Source: Aminobacter sp. HY435
Lineage (GTDB): Bacteria; Pseudomonadota; Alphaproteobacteria; Rhizobiales; Rhizobiaceae
Direction of reading: 5' to 3'
DNA length: 64,000 bases
Assembly (NCBI RefSeq): GCF_027568395.1
Contig: NZ_JANKZL010000007.1
Location: 186,001 to 250,000, forward strand
Position 1 is the stretch's first letter. Each line of letters begins with the position of its first letter. Shown here piece after piece: positions 1 through 64,000 of this stretch. The position numbers were made by a program, and so were the translations under genes. The notes beneath the pieces were generated by a model. The model saw nothing but the letters and a program-made list of their open reading frames with translations. It did not search any database and was not told the DNA's origin.

Positions 1-372
1 GTTTCCGAAAACAAGCAGAAGGCCTATCCGGCCAGCGTCGACTCGATCCCGACCTCGGCCAACCAGGAAGACCATGTTTCCATGGCCGCCCATGGCGCCC
101 GCCGACTGCTTGGCATGATCGAAAACGCCAATGGCGTGCTCGGCATCGAGCTGCTTGCGGCAGCCCAGGGTTGTGACTTCCATGCGCCGCTCGCCTCCAG
201 CGAAGCGCTCGAGGCGGTGCGCAAGATGGTGCGGGCCCAGGTGCCGCATCTCGACGACGACCGCCATTTCCATCCCGACATGGAGAAGGCCATCGCATTG
301 GTTCGCTCAGGCGCGATTGTTGATGCAATCGCCGGCGTCGAACTGCCAGCAGTCTCGGGGGCGCCGGCATGA
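1..372 (+). CDS. hutH: Histidine ammonia-lyase, C-terminal part
   Basis: Reading frame 1 is open from the first base to a TGA at 370-372, giving the last 123 residues of histidine ammonia-lyase, which deaminates histidine to urocanate in the cytoplasm. The part seen contains the family's C-terminal block with [10 protein letters not shown] followed by A-A-H-G-A-R-R-L, typical of the HutH/PAL fold. The MIO catalytic loop lies upstream, outside the window. The stop codon overlaps the start of hutG by four bases (ATGA), so the two are translationally coupled. Identification is firm from the motif and from the hutG-hutU context. Confidence 0.93.
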
Positions 373-1187
373 GTGAAACCTCCTGGCTGGCGGTAAAGCG
401 GGGCGATGCGCCGCTTCTGGTCAGCATTCCGCATACCGGAACCGACCTTGTCGGGCTCGATGATCGTTTCGTCACGACATGGCTTGCGCGCCGCGACACG
501 GACTGGTGGATCGACAAGCTTTACGATTTCGCCGAAGGCCTTGGTGCGACAGTGGTGCGGACGTCCGTGTCGCGCTCGGTCATAGACGTCAACCGCGACC
601 CTTCCGGCGCTTCGCTTTATCCGGGGCAGGCGACGACTGAGCTTTGCCCAACGACTACGTTCGACGGCGATGCACTCTACAAGGTGGAGCATCAGCCGGA
701 CGCAGACGAGATAAACCGGCGTCGCGTTGCCTATTTCGAGCCCTATCACGCTGCCCTGGAGAGCGAAATCTCGCGCCTCCGCGCGCTGCATCCGAAGATC
801 GTGCTCTATGACTGCCACTCGATCCGCTCGGTGATGCCACGCCTGTTCGATGGCCGGCTGCCGGTGTTCAATCTTGGCACCAACGACGGCACGAGCACCG
901 ATCCGGTGCTGCAGGACAAGGTCGCTGCGATCATGGCCGGAACCGGCAGGCCGTGGGTGGTCAATGGCCGCTTCAAGGGTGGCTGGATCACCCGTCACCA
1001 TGGTCGTCCCTCCGAAGGGGTCCATGCCTTGCAGATGGAACTCGCCAATCGCGGCTACATGCTCGAGCCGGAAGGCAAGGGCGAACCGTCCAACTGGCCA
1101 GTGCCTTACGACGCCGAATTCTCCGCGCCGATCCGCGCGACGCTGACAGACATCCTCAAGACCGCGCTCGCCTGGGCGGGCAACTGA
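369..1187 (+). CDS. hutG: N-formylglutamate deformylase
   Basis: The product is a 272-residue cytoplasmic hydrolase of the N-formylglutamate amidohydrolase family. It removes formate from N-formyl-L-glutamate, the last step of the five-step histidine pathway. The N-terminus has the family block S-I-P-H-T-G, followed by conserved D-T-D-W and the stretch [17 protein letters not shown] lies near residue 140 and is expected to supply metal ligands. The start overlaps the hutH stop (ATGA). HutG is normally paired with a formiminoglutamate deiminase (HutF), which is not in this window and may lie upstream. Length is normal for the family. Confidence 0.93.
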
Positions 1188-1210
1188 CACACGCCAAGGG
1201 AGGTTTCCGC

Positions 1211-2887
<1,677 letters not shown>

Positions 2888-2903
2888 CAATCCTGGGCTG
2901 ACC

Positions 2904-3509
2904 ATGCGCATCATCCGTCACGCCGACTGCCGCCCGATGCCGTGGAAGAACGGCGGCGGCGTGACGACCGAAATCATCGCGTGGCCGCCTGCGGCCGGGC
3001 TCGACGACTTCCACTGGCGCATTTCGATGGCGCAGGTGGCAGCCGGCGGCCCGTTTTCCGTCTTTTCCGGTATCGACCGCACGCTGACAGTGCTCGAAGG
3101 CACCATGCGGCTGGCGATCGAGGGCGCTGGCGAACACTTGCTGTCGCGGCATTCCGAGCCCTGCGTCTTCCCCGGCGATGTCGCAACATCCGCCAAACTG
3201 GTCGACGGCCCCGTGCTCGACTTCAACGTGATGACCCGCCGTGGAAGCCACAACCATCGGGTTCGCCGGCTTGAGCTGGCGCGCGAGGCCGATATTGAGG
3301 CGGGTGACGGGACGTTCCTGCTGTTTATCGCTTCCGGTGCGGCGCTCATCGGCGTTGGCGAGGGGACGATCGACCTCGGCGAGCGGGACACGCTGTGTCT
3401 CGATCCCGGCGCGGGAAGGCTCCGTATCGCGCCTGCCACGGCGGTGAGCCTGCTGGCCGTCAACATCATGTCATGGCGGCACCCTCCACTTTGCCGTGAC
3501 GTCCGCTAG
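2904..3509 (+). CDS. hutD: HutD-family protein
   Basis: This 201-residue protein belongs to the HutD family, small cupin-like cytoplasmic proteins found at the end of many hut operons. The N-terminus shows the family pattern R-x-M-P-W-K-N-G-G-G-V-T-T-E-I. HutD is thought to be an accessory or metabolite-sensing protein that tempers the pathway; no enzyme activity is established, so I infer only that role. The ATG at 2904 is 16 bases after hutU. The longer open frame from 2739 is shadow sequence inside hutU. Confidence 0.85.
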   Translation: MRIIRHADCRPMPWKNGGGVTTEIIAWPPAAGLDDFHWRISMAQVAAGGPFSVFSGIDRTLTVLEGTMRLAIEGAGEHLLSRHSEPCVFPGDVATSAKLVDGPVLDFNVMTRRGSHNHRVRRLELAREADIEAGDGTFLLFIASGAALIGVGEGTIDLGERDTLCLDPGAGRLRIAPATAVSLLAVNIMSWRHPPLCRDVR

Positions 3510-3587
3510 TTACTGGAGGACTGTTCCTTTTCAGGGACGGTAGGTCAGGCCGCCGGCCGAAACCGCGCGGCAAAGGGAGAAGCTGTG

Positions 3588-4160
3588 ATGGACAACCACA
3601 GGGTCGGCTATTTCATCGGCAGTCTGGCGGCCGGTTCGATCAATCGCAAACTTGCCAAGGCTCTGGTTCGGCTAAAGCCGGAAACGTTGGAGATGGAAGA
3701 AATCTCGTTCCGCGACCTTCCGCTCTACAGCTATGACTACGACGCTGATTTCCCGCCCGCCGCCCGCGCATTCAAGGAGGCCCTGGCCAACGTCGACGCC
3801 GTGCTGTTCGTCACCCCCGAATACAACCGGTCCATCCCTGGCGGATTGAAGAACGCCATCGACTGGGCGAGCCGGCCCTACGGGCAGAATTCGTTCACCC
3901 GCAAGCCCTCGGCGGTGATCGGAACGTCGCCGGGTGCGATTGGCACTGCAGTGGCGCAGCAGAGCCTTCGCAGCGTGCTCAGCTTTTGCAATTCGCCGCA
4001 GATGAACGCGCCCGAGGCCTATATCCAGTTCAAGCCGGGATTGATTACCGACGACGGAGACGTGACGGTTCCGGACACCGCGAAATTCCTCGAGAGTTAC
4101 ATGTCCGAGTTTCACGCCTTCATCGACCGGGTCTATACGGTTCTGCCGCGCAGCAGGTGA
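3588..4160 (+). CDS. NADPH-dependent FMN reductase
   Basis: This 190-residue flavodoxin-like protein resembles the NADPH-dependent FMN/chromate/azo reductase family. The N-terminus G-S-L-A-A-G-S-I-N-R-K-L-A resembles the FMN phosphate loop. The middle carries the family hallmark V-T-P-E-Y-N-R-S-I-P-G-G-L-K-N-A-I-D-W, which packs on the flavin and forms the dimer. It is a cytoplasmic quinone or flavin reductase; the natural substrate cannot be read from sequence. GTG at 3585 precedes ATG at 3588. The ribosome site GGGAGA at 3575-3580 sits 7 bases before the ATG, so I prefer the ATG. It appears to be a single-gene unit between hut and ndvB. Confidence 0.85.
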   Translation: MDNHRVGYFIGSLAAGSINRKLAKALVRLKPETLEMEEISFRDLPLYSYDYDADFPPAARAFKEALANVDAVLFVTPEYNRSIPGGLKNAIDWASRPYGQNSFTRKPSAVIGTSPGAIGTAVAQQSLRSVLSFCNSPQMNAPEAYIQFKPGLITDDGDVTVPDTAKFLESYMSEFHAFIDRVYTVLPRSR

Positions 4161-4184
4161 CGCTGGACCGGGTGCCTAACTCGG

Positions 4185-4214
4185 CAGGCGGTGCCCTGTT
4201 GAGGGCACTGCCTG
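4185..4214 (+). terminator. Strong hairpin after FMN reductase
   Basis: Positions 4185-4197 and 4202-4214 form a 13-pair stem with a single G-U wobble and a four-base loop. The hairpin starts 25 bases after the stop codon. It lacks an immediate T tract; the nearest T-rich run (ATTTTGTTT) is near 4226. It may be a terminator or an mRNA-stabilising structure. The rest of 4161-4468, the upstream region of ndvB, holds no other gene I can support. Confidence 0.5.
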
Positions 4215-4468
4215 ACATATGCCCAATTTTGTTTGGCTGAACACGAAAAAGCCTGAATACTTGCGTTCCGATCTGAACTCGGCACTGCTATGTGGCACGT
4301 GGCGTCGCGGGCGATGGCGACGTCATATTTTCACTAAATCGCAGGTGCAAAGCGGTACAACGACTGTTGTATTGCCATGCAACCATTTGTTGTTTGAACT
4401 GGTTATGCGGCAGGTCCGCGACGCCGCAAGGTGGCGCGGATTTTTCTGCCAAACGGACAATGCTGTAT

Positions 4469-7400
4469 ATGAATATTCAGACCGACCCACGCCGGATCAA
4501 CGATGTAGTGCCGAGCTTCCCGGCCGTCGCGGAGCAGCCCATCCGGGCGACCGTGCTGCATGAGGATCGGCTCAGGGCCACGGGCGAAAGCCTGGCGCGC
4601 AAGGAGCTGCCATCCTATTTCGGCCTTGGCGGGTTTGATTTCCACGCGCGCATCCGCGAAAGCGCCAAGCGTATCCTTCAGGTCTATCGCGACACCAATG
4701 CGGCGCAGGGAAGGGGCGAGCCGATCACGCCTGCCGCGCAATGGCTGCTCGACAACAACTATCTGGTCGAAGAGACGATCTATCAGGTCAAGCGCGACCT
4801 GCCGAAGCGCTTCTATCGCGAGCTGCCGACGATGGAGATCGCGCCGGGCCAGTCGGTGCCGCGCGCCCTTGCAATAGCCTGGGTCTACGTCGCCCATTCC
4901 GACAGCACTGTTTCGGCGCAGATGTTCAAGGCCATCGTCGAGGGCTACCAGTCCATCGAACCGCTTCAGATCGGCGAGCTCTGGGCGTTGCCGTCGCTTT
5001 TGCGCTTCGTGCTGATCGAAAACCTTCGTCGCATCGCGGTGCGCGTCAATCGCGCCCGCGAAATGCGCGCCATCGCCAACGACGTCGCCGACCGCCTGCA
5101 AACCGTGCAGGAAAAGGACGACGGCCTGGCCCTGCTGCAGGCCTATGCCGCGCATGCCCGCGACACCACCTTCGCCACGCAGCTTCTGTACCGTTTGCGC
5201 GATGGCTCGCAAAATGCCGGTAAGGCATTGAGCTGGCTGGAAAATGAGCTCGAAAAGTCTGGCAGCGACGCCGAAGAGATCATCATCGGCGAGCATCACA
5301 CGCTGTCGTCAGGAAATGTCACCACCGGCAACATCATCCGCGGCCTGAGGCTCATTGACGACCAGGACTGGACCGTATGGTTCGAGGACGTCAGCCGTGT
5401 TGACGCGCTGTTGCGCGAGCGCACGAATTTCGCCCAACTCGATTTCGCGTCGCGCGACCAGTACCGCGCGGCCATCGAGGAACTCGCCCGGCACTCGAAG
5501 CTCTCGGAATATCAGGTCGCCGAACGGGCGACGGATTTTGCCGACGCCGAAAAGCCGGTTCCGGAGGGTGCGCCACAACTGCAGAAGGATTGCTCCGACG
5601 TTGGCTTCTTCCTTGTCGGGCCACGCCGCCAGGAGCTTGAACGGGCAATCGGATACCGGCCGACGATAGGCCGGCTGGTCAACCGCGCCTTCCGCAAGAC
5701 CAATTGGCTCGGCATTGCCGTGCCGGTGTTCGCGTTGACCGTGCTGTTGCTGTTCCTCGCCGGCAACGCGCTGGCCGCGCTTGGCCTGCCGGCGGGCGCC
5801 ATTGCGCTGATGCTGGTGTTGTTTTCGGTGCCGGCCAGCGAAGGCGCGCTGGCCTTCTTCAACACCATCGTGCTCAAGTTCCTCGAACCGACCCGGCTCG
5901 TTGGCTACGAGTTCAAGGACGGGGTTCCGGCCGAAGCGCGTACCCTGGTCGTTGTGCCGTCGCTGATCGGTTCGCGTGACGATGTTGACGAGAACATCCG
6001 CAACATCGAGGTCCACCACCTCGCCAACATGGCCGGTGAAATCCATTTCGCCGTCTTGTCGGACTGGCCCGACAGCCAGGTCGAGGTGTCGACCGGCGAC
6101 CGCGAGATCTACGAGTACGCCCGCCGCGAAATCGCCCGGCTGAACCAGCGCTACCCCAGCGAAGGCGCGCCCAGGTTCTACCTGCTGCACCGCCGCCGGC
6201 TGCATAATCCCGCGCAGGATTGCTGGATGGGCTGGGAACGCAAGCGCGGCAAGCTGCATGAACTCGACCTGCTGCTGCGTGGCGACGGCGACACCACCTT
6301 CCTGCCCACCGACGCGCCGCTGCCGGAGAACGTCATCCATGTCATGACGCTCGACGCCGACACGCGCATGACACGCGGCTCCGTCGCCAAGCTGGTCGGC
6401 AAGATGTGCCATCCACTCAACCGGCCGGAGTTCGACGCCGAGCGCCGCGTTGTCACGGCCGGCTACGCCATCCTGCAGCCGCGCGTCACGCCGTCCCTGA
6501 CCACGGGTGACGAAGCGTCGTTCTTCCAGCGCGTCTTTTCGGCCAACCGCGGCCTCGATCCGTATGTTTTCGCCGTTTCCGATCTCTACCAGGACGTCTT
6601 CGGCGAGGGCACCTTCACCGGTAAGGGCCTGTACCACGTCGATGCCATGGAGGCAGCGCTCAAGGGCCGCATCGCTGAAAACACCGTTCTCAGCCACGAT
6701 CTGCTCGAAGGCGCGCTGGCACGCGCCGCCCTTGTCACCGACGTCGAGGTGGTGGAAGACTACCCGACGCGCTATTCGGTCGACGCCTCGCGGCAGCATC
6801 GCTGGGCGCGCGGCGACTGGCAGTTGCTCGGCTTCATCTTCGATCCGAGCTCTGGCGTTCCCGCATTGTCGCGCTGGAAGATGATCGACAACCTGCGCCG
6901 CTCGCTGACTCCGATCTTCTGGGTCATGGCGGCCATCGCCGGCTGGACCCTGCTGCCGTTCACCCAGGCCGCGCAATGGCAGGCCTTGCTCATTCTCAGC
7001 CTGTTCATGGCGCCGACCTTCGATATCATCGATGCGATCCTGCCGAAGAACCGCGAGGCCACGGCGCGCGGCCATTTCAGCGCGCTGGCCCGCGATCTCG
7101 CCTTCGGCACCGCCATGGTGGCGCTCAAGGTCGTGCTGATGGCGCATCTCGCCTGGATGATGGGCGATGCGATCATCCGTACGCTCTATCGTCTGTTTGT
7201 CAGCCGCAAGAACCTCCTTGAGTGGCGCACGGCCTCGCAGGCGCACAAGTCCGGCGGCAACGACCTCGCCGCCTACTACCGTATGATGTATGGTGCGGTG
7301 ATCATCGCCGTCGTTGGCCTGGCGATACCTGTTTTCGCCGACTCGACCGGTGCCTTCGTCGCCTTCGCCTTTGCCATCTTCTGGGCCGGCTCCCCCGCCT

Positions 7401-10400
7401 TTGCCTGCTTGATCAGCCGCTCGGCGGAGACCGAGGACCGGCTGCACGTCGCGCCATGGGACGTGCACATGCTGCGCACCGTCGCGCGCCGCACCTGGCA
7501 CTATTTCGAGACCTTCGTCACCCCGGAGCAGAACCACCTTCCGCCGGACAATTTCCAGGAAAATCCGACCGGCGTCATCGCCACGCGCACCTCGCCGACC
7601 AACATCGGCGTCTACTTGCTGTCGGTGGTTTCGGCCCGCGATTTCGGCTGGATCAGCCTATCCGACGCAGTCACGCGTATCGACGCCACGATGTCGACCA
7701 TCGAGAAGATGGAGCGGTTTCGCGGCCATCTCTACAATTGGTACGACACAACGACGCTGCGGCCGCTCTATCCGCTCTATGTCTCGAGCGTGGACAGCGG
7801 CAATCTGGCCGGGCACCTGGTCGCCGTCGCCGCCGCCTGTTCGGAATGGGCCGAGGCGCCGTCGGTGCATCTGCAGGGCGATTTCCAGGGCATTCTCGAC
7901 ATCGTTTCAATCATCGAGGAGAGCGTCGCCGAGCTTCCGGACGACCGCCGCCAGCTTCGCCCGTTGCGCCAGCGCCTGATCGACCGGGTCGACGGCATGC
8001 GTCGTGCGGTTGAAACCATCAAGTCGCAACCGGAAATGGCCTCGATCCGCACGATCAACCTCGCCGTGCTGTCGGGCGAAATCCGCAAGCTGGCCGGTGC
8101 GATCCACACCGAGGCCGCCTCGACCAAAAGCGAGCAGCTGGCCGATTGGGCCAGGACGCTCGAAGTTACCTGCGAGGCCCATGTCAACGACGCCCATAGC
8201 GACGATCAAGCGGTTAGCTCACTCCGCGTCAAGCTGATGGAACTGCGCGAGCGCGCCCGCAAGTTCGCCTTCGAGATGAACTTCTCGTTCCTGATGCGCA
8301 ACGAGCGCAAGCTCTTGTCCATCGGCTATCGTGTCGAGGAGCACCAGCTCGATGAAAGCTGCTACGACCTTCTGGCGTCGGAAGCGCGTCTGACCAGCCT
8401 GTTCGCCATCGCCAAGGGCGACGTGCCGACCGAGCATTGGTTCCGCCTGGGCCGCCCGATCGTCGAGATCGGCTTCCAGGGCGCGCTGATGTCGTGGTCC
8501 GGCTCGATGTTCGAGTACCTGATGCCGCCGCTGGTGATGAAGGAGCCGCAGGGCGGCATCCTCAACCAGACCAACAAGCTGATCATCCGCCGCCAGATCC
8601 AGTATGGCCGCTCGAAGGGCATTCCGTGGGGTATTTCGGAAGCCGCCTACAACGGCCGCGACCGCGAGCTGACCTATCAGTACACCAATTTTGGCGTGCC
8701 CGGTCTCGGCCTCAAGCGCGGTCTTGGCCAGAACACCGTCATCGCGCCCTACGCCACCGTGCTTGCCGCGCAGTTCATGCCGGCCGAGGCTACGTCCAAC
8801 CTCAGGCGCTTGCGCAAGGTCGGGGCGATGGGCCGCTACGGTTACTACGACGCCGTCGACTACACGCCGCAGCGCGTGCCCGAAGGCACCGACCATGCCG
8901 TCGTCTACAACTACATGGCCCACCACCAGGGCATGTCGATCGTGTCGATCGCCAACGTCATCTTCGAAGGCAGGATGCGTGACCGCTTCCACAGCGATCA
9001 GGTCATCGAGGCGGCCGAACTGCTGCTGCAGGAGAAGGCGCCGCGCGACATTCCTGTCGCAACCGTGCGCACCGAAGTCGCCGAGCACACCAAGGACGAG
9101 ACCGCCGATCACAGCGCCGACACGCGTCTGTTGCTCAATCCGATGCGGTCGCTGCGGTCGACCAACCTGATGTCGAACGGCCGCTATTCGGTGATGGTGA
9201 CAGCCACCGGCTCCGGCTACAGCCGCTGGAACGACATGGCGATCACCCGCTGGCAGCCCGATCCGACGGAAGACCGTCTCGGCACCTACCTGTTCCTGCG
9301 CGACACCGAGACCGGCGACTGGTGGTCGGCGACGTCCGAACCGAAGCGCGCCACCGGCGAGCAGGTGCAGACGGTGTTCTGCGACGACAAGGCCAACTTC
9401 ATCAAGACAGTCGGCACGCTGCGCAGCGAGGTCGAGTGCATAGTCGTGTCCGAGGGCAATGGCGAAGCGCGTCGCGTGGTTATCTGGAACGATGCGGCCG
9501 TCGATCGCCACATCGAGGTGACGTCGTTCGCCGAACTGGTCCTTGCGCCCGAGGCCAACGACACTGCGCATCCGGCCTTCTCGAAGATGTTCGTCGAGAC
9601 CGAGATCACGCACAACGGCAGCACCATCCTGGCCACCCGCCGCACGCGGTCCGCCGGCGAGCCTTCGGTCGTTGCCGCGCATTTCGTCACCGATCAGTCT
9701 GGTCATGTGCGCGACACCGAGGCCGAAACAGACCGCCGCGCCTTCATTGGGCGCGGGCGCACGATTGCCGACCCGGCAGCGTTCGACCCCGGCGCCAAAC
9801 TGACTGGCAGCGCGGGCTTCACGCTCGACCCGGTTGCTGCCCTGCGCCGTCGCGTGCGCGTTCCCGCCAACAAGAAGGTGACGCTGACCTTCTGGACCAT
9901 CGTTGGTGCGACGCGCGAAGAGGTCGAGGAGACGGTCTCGCGGCTCGACCATCCCGAAGGCTACCAGCGTCAGGCGATGCTGTCGTGGACGCGTTCGCAG
10001 GTGCAGACCCGCCATCTCGGGCTCAGCCTGGCGGATGCCGCCAATGTGCAGAAGCTGGCGCGGTACCTGATCTATCCGGATCCGTTCCTGCGCCTGTCGG
10101 CGGATGCCATTGCTTCCGGGCTCGGTCCGCAATCGGCGCTCTGGCCGATGGCGATTTCCGGCGACTTCCCGATCCTGGCAATCAGGATCGGCGACATCGC
10201 CGACATCGAGATCGTCGCCCAGGCGCTGCGCTTCCAGGAGTACATGCGCGCCCGCGGCCTCGTTGCCGATCTGGTCATCGTCAACGAGCAGGCCTCGTCC
10301 TATGTCCAGGACCTGCAGCAGGCGATCGAGCATCTGTGCGAGAACAGCCGCCTGCGCGGCAAGGAGCTCGGGCCGCGCCAGCATATCTTCGCGGTCCGGC

Positions 10401-13021
10401 GCGATCTGATGGACGAGGCGTCGTATCGCACGCTTCTGGCGGTCTCCCGTGTCTGCCTGCACACCCGCAACGGCACCATCTTCGACCAGATCGAACGCGC
10501 CGAAGCGGCCGCCTTGCTGGCGCGCGATGCCCTGGCGCAGTCGCAGACCCCCGACAGACCTGTCGCGCCTGTCTCGCAGATGCCCGCCTCGCGCGGCGCC
10601 CGCAAGGCGTCGGGCGAGGGCCTGGCCTATTGGAACGGTTTCGGCGGCTTCGACGCCGGCGGCCGCGACTACGTCGTGCGTCTCAACGGCCAGCGTACGA
10701 CGCCGCAGCCGTGGATCAACGTCGTCGCCAACAGCGGGTTCGGATTCCATTCGTCCGCCGAGGGAGCGACGTTTACCTGGAGCCGCAACAGCCGCGACTA
10801 CCAGCTGACGCCATGGACCAACGATCCGGTCACCAACCGGCCGGGCGAGGCAGTCTACATTGTCGACAAGGCCAGTGGGCGGACCTACTCGCCGATCGCC
10901 GCTGTCGTGCGCGAGGCGGGCGCCGCCTATGAGGCGCGACATGGCCAGGGCTATTCGACTTTCAAGTCCAAGCGCGGCACCTTGGGCACCGAGCTGACCC
11001 ATCTGGTCGACCCGGCCGACCCGGTCAGGGTCTCGCGCCTGCGCATCGAAAATTCCGGTGCGGTGGCAGCCAAGGTCCGGGTCTACGCATATGCCGAATG
11101 GGTACTTGGCAGCAGCCGCGCCAAGACCGCGCCCAACATCGTTCCGTCGGTCGACGACAAGACGGGCGCCATGTTCGCGCGCAACAGCTACGGACTCGAT
11201 TTTGGCGAACGCGTCGCGTTCATGGCGATCAGTGGCAAGGCCAGCTCTTTGACTGCCGACCGCCACGAGTTCATCGGCTCCGGCGGATCGGTCGACGCCC
11301 CGCGGGCGGTGACGCTCGCTGCCGAGCTGTCGGGCCGCGTCGAGGCGGGCGTCGATCCGTGCGCCGCCATTGCCCACGACGTCGAGGTGCCCGCAGGCGG
11401 CTCGGTGTCGCTGCTATGGCTGCTTGGCGATGCCGGCTCCGAGGGAGAGGCGAGCGACCTTGTCGCGCGTCATCTCAAGGTTGATTTCGATACCAGGCTG
11501 GCGGACAACCAACGTGACTGGCGCTGCTTCCTCGACACCATCCAGGTTGAGACGCCGGACAAGGCGCTCGACGCGATGGTCAACAACTGGCTGCCGTACC
11601 AGAGCCTGGCCTGCCGTATCAGGGCCCGTTCGGCCTTCTACCAGGCAAGCGGCGCGTTTGGCTTCCGCGACCAGCTGCAAGACACGTTGGCGCTGTTGAT
11701 GCACGACGCAAATCTGGCGCGTGGACAGATATTGAACGCCGCCAGCCGCCAGTTCGCGGAAGGCGACGTCCAGCATTGGTGGTTGCCACGTACTGGCGCT
11801 GGCGTGCGCACCATGATTTCCGACGACGTCGTCTGGCTGGCCAGCGCTGCTGCCCGCTATGTTGCCGTCACCGGCGACAAGGCGATCCTTGCCGAGCAGT
11901 TGACGTTCCTTGAAGGGCCGGCGCTGAAACCGGGCGAACACGATGCGTTCTTCACGCCCGATCGTTCGAGCAAGAAGGCCACGCTCTACGAGCATTGCGC
12001 GCGCGCGCTCGACCTTGCCATCAAGCGGACCGCCAAGAACGGTTTGCCGCTGATCCTCGGCGGCGACTGGAACGACGGCATGAACCGCGTTGGCGAGGGC
12101 GGCAAGGGCGACAGCGTCTGGCTTGGCTGGTTCCTGCTGAGGACATTGGGCGAATTCGCCCAACTGGCCAAGGCTGAGGGCGACGCCAAGCGCGCCGGCG
12201 CCTGGGAAAAGCATGCGGCTTCTCTCAAGCGTGCGCTGGAGAACGCGGCATGGGACGGCGAGTGGTATCGCCGCGGCAGCTTCGACGACGGCTCGCCGCT
12301 CGGCTCGCGCCATTCCGACGAGTGCAAGATCGACTCTATCGCCCAGTCGTGGAGCGTGATCTCGGGCGAAGGCGACCCGGCGCGGTCACGCACCGCCATG
12401 GACCAGGCCACCGCCGCGCTGGTCGACAACGAGCTTGGCATCATCAAGCTGTTCTCGCCGCCATTCTCGAAGACCGCCAAGGACCCGGGCTATATCAAGG
12501 CCTATCCGCCGGGGGTGCGCGAGAACGGCGGGCAGTACACCCACGCCGCGATCTGGTTTGTCATCGCCCTGGCCGAAATGGGACAGGTGGATGAAGCCTA
12601 TCGCTGCTTCTCCATGCTCAACCCGGTCAACCACGCGCTCGATGAAAAGGCCGCCGAGACTTATCGCGTCGAGCCCTACGTCGTGGCAGCCGACGTCTAT
12701 GCCGACCCTTCGAAGGCCGGCCGGGGCGGCTGGACCTGGTACACCGGCTCGTCCGGCTGGCTCTATCGAGCGGCAGTGGAAAGTATTCTCGGCATCACCC
12801 GCCGAGGTGACCGACTGGTGGTTTCGCCCGCCATCCCCAAACATTGGGAAGGGTATTCGGCCACGCTGCGTATGGGTGGCGCCGTCTACAGGTTGCGGGT
12901 GGTCAGGGACAAGGCCACTAAGGCTGCGAAGGCGGACGTTGACGGCGTCAAGGGCAAGGACGGGTCCTTTGCCATGCGCGACAGCGGGGAGATCGAGGTC
13001 GTGGTCCGCATTCCGGCTTAG
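4469..13021 (+). CDS. ndvB: Cyclic beta-1,2-glucan synthase
   Basis: This giant inner-membrane enzyme of about 2850 residues makes cyclic beta-1,2-glucan from UDP-glucose, the periplasmic osmoregulated glucan needed for hypo-osmotic growth and symbiosis or virulence in Rhizobiales. The order is an N-terminal region, then a membrane-embedded GT84 glycosyltransferase with L-D-A-D (D629, D631) and the Q-H-R-W motif near 776-779. A middle region, thought to perform cyclisation, follows. The C-terminal GH94-like phosphorylase domain controls chain length and shows G-G-D-W-N-D-G, with its acidic residue near D2536. Hydrophobic segments cluster near residues 410-470 and 800-1000. The open frame extends to 4292, but ATG 4469 gives the usual family length (about 2830-2850); ATG 4460 is the alternative. 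Confidence 0.95.
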   Translation: MNIQTDPRRINDVVPSFPAVAEQPIRATVLHEDRLRATGESLARKELPSYFGLGGFDFHARIRESAKRILQVYRDTNAAQGRGEPITPAAQWLLDNNYLVEETIYQVKRDLPKRFYRELPTMEIAPGQSVPRALAIAWVYVAHSDSTVSAQMFKAIVEGYQSIEPLQIGELWALPSLLRFVLIENLRRIAVRVNRAREMRAIANDVADRLQTVQEKDDGLALLQAYAAHARDTTFATQLLYRLRDGSQNAGKALSWLENELEKSGSDAEEIIIGEHHTLSSGNVTTGNIIRGLRLIDDQDWTVWFEDVSRVDALLRERTNFAQLDFASRDQYRAAIEELARHSKLSEYQVAERATDFADAEKPVPEGAPQLQKDCSDVGFFLVGPRRQELERAIGYRPTIGRLVNRAFRKTNWLGIAVPVFALTVLLLFLAGNALAALGLPAGAIALMLVLFSVPASEGALAFFNTIVLKFLEPTRLVGYEFKDGVPAEARTLVVVPSLIGSRDDVDENIRNIEVHHLANMAGEIHFAVLSDWPDSQVEVSTGDREIYEYARREIARLNQRYPSEGAPRFYLLHRRRLHNPAQDCWMGWERKRGKLHELDLLLRGDGDTTFLPTDAPLPENVIHVMTLDADTRMTRGSVAKLVGKMCHPLNRPEFDAERRVVTAGYAILQPRVTPSLTTGDEASFFQRVFSANRGLDPYVFAVSDLYQDVFGEGTFTGKGLYHVDAMEAALKGRIAENTVLSHDLLEGALARAALVTDVEVVEDYPTRYSVDASRQHRWARGDWQLLGFIFDPSSGVPALSRWKMIDNLRRSLTPIFWVMAAIAGWTLLPFTQAAQWQALLILSLFMAPTFDIIDAILPKNREATARGHFSALARDLAFGTAMVALKVVLMAHLAWMMGDAIIRTLYRLFVSRKNLLEWRTASQAHKSGGNDLAAYYRMMYGAVIIAVVGLAIPVFADSTGAFVAFAFAIFWAGSPAFACLISRSAETEDRLHVAPWDVHMLRTVARRTWHYFETFVTPEQNHLPPDNFQENPTGVIATRTSPTNIGVYLLSVVSARDFGWISLSDAVTRIDATMSTIEKMERFRGHLYNWYDTTTLRPLYPLYVSSVDSGNLAGHLVAVAAACSEWAEAPSVHLQGDFQGILDIVSIIEESVAELPDDRRQLRPLRQRLIDRVDGMRRAVETIKSQPEMASIRTINLAVLSGEIRKLAGAIHTEAASTKSEQLADWARTLEVTCEAHVNDAHSDDQAVSSLRVKLMELRERARKFAFEMNFSFLMRNERKLLSIGYRVEEHQLDESCYDLLASEARLTSLFAIAKGDVPTEHWFRLGRPIVEIGFQGALMSWSGSMFEYLMPPLVMKEPQGGILNQTNKLIIRRQIQYGRSKGIPWGISEAAYNGRDRELTYQYTNFGVPGLGLKRGLGQNTVIAPYATVLAAQFMPAEATSNLRRLRKVGAMGRYGYYDAVDYTPQRVPEGTDHAVVYNYMAHHQGMSIVSIANVIFEGRMRDRFHSDQVIEAAELLLQEKAPRDIPVATVRTEVAEHTKDETADHSADTRLLLNPMRSLRSTNLMSNGRYSVMVTATGSGYSRWNDMAITRWQPDPTEDRLGTYLFLRDTETGDWWSATSEPKRATGEQVQTVFCDDKANFIKTVGTLRSEVECIVVSEGNGEARRVVIWNDAAVDRHIEVTSFAELVLAPEANDTAHPAFSKMFVETEITHNGSTILATRRTRSAGEPSVVAAHFVTDQSGHVRDTEAETDRRAFIGRGRTIADPAAFDPGAKLTGSAGFTLDPVAALRRRVRVPANKKVTLTFWTIVGATREEVEETVSRLDHPEGYQRQAMLSWTRSQVQTRHLGLSLADAANVQKLARYLIYPDPFLRLSADAIASGLGPQSALWPMAISGDFPILAIRIGDIADIEIVAQALRFQEYMRARGLVADLVIVNEQASSYVQDLQQAIEHLCENSRLRGKELGPRQHIFAVRRDLMDEASYRTLLAVSRVCLHTRNGTIFDQIERAEAAALLARDALAQSQTPDRPVAPVSQMPASRGARKASGEGLAYWNGFGGFDAGGRDYVVRLNGQRTTPQPWINVVANSGFGFHSSAEGATFTWSRNSRDYQLTPWTNDPVTNRPGEAVYIVDKASGRTYSPIAAVVREAGAAYEARHGQGYSTFKSKRGTLGTELTHLVDPADPVRVSRLRIENSGAVAAKVRVYAYAEWVLGSSRAKTAPNIVPSVDDKTGAMFARNSYGLDFGERVAFMAISGKASSLTADRHEFIGSGGSVDAPRAVTLAAELSGRVEAGVDPCAAIAHDVEVPAGGSVSLLWLLGDAGSEGEASDLVARHLKVDFDTRLADNQRDWRCFLDTIQVETPDKALDAMVNNWLPYQSLACRIRARSAFYQASGAFGFRDQLQDTLALLMHDANLARGQILNAASRQFAEGDVQHWWLPRTGAGVRTMISDDVVWLASAAARYVAVTGDKAILAEQLTFLEGPALKPGEHDAFFTPDRSSKKATLYEHCARALDLAIKRTAKNGLPLILGGDWNDGMNRVGEGGKGDSVWLGWFLLRTLGEFAQLAKAEGDAKRAGAWEKHAASLKRALENAAWDGEWYRRGSFDDGSPLGSRHSDECKIDSIAQSWSVISGEGDPARSRTAMDQATAALVDNELGIIKLFSPPFSKTAKDPGYIKAYPPGVRENGGQYTHAAIWFVIALAEMGQVDEAYRCFSMLNPVNHALDEKAAETYRVEPYVVAADVYADPSKAGRGGWTWYTGSSGWLYRAAVESILGITRRGDRLVVSPAIPKHWEGYSATLRMGGAVYRLRVVRDKATKAAKADVDGVKGKDGSFAMRDSGEIEVVVRIPA

Positions 13022-13216
13022 GCCGGAGCGGGCTGCGACGCCAAGTAACGTGGTTTCGTCATTATTTTGCCGCAACCATGCCTTTTTTCCTTATTTCTCA
13101 ATTCCTTATCGCATCACACCAGATTACTGGCCGTTGAAATGTTTTGTTCGATATTTTTGAACGTAGCGGCTATGTGCGCATTGTCTTGCGGACTGGCGGT
13201 CGCTATCTATCGGCCG

Positions 13217-13231
13217 TTGTGCAGTGCACAA
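13217..13231. promoter_or_regulatory. 15-bp palindrome upstream of ndvA
   Basis: TTGTGCAGTGCACAA is a perfect dyad with 7-base arms around one central base, 34 bases before the ndvA start. It contains TGCAGTGCACAA, which fits the motif TGCRNYGCASMA that I recall for the PhaR regulator in Bradyrhizobium. It is probably an operator, because it lies where a promoter should be and has no coding role. The identity of the protein that binds is inference. The rest of 13022-13264 shows no gene. Confidence 0.5.
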
Positions 13232-13264
13232 TAAAGGGACGGACGGGACTCAAGGGGTACCAAA

Positions 13265-15031
13265 GTGTCGTTGCTTGAGGTTTATTGGAGAGCGCTCCGC
13301 TATCTTGCCGCTGACGGCAGGAAGGTTGCGCTCATTTGCGCCGCCAACATCGTGCTGGCGATCGTCACCATTGCAGAACCGATCCTCTTCGGACGCATCA
13401 TCGATGCCATAGCCGAGAAATCGGAAGTCGTTCCAACCATGGCGCTGTGGGCGGGCTTCGGTGCGTTCAACATCGTAGCCTTCGTTCTGGTCGCCCGTGG
13501 CGCAGACCGCCTGGCCCATGCCCGGCGTGGCGAAGTGCTGTGCCAGTCTTTCGAACGCGTCGTCACCATGCCGCTGTCCTGGCACCAGCAGCGCGGCACC
13601 TCGCATTCGCTGCACACCCTGCTGCGCGCGGTCGACTCGCTGTTTACGCTGTGGCTCGAATTCATGCGCACGCATCTTTCGACCGCCGTTGCCCTTGTGC
13701 TGCTCGTTCCGACCGCGTTTTCGCTCGATGTCCGCATGTCCCTGGTGCTGATTGCGCTCGGCGCGCTGTACGTCGCCATCGGCCGCCTGGTCATGCGCAA
13801 GACCAAGGAAGGCCAGGCCATGGTCGAGCGTCACCACCACAAGGTGTTCTCTCACGTCTCTGACTCGGTCAGCAACGTCGCTGTTCTGCAGAGCTACAAC
13901 CGCCTCGGCCAGGAAACGGAATCGCTGCGCAGCTTCGTTCAGGCGCTGATCACCGCCCAGAACCCAGTCCTGGACTGGTGGGCGCTGGCTTCGGCGATGC
14001 ATCGCCTGGCGTCGACGATTTCGATGATGGTCGTTCTGCTGATCGGCGCCTATCTGGTCACGGAGGGCCAGTTGCGTATCGGCGACATCGTTGCCTTCAC
14101 CGGCTTTGCCACGCTTCTGATCAGCCGCCTCGACCAGGTCTCGAATTTCGTGAACCAGATCTTCGACGCCCGGTCGAAGCTGGAAGAGTTCTACCGCATG
14201 GAAGACACGGCCGGCGATCATCGTGAGCCGGAAGGCCTGCGTGAGCTTGAAAACGTCACCGGTCACGTCCGCTTCGAAAACGTCAGCTTTGAATTCCCGA
14301 ATTCGGGGCAGGGCGTGCGCGACGTGTCGTTCGAGGTCAGCGCCGGCCAGACGGTCGCCATCGTCGGCCCGACGGGCGCCGGCAAGACCACGCTCATCAA
14401 CCTGCTGCAGCGCGTCCACACGCCCGAGCATGGCCGCATCCTCGTCGATGGTATCGACACCCGCACGGTGACCCGCAAGTCGCTGCGCCATTCGATCGCG
14501 ACCGTGTTCCAGGACGCCGGGCTGCTCAACCGCTCGATCGAGGACAATATTCGCCTCGGCCGCGCCGGCGCCAGCAACGAGGAAGTCCACGCCGCAGCCA
14601 GCGCGGCGGCTGCGCAGGATTTCATCCTGTCGAAAAGCGAAGGTTACGACACAAGCGTCGGCGAACGCGGCGGCGCGTTGTCGGGCGGCGAGCGCCAGCG
14701 CATCGCCATCGCCCGCGCCATCCTCAAGAGCGCGCCGATCCTCGTGCTCGACGAAGCGACAAGCGCGCTCGACGTCGAGACAGAGAACCGCGTCAAGGAT
14801 GCCATCGACATGCTGCGCGATGGACGAACGACGTTCATCATCGCCCATCGCCTCAGCACCGTGCGTGATGCCGACCTGGTCGTCTTCATGGATCATGGCC
14901 ATGTCGTCGAGATGGGCGGTTTTGCCGAGCTTTCCGCCCGCAATGGCCGCTTCGCCTCGCTGCTTCGCGCCGGCGGCCTGCTCAACGACGACGAGGTGCG
15001 TCGCGTTACCCATGTCGAGGCTGCGGCCTGA
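13265..15031 (+). CDS. ndvA: Cyclic beta-1,2-glucan exporter, ABC ATPase/permease
   Basis: This 588-residue half-transporter fuses an exporter-type membrane domain (residues about 1-310, six expected helices) to an ATPase domain. It exports the NdvB product to the periplasm. Walker A is G-P-T-G-A-G-K-T-T near 368-376, the signature is L-S-G-G-E-R-Q-R, and Walker B is I-L-V-L-D-E-A-T. The N-terminus E-V-Y-W-R-A-L-R-Y-L is typical of NdvA/ChvA. The start is GTG at 13265, with AAGGGG about 8 bases upstream. The gene follows ndvB on the same strand after 243 bases and probably has its own promoter. Confidence 0.94.
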   Translation: MSLLEVYWRALRYLAADGRKVALICAANIVLAIVTIAEPILFGRIIDAIAEKSEVVPTMALWAGFGAFNIVAFVLVARGADRLAHARRGEVLCQSFERVVTMPLSWHQQRGTSHSLHTLLRAVDSLFTLWLEFMRTHLSTAVALVLLVPTAFSLDVRMSLVLIALGALYVAIGRLVMRKTKEGQAMVERHHHKVFSHVSDSVSNVAVLQSYNRLGQETESLRSFVQALITAQNPVLDWWALASAMHRLASTISMMVVLLIGAYLVTEGQLRIGDIVAFTGFATLLISRLDQVSNFVNQIFDARSKLEEFYRMEDTAGDHREPEGLRELENVTGHVRFENVSFEFPNSGQGVRDVSFEVSAGQTVAIVGPTGAGKTTLINLLQRVHTPEHGRILVDGIDTRTVTRKSLRHSIATVFQDAGLLNRSIEDNIRLGRAGASNEEVHAAASAAAAQDFILSKSEGYDTSVGERGGALSGGERQRIAIARAILKSAPILVLDEATSALDVETENRVKDAIDMLRDGRTTFIIAHRLSTVRDADLVVFMDHGHVVEMGGFAELSARNGRFASLLRAGGLLNDDEVRRVTHVEAAA

Positions 15032-15061
15032 TCGCATAGGCCTGCATCCTCTGCAATTCGG

Positions 15062-15090
15062 CGGGGCGCTTCGGCGCCCCGTTTGTCTTT
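15062..15090 (+). terminator. Rho-independent terminator of ndvA
   Basis: CGGGGCGC (15062-15069) pairs perfectly with GCGCCCCG (15074-15081) around a TTCG tetraloop, followed by TTTGTCTTT. It starts 31 bases after the ndvA stop. The structure is close to a textbook intrinsic terminator. Confidence 0.85.
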
Positions 15091-15188
15091 GAGCGCATGT
15101 GTGGACATCGCCTGGCCGGCCCCGCCTGAAGCTCGCCGCGACGTCGCGGCCGATTGCAGCGCAGCCGCAGTGGGGTTAATTAGCATCC

Positions 15189-15956
15189 ATGACCCAGACG
15201 ACCTCGCAATCCCGGCGCATCAGCGATCTCGCCAACCCGACACGCTTCATCGCCTTGGTGGACAAGCTTGTCCCATGGCTGGCCGCGATGTCGGCGCTTG
15301 CGCTTGGCATCGGGCTCTATCTTGCCTTCGCCGCGCCGGAAGATTTCCAGCAGGGCATTACCGTCCGCATCATGTACATCCACGTGCCTTTCGCCTGGTT
15401 GTCGATGATGTGTTACTCGGTCATGGCGATCTCCGCTTTGGGTACGCTGGTCTGGCGCCATCCGCTGGCTGATGTCGCGTTGAAGTCGGCCGCCCCGGTT
15501 GGTGCGGTGTTCACCGCGCTCGCCCTGCTGACGGGGTCGATCTGGGGCAAGCCGATGTGGGGCACCTGGTGGGTCTGGGACGCCCGGCTGACGTCGGTGT
15601 TCGTGCTGTTCCTGATGTATCTCGGCATCATCGCGCTGACCCGCGCGCTCGATGACCCCGCGCGTTCCGCCCGTGCAGCCGCGGTCATCACGCTGGTCGG
15701 TTTCGTCAACATTCCGATCATCAAGTTCTCGGTCGAATGGTGGAACACGCTGCACCAGCCGGCCTCGGTGTTCCGCATGGACGGTCCGACCATCGACCCG
15801 TCCATGCTCTGGCCCCTGATGATCATGGCGCTTGGCTTTACCCTTCTGTTCTTCACCCTGCATCTAATGGTGATGCGCACCGAGATCTTGCGCCGTCGCG
15901 TCATGGCGATGCGCCAGATCGCAGCCCGCAGGGCGGAGCGCCAGCAGACAGCCTGA
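15189..15956 (+). CDS. ccmC: Cytochrome c maturation protein CcmC, haem delivery
   Basis: CcmC is an inner-membrane protein of the haem-handling family. It moves haem to the chaperone CcmE during System I cytochrome c maturation. This 255-residue copy has the tryptophan-rich W-G-T-W-W-V-W-D-A-R-L-T motif (residues near 120-131), flanking histidines (I-H-V-P near 62 and the second H in L-H-Q-P near 183), and about six hydrophobic helices. Length is normal. The expected partners ccmA, ccmB, ccmD and ccmG are not adjacent: ndvA precedes it and a nitronate monooxygenase follows after 25 bases. Either the ccm genes are split in this genome or this is an extra copy. Confidence 0.92.
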   Translation: MTQTTSQSRRISDLANPTRFIALVDKLVPWLAAMSALALGIGLYLAFAAPEDFQQGITVRIMYIHVPFAWLSMMCYSVMAISALGTLVWRHPLADVALKSAAPVGAVFTALALLTGSIWGKPMWGTWWVWDARLTSVFVLFLMYLGIIALTRALDDPARSARAAAVITLVGFVNIPIIKFSVEWWNTLHQPASVFRMDGPTIDPSMLWPLMIMALGFTLLFFTLHLMVMRTEILRRRVMAMRQIAARRAERQQTA

Positions 15957-15981
15957 AAGCTGCCCTTCGGAGGACGACGCC

Positions 15982-17058
15982 ATGTGGCCCGATCGTAGAA
16001 TTCTTGATCTGTTGGGCCTTGAGCTTCCGATCCTGCAAGCGCCGATGGCAGGTCCCGTCGAGTCCGAAATGGTCATCGCCGTTTCCGAAGCCGGCGGCAT
16101 GGGTGGGCTGCCCTGCGCGCTGATGACGCCCGAGAAAGCCCGAACGGAACTCGGCATCATCCGCCAGCGCACGTCGCGGCCGATCAATGTCAATTTCTTC
16201 TGCCACCGGCAGCCCGAGGACGATCCGGCGCGGGAGGCGGCGTGGAAGAAGCGGCTCGAGCCCTTCTATGTCGAACTTGGTCTCGATCCGTCGGCCCCGA
16301 CGCCGCGCTCGGCGCGCGCGCCGTTCGATGAAGAGTTCTGCGGCATCGTCGAGGAATTCCGGCCGGAGGTGGTCAGCTTCCATTTCGGCCTGCCGGACGC
16401 CGCCCTGCTTGACCGGGTCAAGGCGGCTGGCGCCAAGGTACTGGCTTCGGCAACAACTGCCGACGAGGCGGCGTGGCTGGAGCAACACGGTTGCGACGCG
16501 ATCATCGCGCAGGGAGCCGAGGCCGGTGGCCATCGCGGCATCTTCCTGACCGACGACGTCGCCAACCAGCCCGGAACCTTCGCGCTGGTGCCGCAAGTGG
16601 TGGATGCGGTCAGGCTGCCGGTCATCGCCGCGGGCGGCATCGCCGACGCACGCGGCATTGTCGCCGCCTTCGCGCTTGGCGCGTCAGCCGTCCAGATCGG
16701 CACCGCCTATCTGTTTTGTCCCGAGGCCAAGGTCGCGCCACCGCACCGGCAGGCGCTGCGCGCCGCCAAGGACGATCACACCGCGCTGACCAATGTCTTC
16801 ACCGGCCGCCCGGCGCGCGGCATCGTCAATCGGATCATGCGCGAAGTTGGCCCGATCTCGGATATCGCCCCGGCGTTTCCGCTGGCTGGCGGCGCGCTGG
16901 CGCCCCTCAGGGCGGCATCGGAGCCAAAGGGCTCCGGCGATTTCATGTCGCTGTGGTCGGGCCAGGCGGCCCGCCTCGGCCGCGAGATGCCGGCCGGCGA
17001 ACTGACCCGCGCGCTTGCCGCCGAGGCCTTGGCGCTGTTTCCGAAACTCGCGGGATGA
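15982..17058 (+). CDS. Nitronate monooxygenase family protein
   Basis: This 358-residue FMN-dependent TIM-barrel protein is of the nitronate monooxygenase / 2-nitropropane dioxygenase family. It oxidises alkyl nitronates such as propionate 3-nitronate to carbonyl compounds and nitrite. Visible blocks are L-P-I-L-Q-A-P-M-A-G at the N-terminus, the flavin-site G-A-E-A-G-G-H-R-G near residue 180 with its conserved histidine, and I-A-A-G-G-I-A-D and G-A-S-A-V-Q-I-G-T-A-Y-L in the phosphate-binding part. A GGAGG lies at 15968-15972, ahead of the start. The close spacing after ccmC suggests co-transcription, but no functional link is evident. Confidence 0.85.
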   Translation: MWPDRRILDLLGLELPILQAPMAGPVESEMVIAVSEAGGMGGLPCALMTPEKARTELGIIRQRTSRPINVNFFCHRQPEDDPAREAAWKKRLEPFYVELGLDPSAPTPRSARAPFDEEFCGIVEEFRPEVVSFHFGLPDAALLDRVKAAGAKVLASATTADEAAWLEQHGCDAIIAQGAEAGGHRGIFLTDDVANQPGTFALVPQVVDAVRLPVIAAGGIADARGIVAAFALGASAVQIGTAYLFCPEAKVAPPHRQALRAAKDDHTALTNVFTGRPARGIVNRIMREVGPISDIAPAFPLAGGALAPLRAASEPKGSGDFMSLWSGQAARLGREMPAGELTRALAAEALALFPKLAG

Positions 17059-17097
17059 TCCCGCCCGCCGGTAGGACTGGCCGCTACGCGTCCGTTG

Positions 17098-18588
<1,491 letters not shown>

Positions 18589-18619
18589 TTCCAAACTCCT
18601 GCAGTCACTTGCACAAATA

Positions 18620-18676
18620 GGGGAGACGGCAGTGCGCCGTCTCCCCGGATAGTTGGCCGGGCGAAAGCTTCGCCCG
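18620..18676 (-). promoter_or_regulatory. Two perfect hairpins between glpV and glpK
   Basis: The first hairpin in transcription order pairs 18658-18665 with 18669-18676 (8 bases, 3-base loop). The second pairs 18620-18630 with 18636-18646 (11 bases, no mismatch, 5-base loop). They fill most of the 94-base gap after the binding-protein gene. Such structures commonly protect or end the abundant binding-protein transcript while letting a fraction read on into the next gene. No T tract follows, so I favour mRNA processing or stabilisation over simple termination. Confidence 0.6.
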
Positions 18677-18682
18677 AAATGT

Positions 18683-20407
<1,725 letters not shown>

Positions 20408-20446
20408 TCCAGTCCTCCCAAACAAGGTTGCAATTGCCTTTTGGCG

Positions 20447-20466
20447 CCGCGGCGTGCTTGCCGCGG
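20447..20466 (-). repeat. Hairpin between glpU and glpV
   Basis: CCGCGGC at 20447-20453 and GCCGCGG at 20460-20466 form a 7-pair stem around six bases, in the 76-base gap between glpU and glpV. There is no T run. It may be a processing site or a partial block that sets glpV mRNA levels. Confidence 0.4.
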
Positions 20467-20483
20467 TTCCAACATTTCTCGCC

Positions 20484-20765
20484 CTAGACGAAGCGGAATA
20501 CGCCGATAGCGTAGACCACGCAGAGAGCGAGAGCCCACCACAGGTTGGGTCCGACGAGACCCAGCCATGCGAGATTGATGAAAGCGCTGCCGAGTAGCGA
20601 GACGAACAGCCTGTCGCCCCGCGTCGTCTCGAAGCGCAGCACGCCGACGCGCGGATTGCCGCCGGGCGAGAAATATTCCCACACGCACATGCCGGCGAGC
20701 ATAAGGAAGATGGTGGTGAAGAAGGCTGCTGTGGGCAGCGTCCAGGCCATCCAGGAAAAGTCCAT
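20484..20765 (-). CDS. glpU: Small membrane protein of the glycerol transporter (DUF2160)
   Basis: This 93-residue protein has about three hydrophobic segments (residues near 8-30, 54-70 and 74-92). It matches the small DUF2160 membrane protein always found with this class of glycerol ABC transporter. Its exact role in the complex is unknown. AGGGAG lies about 9 bases before the ATG, and glpQ ends 12 bases upstream. The conserved motif near residues 33-38 is S-P-G-G-N-P. Confidence 0.88.
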   Translation of the reverse strand: MDFSWMAWTLPTAAFFTTIFLMLAGMCVWEYFSPGGNPRVGVLRFETTRGDRLFVSLLGSAFINLAWLGLVGPNLWWALALCVVYAIGVFRFV

Positions 20766-20777
20766 CTCAGCGCTCCC

Positions 20778-21713
20778 TCAGACCCGGCCCAGGGCAAAGC
20801 CCTTGGCGATGTAGTTGCGGACGAACCAGATCACGAGCGCGCCAGGAATGATGGTCAGCACGCCGGCCGCGGCGAGCACGCCCCAGTCCATGCCCGAGGC
20901 GGAGACGGTGCGGGTCATGATCGCGGCGATCGGCTTGGCGTCGGTCGTGGTCAGCGTGCGGGCGATCAGCAGTTCCACCCACGAAAACATGAAGCAGAAG
21001 AATGCCGCGACCCCGATGCCGCTTGCGATCAGCGGCACGAAGATCTTGAGGAAGAAGCGCGGGAACGAATAGCCATCGATATAGGCGGTCTCGTCGATCT
21101 CCTTCGGCACGCCCGACATGAAGCCTTCGAGGATCCACACGGCCAGCGGCACGTTGAACAGGCAGTGCGCCAGCGCAACGGCGATGTGCGTGTCGATCAG
21201 GCCGAAGGCCGAATAAAGCTGGAAGAAGGGCAGGGCGAACACCGCCGGCGGCGCCATTCGGTTGGTCAGAAGCCAGAAGAACAGGTGCTTGTCGCCGAGA
21301 AAGCGATAGCGCGAGAAGGCGTAGGCGGCCGGCAGGGCGACGGCGATCGAGATCGCGGTGTTCATCACCACATAGATGATCGAGTTGATGTAGCCCTTGT
21401 ACCAGGACGGGTCGGAGAAGATGACGCCGTAGTTGCGCAGCGTCGGGTTCTGTGGCCACAGCGAGAACGTGCCGAGGATCTCCTGGTTCGACTTGAAGCT
21501 CATGTTGATGAGCCAGTAGATCGGCAGCATCAGGAAGATGATGTAGAGCGTCGGCACCAGCCACCAGAGCCGCGATTCCTCGCCACGCCGGCGCATGCGC
21601 CTGGCCAGCGCCTCGTTGAAGGCGCCGCCATGCGCCTGCGACCGGCTGGTTCCGGCGCTGCGCATAACGCTGTCGTCGGCAGCGTTGATGACGATTTCCT
21701 TTGTCCCGGCCAT
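20778..21713 (-). CDS. glpQ: Glycerol ABC transporter permease
   Basis: This 311-residue inner-membrane permease is of the MalG-like type. A soluble N-terminal extension of about 45 residues precedes six expected helices. The EAA loop, which contacts the ATPase, appears as E-I-D-E-T-A-Y-I-D-G near residue 190. It pairs with GlpP to form the membrane channel. It is packed between glpP (one base apart) and glpU. Confidence 0.93.
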   Translation of the reverse strand: MAGTKEIVINAADDSVMRSAGTSRSQAHGGAFNEALARRMRRRGEESRLWWLVPTLYIIFLMLPIYWLINMSFKSNQEILGTFSLWPQNPTLRNYGVIFSDPSWYKGYINSIIYVVMNTAISIAVALPAAYAFSRYRFLGDKHLFFWLLTNRMAPPAVFALPFFQLYSAFGLIDTHIAVALAHCLFNVPLAVWILEGFMSGVPKEIDETAYIDGYSFPRFFLKIFVPLIASGIGVAAFFCFMFSWVELLIARTLTTTDAKPIAAIMTRTVSASGMDWGVLAAAGVLTIIPGALVIWFVRNYIAKGFALGRV

Positions 21714-21714
21714 C

Positions 21715-22581
<867 letters not shown>

Positions 22582-22584
22582 GGT

Positions 22585-23652
<1,068 letters not shown>

Positions 23653-23664
23653 CTCACTCTCCTC

Positions 23665-24747
23665 CTATGCCGCAAGCCGCGGCGGCGGCGCAGCCGAACG
23701 GCCGTCCGCGTCGAAGACCATGATGTGGCAGGGGTCGATGAACACCTCGATCGCCTCGTCGGGTTCGAAGACGCGGATGCCGTGGGCCAGCATCACCCAG
23801 CGCACATCGGCGAAGTCGAGGTGGACAAAGCTTTCCGACCCGGTGATCTCGGTCACCGAGACCTTGGCCTTCACGCCGACCGCGTCGGTCGTGCGCCTGT
23901 TGAAAGAAAGATGGTGGGGCTGGAAGCCGATCGTATAGCTCGCGTCGGCAATGCCGGTGAGTTCCTCCGGCACTGGGAGGTCCACCTCACCATCAAGCTG
24001 GAAGCTGTCGCCGCTTTTCCTGAGCACGATGGTGTTCAGGGGCGGATCAGCGAACGTGCGCGCCGTGACCAGGTCGTTCGGCTTGCGGAACACCTCGATC
24101 GTTGGCCCAAACTGGGTGACGCGTCCCTCGGACAGCGTCGCGACATTGCCCCCCAAGAGCAGCGCCTCGTGCGGTTCGGTCGTCGCATAGACGAAGATCG
24201 CGCCGGTCTCGGCAAAAATCTTGGGCAACTCGGCGCGCAACTCCTCGCGCAGCTTGTAGTCGAGATTGGCGAGCGGCTCGTCGAGCAGCACCAGCCTGGC
24301 GTTCTTGACGATGGCGCGGGCGAGCGCGGTGCGCTGCTGCTGCCCGCCAGACAGGTTCAGCGGGGTGCGGTCGAGATAGGGCGTGAGCTTCAACAGTTCG
24401 GCCGCCCGCCGGACCTCGGCGTCGATCTTCGCACCGTCCATGCCGGCGACACGCAGTGGCGAGGCGATGTTTTCGTACACCGTCATGGCCGGGTAGTTGA
24501 TGAACTGCTGGTAGACCATGGCGACATTGCGCCTTTGCACCGGAACGCCGGTCACGTCCGCTCCGTCGAACCACACCGAGCCCGAGGTCGGCCGGTCAAG
24601 CCCCGCCATCAGCCGCATCAGGCTGGTTTTCCCCGACAGCGTCGGCCCAAGCAGCACGTTGAGGCTGCCATGCTGAAGCGAAAGCGTCACGTCGCGGATG
24701 TGATCCACGCCGGCGACTGTCTTGGTTACATTCCGCAGTTCCAGCAT
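23665..24747 (-). CDS. glpS: Glycerol ABC transporter ATPase
   Basis: This 360-residue ATPase partners GlpT. Walker A is G-P-T-L-S-G-K-T-S near residue 33, the signature is a canonical L-S-G-G-Q-Q-Q-R, and Walker B is L-V-L-L-D-E-P-L. Since GlpT has a divergent signature, the two sites of the heterodimer are probably unequal, with one composite site canonical. A TOBE-like C-terminal domain follows. A strong ribosome site (GGGAGGAGG) precedes the ATG. It is the second gene of the operon, after glpD. Confidence 0.93.
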   Translation of the reverse strand: MLELRNVTKTVAGVDHIRDVTLSLQHGSLNVLLGPTLSGKTSLMRLMAGLDRPTSGSVWFDGADVTGVPVQRRNVAMVYQQFINYPAMTVYENIASPLRVAGMDGAKIDAEVRRAAELLKLTPYLDRTPLNLSGGQQQRTALARAIVKNARLVLLDEPLANLDYKLREELRAELPKIFAETGAIFVYATTEPHEALLLGGNVATLSEGRVTQFGPTIEVFRKPNDLVTARTFADPPLNTIVLRKSGDSFQLDGEVDLPVPEELTGIADASYTIGFQPHHLSFNRRTTDAVGVKAKVSVTEITGSESFVHLDFADVRWVMLAHGIRVFEPDEAIEVFIDPCHIMVFDADGRSAAPPPRLAA

Positions 24748-24786
24748 TTCCCCTCCTCCCGAGGGCAGATGCAGGCGGATGTGCGC

Positions 24787-26316
24787 CTACTCTGCCGCGG
24801 CGTGATGCACGCCTGGGCTAATTCCATGCAGAAATTCGTCGAGTGCCGCCGCTTGCTCTGCGTCGAGCTTGAGCCCGCGCTTGGTCCGCCGCCACAAGAT
24901 GTCTTCCGAAGTCATCGCCCATTCGTTGGCGACCAGGTAGCGGACCTCGACCTCGAACAGGTCGGCGCCGAAATTGCGCCCGAGGTCGGCTTCCGACTTG
25001 GCCAGCCCGAGCAGCGTTTTTGCCCGGGTGCCGTAAAGCCGCGTCAGCCGCCGGGCGAGCTTCATCTCGAGGAACGGATAAGCCGACTTGAGCTTGGCGA
25101 CCTCCGCGTCGAAGGCGGTGGCCGGAAATTCGCCGCCGGGCAGGGCGGCCGCTGCAGTCCAGGGCTTGCCCTTCTTGCCGAGGTGCTTCTCGATGATCTC
25201 GAGCATCGACTCGGCGAGACGGCGGTAGGTGGTGATCTTTCCGCCGAAGATGTTGACGATCGCCGCCTGGCCGTCGCGCGACTCGGCCTTCAGCACGTAG
25301 TCGCGGGTCGCTTCCTGCGCCTTCGTCGCCCCGTCATCATAGAGCGGGCGCACACCTGAATAGGTCCAGACGATGTCTTCCGGCTTCACCGGTTCCGAGA
25401 AGTACTCGCTCGCCGCCTCGCACAGATAGGACGTCTCGGCCGGAGTGATCCTGGCCTCATGCGGGTCGCCGTCATAGTCCTGGTCGGTGGTGCCGATAAG
25501 GGTAAAGTCTTCCTCGTAGGGAATGGCGAAGATGATGCGGCCATCCCTGTTCTGGAAGAAATAGGCGCGCGGATCGTCGAACTTCCTGCGCACGACGATA
25601 TGGCTGCCCTGAACGAGGCGAACGTTGTGGACGTTGTTCTGGCCGACGGTTTCGGTCAGCACGTGGTCGATCCACGGCCCTGCCGCGTTGACCACCAGCC
25701 GCGCCTTGACCTCTTCGCGAGCGCCGGTGCGGGTGTCTTCGACCTCGACGGTCCAGTGGTCGGCCTCGCGGCGCGCGCTGGTGACCTTGGTGCGGGTGCG
25801 AACGATAGCGCCACGGTCGGCGGCGTCGCGGGCGTTGAGCACCACCAGCCTTGCGTCGTTGACCCAGCCGTCGGAATATTCGAAGGCGCGCGCGAAGATC
25901 GGCTTCAGCGGCTTGCCGGCGGCGTCGGTGCGCATGTCCAGCGTGCGTGTCGCCGGCAGCAGCTTGCGGCCGCCGATATGGTCATAGAGGAACAGCCCGA
26001 GCCGGATCAGCCATGCCGGGCGCAGACCTTTGGCGTAGGGCAGCACGAAGCGCATCGGCCAGATGATATGCGGTGCGTTTTTCCACAGCACCTCGCGCTC
26101 CATCAGTGCCTCGCGCACCAGGCGGAACTCGTAGTGCTCGAGATAGCGCAGTCCGCCATGGATGAGTTTGGTGGAAAACGATGATGTGCCGGAAGCCAGA
26201 TCGTTCATTTCGGCGAGATAGACCGAATAGCCGCGGCCAACTGCATCGCGTGCAATTCCGCAGCCGTTGATGCCGCCGCCGATAACAAAAATGTCGTGTA
26301 TTTCCGGTATGCTCAC
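24787..26316 (-). CDS. glpD: Aerobic glycerol-3-phosphate dehydrogenase
   Basis: GlpD is a membrane-associated FAD enzyme that oxidises sn-glycerol 3-phosphate to dihydroxyacetone phosphate and passes electrons to quinone. The 509-residue product has the FAD-binding I-G-G-G-I-N-G-C-G-I-A-R-D near residues 12-24 and the family segment S-T-K-L-I-H-G-G-L-R-Y-L near 53-64. I start at GTG 26316 (A-A-G-G nine bases upstream), because the longer frame from 26388 would run through the promoter. It is the first gene of the glp operon. No glpR is present between glpD and glpS, unlike the R. leguminosarum locus. Confidence 0.94.
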   Translation of the reverse strand: MSIPEIHDIFVIGGGINGCGIARDAVGRGYSVYLAEMNDLASGTSSFSTKLIHGGLRYLEHYEFRLVREALMEREVLWKNAPHIIWPMRFVLPYAKGLRPAWLIRLGLFLYDHIGGRKLLPATRTLDMRTDAAGKPLKPIFARAFEYSDGWVNDARLVVLNARDAADRGAIVRTRTKVTSARREADHWTVEVEDTRTGAREEVKARLVVNAAGPWIDHVLTETVGQNNVHNVRLVQGSHIVVRRKFDDPRAYFFQNRDGRIIFAIPYEEDFTLIGTTDQDYDGDPHEARITPAETSYLCEAASEYFSEPVKPEDIVWTYSGVRPLYDDGATKAQEATRDYVLKAESRDGQAAIVNIFGGKITTYRRLAESMLEIIEKHLGKKGKPWTAAAALPGGEFPATAFDAEVAKLKSAYPFLEMKLARRLTRLYGTRAKTLLGLAKSEADLGRNFGADLFEVEVRYLVANEWAMTSEDILWRRTKRGLKLDAEQAAALDEFLHGISPGVHHAAAE

Positions 26317-26343
26317 GCCTTCGCCGCCTTTTCGCACTGCAGC

Positions 26344-26376
26344 AATCCAGCACCTTTTCGAAGCTGGTGCTGGATT
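26344..26376. promoter_or_regulatory. Inverted repeat at glpD transcription start
   Basis: AATCCAGCACC (26344-26354) and GGTGCTGGATT (26366-26376) are perfect 11-base inverted arms separated by 11 bases. One arm overlaps the predicted -10 box of glpD, so this is better read as a repressor operator than as an RNA hairpin. Which regulator binds is not known. Confidence 0.6.
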
Positions 26377-26401
26377 ATTTCGAACCAAGATCGAATGTCA
26401 A
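26373..26401 (-). promoter_or_regulatory. Predicted sigma-70-type promoter of glpD
   Basis: On the minus strand TTGACA (26396-26401) is followed after 17 bases by ATAATC (26373-26378). The -35 is a perfect consensus and the spacing is optimal. TTTCG/CGAAA elements lie over and beside it (26378-26382, 26403-26407), in the style of DeoR-type operators. The predicted transcript start is near 26366, about 50 bases before the GTG. Confidence 0.65.
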
Positions 26402-26574
26402 ACGAAATATACCGATGATGCAGCGCCTTCGCTTTGCGTTAAGCATGCCGACCTGATGGGATCTCGCGGAGATACGAGGGACATCCGCCTGCCATGCCTA
26501 TTGGGCATCTTTGCTCAAATTCTCCGCGAATGCGGGTCGAGTCGCGCAGTCCCGGCATCTTTCGCAATGCAAGG

Positions 26575-26607
26575 TTTCGTTTTTCGTGGAGATTCGGAAA
26601 AACGAAA
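26575..26607. promoter_or_regulatory. Perfect inverted repeat between glpD and cytochrome c gene
   Basis: TTTCGTTTTTC (26575-26585) and GAAAAACGAAA (26597-26607) are perfect 11-base arms separated by 11 bases. The TTTCG core and geometry resemble DeoR-family operators. Arm length and spacing equal those of the second dyad at 26344-26376, though the sequences differ. It may control glpD (260 bases away), the cytochrome gene (190 bases away) or both. The rest of 26317-26795 contains no gene I can support. Confidence 0.55.
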
Positions 26608-26795
26608 GCTCACTTTTCGCGTGCTGTGGAAGTGTGCCCGGGCCGCGTCGCGACCGTATCCGATTGGGTGACTTTGCAGGCCGGCGCAGCGATGACAGAA
26701 TCGCCGGTCCCTTTGCCCCTGCCTGGGGCGGGAGGATGGCAGATCGCGGCGGATTTGCGAGCTCGACACAACAGCAAATGACAAAGGGTGAGGCG

Positions 26796-27317
26796 ATGAA
26801 CCGGACACCACTTGGACTTGCATTGCTGGCCGCAGCGTTGACCGCAGCATCAGCGGCCGAGGCTCAAGACAAGGACGTTGCGCGCGGCGAATACCTGGTC
26901 ACCATCGGCGGGTGCAACGACTGCCACACGCCTGGCTATTTTTTTGGCAAGCCGGACGACGCCAAGTTTTTGGGCGGCTCCGACGTCGGCTTTGAAATCC
27001 CGGGTCTCGGCGTGTTTGTCGGGCGCAACATCACGCCGGACAAGGAAACGGGCATTGGCGACTGGACCAGGGAGCAGATCGTCGCCGCAATCCAGACCGG
27101 CCAGCGGCCGGACGGGCGCGAACTCGCGCCCATCATGCCGTGGCATGCATTTGCCCAGTTGACGCCTGAGGATGCAGGCGCCATCGCCGCCTTCCTGCAG
27201 AGCGTCAAGCCGGTCAGTCACAAGGTGCCGGATCCCGTGAAACCGGGAGAAAAGGTATCGACCTTCCTGTTCAGGATATTGCCACCCGGCGAGACGGCAG
27301 CCGCAGCGCCGCAATAG
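26796..27317 (+). CDS. Periplasmic c-type cytochrome
   Basis: This 173-residue protein has a clear signal peptide (R-T-P-L-G-L-A-L-L core, cleavage after A-A-E-A near residue 23) and one haem site C-N-D-C-H near residues 42-46. The likely distal methionine is in P-I-M-P-W near 112-116. It resembles the mono-haem cytochrome c subunits or domains that accept electrons from periplasmic dehydrogenases. No dehydrogenase partner gene is adjacent. The ATG at 26796 has a GTGAGG-type ribosome site just upstream. It is divergent from glpD. Confidence 0.85.
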   Translation: MNRTPLGLALLAAALTAASAAEAQDKDVARGEYLVTIGGCNDCHTPGYFFGKPDDAKFLGGSDVGFEIPGLGVFVGRNITPDKETGIGDWTREQIVAAIQTGQRPDGRELAPIMPWHAFAQLTPEDAGAIAAFLQSVKPVSHKVPDPVKPGEKVSTFLFRILPPGETAAAAPQ

Positions 27318-27334
27318 CCGGTGAGAATGGATCA

Positions 27335-27371
27335 AAAAAGACGCCGGGGATCGCCATCGCGAACCCCGGCG
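27335..27371. terminator. Bidirectional rho-independent terminator
   Basis: CGCCGGGG (27342-27349) pairs with CCCCGGCG (27364-27371). The inner bases TCGC (27351-27354) and GCGA (27359-27362) extend the stem after one mismatch. On the minus strand the stem is followed by TCTTTTTTG (from A bases 27335-27340), a good terminator for the purine permease. On the plus strand AGTTTTG follows near 27378, serving the cytochrome gene. Confidence 0.85.
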
Positions 27372-27412
27372 GGCCGAGTTTTGTCCAGGCGCCTGTCCGC
27401 GCCGGAACTGCC

Positions 27413-28705
27413 TTATCCAGCGAAGAAAGCGAAGCGGATGACGAACAGCGCCGCCACCAGCCAGGTTGCCAGGTGGACGTCTCCCGGCCGGCCGGTCAGC
27501 GTCTTCAGCACGGCATAGCTGACGAAGCCGAAGGCCAGGCCGTTGGCGATCGAGTAGGTGAACGGCATCATCAGCGCGGTCAGCGCGGCGGGCGCTGCTT
27601 CGGTGATGTCGGCCCATTCGACGTCGATCAGTTCGCGCACCATCAGGCAGGCGACGTAGAGCAGGGCAGGCGCGGTCGCATAGACCGGAACCGAGCCTGC
27701 CAGCGGCGAGAAGAACAGCGCAGCAAGGAACAGCACGGCCACGACCATTGCCGTCAGCCCGGTGCGGCCACCGGCCTGCACGCCCGAGGCGCTTTCGACA
27801 TAGGCGGTGGTGCTGCTGGTACCGAGCAGCGAACCGGCGACGATGGCCGTGGAATCGGCGAGCAGCGCGCGACCGAGGCGGTTCGGCTTGCCGGGCTCGA
27901 TCAGGCCGGCGCGCTTGGCGACGCCGATCAGGGTTCCGGTGGCGTCGAACACCTCGACCAGAACGAACACCAGGATCACATGCACCAGACCCGAATGCAT
28001 CGCGCCGACGATGTCGAGTTGCAGGAATGTCGGCAGGATGCTTGGCGGCATCGACACGATACCGCCGAACTGGCTGACGCCGAGCATCATCGAGACGATG
28101 GTGACGATCAGAATGCCGATCAGGATCGCGCCGCGCACCTTGAGCGCGTCGAGTGCTGCGATGATGAAGAAGCCGGCGATGGCCAGCAGCGTGCCGGTCT
28201 GGCTGAGGTCGCCGAGCGTAACCAGCGTCGCCGGGCTCGCCACCACGATGCCCGAGCTCTTCAGGGCGATGATGCCGAGGAACAGGCCGATACCGGCGGC
28301 AATCGCACTGCGCATCGAATGCGGGATGCCGGCGATCAGCCAGCTGCGTATGCCGCTGATCGTCAGCAGCAGGAAGATGACGCCGGAAATGAACACGGCG
28401 CCCAGCGCCTGCTGCCAGGTGAAGCCCATGGCGCCAACGACGGTGAAGGCGAAGAAGGCGTTGAGGCCCATGCCCGGCGCCATGCCGATGGGCCATCTTG
28501 CGAGCAGGCCCATAATCATGGAGCCGAGCGCGGCGGCCAGACAGGTTGCCACGAACACGGCGTTGCGATCCATGCCGGTGGTCGACAGGATCTCGGGGTT
28601 GACGAAGATGATGTACGACATGGTGAGGAAAGTGGTGATGCCGGCGATCACCTCCGTCCGGACGGATGTCCCCTGGTCCTTCAGATTGAAATACTTCTCG
28701 AGCAC
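27413..28705 (-). CDS. NCS2-type purine permease
   Basis: This 430-residue inner-membrane transporter is of the AzgA/PbuG group of the NCS2 superfamily, which imports hypoxanthine, guanine or adenine by proton symport. The N-terminus F-x-L-K-x-Q-G-T-S-V-R-T-E-V-I-A-G and the block M-A-P-G-M-G-L-N-A-F-F-A-F are typical. S-S-T-T-A-Y-V-E-S-A-S-G in the second half is the family's substrate-binding region. About 12-14 membrane helices are expected. The start is GTG at 28705, with GGGAGGA about 8 bases upstream; the frame continues to 28780 without a better start. Exact purine specificity cannot be read. Confidence 0.9.
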   Translation of the reverse strand: MLEKYFNLKDQGTSVRTEVIAGITTFLTMSYIIFVNPEILSTTGMDRNAVFVATCLAAALGSMIMGLLARWPIGMAPGMGLNAFFAFTVVGAMGFTWQQALGAVFISGVIFLLLTISGIRSWLIAGIPHSMRSAIAAGIGLFLGIIALKSSGIVVASPATLVTLGDLSQTGTLLAIAGFFIIAALDALKVRGAILIGILIVTIVSMMLGVSQFGGIVSMPPSILPTFLQLDIVGAMHSGLVHVILVFVLVEVFDATGTLIGVAKRAGLIEPGKPNRLGRALLADSTAIVAGSLLGTSSTTAYVESASGVQAGGRTGLTAMVVAVLFLAALFFSPLAGSVPVYATAPALLYVACLMVRELIDVEWADITEAAPAALTALMMPFTYSIANGLAFGFVSYAVLKTLTGRPGDVHLATWLVAALFVIRFAFFAG

Positions 28706-29357
28706 TCTTTGCTTCCTCCCATGCGGTCGAGGTTCCGCGGTTCCTGACGCGCGCTTTTGGCGAGAACCGTGAAGCCGCACGGATCACCAAGGCTTGCGTC
28801 GAAATCCGATGTCCCTCATGCCGCCAGCAGCTCACGGCGCCTTGCAGGCGCCGCCTTCCCGAGCCGGGCGGCGACCGTTTGCTCCACGCCCGGCATGATT
28901 GCCGAGCAAACGTGATGCAGCTTCTGCCCGTTGCTTTGCAGGCACAAGTGGGCAAACCGCCAATTCTGTTAGAAGCAGTTTCGTGTTTTTGCCGGTGAAT
29001 TCAGGGTCGGCTGGACGATGTAGCAAAGACGCATGCATCCTGCCGGGCAGAACGCGCCGGTAATTTCCCTGTTTTGGCGGGCCGGGCAAGTTAGGCGGCA
29101 TGTTTCGACAACAAGGCGTCAGATTGCCCTGGGCAAGTGCAGGTGGTGGCAGCGCCATCTACTGCAGATCCACAGTCAACTGTTGCTAAATATCAGAAAT
29201 TACTCATGTTCTGAGGCGCTTGTTAACCGCTGGCTTAAGTTGAGGCTCCCAACCTGTTCGCAGTGCACAATATCTTGGTACAGTCGTGGAACGAGGTTTG
29301 TAAGCGCTTCCGGCTCTGTGCTAGTTTTTGAATCACTAGCGGCGAGGAGATGCGGAC
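28706..29357. other. Intergenic region with several hairpins, no gene
   Basis: I find no gene in this divergent region. On the purine permease side there are two strong inverted repeats: 28834-28840 with 28846-28852 (CGGCGCC / GGCGCCG) and 28876-28884 with 28904-28912 (CGTTTGCTC / GAGCAAACG). They could form a structured leader RNA for the permease. Nearer the GGDEF-EAL gene lie CGCAGTGCACAA (29259-29270) and a GCTAGT / ACTAGC dyad (29320-29325, 29335-29340). The open frame at 28832-29158 has no coding character and is rejected. Confidence 0.55.
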
Positions 29358-31103
29358 TTGCACCGCTTTTGGAATTTGTTTGGGTATCTGAAGGGCGCAG
29401 GGAAGAGCGGGGCTGGGCACCATGAGCCATCGGTCAATGACTCCCGGCTAGCCAATCTCTTGGAGAATACCGCCGATCTGGTCTCATTCTACGATGGAGA
29501 CCTGCGTCTGACGCAATTTGCGGCGCGGCTGGGCGACATTCGCGGCAGCGCCATGGTGGCTGGCGCGAGTGTGTGGGAGATCTATCCGGCGCTTGCCGAC
29601 GGCGAATCCCGGGAAGCGCTCGACCGCGTTCTGCGCGACGGCGTGCCATGCACCACCGCGCTGCATCTGGTGCCCAACCGCAAGCCGCTTCGAGCGCTGC
29701 TGTTTCGCACATCCGACGGCCTGGGCATCATTGAATCGGCGGACATGCATGCCAAGCCAGTCGAAGAAGCCGAGCATGTGAAGCTGCTGCACCAGGCCAC
29801 GCACGATGTGCTGACCGGCTTGCAGAACAGGCGGCGTTTCAGCGAACGCCTGGACGAGATCCTGTCCGACGCCAACGGGCCACGTGAGCGTTCGGCGCTT
29901 CTGCAGATCGATCTCGACGACTTCAAGTCAGTCAACGATACCCTTGGCCATGGCACCGGCGACACCTTGCTGCAACTGGCGGCCAATCGCATTCGCGGTG
30001 TGTTGCAGGATGGCGACTCGGCCTATCGCTATGCCGGGGACGAGTTCGCGGTCATCCAGTACGGCAAGGGGCAGCCTGGGGATGCCGAATGGCTTGCCGA
30101 GGCTTTGGTGGATGCCTTCAAGGCGCCGTTCATCATCAACGATATCCCGCTTTTCGTCGGTGCCAGCGTCGGCATCGCCTTCGGCCCACAACATGGCACC
30201 GAGAGCGAAGAGCTGATGAAGGCTGCCGATATCGCGCTCTATGCGGCCAAGCGCGACGGTCGCGGCTGCTTCCGCACCTTCAATCGCTCGATGATGTTGC
30301 TGCTCGAGCAGCGCGAAAATCTCCGGCGCAGCCTGCGCATGGCGCTGGAGCGCGACGAGCTTTACCTCGAATACCAGCCGCTGATCCGTCCGCCGGCTAC
30401 AATCGTCGGGTTCGAGGCGCTGTTGCGCTGGAATCATCCCGAAATCGGGTTGATTCCGCCAAATGTGTTCATCCCGATGGCCGAAACCGATGGCCTCATG
30501 GACGAAATCGGCCGCTGGGTACTCGAACAGGCTTGCCGGCAGGCCATGACCTGGCCGTCACCCCTGACCATTGCGGTAAACTTGTCGCCGGCGCAGTTCC
30601 TGGGTGGATCGCTGACCGACACCGTCGCCCAGATCATCGACAGCGTCGGCATCCGCGCCGACCGGATCGAGCTCGAAATCACCGAAACAGTGCTGCTTGA
30701 GCAGACCGTCGACAATCTCGATACTCTGAACACGCTCAACGTGCTGGGGATCCGGATTTCGCTCGACGATTTCGGCACGCATTACTCGTCACTGGGCTAC
30801 CTCAAGAACTTCCCGTTCGACACGCTGAAGATCGACCAGTACTTCATCAAGGACCTGGTCACCGATCAGAAGAGCCAGACCATCGTGCGATCGATCCTCA
30901 GCCTGGCGCACGGGCTGGGCATCAGCGTCACCGCCGAAGGGGTTGAAACCGAGGGGCAGGCGCGATGGCTGATCGACGAGGGGTGCGATTGCCTGCAAGG
31001 CAACTTCCTGGGCGCGGCCATGAGCGTGTCGGCGCTGCGCGACTACACCGTCCGTCCGTTGCAGGAAGTGCACGATTTGGAAGGGCAAGGGCGCCATAAA
31101 TAG
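29358..31103 (+). CDS. PAS-GGDEF-EAL cyclic di-GMP enzyme
   Basis: This 581-residue protein has a PAS-like N-terminal domain (about 28-130), a GGDEF domain with A-G-D-E-F near 226-230, and an EAL domain with E-A-L-L-R-W from residue 353. The EAL catalytic residues look intact (V-N-L-S-P, I-T-E-T, D-D-F-G-T, K-I-D-Q, A-E-G-V-E-T), so it is probably a phosphodiesterase. The GGDEF site is near consensus and may also synthesise c-di-GMP. The inhibitory RxxD site is replaced by Q-D-G-D. No membrane segment is seen. The start is TTG 29358, with GAGGAG 8 bases upstream; the ATG at 29350 is out of frame. It lies 88 bases before the partner-switching genes. Confidence 0.9.
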   Translation: MHRFWNLFGYLKGAGKSGAGHHEPSVNDSRLANLLENTADLVSFYDGDLRLTQFAARLGDIRGSAMVAGASVWEIYPALADGESREALDRVLRDGVPCTTALHLVPNRKPLRALLFRTSDGLGIIESADMHAKPVEEAEHVKLLHQATHDVLTGLQNRRRFSERLDEILSDANGPRERSALLQIDLDDFKSVNDTLGHGTGDTLLQLAANRIRGVLQDGDSAYRYAGDEFAVIQYGKGQPGDAEWLAEALVDAFKAPFIINDIPLFVGASVGIAFGPQHGTESEELMKAADIALYAAKRDGRGCFRTFNRSMMLLLEQRENLRRSLRMALERDELYLEYQPLIRPPATIVGFEALLRWNHPEIGLIPPNVFIPMAETDGLMDEIGRWVLEQACRQAMTWPSPLTIAVNLSPAQFLGGSLTDTVAQIIDSVGIRADRIELEITETVLLEQTVDNLDTLNTLNVLGIRISLDDFGTHYSSLGYLKNFPFDTLKIDQYFIKDLVTDQKSQTIVRSILSLAHGLGISVTAEGVETEGQARWLIDEGCDCLQGNFLGAAMSVSALRDYTVRPLQEVHDLEGQGRHK

Positions 31104-31191
31104 CGCGCCGGCGTCCACGCGCACCGCTACTGAAACGAATTTCCCGAACCACTTGCCAGAGCAGCCAATGCCGCATAACCGAGAGCAGCCC

Positions 31192-31716
31192 ATGCCGATG
31201 ACACCAACGCACGAGACCGCTGCGGACGATCAGTTTCGCACGATGATCCAGATCGACATGCAGATTGCCTCTTTCCACGCCAATTGGTCGCACTGCGACT
31301 ACATCGCGACCTACCTGGCCCGTACCATCAGCCACAACCGGCCGGATTCTGTGTTGTTTTCGAACCTGTTCTCATCGGCCCTCAACGAGCTTCTGGAGAT
31401 CACCTTCCGCACCCGCCACAATGGCGGGGCGCTCGCATGCAAGGTGTCGCGCGACGGCGATATGGACCGCGTCGAGCTGACTTTCTCATGCGGCGAGGAA
31501 GAGCGCCGTTTCTTCGAAGCGGCGGTAGCTCGCATCCAGGCCAGCGACGTCAAGGACCGCTACCTGAGCTCGCTCTCGGGCGATGTCGCGCCCAGCCGCG
31601 ATATCATGCTGCTCGAACTGGCCGTCAGCTACAATGCGACGGTCAACCTGGGCGAGGGCGATGACGGCACGGTTACCCTCGTTGTCGATCTCCCTCTCGG
31701 GGGACTTGCACATTGA
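31192..31716 (+). CDS. Degenerate anti-sigma-type ATPase-like protein
   Basis: This protein of about 174 residues resembles the small histidine-kinase-like ATPase regulators of the slr1658 type, by position and by the segment N-E-L-L-E-I near 65-70, which aligns with the ATP-binding N-box N-E-L-I-E-N of the intact paralogue at 35267. The metal-binding Asn is replaced by Ile, and no glycine-rich lid G-x-G-L-G is visible, so ATP binding and kinase activity are doubtful. Its stop overlaps the TTG start of the STAS-methyltransferase gene (TTGA), which implies the two proteins work together. Start choice is uncertain: ATGs at 31168, 31192 and 31198 are all in frame, with only weak ribosome sites. 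The family assignment is inference. Confidence 0.6.
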   Translation: MPMTPTHETAADDQFRTMIQIDMQIASFHANWSHCDYIATYLARTISHNRPDSVLFSNLFSSALNELLEITFRTRHNGGALACKVSRDGDMDRVELTFSCGEEERRFFEAAVARIQASDVKDRYLSSLSGDVAPSRDIMLLELAVSYNATVNLGEGDDGTVTLVVDLPLGGLAH

Positions 31717-32897
31717 GCGCAACCGCTTTCGGCGCTCAGGCGCGATACAAGGCGCAATTCGACCTGAGCAACCAGGAATTCACGATATCCGGGTCCGTGC
31801 GGCCCCAGGCGATCGAGGAAATCGCGCCGTCGCTGGCATTGCTCAAGGATTCGATCGAGCGGGTGCGAGGCATCCTGTATGTGAACGTCAGGCGCCTGGC
31901 GCAAATGAACAACATGGCGTTCCACGCCTTCTCCAGGGTGATCATCGACAGCTGCCGCGCCCGGGCCGACCTCAGATTTGTGGTCATCACGTCGAGCGTC
32001 GTCGGCTGGACGACACAGAAGTTCGGCCGTCTCCACCATATCGAGCCGAACATCTCGGTCGAGGAGTACGACAGCGAGTTCTACCCCGGCCAAAGCTTCC
32101 TCGAAGAGGGCGGCTTCATCCCGATCCTGCGCACGCAGACCAAGATGACCTGGCGCCACGAGCGTGCGATCTTGCCCAGGCATGGCATGCGCGCGGGCAT
32201 CACCATGGCTGACATCTGCTGCGGTATCGGCGACTTCGCCGTGCTGGCGCAGAAGGAATTCCAGCCGGCCCGGATCGTGGCCCTCGACCATTCGAAGTCG
32301 AGCCTTGCCTATGCGCGCCAGGTCGCGGCCGAGTTCGACATCAGCGGCATCGAATACACCTATGGCGACGCGTCGGAGATGCTGCTCGAAGACAACCAGT
32401 TCGATCTTGTGACCTGCCGGCATTCGCTGCAGATTTTCGACCGGCCCGGATTGATCCTCAAGGAGCTGTTCCGGATCTGCAAGCCGGGCGGCCGCGTCTA
32501 CATCACCAATGAGAAGAACTCGCACTGCCTCGGCGAACCACGCGCCGAAAGCATCCAGTGGACCTACACCGAGGTGGCCAGGCTGTTCGAGCATTTCGAC
32601 ATGGACGTCGAGCTGGGACCGAAGAGCCGGCGCTACCTGACCGACGCCGGTTTCGACGACATCCGCGTCGAAAGCTTCATGGTGACGAATCTCGACGGCG
32701 ACCCGCAGGACTTTGCCGATGTCGTCGCCGCGTGGGAAGATGTCTATGCCGGAGAGATGGCGGTCAAGCGCGGCGATTCGCCGGAATTCATCAAGCAGTT
32801 CCGGCAGGGCTTCAAGGATCATATATTTGCGGCACTTCATCCCAAGGGATATGCGGGCTGGCCGATCTGGGTCGCATCGGGACGTAAACCACGATGA
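31713..32897 (+). CDS. STAS-like domain fused to SAM methyltransferase
   Basis: This 394-residue cytoplasmic protein has two parts. Residues about 10-125 look like a STAS domain of the slr1659 type. The usual phosphorylatable Ser in N-S-S-G is absent, the aligned segment being M-N-N-M-A-F at 65-70. Residues about 150-390 are a class I methyltransferase with motif I A-D-I-C-C-G-I-G-D near 166-174, A-L-D-H-S after it, and the post-motif block C-K-P-G-G-R-V-Y-I. The substrate is unknown; the fold is UbiE/Methyltransf_11-like. The start is TTG 31713, overlapping the preceding stop, with GGGGGA about 9 bases upstream. The end overlaps the phosphatase gene by four bases. A STAS domain steering a methyltransferase would be an unusual partner-switch output. 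Confidence 0.75.
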   Translation: MSATAFGAQARYKAQFDLSNQEFTISGSVRPQAIEEIAPSLALLKDSIERVRGILYVNVRRLAQMNNMAFHAFSRVIIDSCRARADLRFVVITSSVVGWTTQKFGRLHHIEPNISVEEYDSEFYPGQSFLEEGGFIPILRTQTKMTWRHERAILPRHGMRAGITMADICCGIGDFAVLAQKEFQPARIVALDHSKSSLAYARQVAAEFDISGIEYTYGDASEMLLEDNQFDLVTCRHSLQIFDRPGLILKELFRICKPGGRVYITNEKNSHCLGEPRAESIQWTYTEVARLFEHFDMDVELGPKSRRYLTDAGFDDIRVESFMVTNLDGDPQDFADVVAAWEDVYAGEMAVKRGDSPEFIKQFRQGFKDHIFAALHPKGYAGWPIWVASGRKPR

Positions 32898-35263
32898 GTG
32901 ACGACAGCAAGGAAATGCCCCGTTTCGGGCTGCGCTCGTTCCGCGCCAAGTTCGTGCTTGTCGTGGGCGGTGCGGTGCTGTTCGACCTGCTGCTGAGCGG
33001 CGGGCTGGCGTTGTGGAACGTGCAGCGGCTATCGCAGGACGCGGCGTCGGAAGTTGGCGCCGGCCTGACCGAGGCCAACCAGGATTACATACGCTCCTAC
33101 GCGGAATCGACGGCTTCGCGCGTCGACCTTCTGCTCGACCGCGTCCATGCCGACGTGCAATCGCTGGCCGGCGTGATCCAGGGGCAGATCGACGATCCCG
33201 ACAGACAGGCGAAGGTGGGCTCGACGCTTGCCGGCCAGGCATCTGGTTCGGTGGATGTCGTCTACGACGCGAAGGGCCAATGGGCGCAGAACCTCCCGGG
33301 GGCCCCGTCGGTGGTCAGCGTCTGGAGCTACCTGCTCGGCCCTGATCACAAGCCGTTGCCTGCCGTCCAGCAGGAGATCGACAACAGCGCGGTGCTCGAC
33401 CTCGTCGCGCCGAGCCTGATGAACAGCGGTTCGTCGAAGCTGCAGATGTATTTCATCGGGCCGAAGGAACGGCCGATCTTCCGCACAGCACCCTATACCG
33501 ACCAGGCGCAGACCTTCGACAGGCTGTACCCCGGGCACAACAGCGCGGAATTCTGGGAGTTCTTCTTTCCCGGAATCTATGGCTCGTGGGAGCAATGGGC
33601 GCGCGATCCGGCGACGCGTCCGGTACCGGAAAGCAGCATCACCCAGACCGCCCCCTACACCGACGCGATCACCGGCAAGCTCATCGTCAGCTTCTTCCAC
33701 CCCCTGTGGACCAAGGACCGCAAGGGCGTGGCCGGTGCGGCGGGCGCCGACATCACGCTCGACCAGCTTGCCGAGATCGTCGAGAACGTGAAGATCGCCG
33801 AGACCGGCTTCGGCTTCCTCAGCATGCCGAACGGCAACGTCATCGCCATCAATCCGAAGAGCGAAGCGACGATCGGCCTCGTTTCGTCGAGCGACAAGGG
33901 CGTCGACGGCGTTACCGGACTGGAGCGTTCGTTGCACGGCAGCACGCAGCCGGCGATCGCCTCGCTCGATCTCAAGCAAGAAAATGACGGCGTCATCCAG
34001 CACGTCATGCTGCAGCAGGATGGCGAGAGCGTTCCCTATATCGTGGTACTCAAGGGACTGAAGCCGACCAATCTGTGGAGCGCCGGGCCGGCTGAAAAGC
34101 AGGCAATGTCGGTCGGCATCGTCGTGCCGGAGGGCGAGATCTACGCCTCGCTGGTTGCCGCCCAGGAGAGCATTTCAAAGGCCACGAACCGCATCCTGCT
34201 CTATCAGTTGCTGGCGATCATCGTTTCGCTGCTGATCGTGTTCGCCGCGGTGTTCGGGCTGTCGAAGCGCATCACGGCGGGCCTCAGCGCGCTGGCAGCT
34301 GCTGCCCGGCGCTTGCAGAACAAGGACTACTCGGTCCGCGTCAACATCCCGACCAAGGACGAGGTCGGAGAGGTGGGCGTCGCGTTCAACCGCATGGCCG
34401 AGGAGATCAGCTACAACACCGAAAATCTCGAGCAGCTGGTGGACGAGCGCACCAGGGACCTTGAATACGCCAATGTCGAGATTTCCTCGCTCAATGAGAA
34501 ACTGCGCAGCGAAAATGTCCGCCTCGGTGCCGAACTCGACGTCGCCCGCCAGATCCAGATGATGGTTCTGCCCAAGGACCGCGAGCTCGCCAAGATTCCG
34601 GGCGTCGAAATCGCTGCCTTCATGCGCCCGGCCGACGAAGTCGGCGGCGATTATTACGACGTCTTGCAGCACGCCGGGAAGCTGAAGATCGGCATCGGCG
34701 ACGTCACCGGGCACGGCCTGGAAAGCGGCGTCCTGATGCTGATGGTGCAGTCGGTGGCGCGCGCGTTGCAGGAAACCGGGCAGGGGGACCCGCTGCTGTT
34801 CCTCAACCAGCTCAACCGGGCCATCTTCAAGAACCTCGAGCGGACCAACTCCGACAAGCATCTGTCGCTGGCGTTCCTCGACTATGAAGACGAACACTTG
34901 GTGCTGTCGGGGCAGCACGAGGAGGTGCTTGTCGTGCGCGCCGGTGGCTCGGTCGAGCGTATCGACACGATCGACCTCGGCCTGCCCATCGGCCTCGAGA
35001 AAGACATTTCGCCATTCGTGGCGACACGCAACATACCCTTCGCCAGCGGCGACGTGGTGGTCCTGCACACGGACGGCGTGACTGAAGCCGAGGGCGCGCG
35101 CGGCGAACTGTTCGGTCTCGACAGGCTTTGCGAAAGCGCGGTGCAGCGTCGCGGGGCCAGCGCCGAAGAAATCAAGACGGGTATCGTCGAGGACCTCATG
35201 GCCCACATCGGAACCCGAAAAATCCACGACGACATCACCCTCGTCGTCATGAGGCACAGGTGA
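32894..35263 (+). CDS. Membrane SpoIIE-family PP2C phosphatase with sensor domain
   Basis: This 789-residue protein has an N-terminal membrane helix (about 19-42) and a large external region (about 45-430, with the look of a dCACHE sensor). A second helix (about 434-456), a HAMP domain (about 457-512), a coiled coil and a PP2C-type phosphatase domain (about 555-789) follow. The metal-binding aspartates are visible in V-G-G-D-Y-Y-D, G-D-V-T-G-H-G, H-T-D-G-V-T-E and H-D-D-I-T-L. Such proteins dephosphorylate a STAS anti-anti-sigma partner in response to an external signal. The likely substrate is the STAS protein at 35841. The start overlaps the methyltransferase stop (ATGA). Confidence 0.9.
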   Translation: MSDDSKEMPRFGLRSFRAKFVLVVGGAVLFDLLLSGGLALWNVQRLSQDAASEVGAGLTEANQDYIRSYAESTASRVDLLLDRVHADVQSLAGVIQGQIDDPDRQAKVGSTLAGQASGSVDVVYDAKGQWAQNLPGAPSVVSVWSYLLGPDHKPLPAVQQEIDNSAVLDLVAPSLMNSGSSKLQMYFIGPKERPIFRTAPYTDQAQTFDRLYPGHNSAEFWEFFFPGIYGSWEQWARDPATRPVPESSITQTAPYTDAITGKLIVSFFHPLWTKDRKGVAGAAGADITLDQLAEIVENVKIAETGFGFLSMPNGNVIAINPKSEATIGLVSSSDKGVDGVTGLERSLHGSTQPAIASLDLKQENDGVIQHVMLQQDGESVPYIVVLKGLKPTNLWSAGPAEKQAMSVGIVVPEGEIYASLVAAQESISKATNRILLYQLLAIIVSLLIVFAAVFGLSKRITAGLSALAAAARRLQNKDYSVRVNIPTKDEVGEVGVAFNRMAEEISYNTENLEQLVDERTRDLEYANVEISSLNEKLRSENVRLGAELDVARQIQMMVLPKDRELAKIPGVEIAAFMRPADEVGGDYYDVLQHAGKLKIGIGDVTGHGLESGVLMLMVQSVARALQETGQGDPLLFLNQLNRAIFKNLERTNSDKHLSLAFLDYEDEHLVLSGQHEEVLVVRAGGSVERIDTIDLGLPIGLEKDISPFVATRNIPFASGDVVVLHTDGVTEAEGARGELFGLDRLCESAVQRRGASAEEIKTGIVEDLMAHIGTRKIHDDITLVVMRHR

Positions 35264-35266
35264 GCC

Positions 35267-35824
35267 ATGACCACTCTGTATGGACCAGCCGAGATCGTGA
35301 TCGGCATGAACGACAGCATCAGCCGCGTCAGGCTGTTCGACGGGCCGCTTGACCTGAAGTGGCACCATTGCGCCACGACGTCGGATTTCATCGCCGACAT
35401 GTTCGCGCTGCCCTATCATTCCTCGCGCAACGACTATCGCGAGGTCCGGCACAATATCGGCTACCTGGTCAACGAACTGATCGAGAATGCGGTGAAGTTC
35501 CGCGAACCGGGCGAGATCATGGTCGAGGCGTCCATGGATCAGGACAGCTTCAAGGTGAAGGTTTCCAATGTCGTCGCAACGCAAACCGCGGCTGCCTTCC
35601 AGGAACTGCTTTCGGAGATCACCGTGGGCGATCCGGGCGACCTGCTGATCGAGCGCATCGAGGCCAATGCCGCGGATCCCGAGGCTTCCGGCTCGGGCCT
35701 TGGCCTGTTGACGCTGATGAGCGACTATGGCGCGCGTCTTGCCTGGATCTTCAGCCCTGTCGATGACGGCAAGCGCGTGCACGTCGAGACATTCGCCACC
35801 ATCCCCGTCTCCCAGTCCCACTAG
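35267..35824 (+). CDS. Anti-sigma-type ATPase regulator (slr1658-like)
   Basis: This 185-residue cytoplasmic protein of the histidine-kinase-like ATPase fold resembles the slr1658 superfamily of partner-switch regulators. The N-box N-E-L-I-E-N is at 69-74 and the glycine-rich lid G-S-G-L-G near 142-146; both look functional. It would be expected to phosphorylate the STAS serine of the next gene, with the SpoIIE phosphatase reversing this. It starts 3 bases after the phosphatase stop, and the STAS gene follows after 16 bases. Confidence 0.8.
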
Positions 35825-35840
35825 AAAAGCAGAACCGCTC

Positions 35841-36179
35841 ATGGAAATCAAAACGGACGAATACCGTGTCTGGACCGAGGGAACGGACGTCCATTTCGAC
35901 GGCACCATGCGGCTGTCGGGCACCGACGCCTACGCACCGATCATGGCGCTGATGACCGACATTCTGGCGACGAAGCCGGCGTCGATCACGCTCGACCTGA
36001 CGGACCTCGAATTCCTCAACTCGTCCGGGATCAACCTTCTGGCGAAATTCACCATCGAGGTGCGCAAGCATCCCGACGTCCAACTGGTCGTCAAGGGCAG
36101 CTCGGAGATCCCCTGGCAGACCAAGTCGCTGCCAAATCTCAAGAAGCTGCATCCGGCCGTATCGCTTCAGGTCGACTGA
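35841..36179 (+). CDS. STAS-domain anti-anti-sigma-type regulator (slr1659-like)
   Basis: This 112-residue single-domain STAS protein resembles the slr1659 superfamily. The phosphoacceptor motif is N-S-S-G at 60-63, preceded by the usual hydrophobic strand L-D-L-T-D-L-E-F-L. It is probably the switch protein whose phosphorylation state is set by the adjacent ATPase and SpoIIE phosphatase. I chose ATG 35841 because the longer open frame from 35727 overlaps the ATPase gene and adds low-complexity residues. No sigma factor is encoded nearby, so the output is not obvious. Confidence 0.82.
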
Positions 36180-36383
36180 TCGCGCTTGCCTTGCCCGTCG
36201 GGCGGCAGCTTTCCAGCACCTTCACTGCTTCCGATGTGGGCAAGGCAGGCGGCTATCTTTTCGCCCGACGCAACGCTTGCGCTCGTGAAGCGTTGTGCCG
36301 GAGAGAATTGCGCGAGGGCTTGGCAACGGGATGGGAAGTTCTACCGGACTCTGAGGCACTGTGATGCCAAGCAGGAGGTTGCG

Positions 36384-36461
36384 ATGGACTGGACAGACTG
36401 GTTCTACCTGGCGGTGATGTTCGGAGCGTCGAGCGCGGTCGTCTGGGTAATGGGAATCTGA
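36384..36461 (+). CDS. 25-residue membrane peptide
   Basis: A short open frame with a near-ideal ribosome site (AGGAGG at 36373-36378, 5 bases before the ATG) encodes 25 residues. The N-terminus M-D-W-T-D-W-F-Y is polar and aromatic; a single hydrophobic segment follows to the stop. It looks like a small single-pass inner-membrane peptide. It follows the STAS gene after 204 bases and precedes the palindromic repeats. No function is known to me. The strong ribosome site and hydrophobic pattern support its being real, but the length is too short for certainty. Confidence 0.5.
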   Translation: MDWTDWFYLAVMFGASSAVVWVMGI

Positions 36462-36498
36462 ACGCCCGCCCAAGCATTTGGAAGCTGCCGTTCGGCTA

Positions 36499-36546
36499 GC
36501 GCATCGGCCCGAAAATCGGAACCGATTTTCGGAAAGCACGATGCGC
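36499..36546. repeat. Rhizobial-type intergenic palindromic repeat, part A
   Basis: CCGAAAATCGG (36509-36519) and CCGATTTTCGG (36522-36532) are perfect inverted 11-base arms around AA, inside outer arms GCGCATCG (36499-36506) and CGATGCGC (36539-36546). The sequence has the look of an abundant intergenic repeat I associate with Mesorhizobium genomes. A diverged relative occurs at 46577. Genome-wide abundance is from memory. Confidence 0.7.
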
Positions 36547-36560
36547 CAACTCAGTAAGTA

Positions 36561-36600
36561 AGAGCGTCCTTTGTGCGTCCATTCGGACGCACGGCGCTCT
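36561..36600. repeat. Rhizobial-type intergenic palindromic repeat, part B
   Basis: GTGCGTCC (36573-36580) pairs with GGACGCAC (36585-36592) around ATTC, inside outer arms AGAGCG (36561-36566) and CGCTCT (36595-36600). It lies 14 bases after part A, and the two probably travel as one composite element. It could be transcribed as a double hairpin. Confidence 0.65.
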
Positions 36601-36639
36601 AGACTACGCAGGCGAATATCGATTCGGATGCTCCCTGCG

Positions 36640-37125
36640 ATGAACAAGACGGTCTCGACATTTCTGCTGATCTCAGCTCTTACAGCCTTGCTGATGGCGC
36701 TCAGCCTTGCGGTGCTTCAGCATGGCTACCCTTTCGGCAACTCTGGGGCAAAGCGGCTGGAAGCCATCGCCAACGCCGACAGCTTCCTGCCGCTGGCCGG
36801 CATTTATTTCTTCGCGGCACTTTTGATGATGGTACTGCCGCTGAAGGCGGCGAGCTTCGTGCTGCTCAACGCCGCCGACATGCTCAATTGGGTGGTGGTT
36901 GCGCTGTTTGCGACCATTGTCGGCTGCATCGCCGCGCGCTGGGCGTTCGGCCAGACGTCGGCGCCATCGGCGCTTCTCAACTGGCGTTTCCTGGTCGTTG
37001 CCGCCGTGGTCGGCAGCCATCTCGCAATGAACGAGTTTCGGCGAAACGTGCTGTTGCGCAGCCTCGCCTTCGTTGTGTTCGCCGTTGCCACGTTGGCATG
37101 CCTTTTTTGGTCGTTCCGGTTTTGA
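36640..37125 (+). CDS. Hypothetical four-helix membrane protein
   Basis: I do not recognise this family. The 161-residue product has about four hydrophobic helices (near 6-26, 49-68, 79-99 and 111-129), with a fifth possible at the C-terminus (140-158). Charged and polar residues (S-G-A-K-R-L-E near 34-40) fill the first loop. It is probably an inner-membrane protein. ATG 36640 (M-N-K-T) is preferred; ATG 36628 is in frame and possible, and neither has a strong ribosome site. It stands alone between the palindromic repeats and the polyol regulator. Confidence 0.7.
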   Translation: MNKTVSTFLLISALTALLMALSLAVLQHGYPFGNSGAKRLEAIANADSFLPLAGIYFFAALLMMVLPLKAASFVLLNAADMLNWVVVALFATIVGCIAARWAFGQTSAPSALLNWRFLVVAAVVGSHLAMNEFRRNVLLRSLAFVVFAVATLACLFWSFRF

Positions 37126-37339
37126 GTTCGACGCAGCCCTCGGAACCATTGAGACCACACGCCGTTCCCTCTGCAACCGAAAGGGGAGCCAGATATCCAG
37201 GCGGCCGCAACGCCGGTGACTTGGGAGTTCGGCCGATTTTTGCCCGTCGCACCGCTCGAACAAATGCCGCACTGCTGAGGCAATTGCACAATGACGCAAA
37301 GCCTGCGAAACTGCCCCAAGCATTTCGAGGCATTTTCAC

Positions 37340-38296
37340 ATGAGCGCCCGGCAAGACAGCGGCAACCCACGACTCGACGAGGCGGCTCGCGCCGGCTGGC
37401 TCTATTATGTCGCCGGCAACACGCAGGACCAGATCGCCGCCAAACTCGGCGTATCGCGCCAGACGGCGCAGCGCCTGGTGTCGCTGGCAATGTCCGAAGG
37501 ACTGATCAAGGTCCGCGTCGACCACCCCATCGCCAGTTGCCTGGATCTCGCCGCAAGGCTGCGATCCCGCTTCGCGCTGGATCTGGTCGAAGTAACGCCG
37601 AGCGATCCCGACTCCACCTCTTCCACCATGGGCATCGCCCAGGCCGCGGCAGCGGAAATCGAAAAATGGCTGCGCTCGCCCGAGCCGATCGTGATGGCCA
37701 TCGGCACCGGCCGAACGCTGAAGGCAGCGATCGAACAATTGCCGCCGATGGAGTGCCCGCAACACAAGGTGGTTTCGCTGACCGGCAACATTTCGCCCGA
37801 CGGTTCGGCCGCGTTCTACAACGTCATCTTCACGATGGCCGACACCATCAAGGCCCGTAGTTTTCCAATGCCTTTGCCGGCAATCGCCTCGTCTCCGGAC
37901 GAGCGCAAGATGCTGCACAGCCAGCCACTGATCCAGCCGACATTGGCACTCGCGGCCCAGGCCGACGTTACCTTTGTCGGTGTTGGCGACATGGGGCCGA
38001 AGGCGCCGCTCTACGAAGACGGTTTCATCACCGAAACCGAGCTCAAGGCGCTGCAGAAGGCGGGTGCGGTCGGCGAAATCGTTGGCTGGGCGTTCGACAA
38101 GGATGGCCGGCTTATCGAGGGCATCACCAATGACCGCGTCGCCTCGGCGCCGCTGCCGTCGCGCGAAAAGTCGCTCGTCGTCGCCCTTGCCATGGGCGAG
38201 CGAAAGCTGCCCGGCATCCTGGCCGCGATCACGCGCCGCCTCGTCAACGGGCTGATTACCGACGAGCGCACCGCCGCGGCCCTTCTCGCGGGCTGA
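37340..38296 (+). CDS. SorC/DeoR-type sugar-binding transcriptional regulator
   Basis: This 318-residue DNA-binding protein of the SorC family has an N-terminal helix-turn-helix (T-Q-D-Q-I-A-A-K-L-G-V-S-R-Q-T-A-Q-R-L near 28-46). A C-terminal sugar-phosphate sensor domain of the glucosamine-6-phosphate deaminase-like fold follows, with I-G-T-G-R-T near 119-124. It lies directly before the smoEFGK operon and almost certainly controls it in response to a polyol or its product. GAGG lies about 10 bases before the ATG. Confidence 0.88.
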   Translation: MSARQDSGNPRLDEAARAGWLYYVAGNTQDQIAAKLGVSRQTAQRLVSLAMSEGLIKVRVDHPIASCLDLAARLRSRFALDLVEVTPSDPDSTSSTMGIAQAAAAEIEKWLRSPEPIVMAIGTGRTLKAAIEQLPPMECPQHKVVSLTGNISPDGSAAFYNVIFTMADTIKARSFPMPLPAIASSPDERKMLHSQPLIQPTLALAAQADVTFVGVGDMGPKAPLYEDGFITETELKALQKAGAVGEIVGWAFDKDGRLIEGITNDRVASAPLPSREKSLVVALAMGERKLPGILAAITRRLVNGLITDERTAAALLAG

Positions 38297-38356
38297 GGCT
38301 GCCCACGCGGCAAGGCAGCGACCCGGCCTCTACCAGGACATCGTTATCATCATCGA

Positions 38357-38390
38357 CCCGCGCGCCGGCAACCCCGGCCTGCGGGTTTTT
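38357..38390 (+). terminator. Rho-independent terminator after regulator gene
   Basis: CCCGC (38357-38361) pairs with GCGGG (38381-38385), and GCCGG (38364-38368) with CCGGC (38374-38378), separated by a small internal loop and followed directly by TTTTT (38386-38390). It separates the regulator transcript from the polyol promoter at 38410. Confidence 0.75.
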
Positions 38391-38409
38391 GCCGTCAGCA
38401 GATTCCCGC

Positions 38410-38463
38410 TTGACATAAATCACGACGAATGAATAATTGCTCACAACCAAGGCAAATGCTCAC
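38410..38463 (+). promoter_or_regulatory. Predicted promoter and operator of the smo operon
   Basis: TTGACA (38410-38415) is followed after 16 bases by AATAAT (38432-38437), a near-consensus sigma-70-type promoter. Two direct copies of TGCTCAC lie just downstream, at 38438-38444 and 38457-38463, 19 bases apart (about two helix turns). They overlap the expected transcription start and are good candidates for the binding site of the SorC-type regulator encoded upstream. Confidence 0.65.
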
Positions 38464-38485
38464 TTTGGTTTTTGGGAGGAATTCG

Positions 38486-39796
38486 ATGAAACTCAACATG
38501 CTCGTTGCGAGCCTGTGCTGGACGAGTGCGCTCGCATTCGCCGCGCATGCCGAAACCATCACCATCGCCACGGTCAACAATGGCGACATGATCCGCATGC
38601 AGAAGCTTGCGGATGACTTCAAAGCCAAGAACCCCGACATCGACCTGCAGTGGGTGACGCTTGAAGAGAACGTGCTGCGTGAGCGCGTCACCACCGACAT
38701 CGCCACCAAGGGCGGCCAGTACGACGTCATGACCATCGGCACCTACGAAGTGCCGATCTGGGCCAAGCAGCAATGGCTCCTGCCGCTCGACAATCTCGGC
38801 GCCGACTACGACACCGCCGACATCATCCCCGCGATCGCCGGCGGCCTTTCGGCTGACGGCAAGCTCTACGCAGCGCCGTTTTATGGCGAGAGCTCCTTCG
38901 TCATGTACCGCAAGGACCTGATGGAGAAGGCCGGCCTGACCATGCCCGAGGCTCCGACCTGGGAGTTCATCGGCGAGGCGGCGCGCAAGATGACCGACCG
39001 CGCCAACGACATCAATGGCGTTTGCCTGCGCGGCAAGGCCGGCTGGGGCGAAAACATGGCCTTCCTGACCGCCATGTCCAATTCCTTCGGCGCGCGTTGG
39101 TTCGACGAGAACTGGCAGCCGCAGTTCGACCAGCCCGAGTGGAAGAACACGCTCGACACCTACGTCAAGCTGATGAACGACGCCGGGCCACAGGGCGCAT
39201 CGTCAAACGGCTTCAATGAGAATTTGGCGCTGTTCCAGCAGGGCAAATGCGGCATGTGGATCGACGCAACCGTCGCCGCATCCTTTGTCTCCGATCCGAA
39301 GAACTCGACCGTCGCCGACAAGGTCGGCTATGCGCTTGCGCCCGACAACGGGCTGGGCAAGCGCGGCAACTGGCTGTGGGCATGGTCGCTCGGTATTCCG
39401 GCTGGCACGCAAAAAGCCGAAGCAGCCCAGAAGTTCGTCTCGTGGGCGACCGGCAAGCCCTATCTCGAGCTCGTCGCCTCGAAGGAAGGCTGGGCCAATG
39501 TGCCTCCGGGCACGCGCAGCTCGCTCTACGCCAATCCTGAGTACCAGAAGGCCGCGCCGTTCGCCAAGATGACGCTGGACTCGATCAACTCGGCCGACCC
39601 GACCAAGCCCACCGTCAAGCCGGTGCCCTATGTCGGTGTGCAGTTCGTCGCCATTCCCGAATTCCAGGGCCTTGGCACGACTGTCGGGCAGCTCTTCTCG
39701 GCGGCACTCGCCGGGCAGATGCCGGTCGATGATGCGCTGGCACAGGCACAGCAGGTATCGGTCCGCGAGATGACCCGCGCCGGCTACATCAAGTAG
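38486..39796 (+). CDS. smoE: Sorbitol/mannitol ABC transporter substrate-binding protein
   Basis: This 436-residue periplasmic family-1 binding protein for polyols has a signal peptide with a hydrophobic core and cleavage after A-A-H-A, near residue 22. The mature protein has the T-I-A-T-V-N-N-G-D-M start and the C-terminal block P-Y-V-G-V-Q-F-V-A-I-P-E-F typical of SmoE/MtlE proteins. GGGAGGA is 5 bases before ATG 38486; the open frame from 38429 runs through the operator. It is the first gene of the smoEFGK-smoS-mtlK operon. Confidence 0.93.
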   Translation: MKLNMLVASLCWTSALAFAAHAETITIATVNNGDMIRMQKLADDFKAKNPDIDLQWVTLEENVLRERVTTDIATKGGQYDVMTIGTYEVPIWAKQQWLLPLDNLGADYDTADIIPAIAGGLSADGKLYAAPFYGESSFVMYRKDLMEKAGLTMPEAPTWEFIGEAARKMTDRANDINGVCLRGKAGWGENMAFLTAMSNSFGARWFDENWQPQFDQPEWKNTLDTYVKLMNDAGPQGASSNGFNENLALFQQGKCGMWIDATVAASFVSDPKNSTVADKVGYALAPDNGLGKRGNWLWAWSLGIPAGTQKAEAAQKFVSWATGKPYLELVASKEGWANVPPGTRSSLYANPEYQKAAPFAKMTLDSINSADPTKPTVKPVPYVGVQFVAIPEFQGLGTTVGQLFSAALAGQMPVDDALAQAQQVSVREMTRAGYIK

Positions 39797-39816
39797 AAAA
39801 GTACCTCCCAGAGCCT

Positions 39817-39849
39817 CGGCCGCCCGTTCCCAGTCGGGCGGCCGCTTTT
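39817..39849 (+). terminator. Internal hairpin terminator between smoE and smoF
   Basis: CGGCCGCCCG (39817-39826) pairs perfectly with CGGGCGGCCG (39835-39844) around 8 bases, followed by CTTTTC. It ends 27 bases before the smoF start. As in many ABC operons, it probably lets only part of the transcripts continue, giving an excess of binding protein. Confidence 0.75.
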
Positions 39850-39875
39850 CCCCGTTAGACGACAGGGTGCTCGCC

Positions 39876-40748
39876 ATGGCTACTCGACAGACCCGCACGC
39901 TTGCGCGCTTCATGATGGCGCCGTCGGTCATTCTCCTGTTTATCTGGATGATCGTGCCGCTGGCGATGACCTTGTGGTTCTCGTTCCAGAACTACAATCT
40001 GCTCAATCCAGGCAATGTCAGCTTCGCCGGCCTGTTCAACTACAAGTTCTTCCTGACCGATCCGGCATTCCTGCAGTCGATCTGGAACACGCTGGCAATC
40101 GTGATCGGCGTGCTCGTCATCACCGTGGTCGGCGGCGTTGCGCTGGCCATGCTGCTCGATCAGCCGATGTTCGGCCAGGGCATCGTCCGTATCCTGGTGA
40201 TTTCACCGTTCTTCGTCATGCCGCCGGTGGCGGCGCTGGTGTGGAAGAACATGATCATGCACCCCGGCTATGGCGTGCTGGCCGACATCAGCAAATCCGT
40301 CGGGCTGAAGCCGATCGACTGGTTTGCCCACTACCCGCTGATTTCGATCGTCATCATTGTCGCCTGGCAGTGGCTGCCGTTTGCGACGCTCATCCTGCTC
40401 ACCGCGTTGCAGTCGCTCGACGAGGAGCAGAAGGAAGCCGCCGAAATGGACGGCGCCAACTTCGCCAATCGCTTCTGGTACCTGACGCTGCCGCACCTGG
40501 CCCGCGCCATCACGGTGGTCATCCTGATCCAGACGATCTTCCTGCTTGGCGTCTATGCGGAAATCCTGGTCACCACCAATGGCGGCCCCGGCTACGCCAC
40601 GACCAATCTGGCCTTCCTGATCTATCGCACGGCCCTTCTTGGCTATGACGTCGGCGGTGCATCCGCGGGCGGCGTCATAGCCGTCATCCTCGCCAACATC
40701 GTCGCCATCTTCCTGATGCGCGCGGTCGGCAAGAACCTCGACAAGTAG
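39876..40748 (+). CDS. smoF: Polyol ABC transporter permease
   Basis: This 290-residue inner-membrane permease is of the MalF type, with six expected helices. The EAA loop reads E-A-A-E-M-D-G-A, near residue 189. It pairs with SmoG. ATG 39876 is preferred to the in-frame GTG 39867, because an AGGG ribosome site sits at 39864-39867. Confidence 0.92.
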   Translation: MATRQTRTLARFMMAPSVILLFIWMIVPLAMTLWFSFQNYNLLNPGNVSFAGLFNYKFFLTDPAFLQSIWNTLAIVIGVLVITVVGGVALAMLLDQPMFGQGIVRILVISPFFVMPPVAALVWKNMIMHPGYGVLADISKSVGLKPIDWFAHYPLISIVIIVAWQWLPFATLILLTALQSLDEEQKEAAEMDGANFANRFWYLTLPHLARAITVVILIQTIFLLGVYAEILVTTNGGPGYATTNLAFLIYRTALLGYDVGGASAGGVIAVILANIVAIFLMRAVGKNLDK

Positions 40749-40757
40749 GAGCGCACC

Positions 40758-41582
40758 ATGGCACGCGCAGTCTCCACCAGACGCAAGATAGGCTTCACGA
40801 TAGCCGCGTGGGCGGTCGCCCTGATGATCTTCTTTCCGATCCTCTACACGATCATCACGAGCCTCAAGACCGAGCCGGAAGCGATTGCCGGCTTCAGCCT
40901 GATCCCCTCGGGGACGCTTGAGAGCTATTTCGCGGTGCAGAGCCAGAACGATTACTTCAAGCCGTTCATCAACTCGGTGATCATCTCCGTCGGCTCGACC
41001 CTTATCGCCCTCGTGATTGCCATTCCATCCGCATGGTCGATGGCGTTCTCGCCGACCAAGCGCACCAAGGACGTGCTGATGTGGATGCTGTCGACCAAGA
41101 TGATGCCGGCGGTCGGCGTGCTCGTGCCGATGTACCTGATATTCCGCGACACCGGGCTGCTCGACACGCGGCTTGGCCTGACCATCGTTCTGACGCTGAT
41201 CAACCTGCCGATCGTCGTCTGGATGCTCTACACCTATTTTCGCGAAATTCCGGGAGAGATCCTGGAAGCAGCCCGCATGGACGGTGCCTCGCTGTTCAAC
41301 GAGATCGTCCATGTGCTGACGCCAATGGCGGTGCCGGGCATCGCCTCGACGCTGCTGCTCAACATCATTCTCGCCTGGAACGAGTCGTTCTGGTCGATCC
41401 GGCTATCGGCCGCCAACGCTGCGCCTCTCACCGCCTTCATCGCCTCGTTCTCGAGCCCGCAGGGGCTGTTTTGGGCAAAGCTATCGGCGGCTTCAACGCT
41501 GGCGATCGCGCCGATCCTCATCATGGGTTGGTTCTCGCAACGCCAGCTGGTTCGCGGCCTGACCTTCGGCGCCGTCAAATAG
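40758..41582 (+). CDS. smoG: Polyol ABC transporter permease
   Basis: This 274-residue inner-membrane permease is of the MalG type, with six expected helices and the EAA loop E-A-A-R-M-D-G-A near residue 172. It begins 9 bases after smoF, with AGGAG just upstream. It forms the membrane channel with SmoF. Confidence 0.92.
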
Positions 41583-41601
41583 TCGATCCCGGGAGGAAAC
41601 G

Positions 41602-42597
41602 ATGGGCAACATAGTTCTGAAGAAGGTGTCGAAGTCGTTCGGCGCGACGACGATCATCCCCGAGATCGATCTCGAAATCGAAGACGGCGAGTTCGTTGTC
41701 TTCGTCGGCCCCTCGGGGTGCGGCAAGTCCACGCTGCTGCGCCTGATCGCCGGGCTGGAGGACACCTCGGCCGGATCGATCAACATCGACGGCCGCGACG
41801 TAACCTCGGAACAGCCGGCCAAGCGCAAGCTCGCCATGGTGTTCCAGTCCTACGCGCTCTATCCGCACATGACCGTGCGCAACAACATCGCCTTCCCGCT
41901 CAAGATGGCCGGCGAGGACAAGGCAGTGATCGAGCGCAAGGTGGGCGACGCCGCGCGCGTGCTCAACCTGACCAACTATCTCGAGCGACGTCCCGGCCAG
42001 CTGTCTGGCGGCCAGCGCCAGCGCGTCGCCATCGGCCGCGCCATCGTGCGGCAGCCTTCCGCATTCCTGTTCGATGAGCCGCTTTCGAACCTGGACGCGG
42101 CACTTCGCGGCACCATGCGGCTCGAAATCAGCGAACTGCACCATCAGTTGAAGACCACGATGATCTACGTCACCCACGACCAGGTCGAGGCGATGACCAT
42201 GGCCGACAAGATCGTCGTGCTGAACGCCGGCAACATCGAGCAGGTTGGCTCGCCGCTGGAGCTCTACCGTTCGCCGAAAAACCTGTTTGTCGCCGGCTTC
42301 ATCGGTTCTCCGAAGATGAATCTCATGGACGGCGCCACCGCTGCCAAATACGGCGCCTCCACCATCGGCATCCGGCCCGAGCACATCAACATTTCCACCA
42401 CCGCTGGCGATTGGAAAGGCACGGTCGGAGTTGCCGAACATCTCGGCGCTGACACTTTCCTGCATGTCCATACCGACGTCGGCACGATCAACGTCCGAAC
42501 GGGCGGCGAGTTTGTCGTCAGTCACGGCGACACCGTCTTTTTGTCTCCGGACCTTGCCAAGCTGCATCGCTTCGGCCCGGACGGGAGCGCACTGTGA
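41602..42597 (+). CDS. smoK: Polyol ABC transporter ATPase
   Basis: This 331-residue ATPase is of the MalK type. Walker A is G-P-S-G-C-G-K-S-T near residues 37-45, the signature is L-S-G-G-Q-R-Q-R, Walker B is F-L-F-D-E-P-L, and a C-terminal TOBE domain follows. Its stop overlaps the GTG start of smoS (GTGA), showing translational coupling. It probably works as a homodimer, since there is only one ATPase gene here. Confidence 0.93.
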
Positions 42598-43367
42598 ACC
42601 GGCTCGAGGGCAAGTCAGCGCTGATAACAGGGGCAGCGCGCGGCATCGGCCGGGCCTTCGCCGAGGCCTATGTCTCCGAAGGGGCCGTCGTTGCCATAGG
42701 CGACATCAACCTTGAGGCAGCCGAGCGGACCGCATCGGAAATCGGCCGCAACGCCTACGCCGTAAAGCTTGACGTCACCGATCTCGGCTCCATCGAGGCA
42801 GCGATCCGGGCGGTGGAAGCCAAGGCTGGCGGCATCGACATCCTGGTCAACAATGCCGCGCTGTTCGACCTGGCGCCCATCGTCGAGATCAGCAAGGCCA
42901 GCTACGACAAGCTGTTTGCGGTCAATGTCGCGGGAACCCTGTTCACCCTGCAGGCGGCGGCCAGGTCGATGATCGCACGCGGCCGCGGCGGCCGGATCAT
43001 CAACATGGCAAGCCAGGCGGGGCGACGGGGCGAAGCACTCGTCGGGGTCTATTGCGCCACCAAGGCCGCTGTCATCAGCTTGACCCAGTCGGCTGGGCTC
43101 GACCTGATCAAGCATCGCATCAACGTCAACGCGATCGCGCCCGGCGTCGTCGACGGCGAGCATTGGGACCATGTCGATGCGCTGTTTGCCAAACACGAAG
43201 GTCGGCCGCTCGGCGAAAAGAAGCGCCTTGTCGGCGCGAGCGTGCCTTACGGCCGCATGGGCCGGGCCGAGGACCTCGTCGGCATGGCCGTGTTCCTGGC
43301 CAGCAGCGAGGCCGAATACATCGTCGCCCAGACATACAATGTCGACGGCGGCCAGTGGATGAGCTGA
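42594..43367 (+). CDS. smoS: Sorbitol dehydrogenase, short-chain type
   Basis: This 257-residue NAD-dependent short-chain dehydrogenase oxidises sorbitol (D-glucitol) to fructose. The cofactor motif is G-A-A-R-G-I-G near residues 12-18, the catalytic Ser is in M-A-S-Q-A, and Tyr/Lys are in Y-C-A-T-K near 153-157. The start is GTG 42594, overlapping smoK. Galactitol and L-iditol activity are known in the family. Its place between smoK and mtlK fits the rhizobial polyol operon. Confidence 0.92.
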
Positions 43368-43399
43368 ACCCCGAACTCCTCAAGGAGAGGGTAGAGACC

Positions 43400-44869
43400 A
43401 TGACCGTCAAATTGTCTTCCGCAACACTTGCGGAATTGCCTCTGCGCGTCCAGCGCCCAGCCTACGACCGCGCCAGGCTCAGGGCCGGCATCCTGCATTT
43501 CGGAGTGGGCAATTTCCATCGCTCGCATCAGGCGGTCTATCTCGACGAACTGTTCAATTCAGGGGCCGATCACGACTGGGCCATCGTCGGTGCGGGCGTG
43601 CTTGCGGCGGAAGAAGCCGGACGCCAGAAGCTGGCCGAACAGGACTGGCTGACCACCGTCGTAGAGCAGGACAGCGGCCATATGAGCGCGCGCGTCACCG
43701 GCGCGATGATCGATTTTATCCGCCCTGGCGACAGCGAAGCCATCGTTGCCCGTCTGGCCGATCCGGATATCCGTATCGTGTCGCTGACCATCACCGAGGG
43801 CGGCTACTTCATCGATCCTGCGTCGGGGCTGTTCAATCCGTCTCACCCCCAGATCGTGGCCGACGCAGCCAATATCGCCGCTTCCAGGACGGTGTTCGGA
43901 TTGATGCTGGCTGGCCTGATGCGCCGAAGGCAGGAAGGGACCGAGCCGTTCACTGTCATGTCCTGCGACAACATCCCCCACAATGGCAGGGTCACGGCGG
44001 ACGCGCTGGTCGGCCTTGCGGCCTTGGTGGACAGCCAGCTAGCGGCATGGATACGCGACCACGTCGCTTTCCCCAACAGCATGGTCGACCGTATCACGCC
44101 CGCAACCACGGACCGCGAGCGCGCGATCCTTTCGGAACAATTCGGCGTCGACGACAACTGGCCGGTATTTTGCGAATCGTTCAGGCAGTGGGTGCTGGAA
44201 GACCGGTTTCCAACGGGACGGCCGGCACTTGAACAGGCTGGAGCGCAATTCGTGAAGGATGTCGCCCCGTTCGAACTGATGAAGATCAGGATACTAAATG
44301 GCGGACATGCGACCATCGCCTATCCTGCCGGGCTGATGGACATTCACTTCGTCCACGAGGCAATGGAGAATCCACTGGTGCGCGGCTTTCTGGCCAAGCT
44401 CGAGCGTGAGGAGATCATGCCGACCGTGCCGCCGGTGCCCGGCGTCGTACTTGAGGAATATTGCCAACTGATCGAACAGCGCTTCGCCAATCCGAAGATC
44501 GGCGACACTGTGCGCCGCCTGTGCCTGGATGGCTCGAACAGGCAGCCGAAATTCGTCATCCCGACCATCGCCGACAGGCTGAAAGCGGGCAAGGGCATTG
44601 ACGGTCTTGCGCTCGAATCCGCGCTCTGGTGCCGCTACTGCCATGGCACGACCGAGTCCGGTGTCGCCATTGAGCCGAACGATCCCAATTGGGATCGCCT
44701 GCAAGCCACTGCCCGCAAGGCCAAAGACGATCCGCAGCATTGGCTGACCATGGAGGACATTTACGGTGACGTCGGCAAGAATGCCGCCTTTGCGCTGGCT
44801 TTCGGGCGCAGCCTCGCCGATTTGTGGAAGAATGGGACGCCCGCTACCCTTGAACGGTATCTTGCCTGA
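43400..44869 (+). CDS. mtlK: Mannitol 2-dehydrogenase
   Basis: This 489-residue polyol-specific long-chain dehydrogenase oxidises mannitol (and often arabitol) to fructose (or xylulose). The N-terminus F-G-V-G-N-F-H-R-S-H is the cofactor-binding block, and K-x4-N-x2-H (K-I-R-I-L-N-G-G-H, near residue 295) is the catalytic signature. I chose ATG 43400, with AAGGAGAGG upstream; the longer frame from 43052 lies inside smoS. Confidence 0.93.
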   Translation: MTVKLSSATLAELPLRVQRPAYDRARLRAGILHFGVGNFHRSHQAVYLDELFNSGADHDWAIVGAGVLAAEEAGRQKLAEQDWLTTVVEQDSGHMSARVTGAMIDFIRPGDSEAIVARLADPDIRIVSLTITEGGYFIDPASGLFNPSHPQIVADAANIAASRTVFGLMLAGLMRRRQEGTEPFTVMSCDNIPHNGRVTADALVGLAALVDSQLAAWIRDHVAFPNSMVDRITPATTDRERAILSEQFGVDDNWPVFCESFRQWVLEDRFPTGRPALEQAGAQFVKDVAPFELMKIRILNGGHATIAYPAGLMDIHFVHEAMENPLVRGFLAKLEREEIMPTVPPVPGVVLEEYCQLIEQRFANPKIGDTVRRLCLDGSNRQPKFVIPTIADRLKAGKGIDGLALESALWCRYCHGTTESGVAIEPNDPNWDRLQATARKAKDDPQHWLTMEDIYGDVGKNAAFALAFGRSLADLWKNGTPATLERYLA

Positions 44870-44999
44870 GTGACCAGATCCGGTGGCCGCCGACGCAAGC
44901 TCCGCGCTTGCGTCAATCCGGCTGCCCTTTATATTCGCCGGCAGGTTGGAAACGCTGGCGCTTGTCACCAAGCCGAGAGCGGGAAAGAAAGCGTCCTGA

Positions 45000-46571
45000 A
45001 TGGACAAACTGGTCTGCGCGGTCGACGTGGGGACGGGAAGCGCGCGGGCGGGCATCTTCAACCGCGCTGGCCACCTGCTGGGGCGCGCCGAGCACACGAT
45101 CGCGATGAACCGCTCATCGAGCGGCCATGCCGAGCATGATTCCGAAAACATCTGGTCTGCCGTTTCGGCGTCGGTTCGCGACGCACGCCAGCAAGCGGGA
45201 GTTGCGGCGGAGGACATCGCCGGCATTTCGTTCGACGCGACCTGCTCGACGGTATTTCGTGGCTGGAGCGGCGAACAGATCTCAGTATCCGACGATGGCG
45301 AGGCTCGTTGGGACACCATCGTCTGGCTCGATCATCGTGCCCTGGCGGAGGCCGACGAATGCACCGCCACCGGGCACGAGGTCTTGAAATATGTCGGTGG
45401 CGTGATGTCGCCTGAGATGGCGACGCCCAAGCTGATGTGGGTGAAGCGTCATCGGCCGGAAAGCTGGGCGCGCACCGGCCAGTTGTTCGACCTTGCCGAT
45501 TTCCTGACCTACAAGGCCTGTGGTTCTCTTGCCCGCTCGCAATGCACGCTGGCCGCCAAATGGACCTATCTCGCCCATGAGCGCGAAGGCTGGCGGCACG
45601 ATTTCTTTGCTTCGGTCGGCCTCGCGGACTTCTTTGAACATGCCAGCCTGCCAGCAAGGGCAAGTCCGGTCGGCGCGAACCTTGGCTTGCTCACCGAAGA
45701 CGCCGCGAAGGCGCTTGGACTGACGACGCAATGCCATGTCGGTTCCGGCATGATCGACGCCTTTGCCGGCGCACTCGGCGTGATCGGCGGCATGCCGGGC
45801 ATCGAGCGCCACCTGGCGCTGATCGCCGGAACCTCAAGCTGCGTCATGGCGATGTCGCCCGAGCCTCGCGCCTTTGCCGGCGGATGGGGTCCGTATTACG
45901 GCGCGGCCCTGCCAGGCTTGTGGCTCAGCGAGGGCGGACAGTCGGCCACCGGGGCGCTGCTCGACCACGTCATCCGCTGGCATGGCGCGGGCGGCGAACC
46001 CGAAGCCGCCATGCACCAGGCGATCACCGAGCGCATCCTGCAGTTGCGCGCCATCGAAGGCCTCGATCTCGCGGGACGGCTCCACGTGCTGCCGGATTTC
46101 CATGGCAACCGCTCGCCGCTTGCGGATCCGCACGCAGTAGGCGTCATCAGTGGGCTGACGCTCGACGCCTCGTTCGACAGCCTATGCAGGCTCTACTGGC
46201 GTACCGCGGTCGCGATAGCGCTCGGCACGCGAAATGTGCTCGATGCGCTCAACGGCAATGGCTACGTGATAGACACGCTGCACATCACAGGCGGCCATAC
46301 CCGCAATCCGCTGCTGATGGAGCTTTATGCCGACGCCACTGCCTGCACTGTCATCGAACCGGTCGGCGGCGACGCCGTATTGCTGGGCACCGCCATGGCG
46401 GCCGCTGCGGCGTCGGACATTTATCCGAGCCTAGCCGATGCTTGCATTGCGATGCGGCAGGAAGGCCGGGCGCGTCGTCCCAATCCGGCGGCACGCGCGC
46501 GTTTCGACCGCGACTACCGCGTCTTTCTTGAGATGCATCGTCAGCGCCAGGCACTCGACGCACTTGTCTGA
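45000..46571 (+). CDS. FGGY-family carbohydrate kinase, D-ribulokinase-like
   Basis: This 523-residue cytoplasmic kinase has the N-terminal ATPase block A-V-D-V-G-T-G-S-A-R and the segment S-F-D-A-T-C-S-T-V-F near residues 78-87. That segment resembles the T-C-S-L-V-V motif that marks D-ribulokinases of the FGGY/YDR109C type. C-terminal I-T-G-G-H-T-R-N and P-V-G-G-D-A-V-L-L-G blocks complete the fold. In a mannitol/sorbitol operon it may handle ketopentoses formed from arabitol or ribitol, or act in metabolite repair. Xylulokinase is the alternative. It follows mtlK after 130 bases. Confidence 0.8.
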   Translation: MDKLVCAVDVGTGSARAGIFNRAGHLLGRAEHTIAMNRSSSGHAEHDSENIWSAVSASVRDARQQAGVAAEDIAGISFDATCSTVFRGWSGEQISVSDDGEARWDTIVWLDHRALAEADECTATGHEVLKYVGGVMSPEMATPKLMWVKRHRPESWARTGQLFDLADFLTYKACGSLARSQCTLAAKWTYLAHEREGWRHDFFASVGLADFFEHASLPARASPVGANLGLLTEDAAKALGLTTQCHVGSGMIDAFAGALGVIGGMPGIERHLALIAGTSSCVMAMSPEPRAFAGGWGPYYGAALPGLWLSEGGQSATGALLDHVIRWHGAGGEPEAAMHQAITERILQLRAIEGLDLAGRLHVLPDFHGNRSPLADPHAVGVISGLTLDASFDSLCRLYWRTAVAIALGTRNVLDALNGNGYVIDTLHITGGHTRNPLLMELYADATACTVIEPVGGDAVLLGTAMAAAAASDIYPSLADACIAMRQEGRARRPNPAARARFDRDYRVFLEMHRQRQALDALV

Positions 46572-46576
46572 CCACA

Positions 46577-46630
46577 GCATCGGCCTGAAAATCGGGAATT
46601 GGCACCGCGCAAACCAATTTTCGCTGCGTG
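46577..46630. repeat. Diverged copy of the palindromic repeat
   Basis: The first 19 bases (46577-46595) match 36501-36519 at 18 of 19 positions, differing only at one C/T. The second half has decayed: ATTGG (46598-46602) and CCAAT (46614-46618) form a shorter inverted pair. It lies between the kinase and lipoprotein genes, like its relative outside coding sequence. Confidence 0.6.
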
Positions 46631-46771
46631 CGCAGCCGGATTGGCACCAAACGCGCCTTGGTTAACTCCCTGTTTACCAAGCGTGCATCGGTTCGCCCAA
46701 TTGGCTAGGGTTGAGAGGGCGCCGCCGCCGCCAGCAAGGTTCTGTTTACCTTTGCGCCATAGCCCAACAAC

Positions 46772-47365
46772 ATGCGCAGCTCCAATTTTATCAAAATGCT
46801 TCCGATCGCGGTCGTGCTCGCGGTCGCCGGTTGCGCAACCCCGCCCGAGGACATCAACAATCTCTGCGCGGTCTTCCAGCAGCGCGATGGCTGGATCGAA
46901 AGTTGGCACACCGATGCCAAGCGGGCCGAACAAAAGTATGGTGTGCCCGTGCATGTGCTGATGGCGACGCTGCGCAAGGAATCAGGTTTCAAGAGCAACG
47001 CCCGTCCGCCTCGGACAAAGCTCCTGGGCTTCATACCGTGGAAGCGTCCAAGCACAGCTTATGGTTATTCGCAGGCGCTCGACGGCACCTGGACGCAGTA
47101 CCAGCGCGAAACCGGCAACTGGTCGGCTCGCCGCACCAGCTTCGCCTCGGCAATCGATTTTGTCGGCTGGTATCATTCCAAAACGGCCCAGACCTATGGC
47201 GTTGCCCGCGACGACGCCTATTCGCTCTATCTGGCCTATTATTTCGGCTGGAGCGGCTATGGGCGCGGCGATTGGAAGAACAACAGTTCCATGCAGCGCT
47301 ACGCGCGTTCGACGGTCTCGATGGCGCAGAGCTACGAGACCCAGATGCGACAATGCCGCCTCTGA
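46772..47365 (+). CDS. Lipoprotein with lytic-transglycosylase-like domain
   Basis: This 197-residue predicted lipoprotein has a signal peptide ending in the lipobox A-V-A-G-C (lipidated Cys near residue 21). The mature part resembles an SLT/lysozyme-like muramidase domain, with an expected catalytic glutamate in R-K-E-S-G-F near residues 67-72 and later A-Y-G-Y-S-Q-A and G-W-Y-H-S. It probably sits at the inner face of the outer membrane and cuts peptidoglycan. It is shorter than typical Slt enzymes. I cannot name a specific family member. Confidence 0.72.
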   Translation: MRSSNFIKMLPIAVVLAVAGCATPPEDINNLCAVFQQRDGWIESWHTDAKRAEQKYGVPVHVLMATLRKESGFKSNARPPRTKLLGFIPWKRPSTAYGYSQALDGTWTQYQRETGNWSARRTSFASAIDFVGWYHSKTAQTYGVARDDAYSLYLAYYFGWSGYGRGDWKNNSSMQRYARSTVSMAQSYETQMRQCRL

Positions 47366-47382
47366 GAGTCGGTGTCGGGCGC

Positions 47383-47409
47383 GCCAGTGGCAAGAAATCT
47401 TGCGCTGGC
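47383..47409. terminator. Hairpin between convergent genes
   Basis: GCCAG (47383-47387) pairs with CTGGC (47405-47409) and GCAAG (47390-47394) with CTTGC (47399-47403), around AAAT with a small internal loop. It lies between two convergent stops. No T tract is present, so termination is only likely. Confidence 0.4.
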
Positions 47410-47430
47410 CGTGTCCGAGCGCGTCTCCAG

Positions 47431-48483
47431 CTAGGCCGATTGCTTGCGGTGCCGCAACAGCATGCCGAACAGATCACGCGGCTCGTCCGGGTCGGCGAGC
47501 AGGTCGAGCTCTTCGTAGTGTCTGGTCAGGCGCAACTGGTCGCGGACATAACGAAGCGCTGAAAAGTCCTCGATGGCGAAGCCGACGGAATCAAACAGCG
47601 TGATCTGGCCGGCGTCGCTGCGCCCTTGCGCCGCGCCAGTCATCACCTGCCACAGCTCGATGACCGGATAGTCGGCAGGCAACTGCTGGATCTCACCCTC
47701 GATACGGGTTTGCGGCGGATACTCCACCACAATCTGCGAGCGCAGCAGGATGTCGCGATGCAGCTCGGTCTTGCCGGGGCAATCGCCGCCAACCGCGTTG
47801 ATGTGGACCCCGGAGCCGATCATGTTGTCGGTCAGGATCGTCGCGCACTGCTTGTCGGCGGTGACGGTGGTGATGATCTGGGCGCCTTCGACGGCGTCCT
47901 GGCCGGTCCTGCAAATTGTGATTTCGAAGCCCTGGCCGGCAAGGTTGCGGGCGCATTTGCGGCTCGCCTCGGGATCGATGTCGTAGAGGCGCAGCTTGTC
48001 GATGCCGAGAAGTTGCTTGAAGGCGAGGGCCTGGAACTCGGACTGTGCGCCGTTGCCGATGATCGCCATCGTGTCGGAGCCCTTCGGCGCCAGGTATTTT
48101 GCCGCGACCGCCGACGTCGCCGCGGTGCGCAGCGCGGTCAGGATGGTCATTTCGGTGAGCAGCATCGGGTAGCCCGAGCCGACATCGGCCAGCACGCCGA
48201 AGGCGGTCACGGTCTGCAGGCCCTCGCGCGTGTTCTTGGGGTGGCCATTGACGTATTTGAAGCCGTAGAGCTGGCCGTCGCTGGTCGGCATCAGCTCGAT
48301 GACGCCGTCATGGCTGTGCGAGGCCACCCGCGGGGTCTTGTCGAACAGTTCCCAGCGGCGGAAGTCTTCCTCGATATAGCCGGAGAGGTCGCCGAGAAAA
48401 CGGTCGACGCCGATTTCGAGCACCAGCGTCATCATGTTGTCGACGCTGACGAAAGGCACGATGTTGAGCTTGGGCGCGGTCAT
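47431..48483 (-). CDS. ocd: Ornithine cyclodeaminase
   Basis: This 350-residue cytoplasmic enzyme of the ornithine cyclodeaminase / mu-crystallin family converts ornithine directly to proline and ammonia with catalytic NAD+. Visible blocks are the N-terminal V-S-V-D-N-M-M, M-L-L-T-E-M-T-I-L-T-A-L-R-T-A near 121-135, the cofactor loop I-G-N-G-A-Q-S-E-F near 157-165, and G-G-D-C-P-G-K-T-E near 250. Its ATG overlaps the arginase stop by one base. The arginase-plus-Ocd pair forms an arginine-to-proline route known from rhizobia and agrobacteria. Confidence 0.93.
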   Translation of the reverse strand: MTAPKLNIVPFVSVDNMMTLVLEIGVDRFLGDLSGYIEEDFRRWELFDKTPRVASHSHDGVIELMPTSDGQLYGFKYVNGHPKNTREGLQTVTAFGVLADVGSGYPMLLTEMTILTALRTAATSAVAAKYLAPKGSDTMAIIGNGAQSEFQALAFKQLLGIDKLRLYDIDPEASRKCARNLAGQGFEITICRTGQDAVEGAQIITTVTADKQCATILTDNMIGSGVHINAVGGDCPGKTELHRDILLRSQIVVEYPPQTRIEGEIQQLPADYPVIELWQVMTGAAQGRSDAGQITLFDSVGFAIEDFSALRYVRDQLRLTRHYEELDLLADPDEPRDLFGMLLRHRKQSA

Positions 48484-49403
48484 CAGAAGCTCCTCGTCGG
48501 GCGGTCCATGATGCGGCGGCCCATCAGGCTGGCGGTCAGGTCGACCATCAGGATTGCGGTGCGGCCCCGTTCATCGAGAAACGGGTTGAGCTCGACCAGG
48601 TCGAGGCTGGAGACCAGTCCGCTGTCGTGCAGCATTTCCATGGCGAGGTGCGCCTCGCGGAAGGTGGCGCCGCCGGGAACGGTGGTGCCGACGGCAGGTG
48701 CGATCGCCGGGTCGAGGAAATCGACGTCGAGGCTGACATGCAGCAGGCCGTTCTCCGCGGCGACCCGTTCGAGGAAGGCGCGCAGCAGCGGCGCCAGCCC
48801 ATGCTCGTCGATCGAGCGCATGTCATGCACGGTAACGCCCGCCTTGGTCAGCGCCAGCCGCTCGGCCGGATCGACGCTGCGGATGCCGAGCGTGCATACC
48901 CGACGCGGATCGACCGTGGCGGCAAGCGCGGGGAAATAGCCCTCGAAGCCGGCAAGGCCGCTGGCATAGGCGAGGGGAACGCCGTGCAGGTTGCCGCTCG
49001 CCGTCGTCTCGAGCGTGTGGAAGTCGGGATGGGCGTCAAGCCACAGGACAAACAGCGGCCGGCCCTGTTCGGCGGCGCGACGGGCAACGCCCGACAAGGT
49101 GCCGGCGGACATGCTGTGGTCGCCGCCGAGAAAGATCGGCATGGCGTTGTCGCTGGCGGCATAAGCGGCTTCGGCGATAGCCGTTGTCCATGCGACGATC
49201 TCGGGCAACGACTTGAGCGCGCTGTTGGCGTGTTTGGGCACCTCGGCCGGACGAGGCTCGACAGTGCCAAGGTCAGTCACGGTATGGCCGAGTTCCAGCA
49301 ACGCCGCGCCCAGGCCCGCGGTGCGCAGCGCGCTCGGCCCCATCTCGCAGCCCATGCGTCCGGCCCCGTCTTGAACCGGAGCTCCCAGGATCTTGCAGTG
49401 CAT
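48483..49403 (-). CDS. Arginase
   Basis: This 306-residue arginase hydrolyses arginine to ornithine and urea. Manganese ligands are visible in G-G-D-H-S near residue 94, W-L-D-A-H-P-D-F-H near 120-128 and S-L-D-V-D-F near residues 227-232. The N-terminus I-L-G-A-P-V-Q-D-G-A-G is typical. It is the first gene of a two-gene unit with ocd and is divergent from the Lrp-type regulator, which probably senses arginine or ornithine. Common symbols are arcA, argI or rocF; I leave the symbol blank. Confidence 0.94.
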   Translation of the reverse strand: MHCKILGAPVQDGAGRMGCEMGPSALRTAGLGAALLELGHTVTDLGTVEPRPAEVPKHANSALKSLPEIVAWTTAIAEAAYAASDNAMPIFLGGDHSMSAGTLSGVARRAAEQGRPLFVLWLDAHPDFHTLETTASGNLHGVPLAYASGLAGFEGYFPALAATVDPRRVCTLGIRSVDPAERLALTKAGVTVHDMRSIDEHGLAPLLRAFLERVAAENGLLHVSLDVDFLDPAIAPAVGTTVPGGATFREAHLAMEMLHDSGLVSSLDLVELNPFLDERGRTAILMVDLTASLMGRRIMDRPTRSF

Positions 49404-49539
49404 TCGTCGTCACCCGCCAATTGAGCTTGAAGAGGGCATATTGGACGGGTTCACGCTGGCATTTTGAAGCCATTGAAATGGTGGTTTCGATATGCAAACT
49501 GTCCAAATCGGCGGTCAAAATGCGCGGAATGGAACCATC

Positions 49540-49977
49540 ATGGACGATTTGGACAAGCGGCTTGTCACCTTGCTTCGTCACCAGGCGCGCAGCAGCATCT
49601 CCGATCTGGCAGTCGATCTCGGTGTTTCCCGTGCCACTGTGCGGGCCCGCATGGAGCGGTTGGAAAAGTCGGGCGACATTGTTGGCTACACTGTCATCCT
49701 ACGCGCCGACGCTGTCGACCAGGCTGTGCGCGGCATCATGCTGATCGAGATCGAGGGCCATGTTTCGGATCGGGTGATCCGCGCCCTTGGCGGCTTCTCG
49801 GAAGTCTCCGAAATTCACACCACCAACGGTCGCTGGGACCTGGTGGTCGAACTGCGGACTTCCACGCTCACCGATCTTGACGCCGTCCTGCGCCGCATCA
49901 GGCTGATCCCAGGCATCACAGGCAGCGAAACAAACCTGCTATTGGCCACGCCGCGCAGCACCAAGGCGAAGCTATAG
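49540..49977 (+). CDS. Lrp/AsnC-family transcriptional regulator
   Basis: This regulator of about 145 residues has an N-terminal helix-turn-helix (D-D-L-D-K-R-L-V then S-I-S-D-L-A-V-D-L-G-V-S-R-A-T-V near 19-34) and a C-terminal RAM ligand-binding domain. ATG 49540 gives the usual family length; ATG 49492 is in frame and would add 16 residues. It is divergent from arginase, so it most likely activates arginase-ocd in response to an amino acid, as in other bacteria with this arrangement. Confidence 0.88.
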   Translation: MDDLDKRLVTLLRHQARSSISDLAVDLGVSRATVRARMERLEKSGDIVGYTVILRADAVDQAVRGIMLIEIEGHVSDRVIRALGGFSEVSEIHTTNGRWDLVVELRTSTLTDLDAVLRRIRLIPGITGSETNLLLATPRSTKAKL

Positions 49978-50034
49978 TCAAACGCCCGGACGCGATGGAG
50001 GCGCGACACAGGGGTGCGCCAAACCGGCCAACGT

Positions 50035-50736
50035 TCAGTCCTTGGCCATTTTTTGCCGACGCCCGAGGCTGCCGATGAACGCGTCGAAGGCGGCGATATC
50101 GCCGGGTTCGGCTTCCTGGCCGCTGAAGGACAGCAGATAGGCCGGCACATACGAGACCCTGACGTCGAGTGCTTCGTCGACGTCGAGGGTGTAATGGCCA
50201 ATCTGCATGAAATAGAGCACGCGGGCGCGGATGAAGGCGTTCTTTTCGTCATAGCCGTAGCGCTGGTACATGGCGGTGATTGCATCGATGCGGCGCGTAT
50301 CCGCTTCGTCGATCACGGCCCGGATCGAGGGATCGCGTCGCGCCCAGATGCGGACGGCAATGTCGAGCTGCGGGTCGAACAGCCGGTCGTCGATCCAGCA
50401 TTGGAACACGTTGAGGATCGCGCGGTTGATGTTTGGCGCCGGTCTCAAGGCGTGATCGACCACCGGATCGGTGTTGCTGCGCAGCCAGTTCTGCAGCAGC
50501 TGTTCGTGCAGGTCTCCCAGGCTCTCGAAGAACCAGTAGAAACTGGAGCGGGAGACGTTCAGCTTCCTGGCCATGACCTGGATCTTGACCTGGTCGATGC
50601 CGTCCTCGACCAGCGTCTTGATCGCCAGGTTGAGCCAGTCCTGCTTCGACGTCCGCGACGATCCCTCGATTGCCGCTTCTTCGACCGGTTTCATGTCCTC
50701 CCCTGAAGCGGCTGCCTTCCGTTCTTTTTGTGGCAT
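50035..50736 (-). CDS. TetR-family transcriptional regulator
   Basis: This 233-residue regulator has a polar N-terminal tail of about 28 residues. A TetR helix-turn-helix follows (D-Q-V-K-I-Q-V-M-A-R-K-L-N-V-S-R-S-S-F-Y-W-F-F near 48-70), then a ligand-binding C-terminal part. It is divergent from the peptidase/peptide-transport operon, with palindromic sites between them, and is the probable repressor of that operon and of itself. The ligand is unknown; a peptide or amino acid would fit the context. Confidence 0.88.
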   Translation of the reverse strand: MPQKERKAAASGEDMKPVEEAAIEGSSRTSKQDWLNLAIKTLVEDGIDQVKIQVMARKLNVSRSSFYWFFESLGDLHEQLLQNWLRSNTDPVVDHALRPAPNINRAILNVFQCWIDDRLFDPQLDIAVRIWARRDPSIRAVIDEADTRRIDAITAMYQRYGYDEKNAFIRARVLYFMQIGHYTLDVDEALDVRVSYVPAYLLSFSGQEAEPGDIAAFDAFIGSLGRRQKMAKD

Positions 50737-50826
50737 GGTCCGTCTTCCCCTTTTTGACCCTTATACGGTCGGCGTCAGGCCCTTGGCAGCGAATTTTTCG
50801 TCACGTCGAAGTCGCCAGACTTTTAT

Positions 50827-50856
50827 GACATAGAAATGTACATCTATGTCTAGACA
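50827..50856. promoter_or_regulatory. Candidate TetR operator
   Basis: GACATAGA (50827-50834) and TCTATGTC (50843-50850) are perfect 8-base inverted arms separated by 8 bases. The right arm overlaps TGTCTAGACA (50847-50856), itself a perfect 10-base palindrome. The site lies between tetR and the peptidase gene. Confidence 0.6.
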
Positions 50857-50900
50857 GGCGTGATATTGCCTGTAATGTTGCCGCCTAACGCACAGGCAAC
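50854..50900. promoter_or_regulatory. Alternating ACAGGC/GCCTGT elements
   Basis: ACAGGC occurs at 50854-50859 and 50892-50897 (in ACAGGCAA), and its complement at 50868-50873 (in TTGCCTGT, 50866-50873). GTTGCC (50877-50882) and GGCAAC (50895-50900) form another pair. The cluster lies about 100-145 bases before the peptidase start and may be extra operator copies or a second regulator's site. Confidence 0.45.
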
Positions 50901-50998
50901 CTCGCCAAGCCGTTGGATTTTCTGGCCGGTGCACCGTGTGTGCCCGGGCGGAGGAGGTGCGTCTGGCGTGTGCCGAGTTGGCCCTTGGAGGAGAGCCC

Positions 50999-52966
50999 AT
51001 GGAGCGAGATTTCCGTTCGTCGCCCGAGTTCACGGCGACCTTGAAGCTGTACGGAGCGCTGCTTGCGCCGGGCGGGCACATATACAGCGGTCGCGCGCTG
51101 TGCGGGCACGAGAATGTTCCGCATTTGCACTTCATCGGGCAGAGCTTCGAGGGCGGTCTCGAATATGGCGTGAGCAACAGGCTTTGCCGCGTCGCGCGCA
51201 ATGGTGGCGCGATCGAGCGCCTGAATGAACGGGACACCCGTCAGATAAGGCTTTCGCCCGCGGGCGACGCACTGGCGGTGGCTTGTGCCGGCGACGACGC
51301 TGCAGCCGACCGGATCGAGATCTGGTCGGACGGCCGCTGCCTGAAGACGCGGACCGTTGCCGGACGGATCGAGCAGATCGACTGGTCGGCGGACGGATCG
51401 AAGCTGCTGATGGTGGTGGCGGGCACGGCCGCCGATCTTGCCGGCATTCATGGCGGTTTCGCCCAGAAGCAGAAGTCGGATGCGCCAGCATGGATTCCGG
51501 AAGTCCGCTCCGACGAAGGCGGCGAACTGTGGCGTACGATCTGGACCTGGGACGGCGAGGGCGAGCCGCGTCAGCTCACGGCGGCACCCTTGAATGTGTG
51601 GGAAGCAAGCTGGTGCGGCGACGGTTCGATCGCGGCGATATCAAGCGACCATCACAGCGAGGGCAGTTGGTATCGGGCGGTCCTTTCTCTCGTCGATTCG
51701 ACCACCGGCGTTGCAACGACGAAATACAGTCCGCCCGACCAGATCGGCTGCGTCAGGGCTTCGCCCGATGGCGGCAAGATCGCATTTGTCAAAGCGTTCT
51801 GCAGCGACCGCGGCATCGTCTATGGCCAGCTCTGCCTGCTCGACCCACGCAGTGGAGCGGTCGAGGTGCTGGACAGCCGGGGCGCCGACGTGACCTCGGT
51901 CGAATGGCGTTCGCCGTCCGTCATCCACTTCGCCGGCCTTCGCGGTCACGAAACGGTGGCGGGCGACTACGATCTGACGCGCTCGACAGCGACTGAAAGC
52001 TGGGCGTCCAGAGATATGGCCCATGGCGAGTGGGTTCCGGCCTCGTTCCCGCTAGGCGCAGGAAGCTGCCTGTTCGTCGGTGAGGCCTATGCGCGGGCGC
52101 CGTTCCTGGCAGAAGCGTCCGCCGCCGGCGTGCGCGAGGTGGTAACGCTGGCTGCGCCCGAAGCGGAGCAGGCAATGTCGCCTTGCGGCTCCGTCGAGCC
52201 ATTCACCTGGACAGCGCCCGATGGGTTGGAGATGCAGGGCTGGGTGGTACGCCCCCGCGACATCAAGGGGCCGACACCGCTTCTGGTCGATGTCCATGGC
52301 GGTCCGATCTCCGCGCACCGCAATCGCTGGATGGGGCGGATGCGCACGACGCCCATGCTCGTCAGCCTCGGCTGGACGGTTTTCTACCCCAATCCGCGTG
52401 GCAGTACCGGCAGGGGCGACGCTTTTGCCCGCGCCGTCAAGGGCGACATGGGCGGCGCCGACGTGCTCGACATCATCAGCGGCGTCGACGCGCTGGTGGC
52501 AAAGGGCTGGGCGGACGACGCCAAGGTCGCCGTGACAGGAACCAGCTATGGCGGCTTCATGTCGGCCTGGCTGCCGTCGCAGAGCGATCGCTTCGCCGCG
52601 GCGATCCCTTTGTCGCCTGTCGGCAACTGGTACAGCCAGCACCGCACGACGCAGATCCCCGAATTCGACGAGATCATGCTTGATGCCTCGCCCTGGGCGG
52701 AAGCGGGGGCCTATTTCGAGCGCAGCCCGGCCTTCTTCAAGCACAAGAAGAAGGTGCCGACGCTGGTGATGGCCGGCGGCATCGACCGCAGCACCCCGGC
52801 GGGCCAGGCGGAGGAATGCTACTTCGCTGCCGTCAGGTCGGGCTCGCCTGCCGAGCTCGTCATCTATCCCAACGCCGGGCACAGCATGCGCAGCTACCCG
52901 GAATATTTCGACAGCGCTGCCCGCATCCTGTGGTGGCTCGATACATACGTGCATAACGCCGCCTGA
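50999..52966 (+). CDS. S9-family serine peptidase
   Basis: This 655-residue peptidase is of the prolyl oligopeptidase / acylaminoacyl-peptidase type. The N-terminal part (about 40-400) looks like a beta-propeller, and the C-terminal part is an alpha/beta hydrolase. The nucleophile Ser is in G-T-S-Y-G-G near residues 516-521, the acid Asp is in G-G-I-D-R-S near 595, and the His is in N-A-G-H-S near 627. No signal peptide is seen, so it probably acts on imported peptides in the cytoplasm. ATG 50999 has GGAGGAG 5 bases upstream. It heads the operon with the oxidase and the peptide transporter. Confidence 0.88.
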   Translation: MERDFRSSPEFTATLKLYGALLAPGGHIYSGRALCGHENVPHLHFIGQSFEGGLEYGVSNRLCRVARNGGAIERLNERDTRQIRLSPAGDALAVACAGDDAAADRIEIWSDGRCLKTRTVAGRIEQIDWSADGSKLLMVVAGTAADLAGIHGGFAQKQKSDAPAWIPEVRSDEGGELWRTIWTWDGEGEPRQLTAAPLNVWEASWCGDGSIAAISSDHHSEGSWYRAVLSLVDSTTGVATTKYSPPDQIGCVRASPDGGKIAFVKAFCSDRGIVYGQLCLLDPRSGAVEVLDSRGADVTSVEWRSPSVIHFAGLRGHETVAGDYDLTRSTATESWASRDMAHGEWVPASFPLGAGSCLFVGEAYARAPFLAEASAAGVREVVTLAAPEAEQAMSPCGSVEPFTWTAPDGLEMQGWVVRPRDIKGPTPLLVDVHGGPISAHRNRWMGRMRTTPMLVSLGWTVFYPNPRGSTGRGDAFARAVKGDMGGADVLDIISGVDALVAKGWADDAKVAVTGTSYGGFMSAWLPSQSDRFAAAIPLSPVGNWYSQHRTTQIPEFDEIMLDASPWAEAGAYFERSPAFFKHKKKVPTLVMAGGIDRSTPAGQAEECYFAAVRSGSPAELVIYPNAGHSMRSYPEYFDSAARILWWLDTYVHNAA

Positions 52967-52991
52967 ACAGGCGGCAAGAAGGGGGAACATC

Positions 52992-54251
52992 ATGGCCACG
53001 AATGCAAAACGCGAGCGGATCGTCGTTGTCGGCGGCGGCATCATCGGTTGCTGCACCGCCTACCACCTGCTGAAGGCAGGCGCCGACGTCACCATCGTCG
53101 AGGCCGGCGAACTCGCCAAGGCGACCAGCGGCGCAGGCGCCGGTTTCGTGTCGCACTGGTCTGCCGGCATGATCCCGCTTGGCGAGGAGGGGTTCAAGCT
53201 CCAGCAATACGGGCTCGACTTCTACAAGGCACTGAGCGAGCTCGGCGACGAAATCGGCTACCGTCCCAACGGCACGCTGATCATGGCGCTGACGGAAGAA
53301 GGTCGCGAAGAATTCGTACGTCCTGTGCTGGACTCGCCTTATGCGCCGGCCGAAATGCAGGACCTCAACGCGGCCGAGATTGGCGAGAAGATGCAGGGCC
53401 TGATCGACCCGTCGAAGGTCCACTCGGGCGCCTACAACCCTCATGGCATCCAGTTCGACACGACGCTGGGCCTGCGTGCGCTGGCTGGCGAAATCGCCAG
53501 GCTGGGCGGTACGTTCCGGGACCATACGAAGGTCGTTGGCATTGAAGATGCCGGCAACGGCGTGACGATCGAGACCGACAAGGGCACGTTGCAGGCCGAT
53601 GGCGTGGTGATCGCCGCGGGCGCCTGGAACAACGAGCTGCTTGAGACGCTCGGCTGGAAACTGCCGCTGCTCCGGGTGCTCGCAACCCGCATCGTCACCG
53701 ACAGCCGTGGCCTGCCGTCGACCATCCCGACCGTCCAGTGCCGCGAACTGGGCCTTTGGCTGCGCGAAACCTTTGGCGCCATCATGTGGGGAACGGGTGG
53801 GCACTACCACTCTTATCACAAGCTCAGCGACGCATGGATTGCGCCCGGACAGCCGCACAAGCCTGACCTGATGCAGGCCATGGCCGATGGCGATCTCGCG
53901 CGTCTGCAAGAAATCTTCCCGCCGCTGCGCGGATCGAAGATCTCGAACTGGGCGCAGGGCGTGCCCTGCTACACCCCCGACCGTGGCCTGCTGGTCGGCC
54001 GCGTCCCCGGCACGGCCAATGTCGTTGCTGTGGGCGGTGACAACGAAAGCGGCGTGAGCCATGGCCCGGGCCTTGGCCGCCTGTCGGCAGAACTGATCCT
54101 CGGCCAGAAACCTTTCGTCGATCCGACCCGCTTTCGTCTCGAGCGGTTCGAGAAGGACACCTTCGCCACCGAAGCGGAGGTCGAAGCAGCCATGCCGAAA
54201 TGGTCGCGCAGGAGGCGTGAGGGGCATTTCGCGGATGCGCAGCGTGCGTGA
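52992..54251 (+). CDS. FAD-dependent amino acid dehydrogenase (DadA-like)
   Basis: This 419-residue flavoprotein of the DAO family resembles D-amino acid dehydrogenase (DadA). The FAD-binding motif V-V-G-G-G-I-I-G-C-C is near residues 12-21, followed by the E-A-G end of strand 2. The C-terminal G-H-Y-H-S-Y-H and A-V-G-G-D-N-E-S-G-V-S blocks fit the substrate site and FAD tail. It could oxidise D-amino acids, opines or N-methyl amino acids; the substrate is not determined. A GGGGGA ribosome site precedes the ATG. It sits between the peptidase and the peptide importer. Confidence 0.82.
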   Translation: MATNAKRERIVVVGGGIIGCCTAYHLLKAGADVTIVEAGELAKATSGAGAGFVSHWSAGMIPLGEEGFKLQQYGLDFYKALSELGDEIGYRPNGTLIMALTEEGREEFVRPVLDSPYAPAEMQDLNAAEIGEKMQGLIDPSKVHSGAYNPHGIQFDTTLGLRALAGEIARLGGTFRDHTKVVGIEDAGNGVTIETDKGTLQADGVVIAAGAWNNELLETLGWKLPLLRVLATRIVTDSRGLPSTIPTVQCRELGLWLRETFGAIMWGTGGHYHSYHKLSDAWIAPGQPHKPDLMQAMADGDLARLQEIFPPLRGSKISNWAQGVPCYTPDRGLLVGRVPGTANVVAVGGDNESGVSHGPGLGRLSAELILGQKPFVDPTRFRLERFEKDTFATEAEVEAAMPKWSRRRREGHFADAQRA

Positions 54252-54320
54252 AGCGCAAAGCCGCCGTCCGGTTGCCTTGAATATGCTGGTCTACGGTGAA
54301 GGGCCGGGAGCACGGTACGG

Positions 54321-55325
54321 ATGAGCGCGCCGGGCAACGACCAGATAGCGACCTCAGCAGGGCGCTCGAACAACCTGCTCGCAAGGCTGATCCTGCGCCG
54401 CATCCTGCTTGGCTTCGGGCTGCTGCTGGCGGCCTCGATGCTGGTCTATGGCGGGGTCGAGATGCTGCCGGGCGATTTCGCCGCGACCTATCTCGGGCGC
54501 GACGCGACACCGGAATCGGTCGAGCATGTGCGCAAGGAACTGGGCCTCGACCGCCCGATGATCCAGCGCTACGGCGAATGGCTGGGGGGCATCGTCCAGG
54601 GTGATTTCGGAACCTCGTGGTCCAACCACAACTCGGTCGCCGAGCAGCTTTGGAAACGCCTGGGCAATTCGATGCTGCTTGCCGTTGCCTCAGCAGCAAT
54701 CGCGGTTCCGTTGGCGCTCGGCCTTGGCATGATCGCAGTGCGCTACCGCAACCGCTTTCCCGACCGCGCCATCAGCATCCTGTCGCTTGCCGCGGTGTCG
54801 TTGCCCGAGTTTTTCATCGGTTACCTGCTCATCCAGTTCTTTACCGTCCAGCTCGGCGTCGCGGCCTTTCCAGCGACCGTTTATGACGGGATGAGCCTTG
54901 GCGAACGGCTTTCGGCCATCGCCTTGCCGGTGCTGACGCTGGTCGTCGCGGTGTTGGCTCACATGATGCGCATGACGCGATCGGCGATCCTCAACGTCAT
55001 GTCGTCGCCCTATGTGGAAACCGCCGAACTAAAGGGACTTTCGGCGCTGCGCATCATTGCCGAACACGCCGCGCCCAATGCCGTGGCGCCCATCGTCACG
55101 GTGATTGCGCTGAACCTTGCAGCGCTCGTGGTCGGCGTCGTCGTCATCGAAGTGGTGTTCGTCTACCCAGGCATCGGCCAATACATGGTGGATGCCGTGA
55201 CGGTGCGCGACATGCCCGTTGTCCAGGCCTGCGGACTGATTTTCGCGGCCATCTATATCGTACTCAACCTGTTGGCCGACATCGTTTCGATCCTGGCGAA
55301 CCCACGCTTGAGGCATCCGCGATGA
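54321..55325 (+). CDS. Peptide ABC transporter permease (DppB-type)
   Basis: This 334-residue inner-membrane permease is of the dipeptide/oligopeptide/nickel family. An N-terminal helix follows a short polar start, then a periplasmic region (G-L-D-R-P-M-I-Q-R-Y near 74-83) and about five more helices. Near residue 235 it has the loop A-E-L-K-G-L-S, which contacts the ATPase. It overlaps the next permease by four bases (ATGA). Confidence 0.92.
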   Translation: MSAPGNDQIATSAGRSNNLLARLILRRILLGFGLLLAASMLVYGGVEMLPGDFAATYLGRDATPESVEHVRKELGLDRPMIQRYGEWLGGIVQGDFGTSWSNHNSVAEQLWKRLGNSMLLAVASAAIAVPLALGLGMIAVRYRNRFPDRAISILSLAAVSLPEFFIGYLLIQFFTVQLGVAAFPATVYDGMSLGERLSAIALPVLTLVVAVLAHMMRMTRSAILNVMSSPYVETAELKGLSALRIIAEHAAPNAVAPIVTVIALNLAALVVGVVVIEVVFVYPGIGQYMVDAVTVRDMPVVQACGLIFAAIYIVLNLLADIVSILANPRLRHPR

Positions 55326-56149
55326 GACTGAAATCGATGCCCATAAGTGCACGCGTGGGCGCGGCGGGGATTCTGGTCGTTGTGGCCTGCGCAGTCTTTG
55401 CGCCGCTGATCGCGCCCTACGATCAGAGCGCCATCGTCGGTGAAGTCTGGGCCCCGATGGGTGGAGACTTCCTGCTTGGTACCGACAGCCTCGGTCGCGA
55501 TCTCCTGTCGCGCCTGATCTTTGGTGCGCGCGCCACGCTCTTCGTCGCCCTGGCCGCCACCATGCTGTCATTCGCCATCGGGATGCTGCTCAGTTTCACC
55601 GCAGTCGTCAGCGGCGGCGTGGTCGATCAGCTGCTGTCGCGGTTCAACGACCTGATGATGTCCGTCCCAGGGCTGATCCTGGCGCTTGTCGTGCTCGCGG
55701 TGCTGCCGCAAGGCACCCTGATCCTCATCCTGGTCATGGCTGCGATCGACTCGACGCGCGTCTACCGCATCGGCCGGGCAGTCGCGCTCGACGTCAGCGT
55801 CATGGATTTTGTCGAGGCCGCCTGGCTGCGTGGCGAAGGCAAGCTGTGGATCATCTTCCGCGAAATCCTGCCCAATACCCTGGCACCCCTGCTGGGCGAG
55901 TTCGGGTTGCGTTTTGCTTACTCCATCCTGTTCCTCGCGACCCTGTCGTTTCTGGGCCTTGGCATCCAGCCGCCGGCCGCCGACTGGGGCGGCATGGTCA
56001 AGGACAACAAGGACGGCATCATTTTCGGCGTTTCGGCCTCGCTCATTCCCGGTGCCGCGATCGCCGGCCTGGTGATCTCGGTCAATCTGGTCGTCGACTG
56101 GATGATCAATTCCACCGCGAGCCTCAAGGGAGGGCGTGGCGATGCGTGA
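55322..56149 (+). CDS. Peptide ABC transporter permease (DppC-type)
   Basis: This 275-residue second permease has six expected helices. The typical external block G-T-D-S-L-G-R-D-L-L-S-R is near residues 51-62, and the ATPase-contact loop V-E-A-A-W-L-R-G-E is near 165. It overlaps the ATPase gene start by eight bases. It forms the channel with the DppB-type subunit. Confidence 0.92.
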   Translation: MRLKSMPISARVGAAGILVVVACAVFAPLIAPYDQSAIVGEVWAPMGGDFLLGTDSLGRDLLSRLIFGARATLFVALAATMLSFAIGMLLSFTAVVSGGVVDQLLSRFNDLMMSVPGLILALVVLAVLPQGTLILILVMAAIDSTRVYRIGRAVALDVSVMDFVEAAWLRGEGKLWIIFREILPNTLAPLLGEFGLRFAYSILFLATLSFLGLGIQPPAADWGGMVKDNKDGIIFGVSASLIPGAAIAGLVISVNLVVDWMINSTASLKGGRGDA

Positions 56150-57767
56150 GATGCTCTCGGTCCGGGATCTGCGCATCGAGGTGCGCGCGCACCAGGCTGA
56201 TGGATCGGCCAGCGACCTGGTGCTGGTAGATGACGTCTCCTTCGATGTTGGAAAAGGCAAGGTCCTTGGCCTGATCGGTGAATCCGGTGCTGGCAAGTCG
56301 ACCATCGGCCTGTCGACGCTGGCCTATGGCCGTGGTGGCGTGCGCATTTCAGGCGGCCAGGTGCTGCTCGATGGCGTTGACGTGACGGCCCTGTCGCCGG
56401 GCGGCGTGCGCACCATTCGCGGCGCGCGCGTGGCTTATGTCGCGCAATCGGCCGCCGCCGCCTTCAATCCCGCTCACAAGCTGGGACGGCAGGTCATCGA
56501 GGCGACCGTGCGGCATGGCCTCATGACGCAGCCGGAAGCCAAGAAGCGCGCCCAGTACCTGTTCAAGGTGCTCGGCCTTCCCGAACCGGAGCGCTTTGGC
56601 GAACGCTACCCGCACCAGGTCTCTGGTGGTCAGCTGCAGCGTGCCATGACCGCCATGGCGCTCTGTGCCAGGCCCGAACTCATAGTCTTCGACGAGCCGA
56701 CCACCGCACTCGACGTGACCACCCAGATCGAGGTTTTGGCAGCAATCAAGCACGCGATCTCCGAGACCGGAACAGCCGCGCTCTACATCACGCACGACCT
56801 CGCTGTCGTCGCCCAGGTCGCCGACGACATCATGGTGCTCAGGCACGGCAAGACGGTGGAATATGGCCCGACCCGGCAGATCATCGAGACGCCGCGCGAG
56901 GACTACACCAAGGCCTTGGTGAGCATTCGCCAGGCCGTGCGCGAGCCTGTCCGCAAGGCCGAGGAAGAGCTGCTGAAAATCGAAGGGCTGACGGCCGGCT
57001 ATTCGAGCATGACTGTCCTGCACGACGTGTCGCTGTCGCTGCCGAAAGGCCAGACATTGGCTGTGGTCGGCGAGTCCGGATCGGGAAAATCGACCCTGGC
57101 GCGCGTCGTCACCGGGCTGCTCCCGCCGCGTCAGGGCACCGTCACGTTCAAGGGTGAAAGGCTGCCGCCCGCCCGCAAGGAACGTACGCTCGAGCAACTG
57201 CGCCGCGTCCAGATGATCTACCAGATGGCCGACACGGCGATGAACCCGCGCCAGAAGGTCAGCGATATCATTGGCCGGCCGCTGACCCTCTATTTTGGCC
57301 TCAGGGGAGCTGCGCGAACCTCACGGGTCACTGAACTGCTTGGCCAGATCGAGATGGGTCCGCAGTTTCTCGACCGCTATCCGGCCGAGCTGTCCGGCGG
57401 GCAGAAACAGCGTGTCGCCATCGCCCGCGCCTTGGCGGCCGAACCGGAATTGATCCTGTGCGATGAGCCGACTTCCGCGCTCGATCCGCTGGTGGCTGAG
57501 GGCATTCTGAAGCTGCTGATGCGGCTGCAGGAGGCGACAGCCGTTTCCTACCTGTTCATCACCCACGACATCGCCATCGTGCGGGCGATCGCCGATCGCG
57601 TCGCGGTCATGCATCGCGGCCGCATCGTTCGTCAGGGCGACAAGGCGTCCGTCCTTGCACCACCCTACGACGACTACACCGAAAAGCTCTTGAGCTCGGT
57701 GCCCGAAATGCAAATCGGCTGGCTGGAGCGCGTCCTTGCCGGGCGCGCTCTGGTTCCGGCTGCCTGA
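56142..57767 (+). CDS. Peptide ABC transporter ATPase, fused DppD-DppF type
   Basis: This protein of about 541 residues carries two ATPase domains in one chain. The first Walker A is G-E-S-G-A-G-K-S-T near 46-54 and the second G-E-S-G-S-G-K-S-T near 310-318. Signatures are V-S-G-G-Q-L-Q-R and L-S-G-G-Q-K-Q-R. It replaces separate DppD and DppF proteins. ATG 56142 is preferred (AAGGGAGGG ends 7 bases before); GTG 56136 is too close to that site. Confidence 0.92.
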   Translation: MREMLSVRDLRIEVRAHQADGSASDLVLVDDVSFDVGKGKVLGLIGESGAGKSTIGLSTLAYGRGGVRISGGQVLLDGVDVTALSPGGVRTIRGARVAYVAQSAAAAFNPAHKLGRQVIEATVRHGLMTQPEAKKRAQYLFKVLGLPEPERFGERYPHQVSGGQLQRAMTAMALCARPELIVFDEPTTALDVTTQIEVLAAIKHAISETGTAALYITHDLAVVAQVADDIMVLRHGKTVEYGPTRQIIETPREDYTKALVSIRQAVREPVRKAEEELLKIEGLTAGYSSMTVLHDVSLSLPKGQTLAVVGESGSGKSTLARVVTGLLPPRQGTVTFKGERLPPARKERTLEQLRRVQMIYQMADTAMNPRQKVSDIIGRPLTLYFGLRGAARTSRVTELLGQIEMGPQFLDRYPAELSGGQKQRVAIARALAAEPELILCDEPTSALDPLVAEGILKLLMRLQEATAVSYLFITHDIAIVRAIADRVAVMHRGRIVRQGDKASVLAPPYDDYTEKLLSSVPEMQIGWLERVLAGRALVPAA

Positions 57768-57793
57768 CTGATCTCTAAGAAGGGGGAATGGAA

Positions 57794-59365
57794 ATGAAGA
57801 AATCGAACTTGATCGGCATGGACCTTGCGGCCAACAGGCGTGACTTCCTGAAGGGCACGATCGGGGCTGGCCTTCTGCTGGGCGGGCTCGCCGGTGCAGC
57901 CCATGCGCAAGCGGCGGCAACGCCGAAAAAGGGCGGCACCCTCAAGCTGGGCATCGATGGCGCTGCCACGACCGACACGCTTGACCCTGCAAAGGTGATC
58001 GGCTCCTTCGCCTTCCTGGTCGCGCGCACGATCGGCGATACGCTGGTCACCAGCGATCCTGCCACCGGCAAGGCCCTCCCGGGCATCGCCTCCAGCTGGG
58101 AATCCAGCAACCAGTCCAAGGACTGGGTGTTCAAGGTCCGCAACGACATCACCTTCCACAACGGCAAGAAGCTGACCGCGGAGGATTGCGCCCAGACGAT
58201 CCGCCGCCACATGAAGGAAGAGTCGGGTTCCGGTGCGCGGGGCATGATCGCCTCCATCGAGACCGTCGAGGCCAAGGGTGAGGAGCTCCACGTCAGGCTC
58301 TCGGAGAGCAATGTCGACCTGCCGCTGGTCTTCACCATCCACCTGCTGATGATCCAGCCGAATGGCGGCATGGACAATCCTGCCGAAGGCGTCGGCACCG
58401 GCCCCTACAAGCTCGTCAGCTTCGAGCCGGGCGTGCGTGCCGTGTTCGAGAAGAACGTCAATGACTGGCAGGACCGCGGTTACGTCGACAGCGTCGAGAT
58501 GATCGCCATGAACGACGCCACCGCGCGCATAGCGGCGATTTCGGCGGGACGCGTTCACTTCATCAATGCCGTCAGCCCCAAGACCGTGACGCTGCTGAAG
58601 CGCGCGCAAAACGTCACGATTCTCAACGCACCGAGCCGCGGCCACTACACGCTGCCGATGCTCGTCGACACTGCGCCCTTCGACAACAACGACCTGCGTC
58701 TGGCGTTGAAATATGCTATCGACCGCGAGGCCATGCTGCAGACGACCCTCGGCGGCTTCGGCACCATCGGCAACGACTTCCCGATCAACGCCACCTATCC
58801 CAACTTCCCGTCCGACATCGAGCAGCGGGCCTACGATCCGGACAAGGCCGCCTTCCATTTCAAGAAGTCCGGCCATGACGGTCCGGTCGTGCTGCGCACG
58901 TCCGACGGCACGTTCCCCGGCGCAGTGGACGCAGCCATCCTCTACCAGGAGAACGCCAAGAAGGCCGGCATCCAGATCGAGGTCAAGCGCGAGCCGGCTG
59001 ACGGCTACTGGAACAATATCTGGCGCAAGGCCCCGTTCTGCATGTCCTACTACGGCAGCCGCCTGACCCAGGACCTGATGTATGCCACCGAGCACCTGGC
59101 GGGTTCGCCGGCCAACGAGACCAACTTCAATCGTCCGGACTTCGACAAGCTCATCAAGGAAGCGCGCGTCGTCGAAGACGAGGCAAAGCGCGCGGAACTG
59201 TATCGTGCTGCCGCACTGATGGTGCGCGACGAAGGCGGCTCGATCATTCCGGTGTTCAACAACAACATCAACGCCGCGACATCAGCTCTAAAGGGCTATA
59301 CCGAGGACGTCGGCAACGACATGTCGAACGGCTATGTGGCGTCGCGCGTCTGGCTCGAGGCCTAG
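57794..59365 (+). CDS. Peptide ABC transporter substrate-binding protein, Tat-type signal
   Basis: This 523-residue family-5 periplasmic binding protein is for peptides or related compounds. The N-terminus has a twin-arginine motif R-R-D-F-L-K-G near residues 15-21, a hydrophobic stretch, and A-H-A-Q for cleavage. This indicates export in folded form through Tat. The mature protein shows the family pattern G-V-G-T-G-P-Y-K-L and A-L-K-Y-A-I-D-R. ATG 57794 fits the GGGGGA ribosome site better than ATG 57788. Unusually, it is the last gene of its operon. Confidence 0.9.
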   Translation: MKKSNLIGMDLAANRRDFLKGTIGAGLLLGGLAGAAHAQAAATPKKGGTLKLGIDGAATTDTLDPAKVIGSFAFLVARTIGDTLVTSDPATGKALPGIASSWESSNQSKDWVFKVRNDITFHNGKKLTAEDCAQTIRRHMKEESGSGARGMIASIETVEAKGEELHVRLSESNVDLPLVFTIHLLMIQPNGGMDNPAEGVGTGPYKLVSFEPGVRAVFEKNVNDWQDRGYVDSVEMIAMNDATARIAAISAGRVHFINAVSPKTVTLLKRAQNVTILNAPSRGHYTLPMLVDTAPFDNNDLRLALKYAIDREAMLQTTLGGFGTIGNDFPINATYPNFPSDIEQRAYDPDKAAFHFKKSGHDGPVVLRTSDGTFPGAVDAAILYQENAKKAGIQIEVKREPADGYWNNIWRKAPFCMSYYGSRLTQDLMYATEHLAGSPANETNFNRPDFDKLIKEARVVEDEAKRAELYRAAALMVRDEGGSIIPVFNNNINAATSALKGYTEDVGNDMSNGYVASRVWLEA

Positions 59366-59380
59366 GTCGGCTGCCTGCAC

Positions 59381-59415
59381 AAAGGAGGGTGCTCCGGTTT
59401 TCGGAGCGCGCCTTT
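59381..59415 (+). terminator. Terminator-like hairpin after the peptide operon
   Basis: GCTCCG (59391-59396) pairs with CGGAGC (59402-59407) around GTTTT. Flanking AAAGG (59381-59385) and CCTTT (59411-59415) can extend the stem across a small bulge. It lies 15 bases after the binding-protein stop. The remaining gap up to 59650 shows no gene. Confidence 0.55.
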
Positions 59416-59650
59416 CGTGGCGCGATTGACCGACGCACAATGGGGCTCGGCCATCATGACAAATGGCCGAGCCCTGCCGGATTGGTACGCAGGCATGACA
59501 GTGCGTGCGCGGCCGTCGACGCACAGGTCAACGCCAGTGTGCCTGCTGCCGTAATCCAAGTCAGCGCGCCGCCAGGAACGGCAACGCCGGCTTTGAAGGG
59601 GCCGTCCCACCCGGTGCGGGCGACCGGGCGATCTACGCAGGAGCAATGCT

Positions 59651-60289
59651 TCAAGCAGAAGATCGTACGCTGTCGGTTATGAGTTTCACGCCAAGCGCTC
59701 CAACCACCATTCCTGCAGCGCGGTCGATCCAGATCTTAGATCGCAGATAGGCAGCCTTCGGTCCACGCGATGAGAAACCCAGCGCGACGATGGTGTACCA
59801 TAAAAATTCGTTGAGGAAGAGCAGCGGCGGCAAAGCAAGCAACATCCAGGATGGCGTCGGCGATGGCAAAAGCGCGGCGAACATCGAAGCATAGAAAACT
59901 GCTGTCTTTGGGTTGGACAGTTGCACCAAGAGTCCTCGTGTCAGGGACTTCCAAAGTGTGCTTGGCCGTCCAGCCGCCGTCTCGGCAACCTCAATCGGTT
60001 CTGGCGCGGCGCGCCAGATATTGATGCCCAGCCAAACCAAGTAGGCTCCTCCGGTCAGCCGTAGCGCAATGTTAAGCCATTCAACTTGCAGCAGGATCGC
60101 CGTCAGGCCCGCGACCGCGACGCAGGCGAAAACAAAGCCGCCTATACCCATGCCCAACGCTGCCATTATGCCATCTGCACGCGAACTGGAAATCGCGATC
60201 CGCGAAACCACCACAAAGCTAGGGCCCGGGCTGATGGCCCCGAGCAGGAACACCCCGAGGATGGAGAACAGGATTGCAAGTTCATGCAC
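59651..60289 (-). CDS. LysE/RhtB-family amino acid exporter
   Basis: This 212-residue inner-membrane protein has about six helices and the family N-terminus G-A-I-S-P-G-P-S-F, followed by G-x-x-A-A-L-G-M-G-I-G. N-P-K-T-A-V-F-Y near 128-135 is typical. It exports amino acids or related compounds; the substrate cannot be predicted. The start is GTG 60289, with GAGGAGG about 7 bases upstream. It has no neighbouring LysG-type regulator. Confidence 0.9.
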   Translation of the reverse strand: MHELAILFSILGVFLLGAISPGPSFVVVSRIAISSSRADGIMAALGMGIGGFVFACVAVAGLTAILLQVEWLNIALRLTGGAYLVWLGINIWRAAPEPIEVAETAAGRPSTLWKSLTRGLLVQLSNPKTAVFYASMFAALLPSPTPSWMLLALPPLLFLNEFLWYTIVALGFSSRGPKAAYLRSKIWIDRAAGMVVGALGVKLITDSVRSSA

Positions 60290-60476
60290 GACGTTTCCTC
60301 CTCATGCCCAGTGCACTTCGCACTTGACGTTTCTGCGGGACCAACCCGGCGGCCGCAATTAGTGGATCAACTCGCGGTTGTCTGCAATGCGCAGCGACCG
60401 GAACGGCCCCATTCAAGGTCTCTTTCGCGAAGCCAATAGCTGGGAACGTGCCCAGCCAATGCGTGGCGCGGAGAGT

Positions 60477-63161
60477 TCACTCGGCTGCGGCGCGACGATC
60501 TGCATTGATGATTGCCCCTATCTCGGCCCGGCAGGAGCCGCAATTGGTGCCGGCACGCAGGCGTTCGCCGATTTGTTCGACGCTGGTGCAGCCAACTGCG
60601 GCGGCATCCGTGATCTGGCTTACGCCGACATTGAAACAGGCGCATACGACGCGGCCGATCGACGGCAGCGGAACTGGCGAACGCCCTGACAGCAGCGCCA
60701 TCCGGTCGGCCGGGGACAGCGGCTGGCGCGATCCCAAAAGTTGTACCAGCCAGTCGCGCGGCGGCAATTGGCCAGGTGGCGCCACCATCAACGCTTCGGC
60801 CAGCGTCCCGTCATCGCCCAACGCGGCAGCCCGGTAGTTGAGGCCGCGCCTGTCGGTGTATTCGACCAGGGCATCGCGGCGAAAGACATCCAGGAACGGA
60901 CGTGCAAGCAGGATGCCCTGGTCAGGCGTTTCGGTGCCGCAGAGGTCGTAGACCCAGCCGCCCTCGACGGTCCGGCGGCTCCAGTGCACGAAGCCTGTCG
61001 GCCTGAGGTCGCGCCGGGTCACGAGGATGCCGGTCCAGGCTATTTCTTCCCGTTGGATCCTGATCGGCACATGCTTGAGTTCCGGCTGGCCCGAAAAGGC
61101 ATCGCACAGCGGACTTGCGAGCGACCCGGTTCCAGCGTTCGCGGCGTACTGACCGCTCCAGTGCATCGGCAGGAAGGCGGTGCCCGGCCTCTGGGCGTCG
61201 CTGATCTTCACCCTGGCGCGCGCGAAGCCATGAGGGCTGTCCAGCCGGACGAGGTCGCCATCGGCGCAGCCGCTGCGGGCTGCATCCAGCGCATTGATCT
61301 CGATATTTGGTTCCGGCGCATTGGCCATCAGCCGCGGCACTTGGCCGGTGCGGGTCATCGTGTGCCACTGGTCGCGCAGGCGCCCCGAGTTGAGCCCGAT
61401 AGGGCGCTGCGCATCGGTTGGGTGGGCGACGCCTTCCTGTCGCACGGCAACGAAGCGCGCGCGGCCGTCGGGCGTTGGAAATCGCCGGCCCCCGAGCAGG
61501 CGGTCCGCATCGTTTCCGCCGCCCGTCGCGGGCCAATGGCGCGGCACGAAGCTTTCGTACTCCGACTTCTCCAGGCCGGCGAGCGCGCCAATGTCGAACA
61601 GCCTCTCGCCATCGTTCTCGAAACCAGAGAGTGCGGAATGCTCACGGAAGATCGCGTCCGGTCCGGCATAGTCGAAGGACGCGCCGAAGCCCATCAGCCT
61701 GGCGACATCGCAGACGATGCGCCAGTCAGGCCGTGCCTCTCCGGGCATTGGCAGGAACGGCCGCTGGCGCGATATCAGCCGTTCCGAACTGGTGACCGTG
61801 CCGTCCTTTTCGCCCCAGGTGGCTGCCGGCAGATACACGTCGGCAAAGCGCGTCGTATCGGTCCTGGTGACGTCGGAAACGGCGACGAAATCGCAGGCCT
61901 TCAGGGCCGAACGCACGCGCGTCGCGTCAGGCATGCTGGCGGCTGGATTGGTCCCCATGATCCACAGCGCCTTGATGCGGCCGTCGCCGGCGGCGCGGAA
62001 CATGTCGACCGCCTTCAGGCCGGGGCTGCGGGCGATGTTCGGTGCACGCCAGAAACGGCCGACACGGTCGATAGCCCCGGGATCGTCGAAGTTCATGTGC
62101 GCCGCAAGCTGGTTCGCCAAACCGCCGACCTCGCGGCCGCCCATGGCGTTCGGCTGGCCCGTCACCGAGAACGGCCCCATGCCAGGCCGCCCGATGCGCC
62201 CGGTGGCAAGATGGCAGTTGATGATGGCGTTGACCTTGTCGGTGCCGTGCGCGGACTGGTTGACGCCCTGGCTGTAGACGGTGATGCAGCGCTCCGTCGC
62301 CGCGAACAGCTCGAAGAACATCCTGACGTCGGCCGGCGCCAGCCCGCATCCTGCCGCGACCGCCTCAGGTGAAGGCGCGTCGGCCGTGGCGACCGAAAGT
62401 GCCTCGGCGAAACCCGAGGTCGCCTCGCCGATGTAGTCCTTGTCGAGGGAGCCGCTGCGCCCAAGCTGCGCCAGCAGGCCATTGAACAGCAGAACGTCGG
62501 TGCCGGGGTCTATCGCCAGATGCAGGTCACACTCGTCGGCAGTTGCTGTCCGCCTGGGATCGATGACGACGATGCGTGTCCCGCGTTCGGCCCGCGCGGC
62601 AAGCAGCCGCTGGTACAGGACCGGGTGGCACCAGGCGGCGTTCGATCCGGCGAGCACGACGAGGTTGGCGAGCTCAAAATCCTCGTAGACACCAGGCACG
62701 ATGTCTTCGCCGAAGGCGCGCTTGTGGCCGGCAACGCTGGAGGCCATGCAGAGCCGCGAATTGGTATCGATGTTGGCCGAGCCGATGAAACCCTTCATCA
62801 GCTTGTTGGCGACGTAATAGTCCTCGGTGAGCAGTTGCCCCGAGACGTAGAAGGCGACCGAATCCGGGCCGTGTCGGGCGATCGTTTCGGAAAAACGCTG
62901 CGCCACCAGCCCGAGCGCCTCGTCCCAACCCGCTTCCCGGCCGCCGATCTCGGGCGACAGTACGCGCGCTTCGAGGCCAGTGGTTTCCCCAAGTGCGGTG
63001 CCCTTCGAGCAAAGCCTGCCGCGATTGGCAGGATGATCCGGGTCGCCACGGACGGTGACCGATCCGTCCGTGGCGACGCGCGCCAGCACGCCGCAACCCA
63101 CCCCGCAATAGGGGCAGGTCGTCCTCACTTCGGCCGCCGGCATCGTGTCCATCGCATTCAT
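60477..63161 (-). CDS. nasA: Assimilatory nitrate reductase catalytic subunit
   Basis: This 894-residue cytoplasmic molybdopterin enzyme reduces nitrate to nitrite for nitrogen assimilation. The N-terminal 4Fe-4S site is C-P-Y-C-G-V-G-C with a fourth Cys in R-L-C-S-K-G near residue 50. The long molybdopterin domains follow. The C-terminal tail (about 830-890) has C-A-C-F-N and G-T-N-C-G-S-C, a bacterioferritin-associated ferredoxin-like 2Fe-2S site for electron entry, as in NasA of other proteobacteria. ATG 63161 overlaps the nirD stop (ATGA). No cysG or transporter gene follows. Confidence 0.95.
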   Translation of the reverse strand: MNAMDTMPAAEVRTTCPYCGVGCGVLARVATDGSVTVRGDPDHPANRGRLCSKGTALGETTGLEARVLSPEIGGREAGWDEALGLVAQRFSETIARHGPDSVAFYVSGQLLTEDYYVANKLMKGFIGSANIDTNSRLCMASSVAGHKRAFGEDIVPGVYEDFELANLVVLAGSNAAWCHPVLYQRLLAARAERGTRIVVIDPRRTATADECDLHLAIDPGTDVLLFNGLLAQLGRSGSLDKDYIGEATSGFAEALSVATADAPSPEAVAAGCGLAPADVRMFFELFAATERCITVYSQGVNQSAHGTDKVNAIINCHLATGRIGRPGMGPFSVTGQPNAMGGREVGGLANQLAAHMNFDDPGAIDRVGRFWRAPNIARSPGLKAVDMFRAAGDGRIKALWIMGTNPAASMPDATRVRSALKACDFVAVSDVTRTDTTRFADVYLPAATWGEKDGTVTSSERLISRQRPFLPMPGEARPDWRIVCDVARLMGFGASFDYAGPDAIFREHSALSGFENDGERLFDIGALAGLEKSEYESFVPRHWPATGGGNDADRLLGGRRFPTPDGRARFVAVRQEGVAHPTDAQRPIGLNSGRLRDQWHTMTRTGQVPRLMANAPEPNIEINALDAARSGCADGDLVRLDSPHGFARARVKISDAQRPGTAFLPMHWSGQYAANAGTGSLASPLCDAFSGQPELKHVPIRIQREEIAWTGILVTRRDLRPTGFVHWSRRTVEGGWVYDLCGTETPDQGILLARPFLDVFRRDALVEYTDRRGLNYRAAALGDDGTLAEALMVAPPGQLPPRDWLVQLLGSRQPLSPADRMALLSGRSPVPLPSIGRVVCACFNVGVSQITDAAAVGCTSVEQIGERLRAGTNCGSCRAEIGAIINADRRAAAE

Positions 63162-63496
63162 TCCGCAGCCAACGCCACCGGTTCCAGCGCCAGCGAAATC
63201 CGGCCGTTCTCGACCCGTACCGGTATCGTCCTGACCGCGCCTTCGTCGGCGCCGAGCGCCTTGCCGGTTTCGAGTGAAAACACCCAGTTGTGCAGCGGGC
63301 AGGTCACCGACGCGCCATGCACGATGCCCTGGCTCAGCGGCCCGCCCTTGTGCGGACAGTGGTCCTCGATGGCGAAGATCTGGTCGTCGGCGGTGCGGAA
63401 CACGCCGATCTTGCCCTGGGGCGTGTTCACGCAGCGCGCGCCGCGCAACGGTATGTCGGCCAACGTGCCAATCGCGATCCAGTCCATCTCGCTCAT
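63158..63496 (-). CDS. nirD: Nitrite reductase small subunit
   Basis: This 112-residue Rieske-fold subunit partners NirB, which reduces nitrite to ammonium with NAD(P)H. The cluster ligands are present as C-P-H-K-G near residues 46-50 and C-P-L-H-N-W near 67-72, so a 2Fe-2S centre is likely; some enteric NirD proteins lack it. ATG 63496 overlaps the nirB stop. The longer open frame to 63691 is shadow sequence within nirB. Confidence 0.94.
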   Translation of the reverse strand: MSEMDWIAIGTLADIPLRGARCVNTPQGKIGVFRTADDQIFAIEDHCPHKGGPLSQGIVHGASVTCPLHNWVFSLETGKALGADEGAVRTIPVRVENGRISLALEPVALAAE

Positions 63497-64000
63497 TCCG
63501 CTGCCTCCGCGAAACCGACCGAGGCCATCGGGCGGAACTCGTGCTTGTCCTTGCCGGAAACGCGCTCCGACCACGGGTCGACCTGGGCGAATTTCTGGCT
63601 GAAGACGAAGCGCTCGTAATAGGCCTTGCGCTTGTCGGCATCGTCGAGGGTCTGGCGCTTGATCTCGGCCACCCCGACGCGCTTGGCCCATTTGTAGATG
63701 CGTTCGAGATAGCGGCCCTGCTCGCGATACATCTGCGTCAGCGCGACGATCACCTCGAGCGCCTCGTCCTCGCTCTTCACCAGCCCGAGCACCTCGGTGC
63801 CCTTGATGTCGAGGCCGGCAGCACCCGCGAAGTGGATCTCATAGCCGGAATCGACGCAGATCACGCCAACGTCCTTGCAGGTCGCCTCGGCGCAGTTGCG
63901 CGGACAGCCCGACACCGCCATCTTGAGCTTGGCCGGTGTCCACGAACCCCACATGAATTTTTCGATGCGGATGCCGAGCCCTGTCGAATCCTGCGTGCCG
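63493..64000 (-). CDS. nirB: Nitrite reductase large subunit, C-terminal part
   Basis: Only the last 169 residues lie in the window; the gene continues past 64000. It contains T-G-L-G-I-R-I-E-K-F and W-T-P-A-K-L-K-M-A-V-S-G-C-P-R-N-C-A-E, where the two cysteines bind the sirohaem/4Fe-4S centre. NirB reduces nitrite to ammonium in the cytoplasm. The stop overlaps the nirD start. Confidence 0.95.
   Translation of the reverse strand, partial: GTQDSTGLGIRIEKFMWGSWTPAKLKMAVSGCPRNCAEATCKDVGVICVDSGYEIHFAGAAGLDIKGTEVLGLVKSEDEALEVIVALTQMYREQGRYLERIYKWAKRVGVAEIKRQTLDDADKRKAYYERFVFSQKFAQVDPWSERVSGKDKHEFRPMASVGFAEAAE

Follow-up and report, generated by a model that had tools for sequence, protein, structure and literature searches.

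A conserved set of five genes, common to rhizobia and some related bacteria, probably senses an extracellular signal and relays it, by way of a partner switch present in one functional and one seemingly disabled copy, to a methyltransferase and, often, to exopolysaccharide production. It lies within the window, i.e., the whole stretch of 64,000 nucleotides that was analyzed. Judged from the sequences, the five-gene core may be a membrane-to-cytoplasm partner switch: a dead pair would hold a methyltransferase under the control of a live kinase/STAS pair, and c-di-GMP would often be a second output; this reading is held tentatively, at somewhat less than an even chance. The genes concerned are given below, with ATP1 and ATP2 denoting the first and second ATPase-like kinase and STAS2 the stand-alone second STAS protein.

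29358..31103, + strand: GGDEF-EAL protein with a weak PAS-like N-terminus, putative accessory c-di-GMP enzyme (Pfam GGDEF, EAL)
31153..31716, + strand: ATP1, degenerate slr1658/SiaB-like kinase (NF047703, AF2/Foldseek, lost motifs)
31713..32897, + strand: STAS-methyltransferase fusion (NF047705, Methyltransf_11/25/31, motif I, hhalign to STAS2)
32894..35263, + strand: membrane sensor phosphatase with dCache-like periplasmic sensor, HAMP and SpoIIE/PP2C domains (Pfam, Asp motifs)
35267..35824, + strand: ATP2, slr1658-superfamily (SiaB-like) switch kinase (NF047703, intact motifs)
35841..36179, + strand: STAS2, slr1659-superfamily STAS protein with NSSG phosphosite (NF047705, NSSG)

The core spans 31153-36179, and its neighboring genes overlap or nearly touch, in agreement with the preliminary description, which had seen five genes with overlaps or tiny gaps. 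Overlaps of four bases join the STAS-methyltransferase gene to ATP1 in 73 of 81 loci and to the phosphatase gene in 74 of 81, the window included in both counts. A scan found 190 relatives, of which the best 80 were kept; together with the window they make up these 81 loci. Since the loci are kin, counts of them are not independent. The order and strand of the five genes were identical in all 80 kept relatives. Thus, the arrangement is not due to chance, and the lack of synteny in relatives that had been named as grounds for abandoning the idea of a unit was not observed. The five genes were likewise in order in the four loci of two outlying groups, and the fusion and the slr1658 family occurred in exactly the same 7 of 199 genomes sampled from the order. 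The proposal of one signalling unit was therefore upheld for the five-gene core, but neither for the GGDEF-EAL gene as an invariant member nor for a 25-residue membrane peptide (36385-36459), which had no convincing match in the 80 related loci (best E 1.4). Since this peptide is not conserved, the unit ends at 36179. A promoter/terminator scan yielded 2 promoter-like sites (1.7 expected) and 8 terminator-like sites (5.8 expected).

By their sequences, the phosphatase, ATP2 and STAS2 retain the motifs expected of a functional trio of phosphatase, kinase and substrate, as the partner-switching interpretation of the core had supposed. The phosphatase scored 127.7 bits for SpoIIE (PF07228), 48 bits for HAMP and a sub-threshold 32.4 bits for dCache_1, and its metal-binding Asp motifs GGDYYD, GDVTGHG, TDGVTE and DDIT were kept in 81/81 loci. 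The sensors found were of two types. The solved phosphatase nearest by sequence was 6k4e, which we take to be SiaA-PP2C. ATP2 passed the cut-off of NF047703 (182.4 bits; cut-off 100) and carries N-box residues E70 and N74 in 81/81 loci and both G-box Gly in 80/81. STAS2 passed that of NF047705 (147.9 bits; cut-off 100), and its NSSG phosphosite was present in every locus (81/81).

The second pair, ATP1 and the fused STAS domain, appears to be a degenerate duplicate of this live pair, yet its dN/dS is low. ATP1 is only a divergent relative of NF047703 (45.7 bits; cut-off 100), a family matched at E 0.001 by all 44 aligned ATP1 orthologues. Its start codon is uncertain, with 187 aa in the window and 169-175 aa in many orthologues as called. 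The AF2 model of ATP1 (pLDDT 80.7) matched the UsfX-RsfB complex, SpoIIAB and SiaB in Foldseek at E 5e-4 to 1e-3 with a TM of about 0.4-0.5, i.e., the predicted fold is a match to switch kinases. In 81/81 loci, ATP1 lacked the N-box Asn and both Gly of the G-box, and the SN motif had lost its Asn; in none of the 81 did ATP1 have the switch-kinase motif set. The fused STAS, likewise only a divergent relative of NF047705 (36.5 bits for the STAS-methyltransferase; cut-off 100), aligned to STAS2 with an E of 9.8e-7 over 97 columns (hhalign); its phosphosite was lost in 79/81 loci, the Ser being kept only in L030 and L032 (2/81). In the four outlying loci, the N-box Asn and first G-box Gly of ATP1 and the Ser of the fused STAS were also lost. 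Since the phosphotransfer motifs are lost, ATP1 and the fused STAS probably do not form a second working switch. Group medians of dN/dS for ATP1 were 0.105, 0.132 and 0.165 (groups of 10, 10 and 5 loci; 39, 44 and 10 pairs), compared with 0.064-0.174 for the other genes. After removal of shared divergence, distance correlations were highest for STAS2-phosphatase, ATP2-fused STAS, ATP1-ATP2, ATP2-STAS2 and ATP1-fused STAS, and ATP1-STAS2 was next to last of ten pairs; these correlations are weak, suggestive evidence, relatedness being removed only in part.

The fusion combines an slr1659-like STAS domain (residues about 10-120) with a class I SAM-dependent methyltransferase (about 140-394) that matches the Methyltransf_11/25/31 profiles. 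Its SAM motif I, DICCGIGDF, is near-invariant across orthologues, and no part is better conserved than the methyltransferase, at a mean distance of 0.165 (two STAS parts and two kinase parts, 0.355-0.53). AF2 modelled the fusion poorly (pLDDT 63.5); the Foldseek matches listed were methyltransferases and related SAM-fold enzymes. With UbiE/MenG-type methyltransferases, the enzyme shares the class I SAM fold, SAM motif I and the best family matches, but the fusion reached only 63.7 bits against the TIGR01934 cut-off of 158.35 and carries a STAS domain. A defence function was considered and dropped: the single PADLOC match (mad2, 62 bits) covers residues 151-302 of the fusion, which is the SAM-binding region.

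The upstream gene had been described as PAS-GGDEF-EAL; the GGDEF (144 bits) and EAL (239 bits) domains were far over their cut-offs, whereas PAS had only a sub-threshold match (PF08448, 15.0 bits; cut-off 23.1). Its catalytic motifs appear intact, with RxAGDEF in 81/81 loci, the EAL, N, E, DD and K residues in 81/81 and EGVE in 80/81; the GGDEF motif permits A at the first G position, according to an excerpt of PMC8546604. The gene lies upstream on the same strand in 79/80 loci, with a median spacing of 125.5 bases versus 49 in the window. It was not found in any of the four outlying loci of the two groups (15-19 kb examined); it is outside the invariant core. Since these groups lack it, c-di-GMP cannot be the general output. 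Outputs of the unit by c-di-GMP and by enzyme action are both plausible. Homologues of CuxR and BgsA occurred in 45/81 and 18/81 neighborhoods, respectively, and either of them in 52/81, but neither near the window's copy. The CuxR-APS and BgsA-MLG systems of Sinorhizobium meliloti, homologues of which adjoin the cluster in many rhizobia, would be downstream effectors rather than members of the unit. Among 14 cluster-bearing genomes, a CuxR relative (E 1e-40) was found in 8, on the cluster's contig in 2, and a BgsA relative (E 1e-80) in 3, on the cluster's contig in none. A gene labelled ligase-like by eye was also near the cluster in 23/81 loci; thus, co-location in related genomes alone proves little. 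In S. meliloti 1021, the cluster is 3.3 kb from the CuxR exopolysaccharide locus, and a cluster neighbor is identical to PDB 5nla. A literature search with the S. meliloti gene tags, presumably SMb20447-SMb20452 and SMb20457, returned no paper, or no occurrence among the rows listed; the GGDEF-EAL gene of S. meliloti may already have been studied.

On the reading favored here, the core would consist of a sensor phosphatase flanked by two versions of the same kinase/STAS pair. A periplasmic ligand would change phosphatase activity and thereby shift the phosphorylation of STAS2 at Ser61. Unphosphorylated STAS2 would compete for the kinases, i.e., ATP2 and, as a catalytically dead binding subunit, ATP1, with the STAS-methyltransferase, which would always be "unphosphorylated-like". 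The methyltransferase, putatively the invariant output, would thereby be held or released. The switch would additionally set the GGDEF-EAL enzyme, and hence local c-di-GMP, in most clusters of the Hyphomicrobiales; this c-di-GMP may feed exopolysaccharide effectors such as CuxR (APS) and BgsA (mixed-linkage glucan).

It is unlikely, though not strikingly so, that the phosphatase, ATP2 and STAS2 alone form a SiaABCD-like c-di-GMP switch targeting the GGDEF-EAL protein, with ATP1 and the STAS-methyltransferase co-transcribed but functionally separate. SiaABCD of Pseudomonas aeruginosa comprises the SiaA phosphatase, SiaB kinase, SiaC phosphoprotein and SiaD diguanylate cyclase, and SiaD is activated by unphosphorylated SiaC (PMC8457831), which gives this alternative a precedent. 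Both clusters encode a HAMP-PP2C membrane phosphatase related to SiaA (NF038263), a SiaB-like kinase (ATP2), a STAS-type phosphoprotein and a c-di-GMP enzyme, and the ATP1 model matches the SiaB-SiaC structure 6kko. The curated cut-offs of SiaA, SiaB and SiaD were missed, however (136/700, 31.6/85 and 100.9/290 bits, respectively). STAS2 matches slr1659, and SiaC is absent from its listed family matches; a GGDEF-EAL protein takes the place of SiaD, and the degenerate kinase/STAS pair with its methyltransferase is additional. The CuxR and BgsA neighbors would fit a c-di-GMP switch, and equally the c-di-GMP output of the favored reading, as would comparable genes elsewhere: a GGDEF gene adjoins slr1658/slr1659/SpoIIE genes in L118, from a distant member of the phylum (a GGDEF-only gene), and a SpoIIE/SiaB-like pair in three further genomes. 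Against it stand the four outlying loci, with all five core genes but no GGDEF-EAL gene, and the methyltransferase as the most conserved part. The slr1658/slr1659 regulators of cyanobacteria (NF047703/NF047705) share with the core the families whose cut-offs ATP2 and STAS2 pass, and the kinase-STAS gene order as in Kovacikia (L117) and G247 (L118); in these two loci (about 16 kb) neither a second pair nor a methyltransferase fusion was seen, nor any GGDEF-EAL relative.

The remaining alternatives concern the second pair and the target. ATP1 and the STAS-methyltransferase might, by analogy with CheR in chemotaxis, form a complex that is constitutively active in methylation and serves as a feedback arm, adapting its own system (e.g., by methylating the phosphatase or ATP2). 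The four-base overlaps with both neighbors speak for this, as does the absence of close relatives of the methyltransferase domain outside the clusters in 8 genomes; in a plasmid search, the methyltransferase was found at at least 60% identity in 120 of 172 matching records, and the full fusion also in 120. In S. meliloti GR4, the second copy of the cluster (L156) combines ATP1, the fusion and the phosphatase with a GGDEF-EAL gene in reverse orientation, but ATP2 and STAS2 are missing within 16 kb; this copy may be a relic, or it may rely on the ATP2 and STAS2 of the other one. Since the live pair can thus be absent locally, this copy makes the favored reading slightly less likely and self-methylation slightly likelier. 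The enzyme nevertheless resembles UbiE/small-molecule and phosphoethanolamine methyltransferases rather than CheR, and we consider self-methylation quite unlikely. It is very unlikely that both pairs are live, with ATP1 and the fused STAS exchanging phosphate non-canonically. Retention of the ATP1 N-box Glu in 81/81 loci and of its second G-box Gly in the four outlying loci, where motif loss is less complete, would be compatible with this, and the Thr next to the lost Ser of the fused STAS (49/81) might be phosphorylated, but that position is Ala in 30/81, and the N-box Asn, the two G-box Gly and the SN-motif Asn are gone in 81/81. That the unit acts on transcription by way of an anti-sigma/sigma pair located at another site, with the methyltransferase secondary, is most improbable. 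Classical SpoIIE/RsbW/RsbV systems act on sigma factors, and the SpoIIE/RsbU-SpoIIAB/RsbW-SpoIIAA/RsbV type shares with the core a PP2C phosphatase, a GHKL switch kinase and a STAS antagonist with intact motifs. The core differs by the extra dead pair and the putative enzyme outputs, and ATP2 is slr1658/SiaB-like, not RsbW-like. As the preliminary description had stated, no sigma factor is encoded nearby: the window has no Sigma70_r2 match, so that a sigma factor encoded within it was rejected, and none was seen by eye among the 18 most frequent neighbor groups listed. Of 11 Sigma70_r2 matches in the same genome, the sole one on this contig precedes the window by about 171 kb.

Known targets of partner switches are sigma factors and, with SiaABCD as the precedent, a diguanylate cyclase. 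Among the papers listed in searches of the open-licence literature, none had a partner switch with a methyltransferase output. We regard it as possible, with more doubt than confidence, that methylation is the general output here: a duplicated kinase/STAS pair that has lost phosphotransfer would serve as a dead "holder" coupling a dedicated methyltransferase to the live switch, and the input of an outside ligand would emerge as a methylation signal, joined in many rhizobia by a c-di-GMP/exopolysaccharide signal. If true, a conserved switch ending in a methyltransferase, with a second pair retained despite the loss of its phosphotransfer motifs, would be a case of pseudo-enzymes extending partner-switch logic. 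The S. meliloti 1021 cluster near the CuxR locus would offer a tractable laboratory model and a candidate upstream sensor for the c-di-GMP-controlled polysaccharides of rhizobia.

The six genes of the cluster lie in a row, and only the last two encode proteins that scored above the curated cut-offs of the slr1658 and slr1659 superfamilies:

29358–31103, forward strand, GGDEF-EAL gene, first of the six genes in the row
31153–31716, forward strand, ATP1, first switch-kinase-like gene; divergent slr1658 relative (45.7 bits; cut-off 100)
31713–32897, forward strand, STAS-methyltransferase fusion; its STAS part is a divergent slr1659 relative (36.5 bits; cut-off 100)
32894–35263, forward strand, membrane SpoIIE-type phosphatase, fourth gene in the row
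35267–35824, forward strand, ATP2, second switch-kinase-like gene; above the curated slr1658 superfamily cut-off (182.4 vs. 100 bits)
35841–36179, forward strand, STAS2, stand-alone STAS protein; above the curated slr1659 superfamily cut-off (147.9 vs. 100 bits)

A scan of genome contigs yielded 190 relatives of the fusion; the best 80 were retained for analysis. These belonged to Aminobacter, Phyllobacterium, Mesorhizobium, Sinorhizobium/Ensifer, Rhizobium, Neorhizobium, Pararhizobium, Labrys and a few other Rhizobiales. The order and strand of all five core genes, from ATP1 to STAS2, were identical in 80/80 of these loci (best 80 of 190); thus, the co-occurrence of the STAS-methyltransferase and the phosphatase, which the preliminary description had put forward for checking in related genomes, was confirmed. 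Among 81 loci (the window and its 80 relatives), ATP1 and the fusion overlapped by exactly 4 bases in 73, and the fusion and the phosphatase did so in 74; the window has both overlaps. A 25-codon ORF for a membrane peptide follows the cluster (36385–36459). Previously counted as a cluster element, it had no convincing match in the 80 relatives (best E 1.4) and was dropped.

Among 199 evenly sampled genomes of the order, seven had the fusion (E 1e-20), and exactly these seven had the slr1658 family (E 1e-5). Of 398 genomes from across the phylum, six carried the fusion; these six and four others had slr1658 matches. In the class, a profile of ATP1 found three of 289 genomes: that of the window and two from another order. 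In that order, 7 of 28 genomes, all of one genus, carried the fusion (neighbourhoods were read for two of the seven). The fusion was present in 120 plasmid records, and ATP2 matched 118 rhizobial plasmid records. Ensifer aridi LMR001 harbored two copies of the unit (L056 and L061). At CP050561.1 (L116, 3946–4464), the ATP1 orthologue HB772_30805 is annotated as 'ubiquinone biosynthesis methyltransferase UbiE'; its position identifies it as the slr1658-like protein, and the methyltransferase is the next gene.

In 79 of the 80 kept loci, the GGDEF-EAL gene lay upstream of the core and in the same orientation; it was reversed in L061, where a BgsA-like gene directly follows the unit. Four outlying loci, two genomes each from f23, a family of the same order, and f194, of another order, had the complete five-gene core (4/4; fusion identity 62–71%), and no GGDEF-EAL match was found in the 15–19 kb examined at any of them. 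Therefore, the five-gene core is more constant than the c-di-GMP enzyme, which by gene content would be an addition to it or a loss from it. Of the 199 genomes, three, all cluster-bearing, gave a match to the N-terminal region of the GGDEF-EAL protein of the window. Four other cluster-bearing genomes gave none; at least one of these four, G187, carries a diverged GGDEF-EAL gene at its cluster. Both catalytic motifs were kept in the cluster enzymes.

The two kinase/STAS pairs differed in their phosphotransfer motifs, counted in 81 aligned sequences per protein. In ATP2, the N-box residues E70 and N74 and the SN-motif Asn were present in 81/81 and both Gly of SGLGLLT in 80/81; STAS2 had NSSG in 81/81. 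In ATP1, the N-box Asn was replaced (Val 71, Ile 9, Met 1), both G-box Gly were absent and Cys occupied the SN-motif site in 81/81. The fused STAS part carried Asn (76), Ala (3) or Ser (2; L030, L032) at the site aligned to the first Ser, and Thr (49), Ala (30), Met (1) or Leu (1) at the second. ATP2/STAS2 is hence termed the live pair and ATP1/fused STAS the dead pair. In the four outlying loci, the ATP1 N-box Asn was Thr, the first G-box Gly was His or Arg, and the fused STAS Ser was Asn; since the second G-box Gly was retained (4/4), ATP1 degeneration is less complete there. By analogy with known GHKL kinases, we infer that the motif losses would abolish ATP use by ATP1.

Median dN/dS values in groups of 10, 10 and 5 loci were 0.105, 0.132 and 0.165 for ATP1 and 0.118, 0.174 and 0.064 for ATP2 (from simple counts between pairs, with dS close to 1 in two of the groups). 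Judged from these low values, ATP1 is not decaying. Its predicted structure (pLDDT 80.7) best matched the UsfX-RsfB complex, SpoIIAB and SiaB, if modestly (E 5e-4 to 1e-3, TM about 0.4–0.5).

Profile comparison aligned ATP1 to ATP2 (E 1.7e-6, 118 columns) and the fused STAS part to STAS2 (E 9.8e-7, 97 columns). The kinase precedes the STAS gene in both pairs, as in the slr1658/slr1659 pairs of a cyanobacterial plasmid (L117) and of genome G247 (L118). Duplication of one pair would be the simplest account. A second copy on S. meliloti GR4 pRmeGR4c (L156, 4244–10708), a plasmid typed as conjugative, comprised ATP1, fusion, phosphatase and a reversed GGDEF-EAL gene; the 16 kb searched held no STAS2 match and no ATP2 match except a weak one of ATP1 itself. 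Thus, a dead pair can occur without a live pair next to it.

The methyltransferase domain was the slowest-evolving part measured (mean distance 0.165 vs. 0.53 for ATP1). SAM motif I (DICCGIGDF) and the blocks RTQTKMTWRHE, TNEKNSHCLGEP and HPKGYAGWP were almost invariant. Searched alone against eight genomes, the domain gave six full-length matches (70–100% identity), all at clusters; the remaining matches reached at most 31% identity with partial coverage. On plasmids, 120 of 172 matching records showed 60–90% identity, the same number as full-fusion records, and the others at most 34% among the matches listed. The lack of close relatives beyond the clusters and the fusion in these searches implies a dedicated enzyme.

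Distance correlations were calculated after regressing out the distances of the GGDEF-EAL and methyltransferase domains. Residual values were highest for STAS2-phosphatase (0.46), ATP2-fused STAS (0.44), ATP1-ATP2 (0.43) and ATP2-STAS2 (0.34), followed by ATP1-fused STAS (0.27), ATP1-phosphatase (0.25), fused STAS-STAS2 (0.24), ATP2-phosphatase (0.23), ATP1-STAS2 (0.19) and fused STAS-phosphatase (0.16), a ranking that serves as a lead only because bootstrap intervals overlap and phylogeny was only partly removed. It would fit a phosphatase acting on STAS2 and an ATP2 that chooses between STAS2 and the fusion, perhaps within an ATP1-ATP2 heterodimer.

On the input side, a dCache-like region of the phosphatase scored 32.4 bits, short of the Pfam cut-off, and its sequence matched chemoreceptor sensors, e.g., PctA. 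In seven of 14 loci compared (L009–L013, L024, L039), the sensor region was 53–55% identical to that of the window vs. 76–85% for the rest of the phosphatase; because of this divergence, the sensor seems exchangeable and the output side fixed. At L118 (4485–9140), GGDEF, slr1658, slr1659, a periplasmic binding protein-like ORF (labeled by eye) and a SpoIIE phosphatase form one row, and the ORF is a possible ligand-binding partner of the phosphatase.

According to published reports, c-di-GMP activates BgsA, and CuxR, once bound to c-di-GMP, turns on the APS exopolysaccharide operon (PMC7902896, PMC9495663, PMC5567048); the genes for both were upregulated in S. fredii bacteroids in which a diguanylate cyclase was overexpressed (PMC8546604). 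A GGDEF gene stood beside slr1658/slr1659/SpoIIE at L118 and beside a SpoIIE/SiaB-like pair at L119–L121 (slr1658 matches sub-threshold), all in distant genomes of the phylum. Of the 81 loci, 45 had a CuxR homologue (≥45% identity) near the cluster, downstream and convergent in 23 and upstream in 22, and 18 had a BgsA-like synthase, in several orientations; 52/81 had either and 29/81, including the window, neither, with some contigs ending early and loci being related. A ligase-like gene (labeled by eye) was near the cluster in 23/81, which calls for caution on co-location evidence. Among 14 cluster-bearing genomes, a CuxR relative occurred in eight (on the cluster's contig in only two) and a BgsA relative in three (on its contig in none). 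The window's own genome did not support a c-di-GMP/exopolysaccharide link: it had no BgsA relative at E 1e-80, and its CuxR relatives were only 38% identical and on another contig. In S. meliloti 1021, the product of an AraC-type gene 3.3 kb downstream of the cluster was identical over 382 residues to PDB 5nla, which we take to be CuxR. Cluster, CuxR gene and a row of six ORFs, whose number and strand fit the APS operon as described, follow each other within 18 kb (L155, 2866–20409; pSymB about 458.9–476.4 kb). This locus suggests a sensor upstream of APS production.

In SiaABCD, as described in two reports, unphosphorylated SiaC activates SiaD, and SiaC phosphorylation is set by SiaB and SiaA (PMC8457831, PMC7647112). 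The cluster may work in a similar way, with a phosphatase and a kinase setting the phosphorylation of a STAS-type protein. However, it is not a member, since the SiaA, SiaB and SiaD cut-offs were missed and its STAS protein is slr1659-like. Among the mainly open-licence papers listed for slr1658/slr1659, for STAS or partner switching together with a methyltransferase, and for DUF6272/DUF1987, none was seen to describe a dead pair with a methyltransferase. By its phosphatase, ATP2 and STAS2, the cluster is a predicted partner-switching system; its apparently new feature is the dead pair with the methyltransferase.
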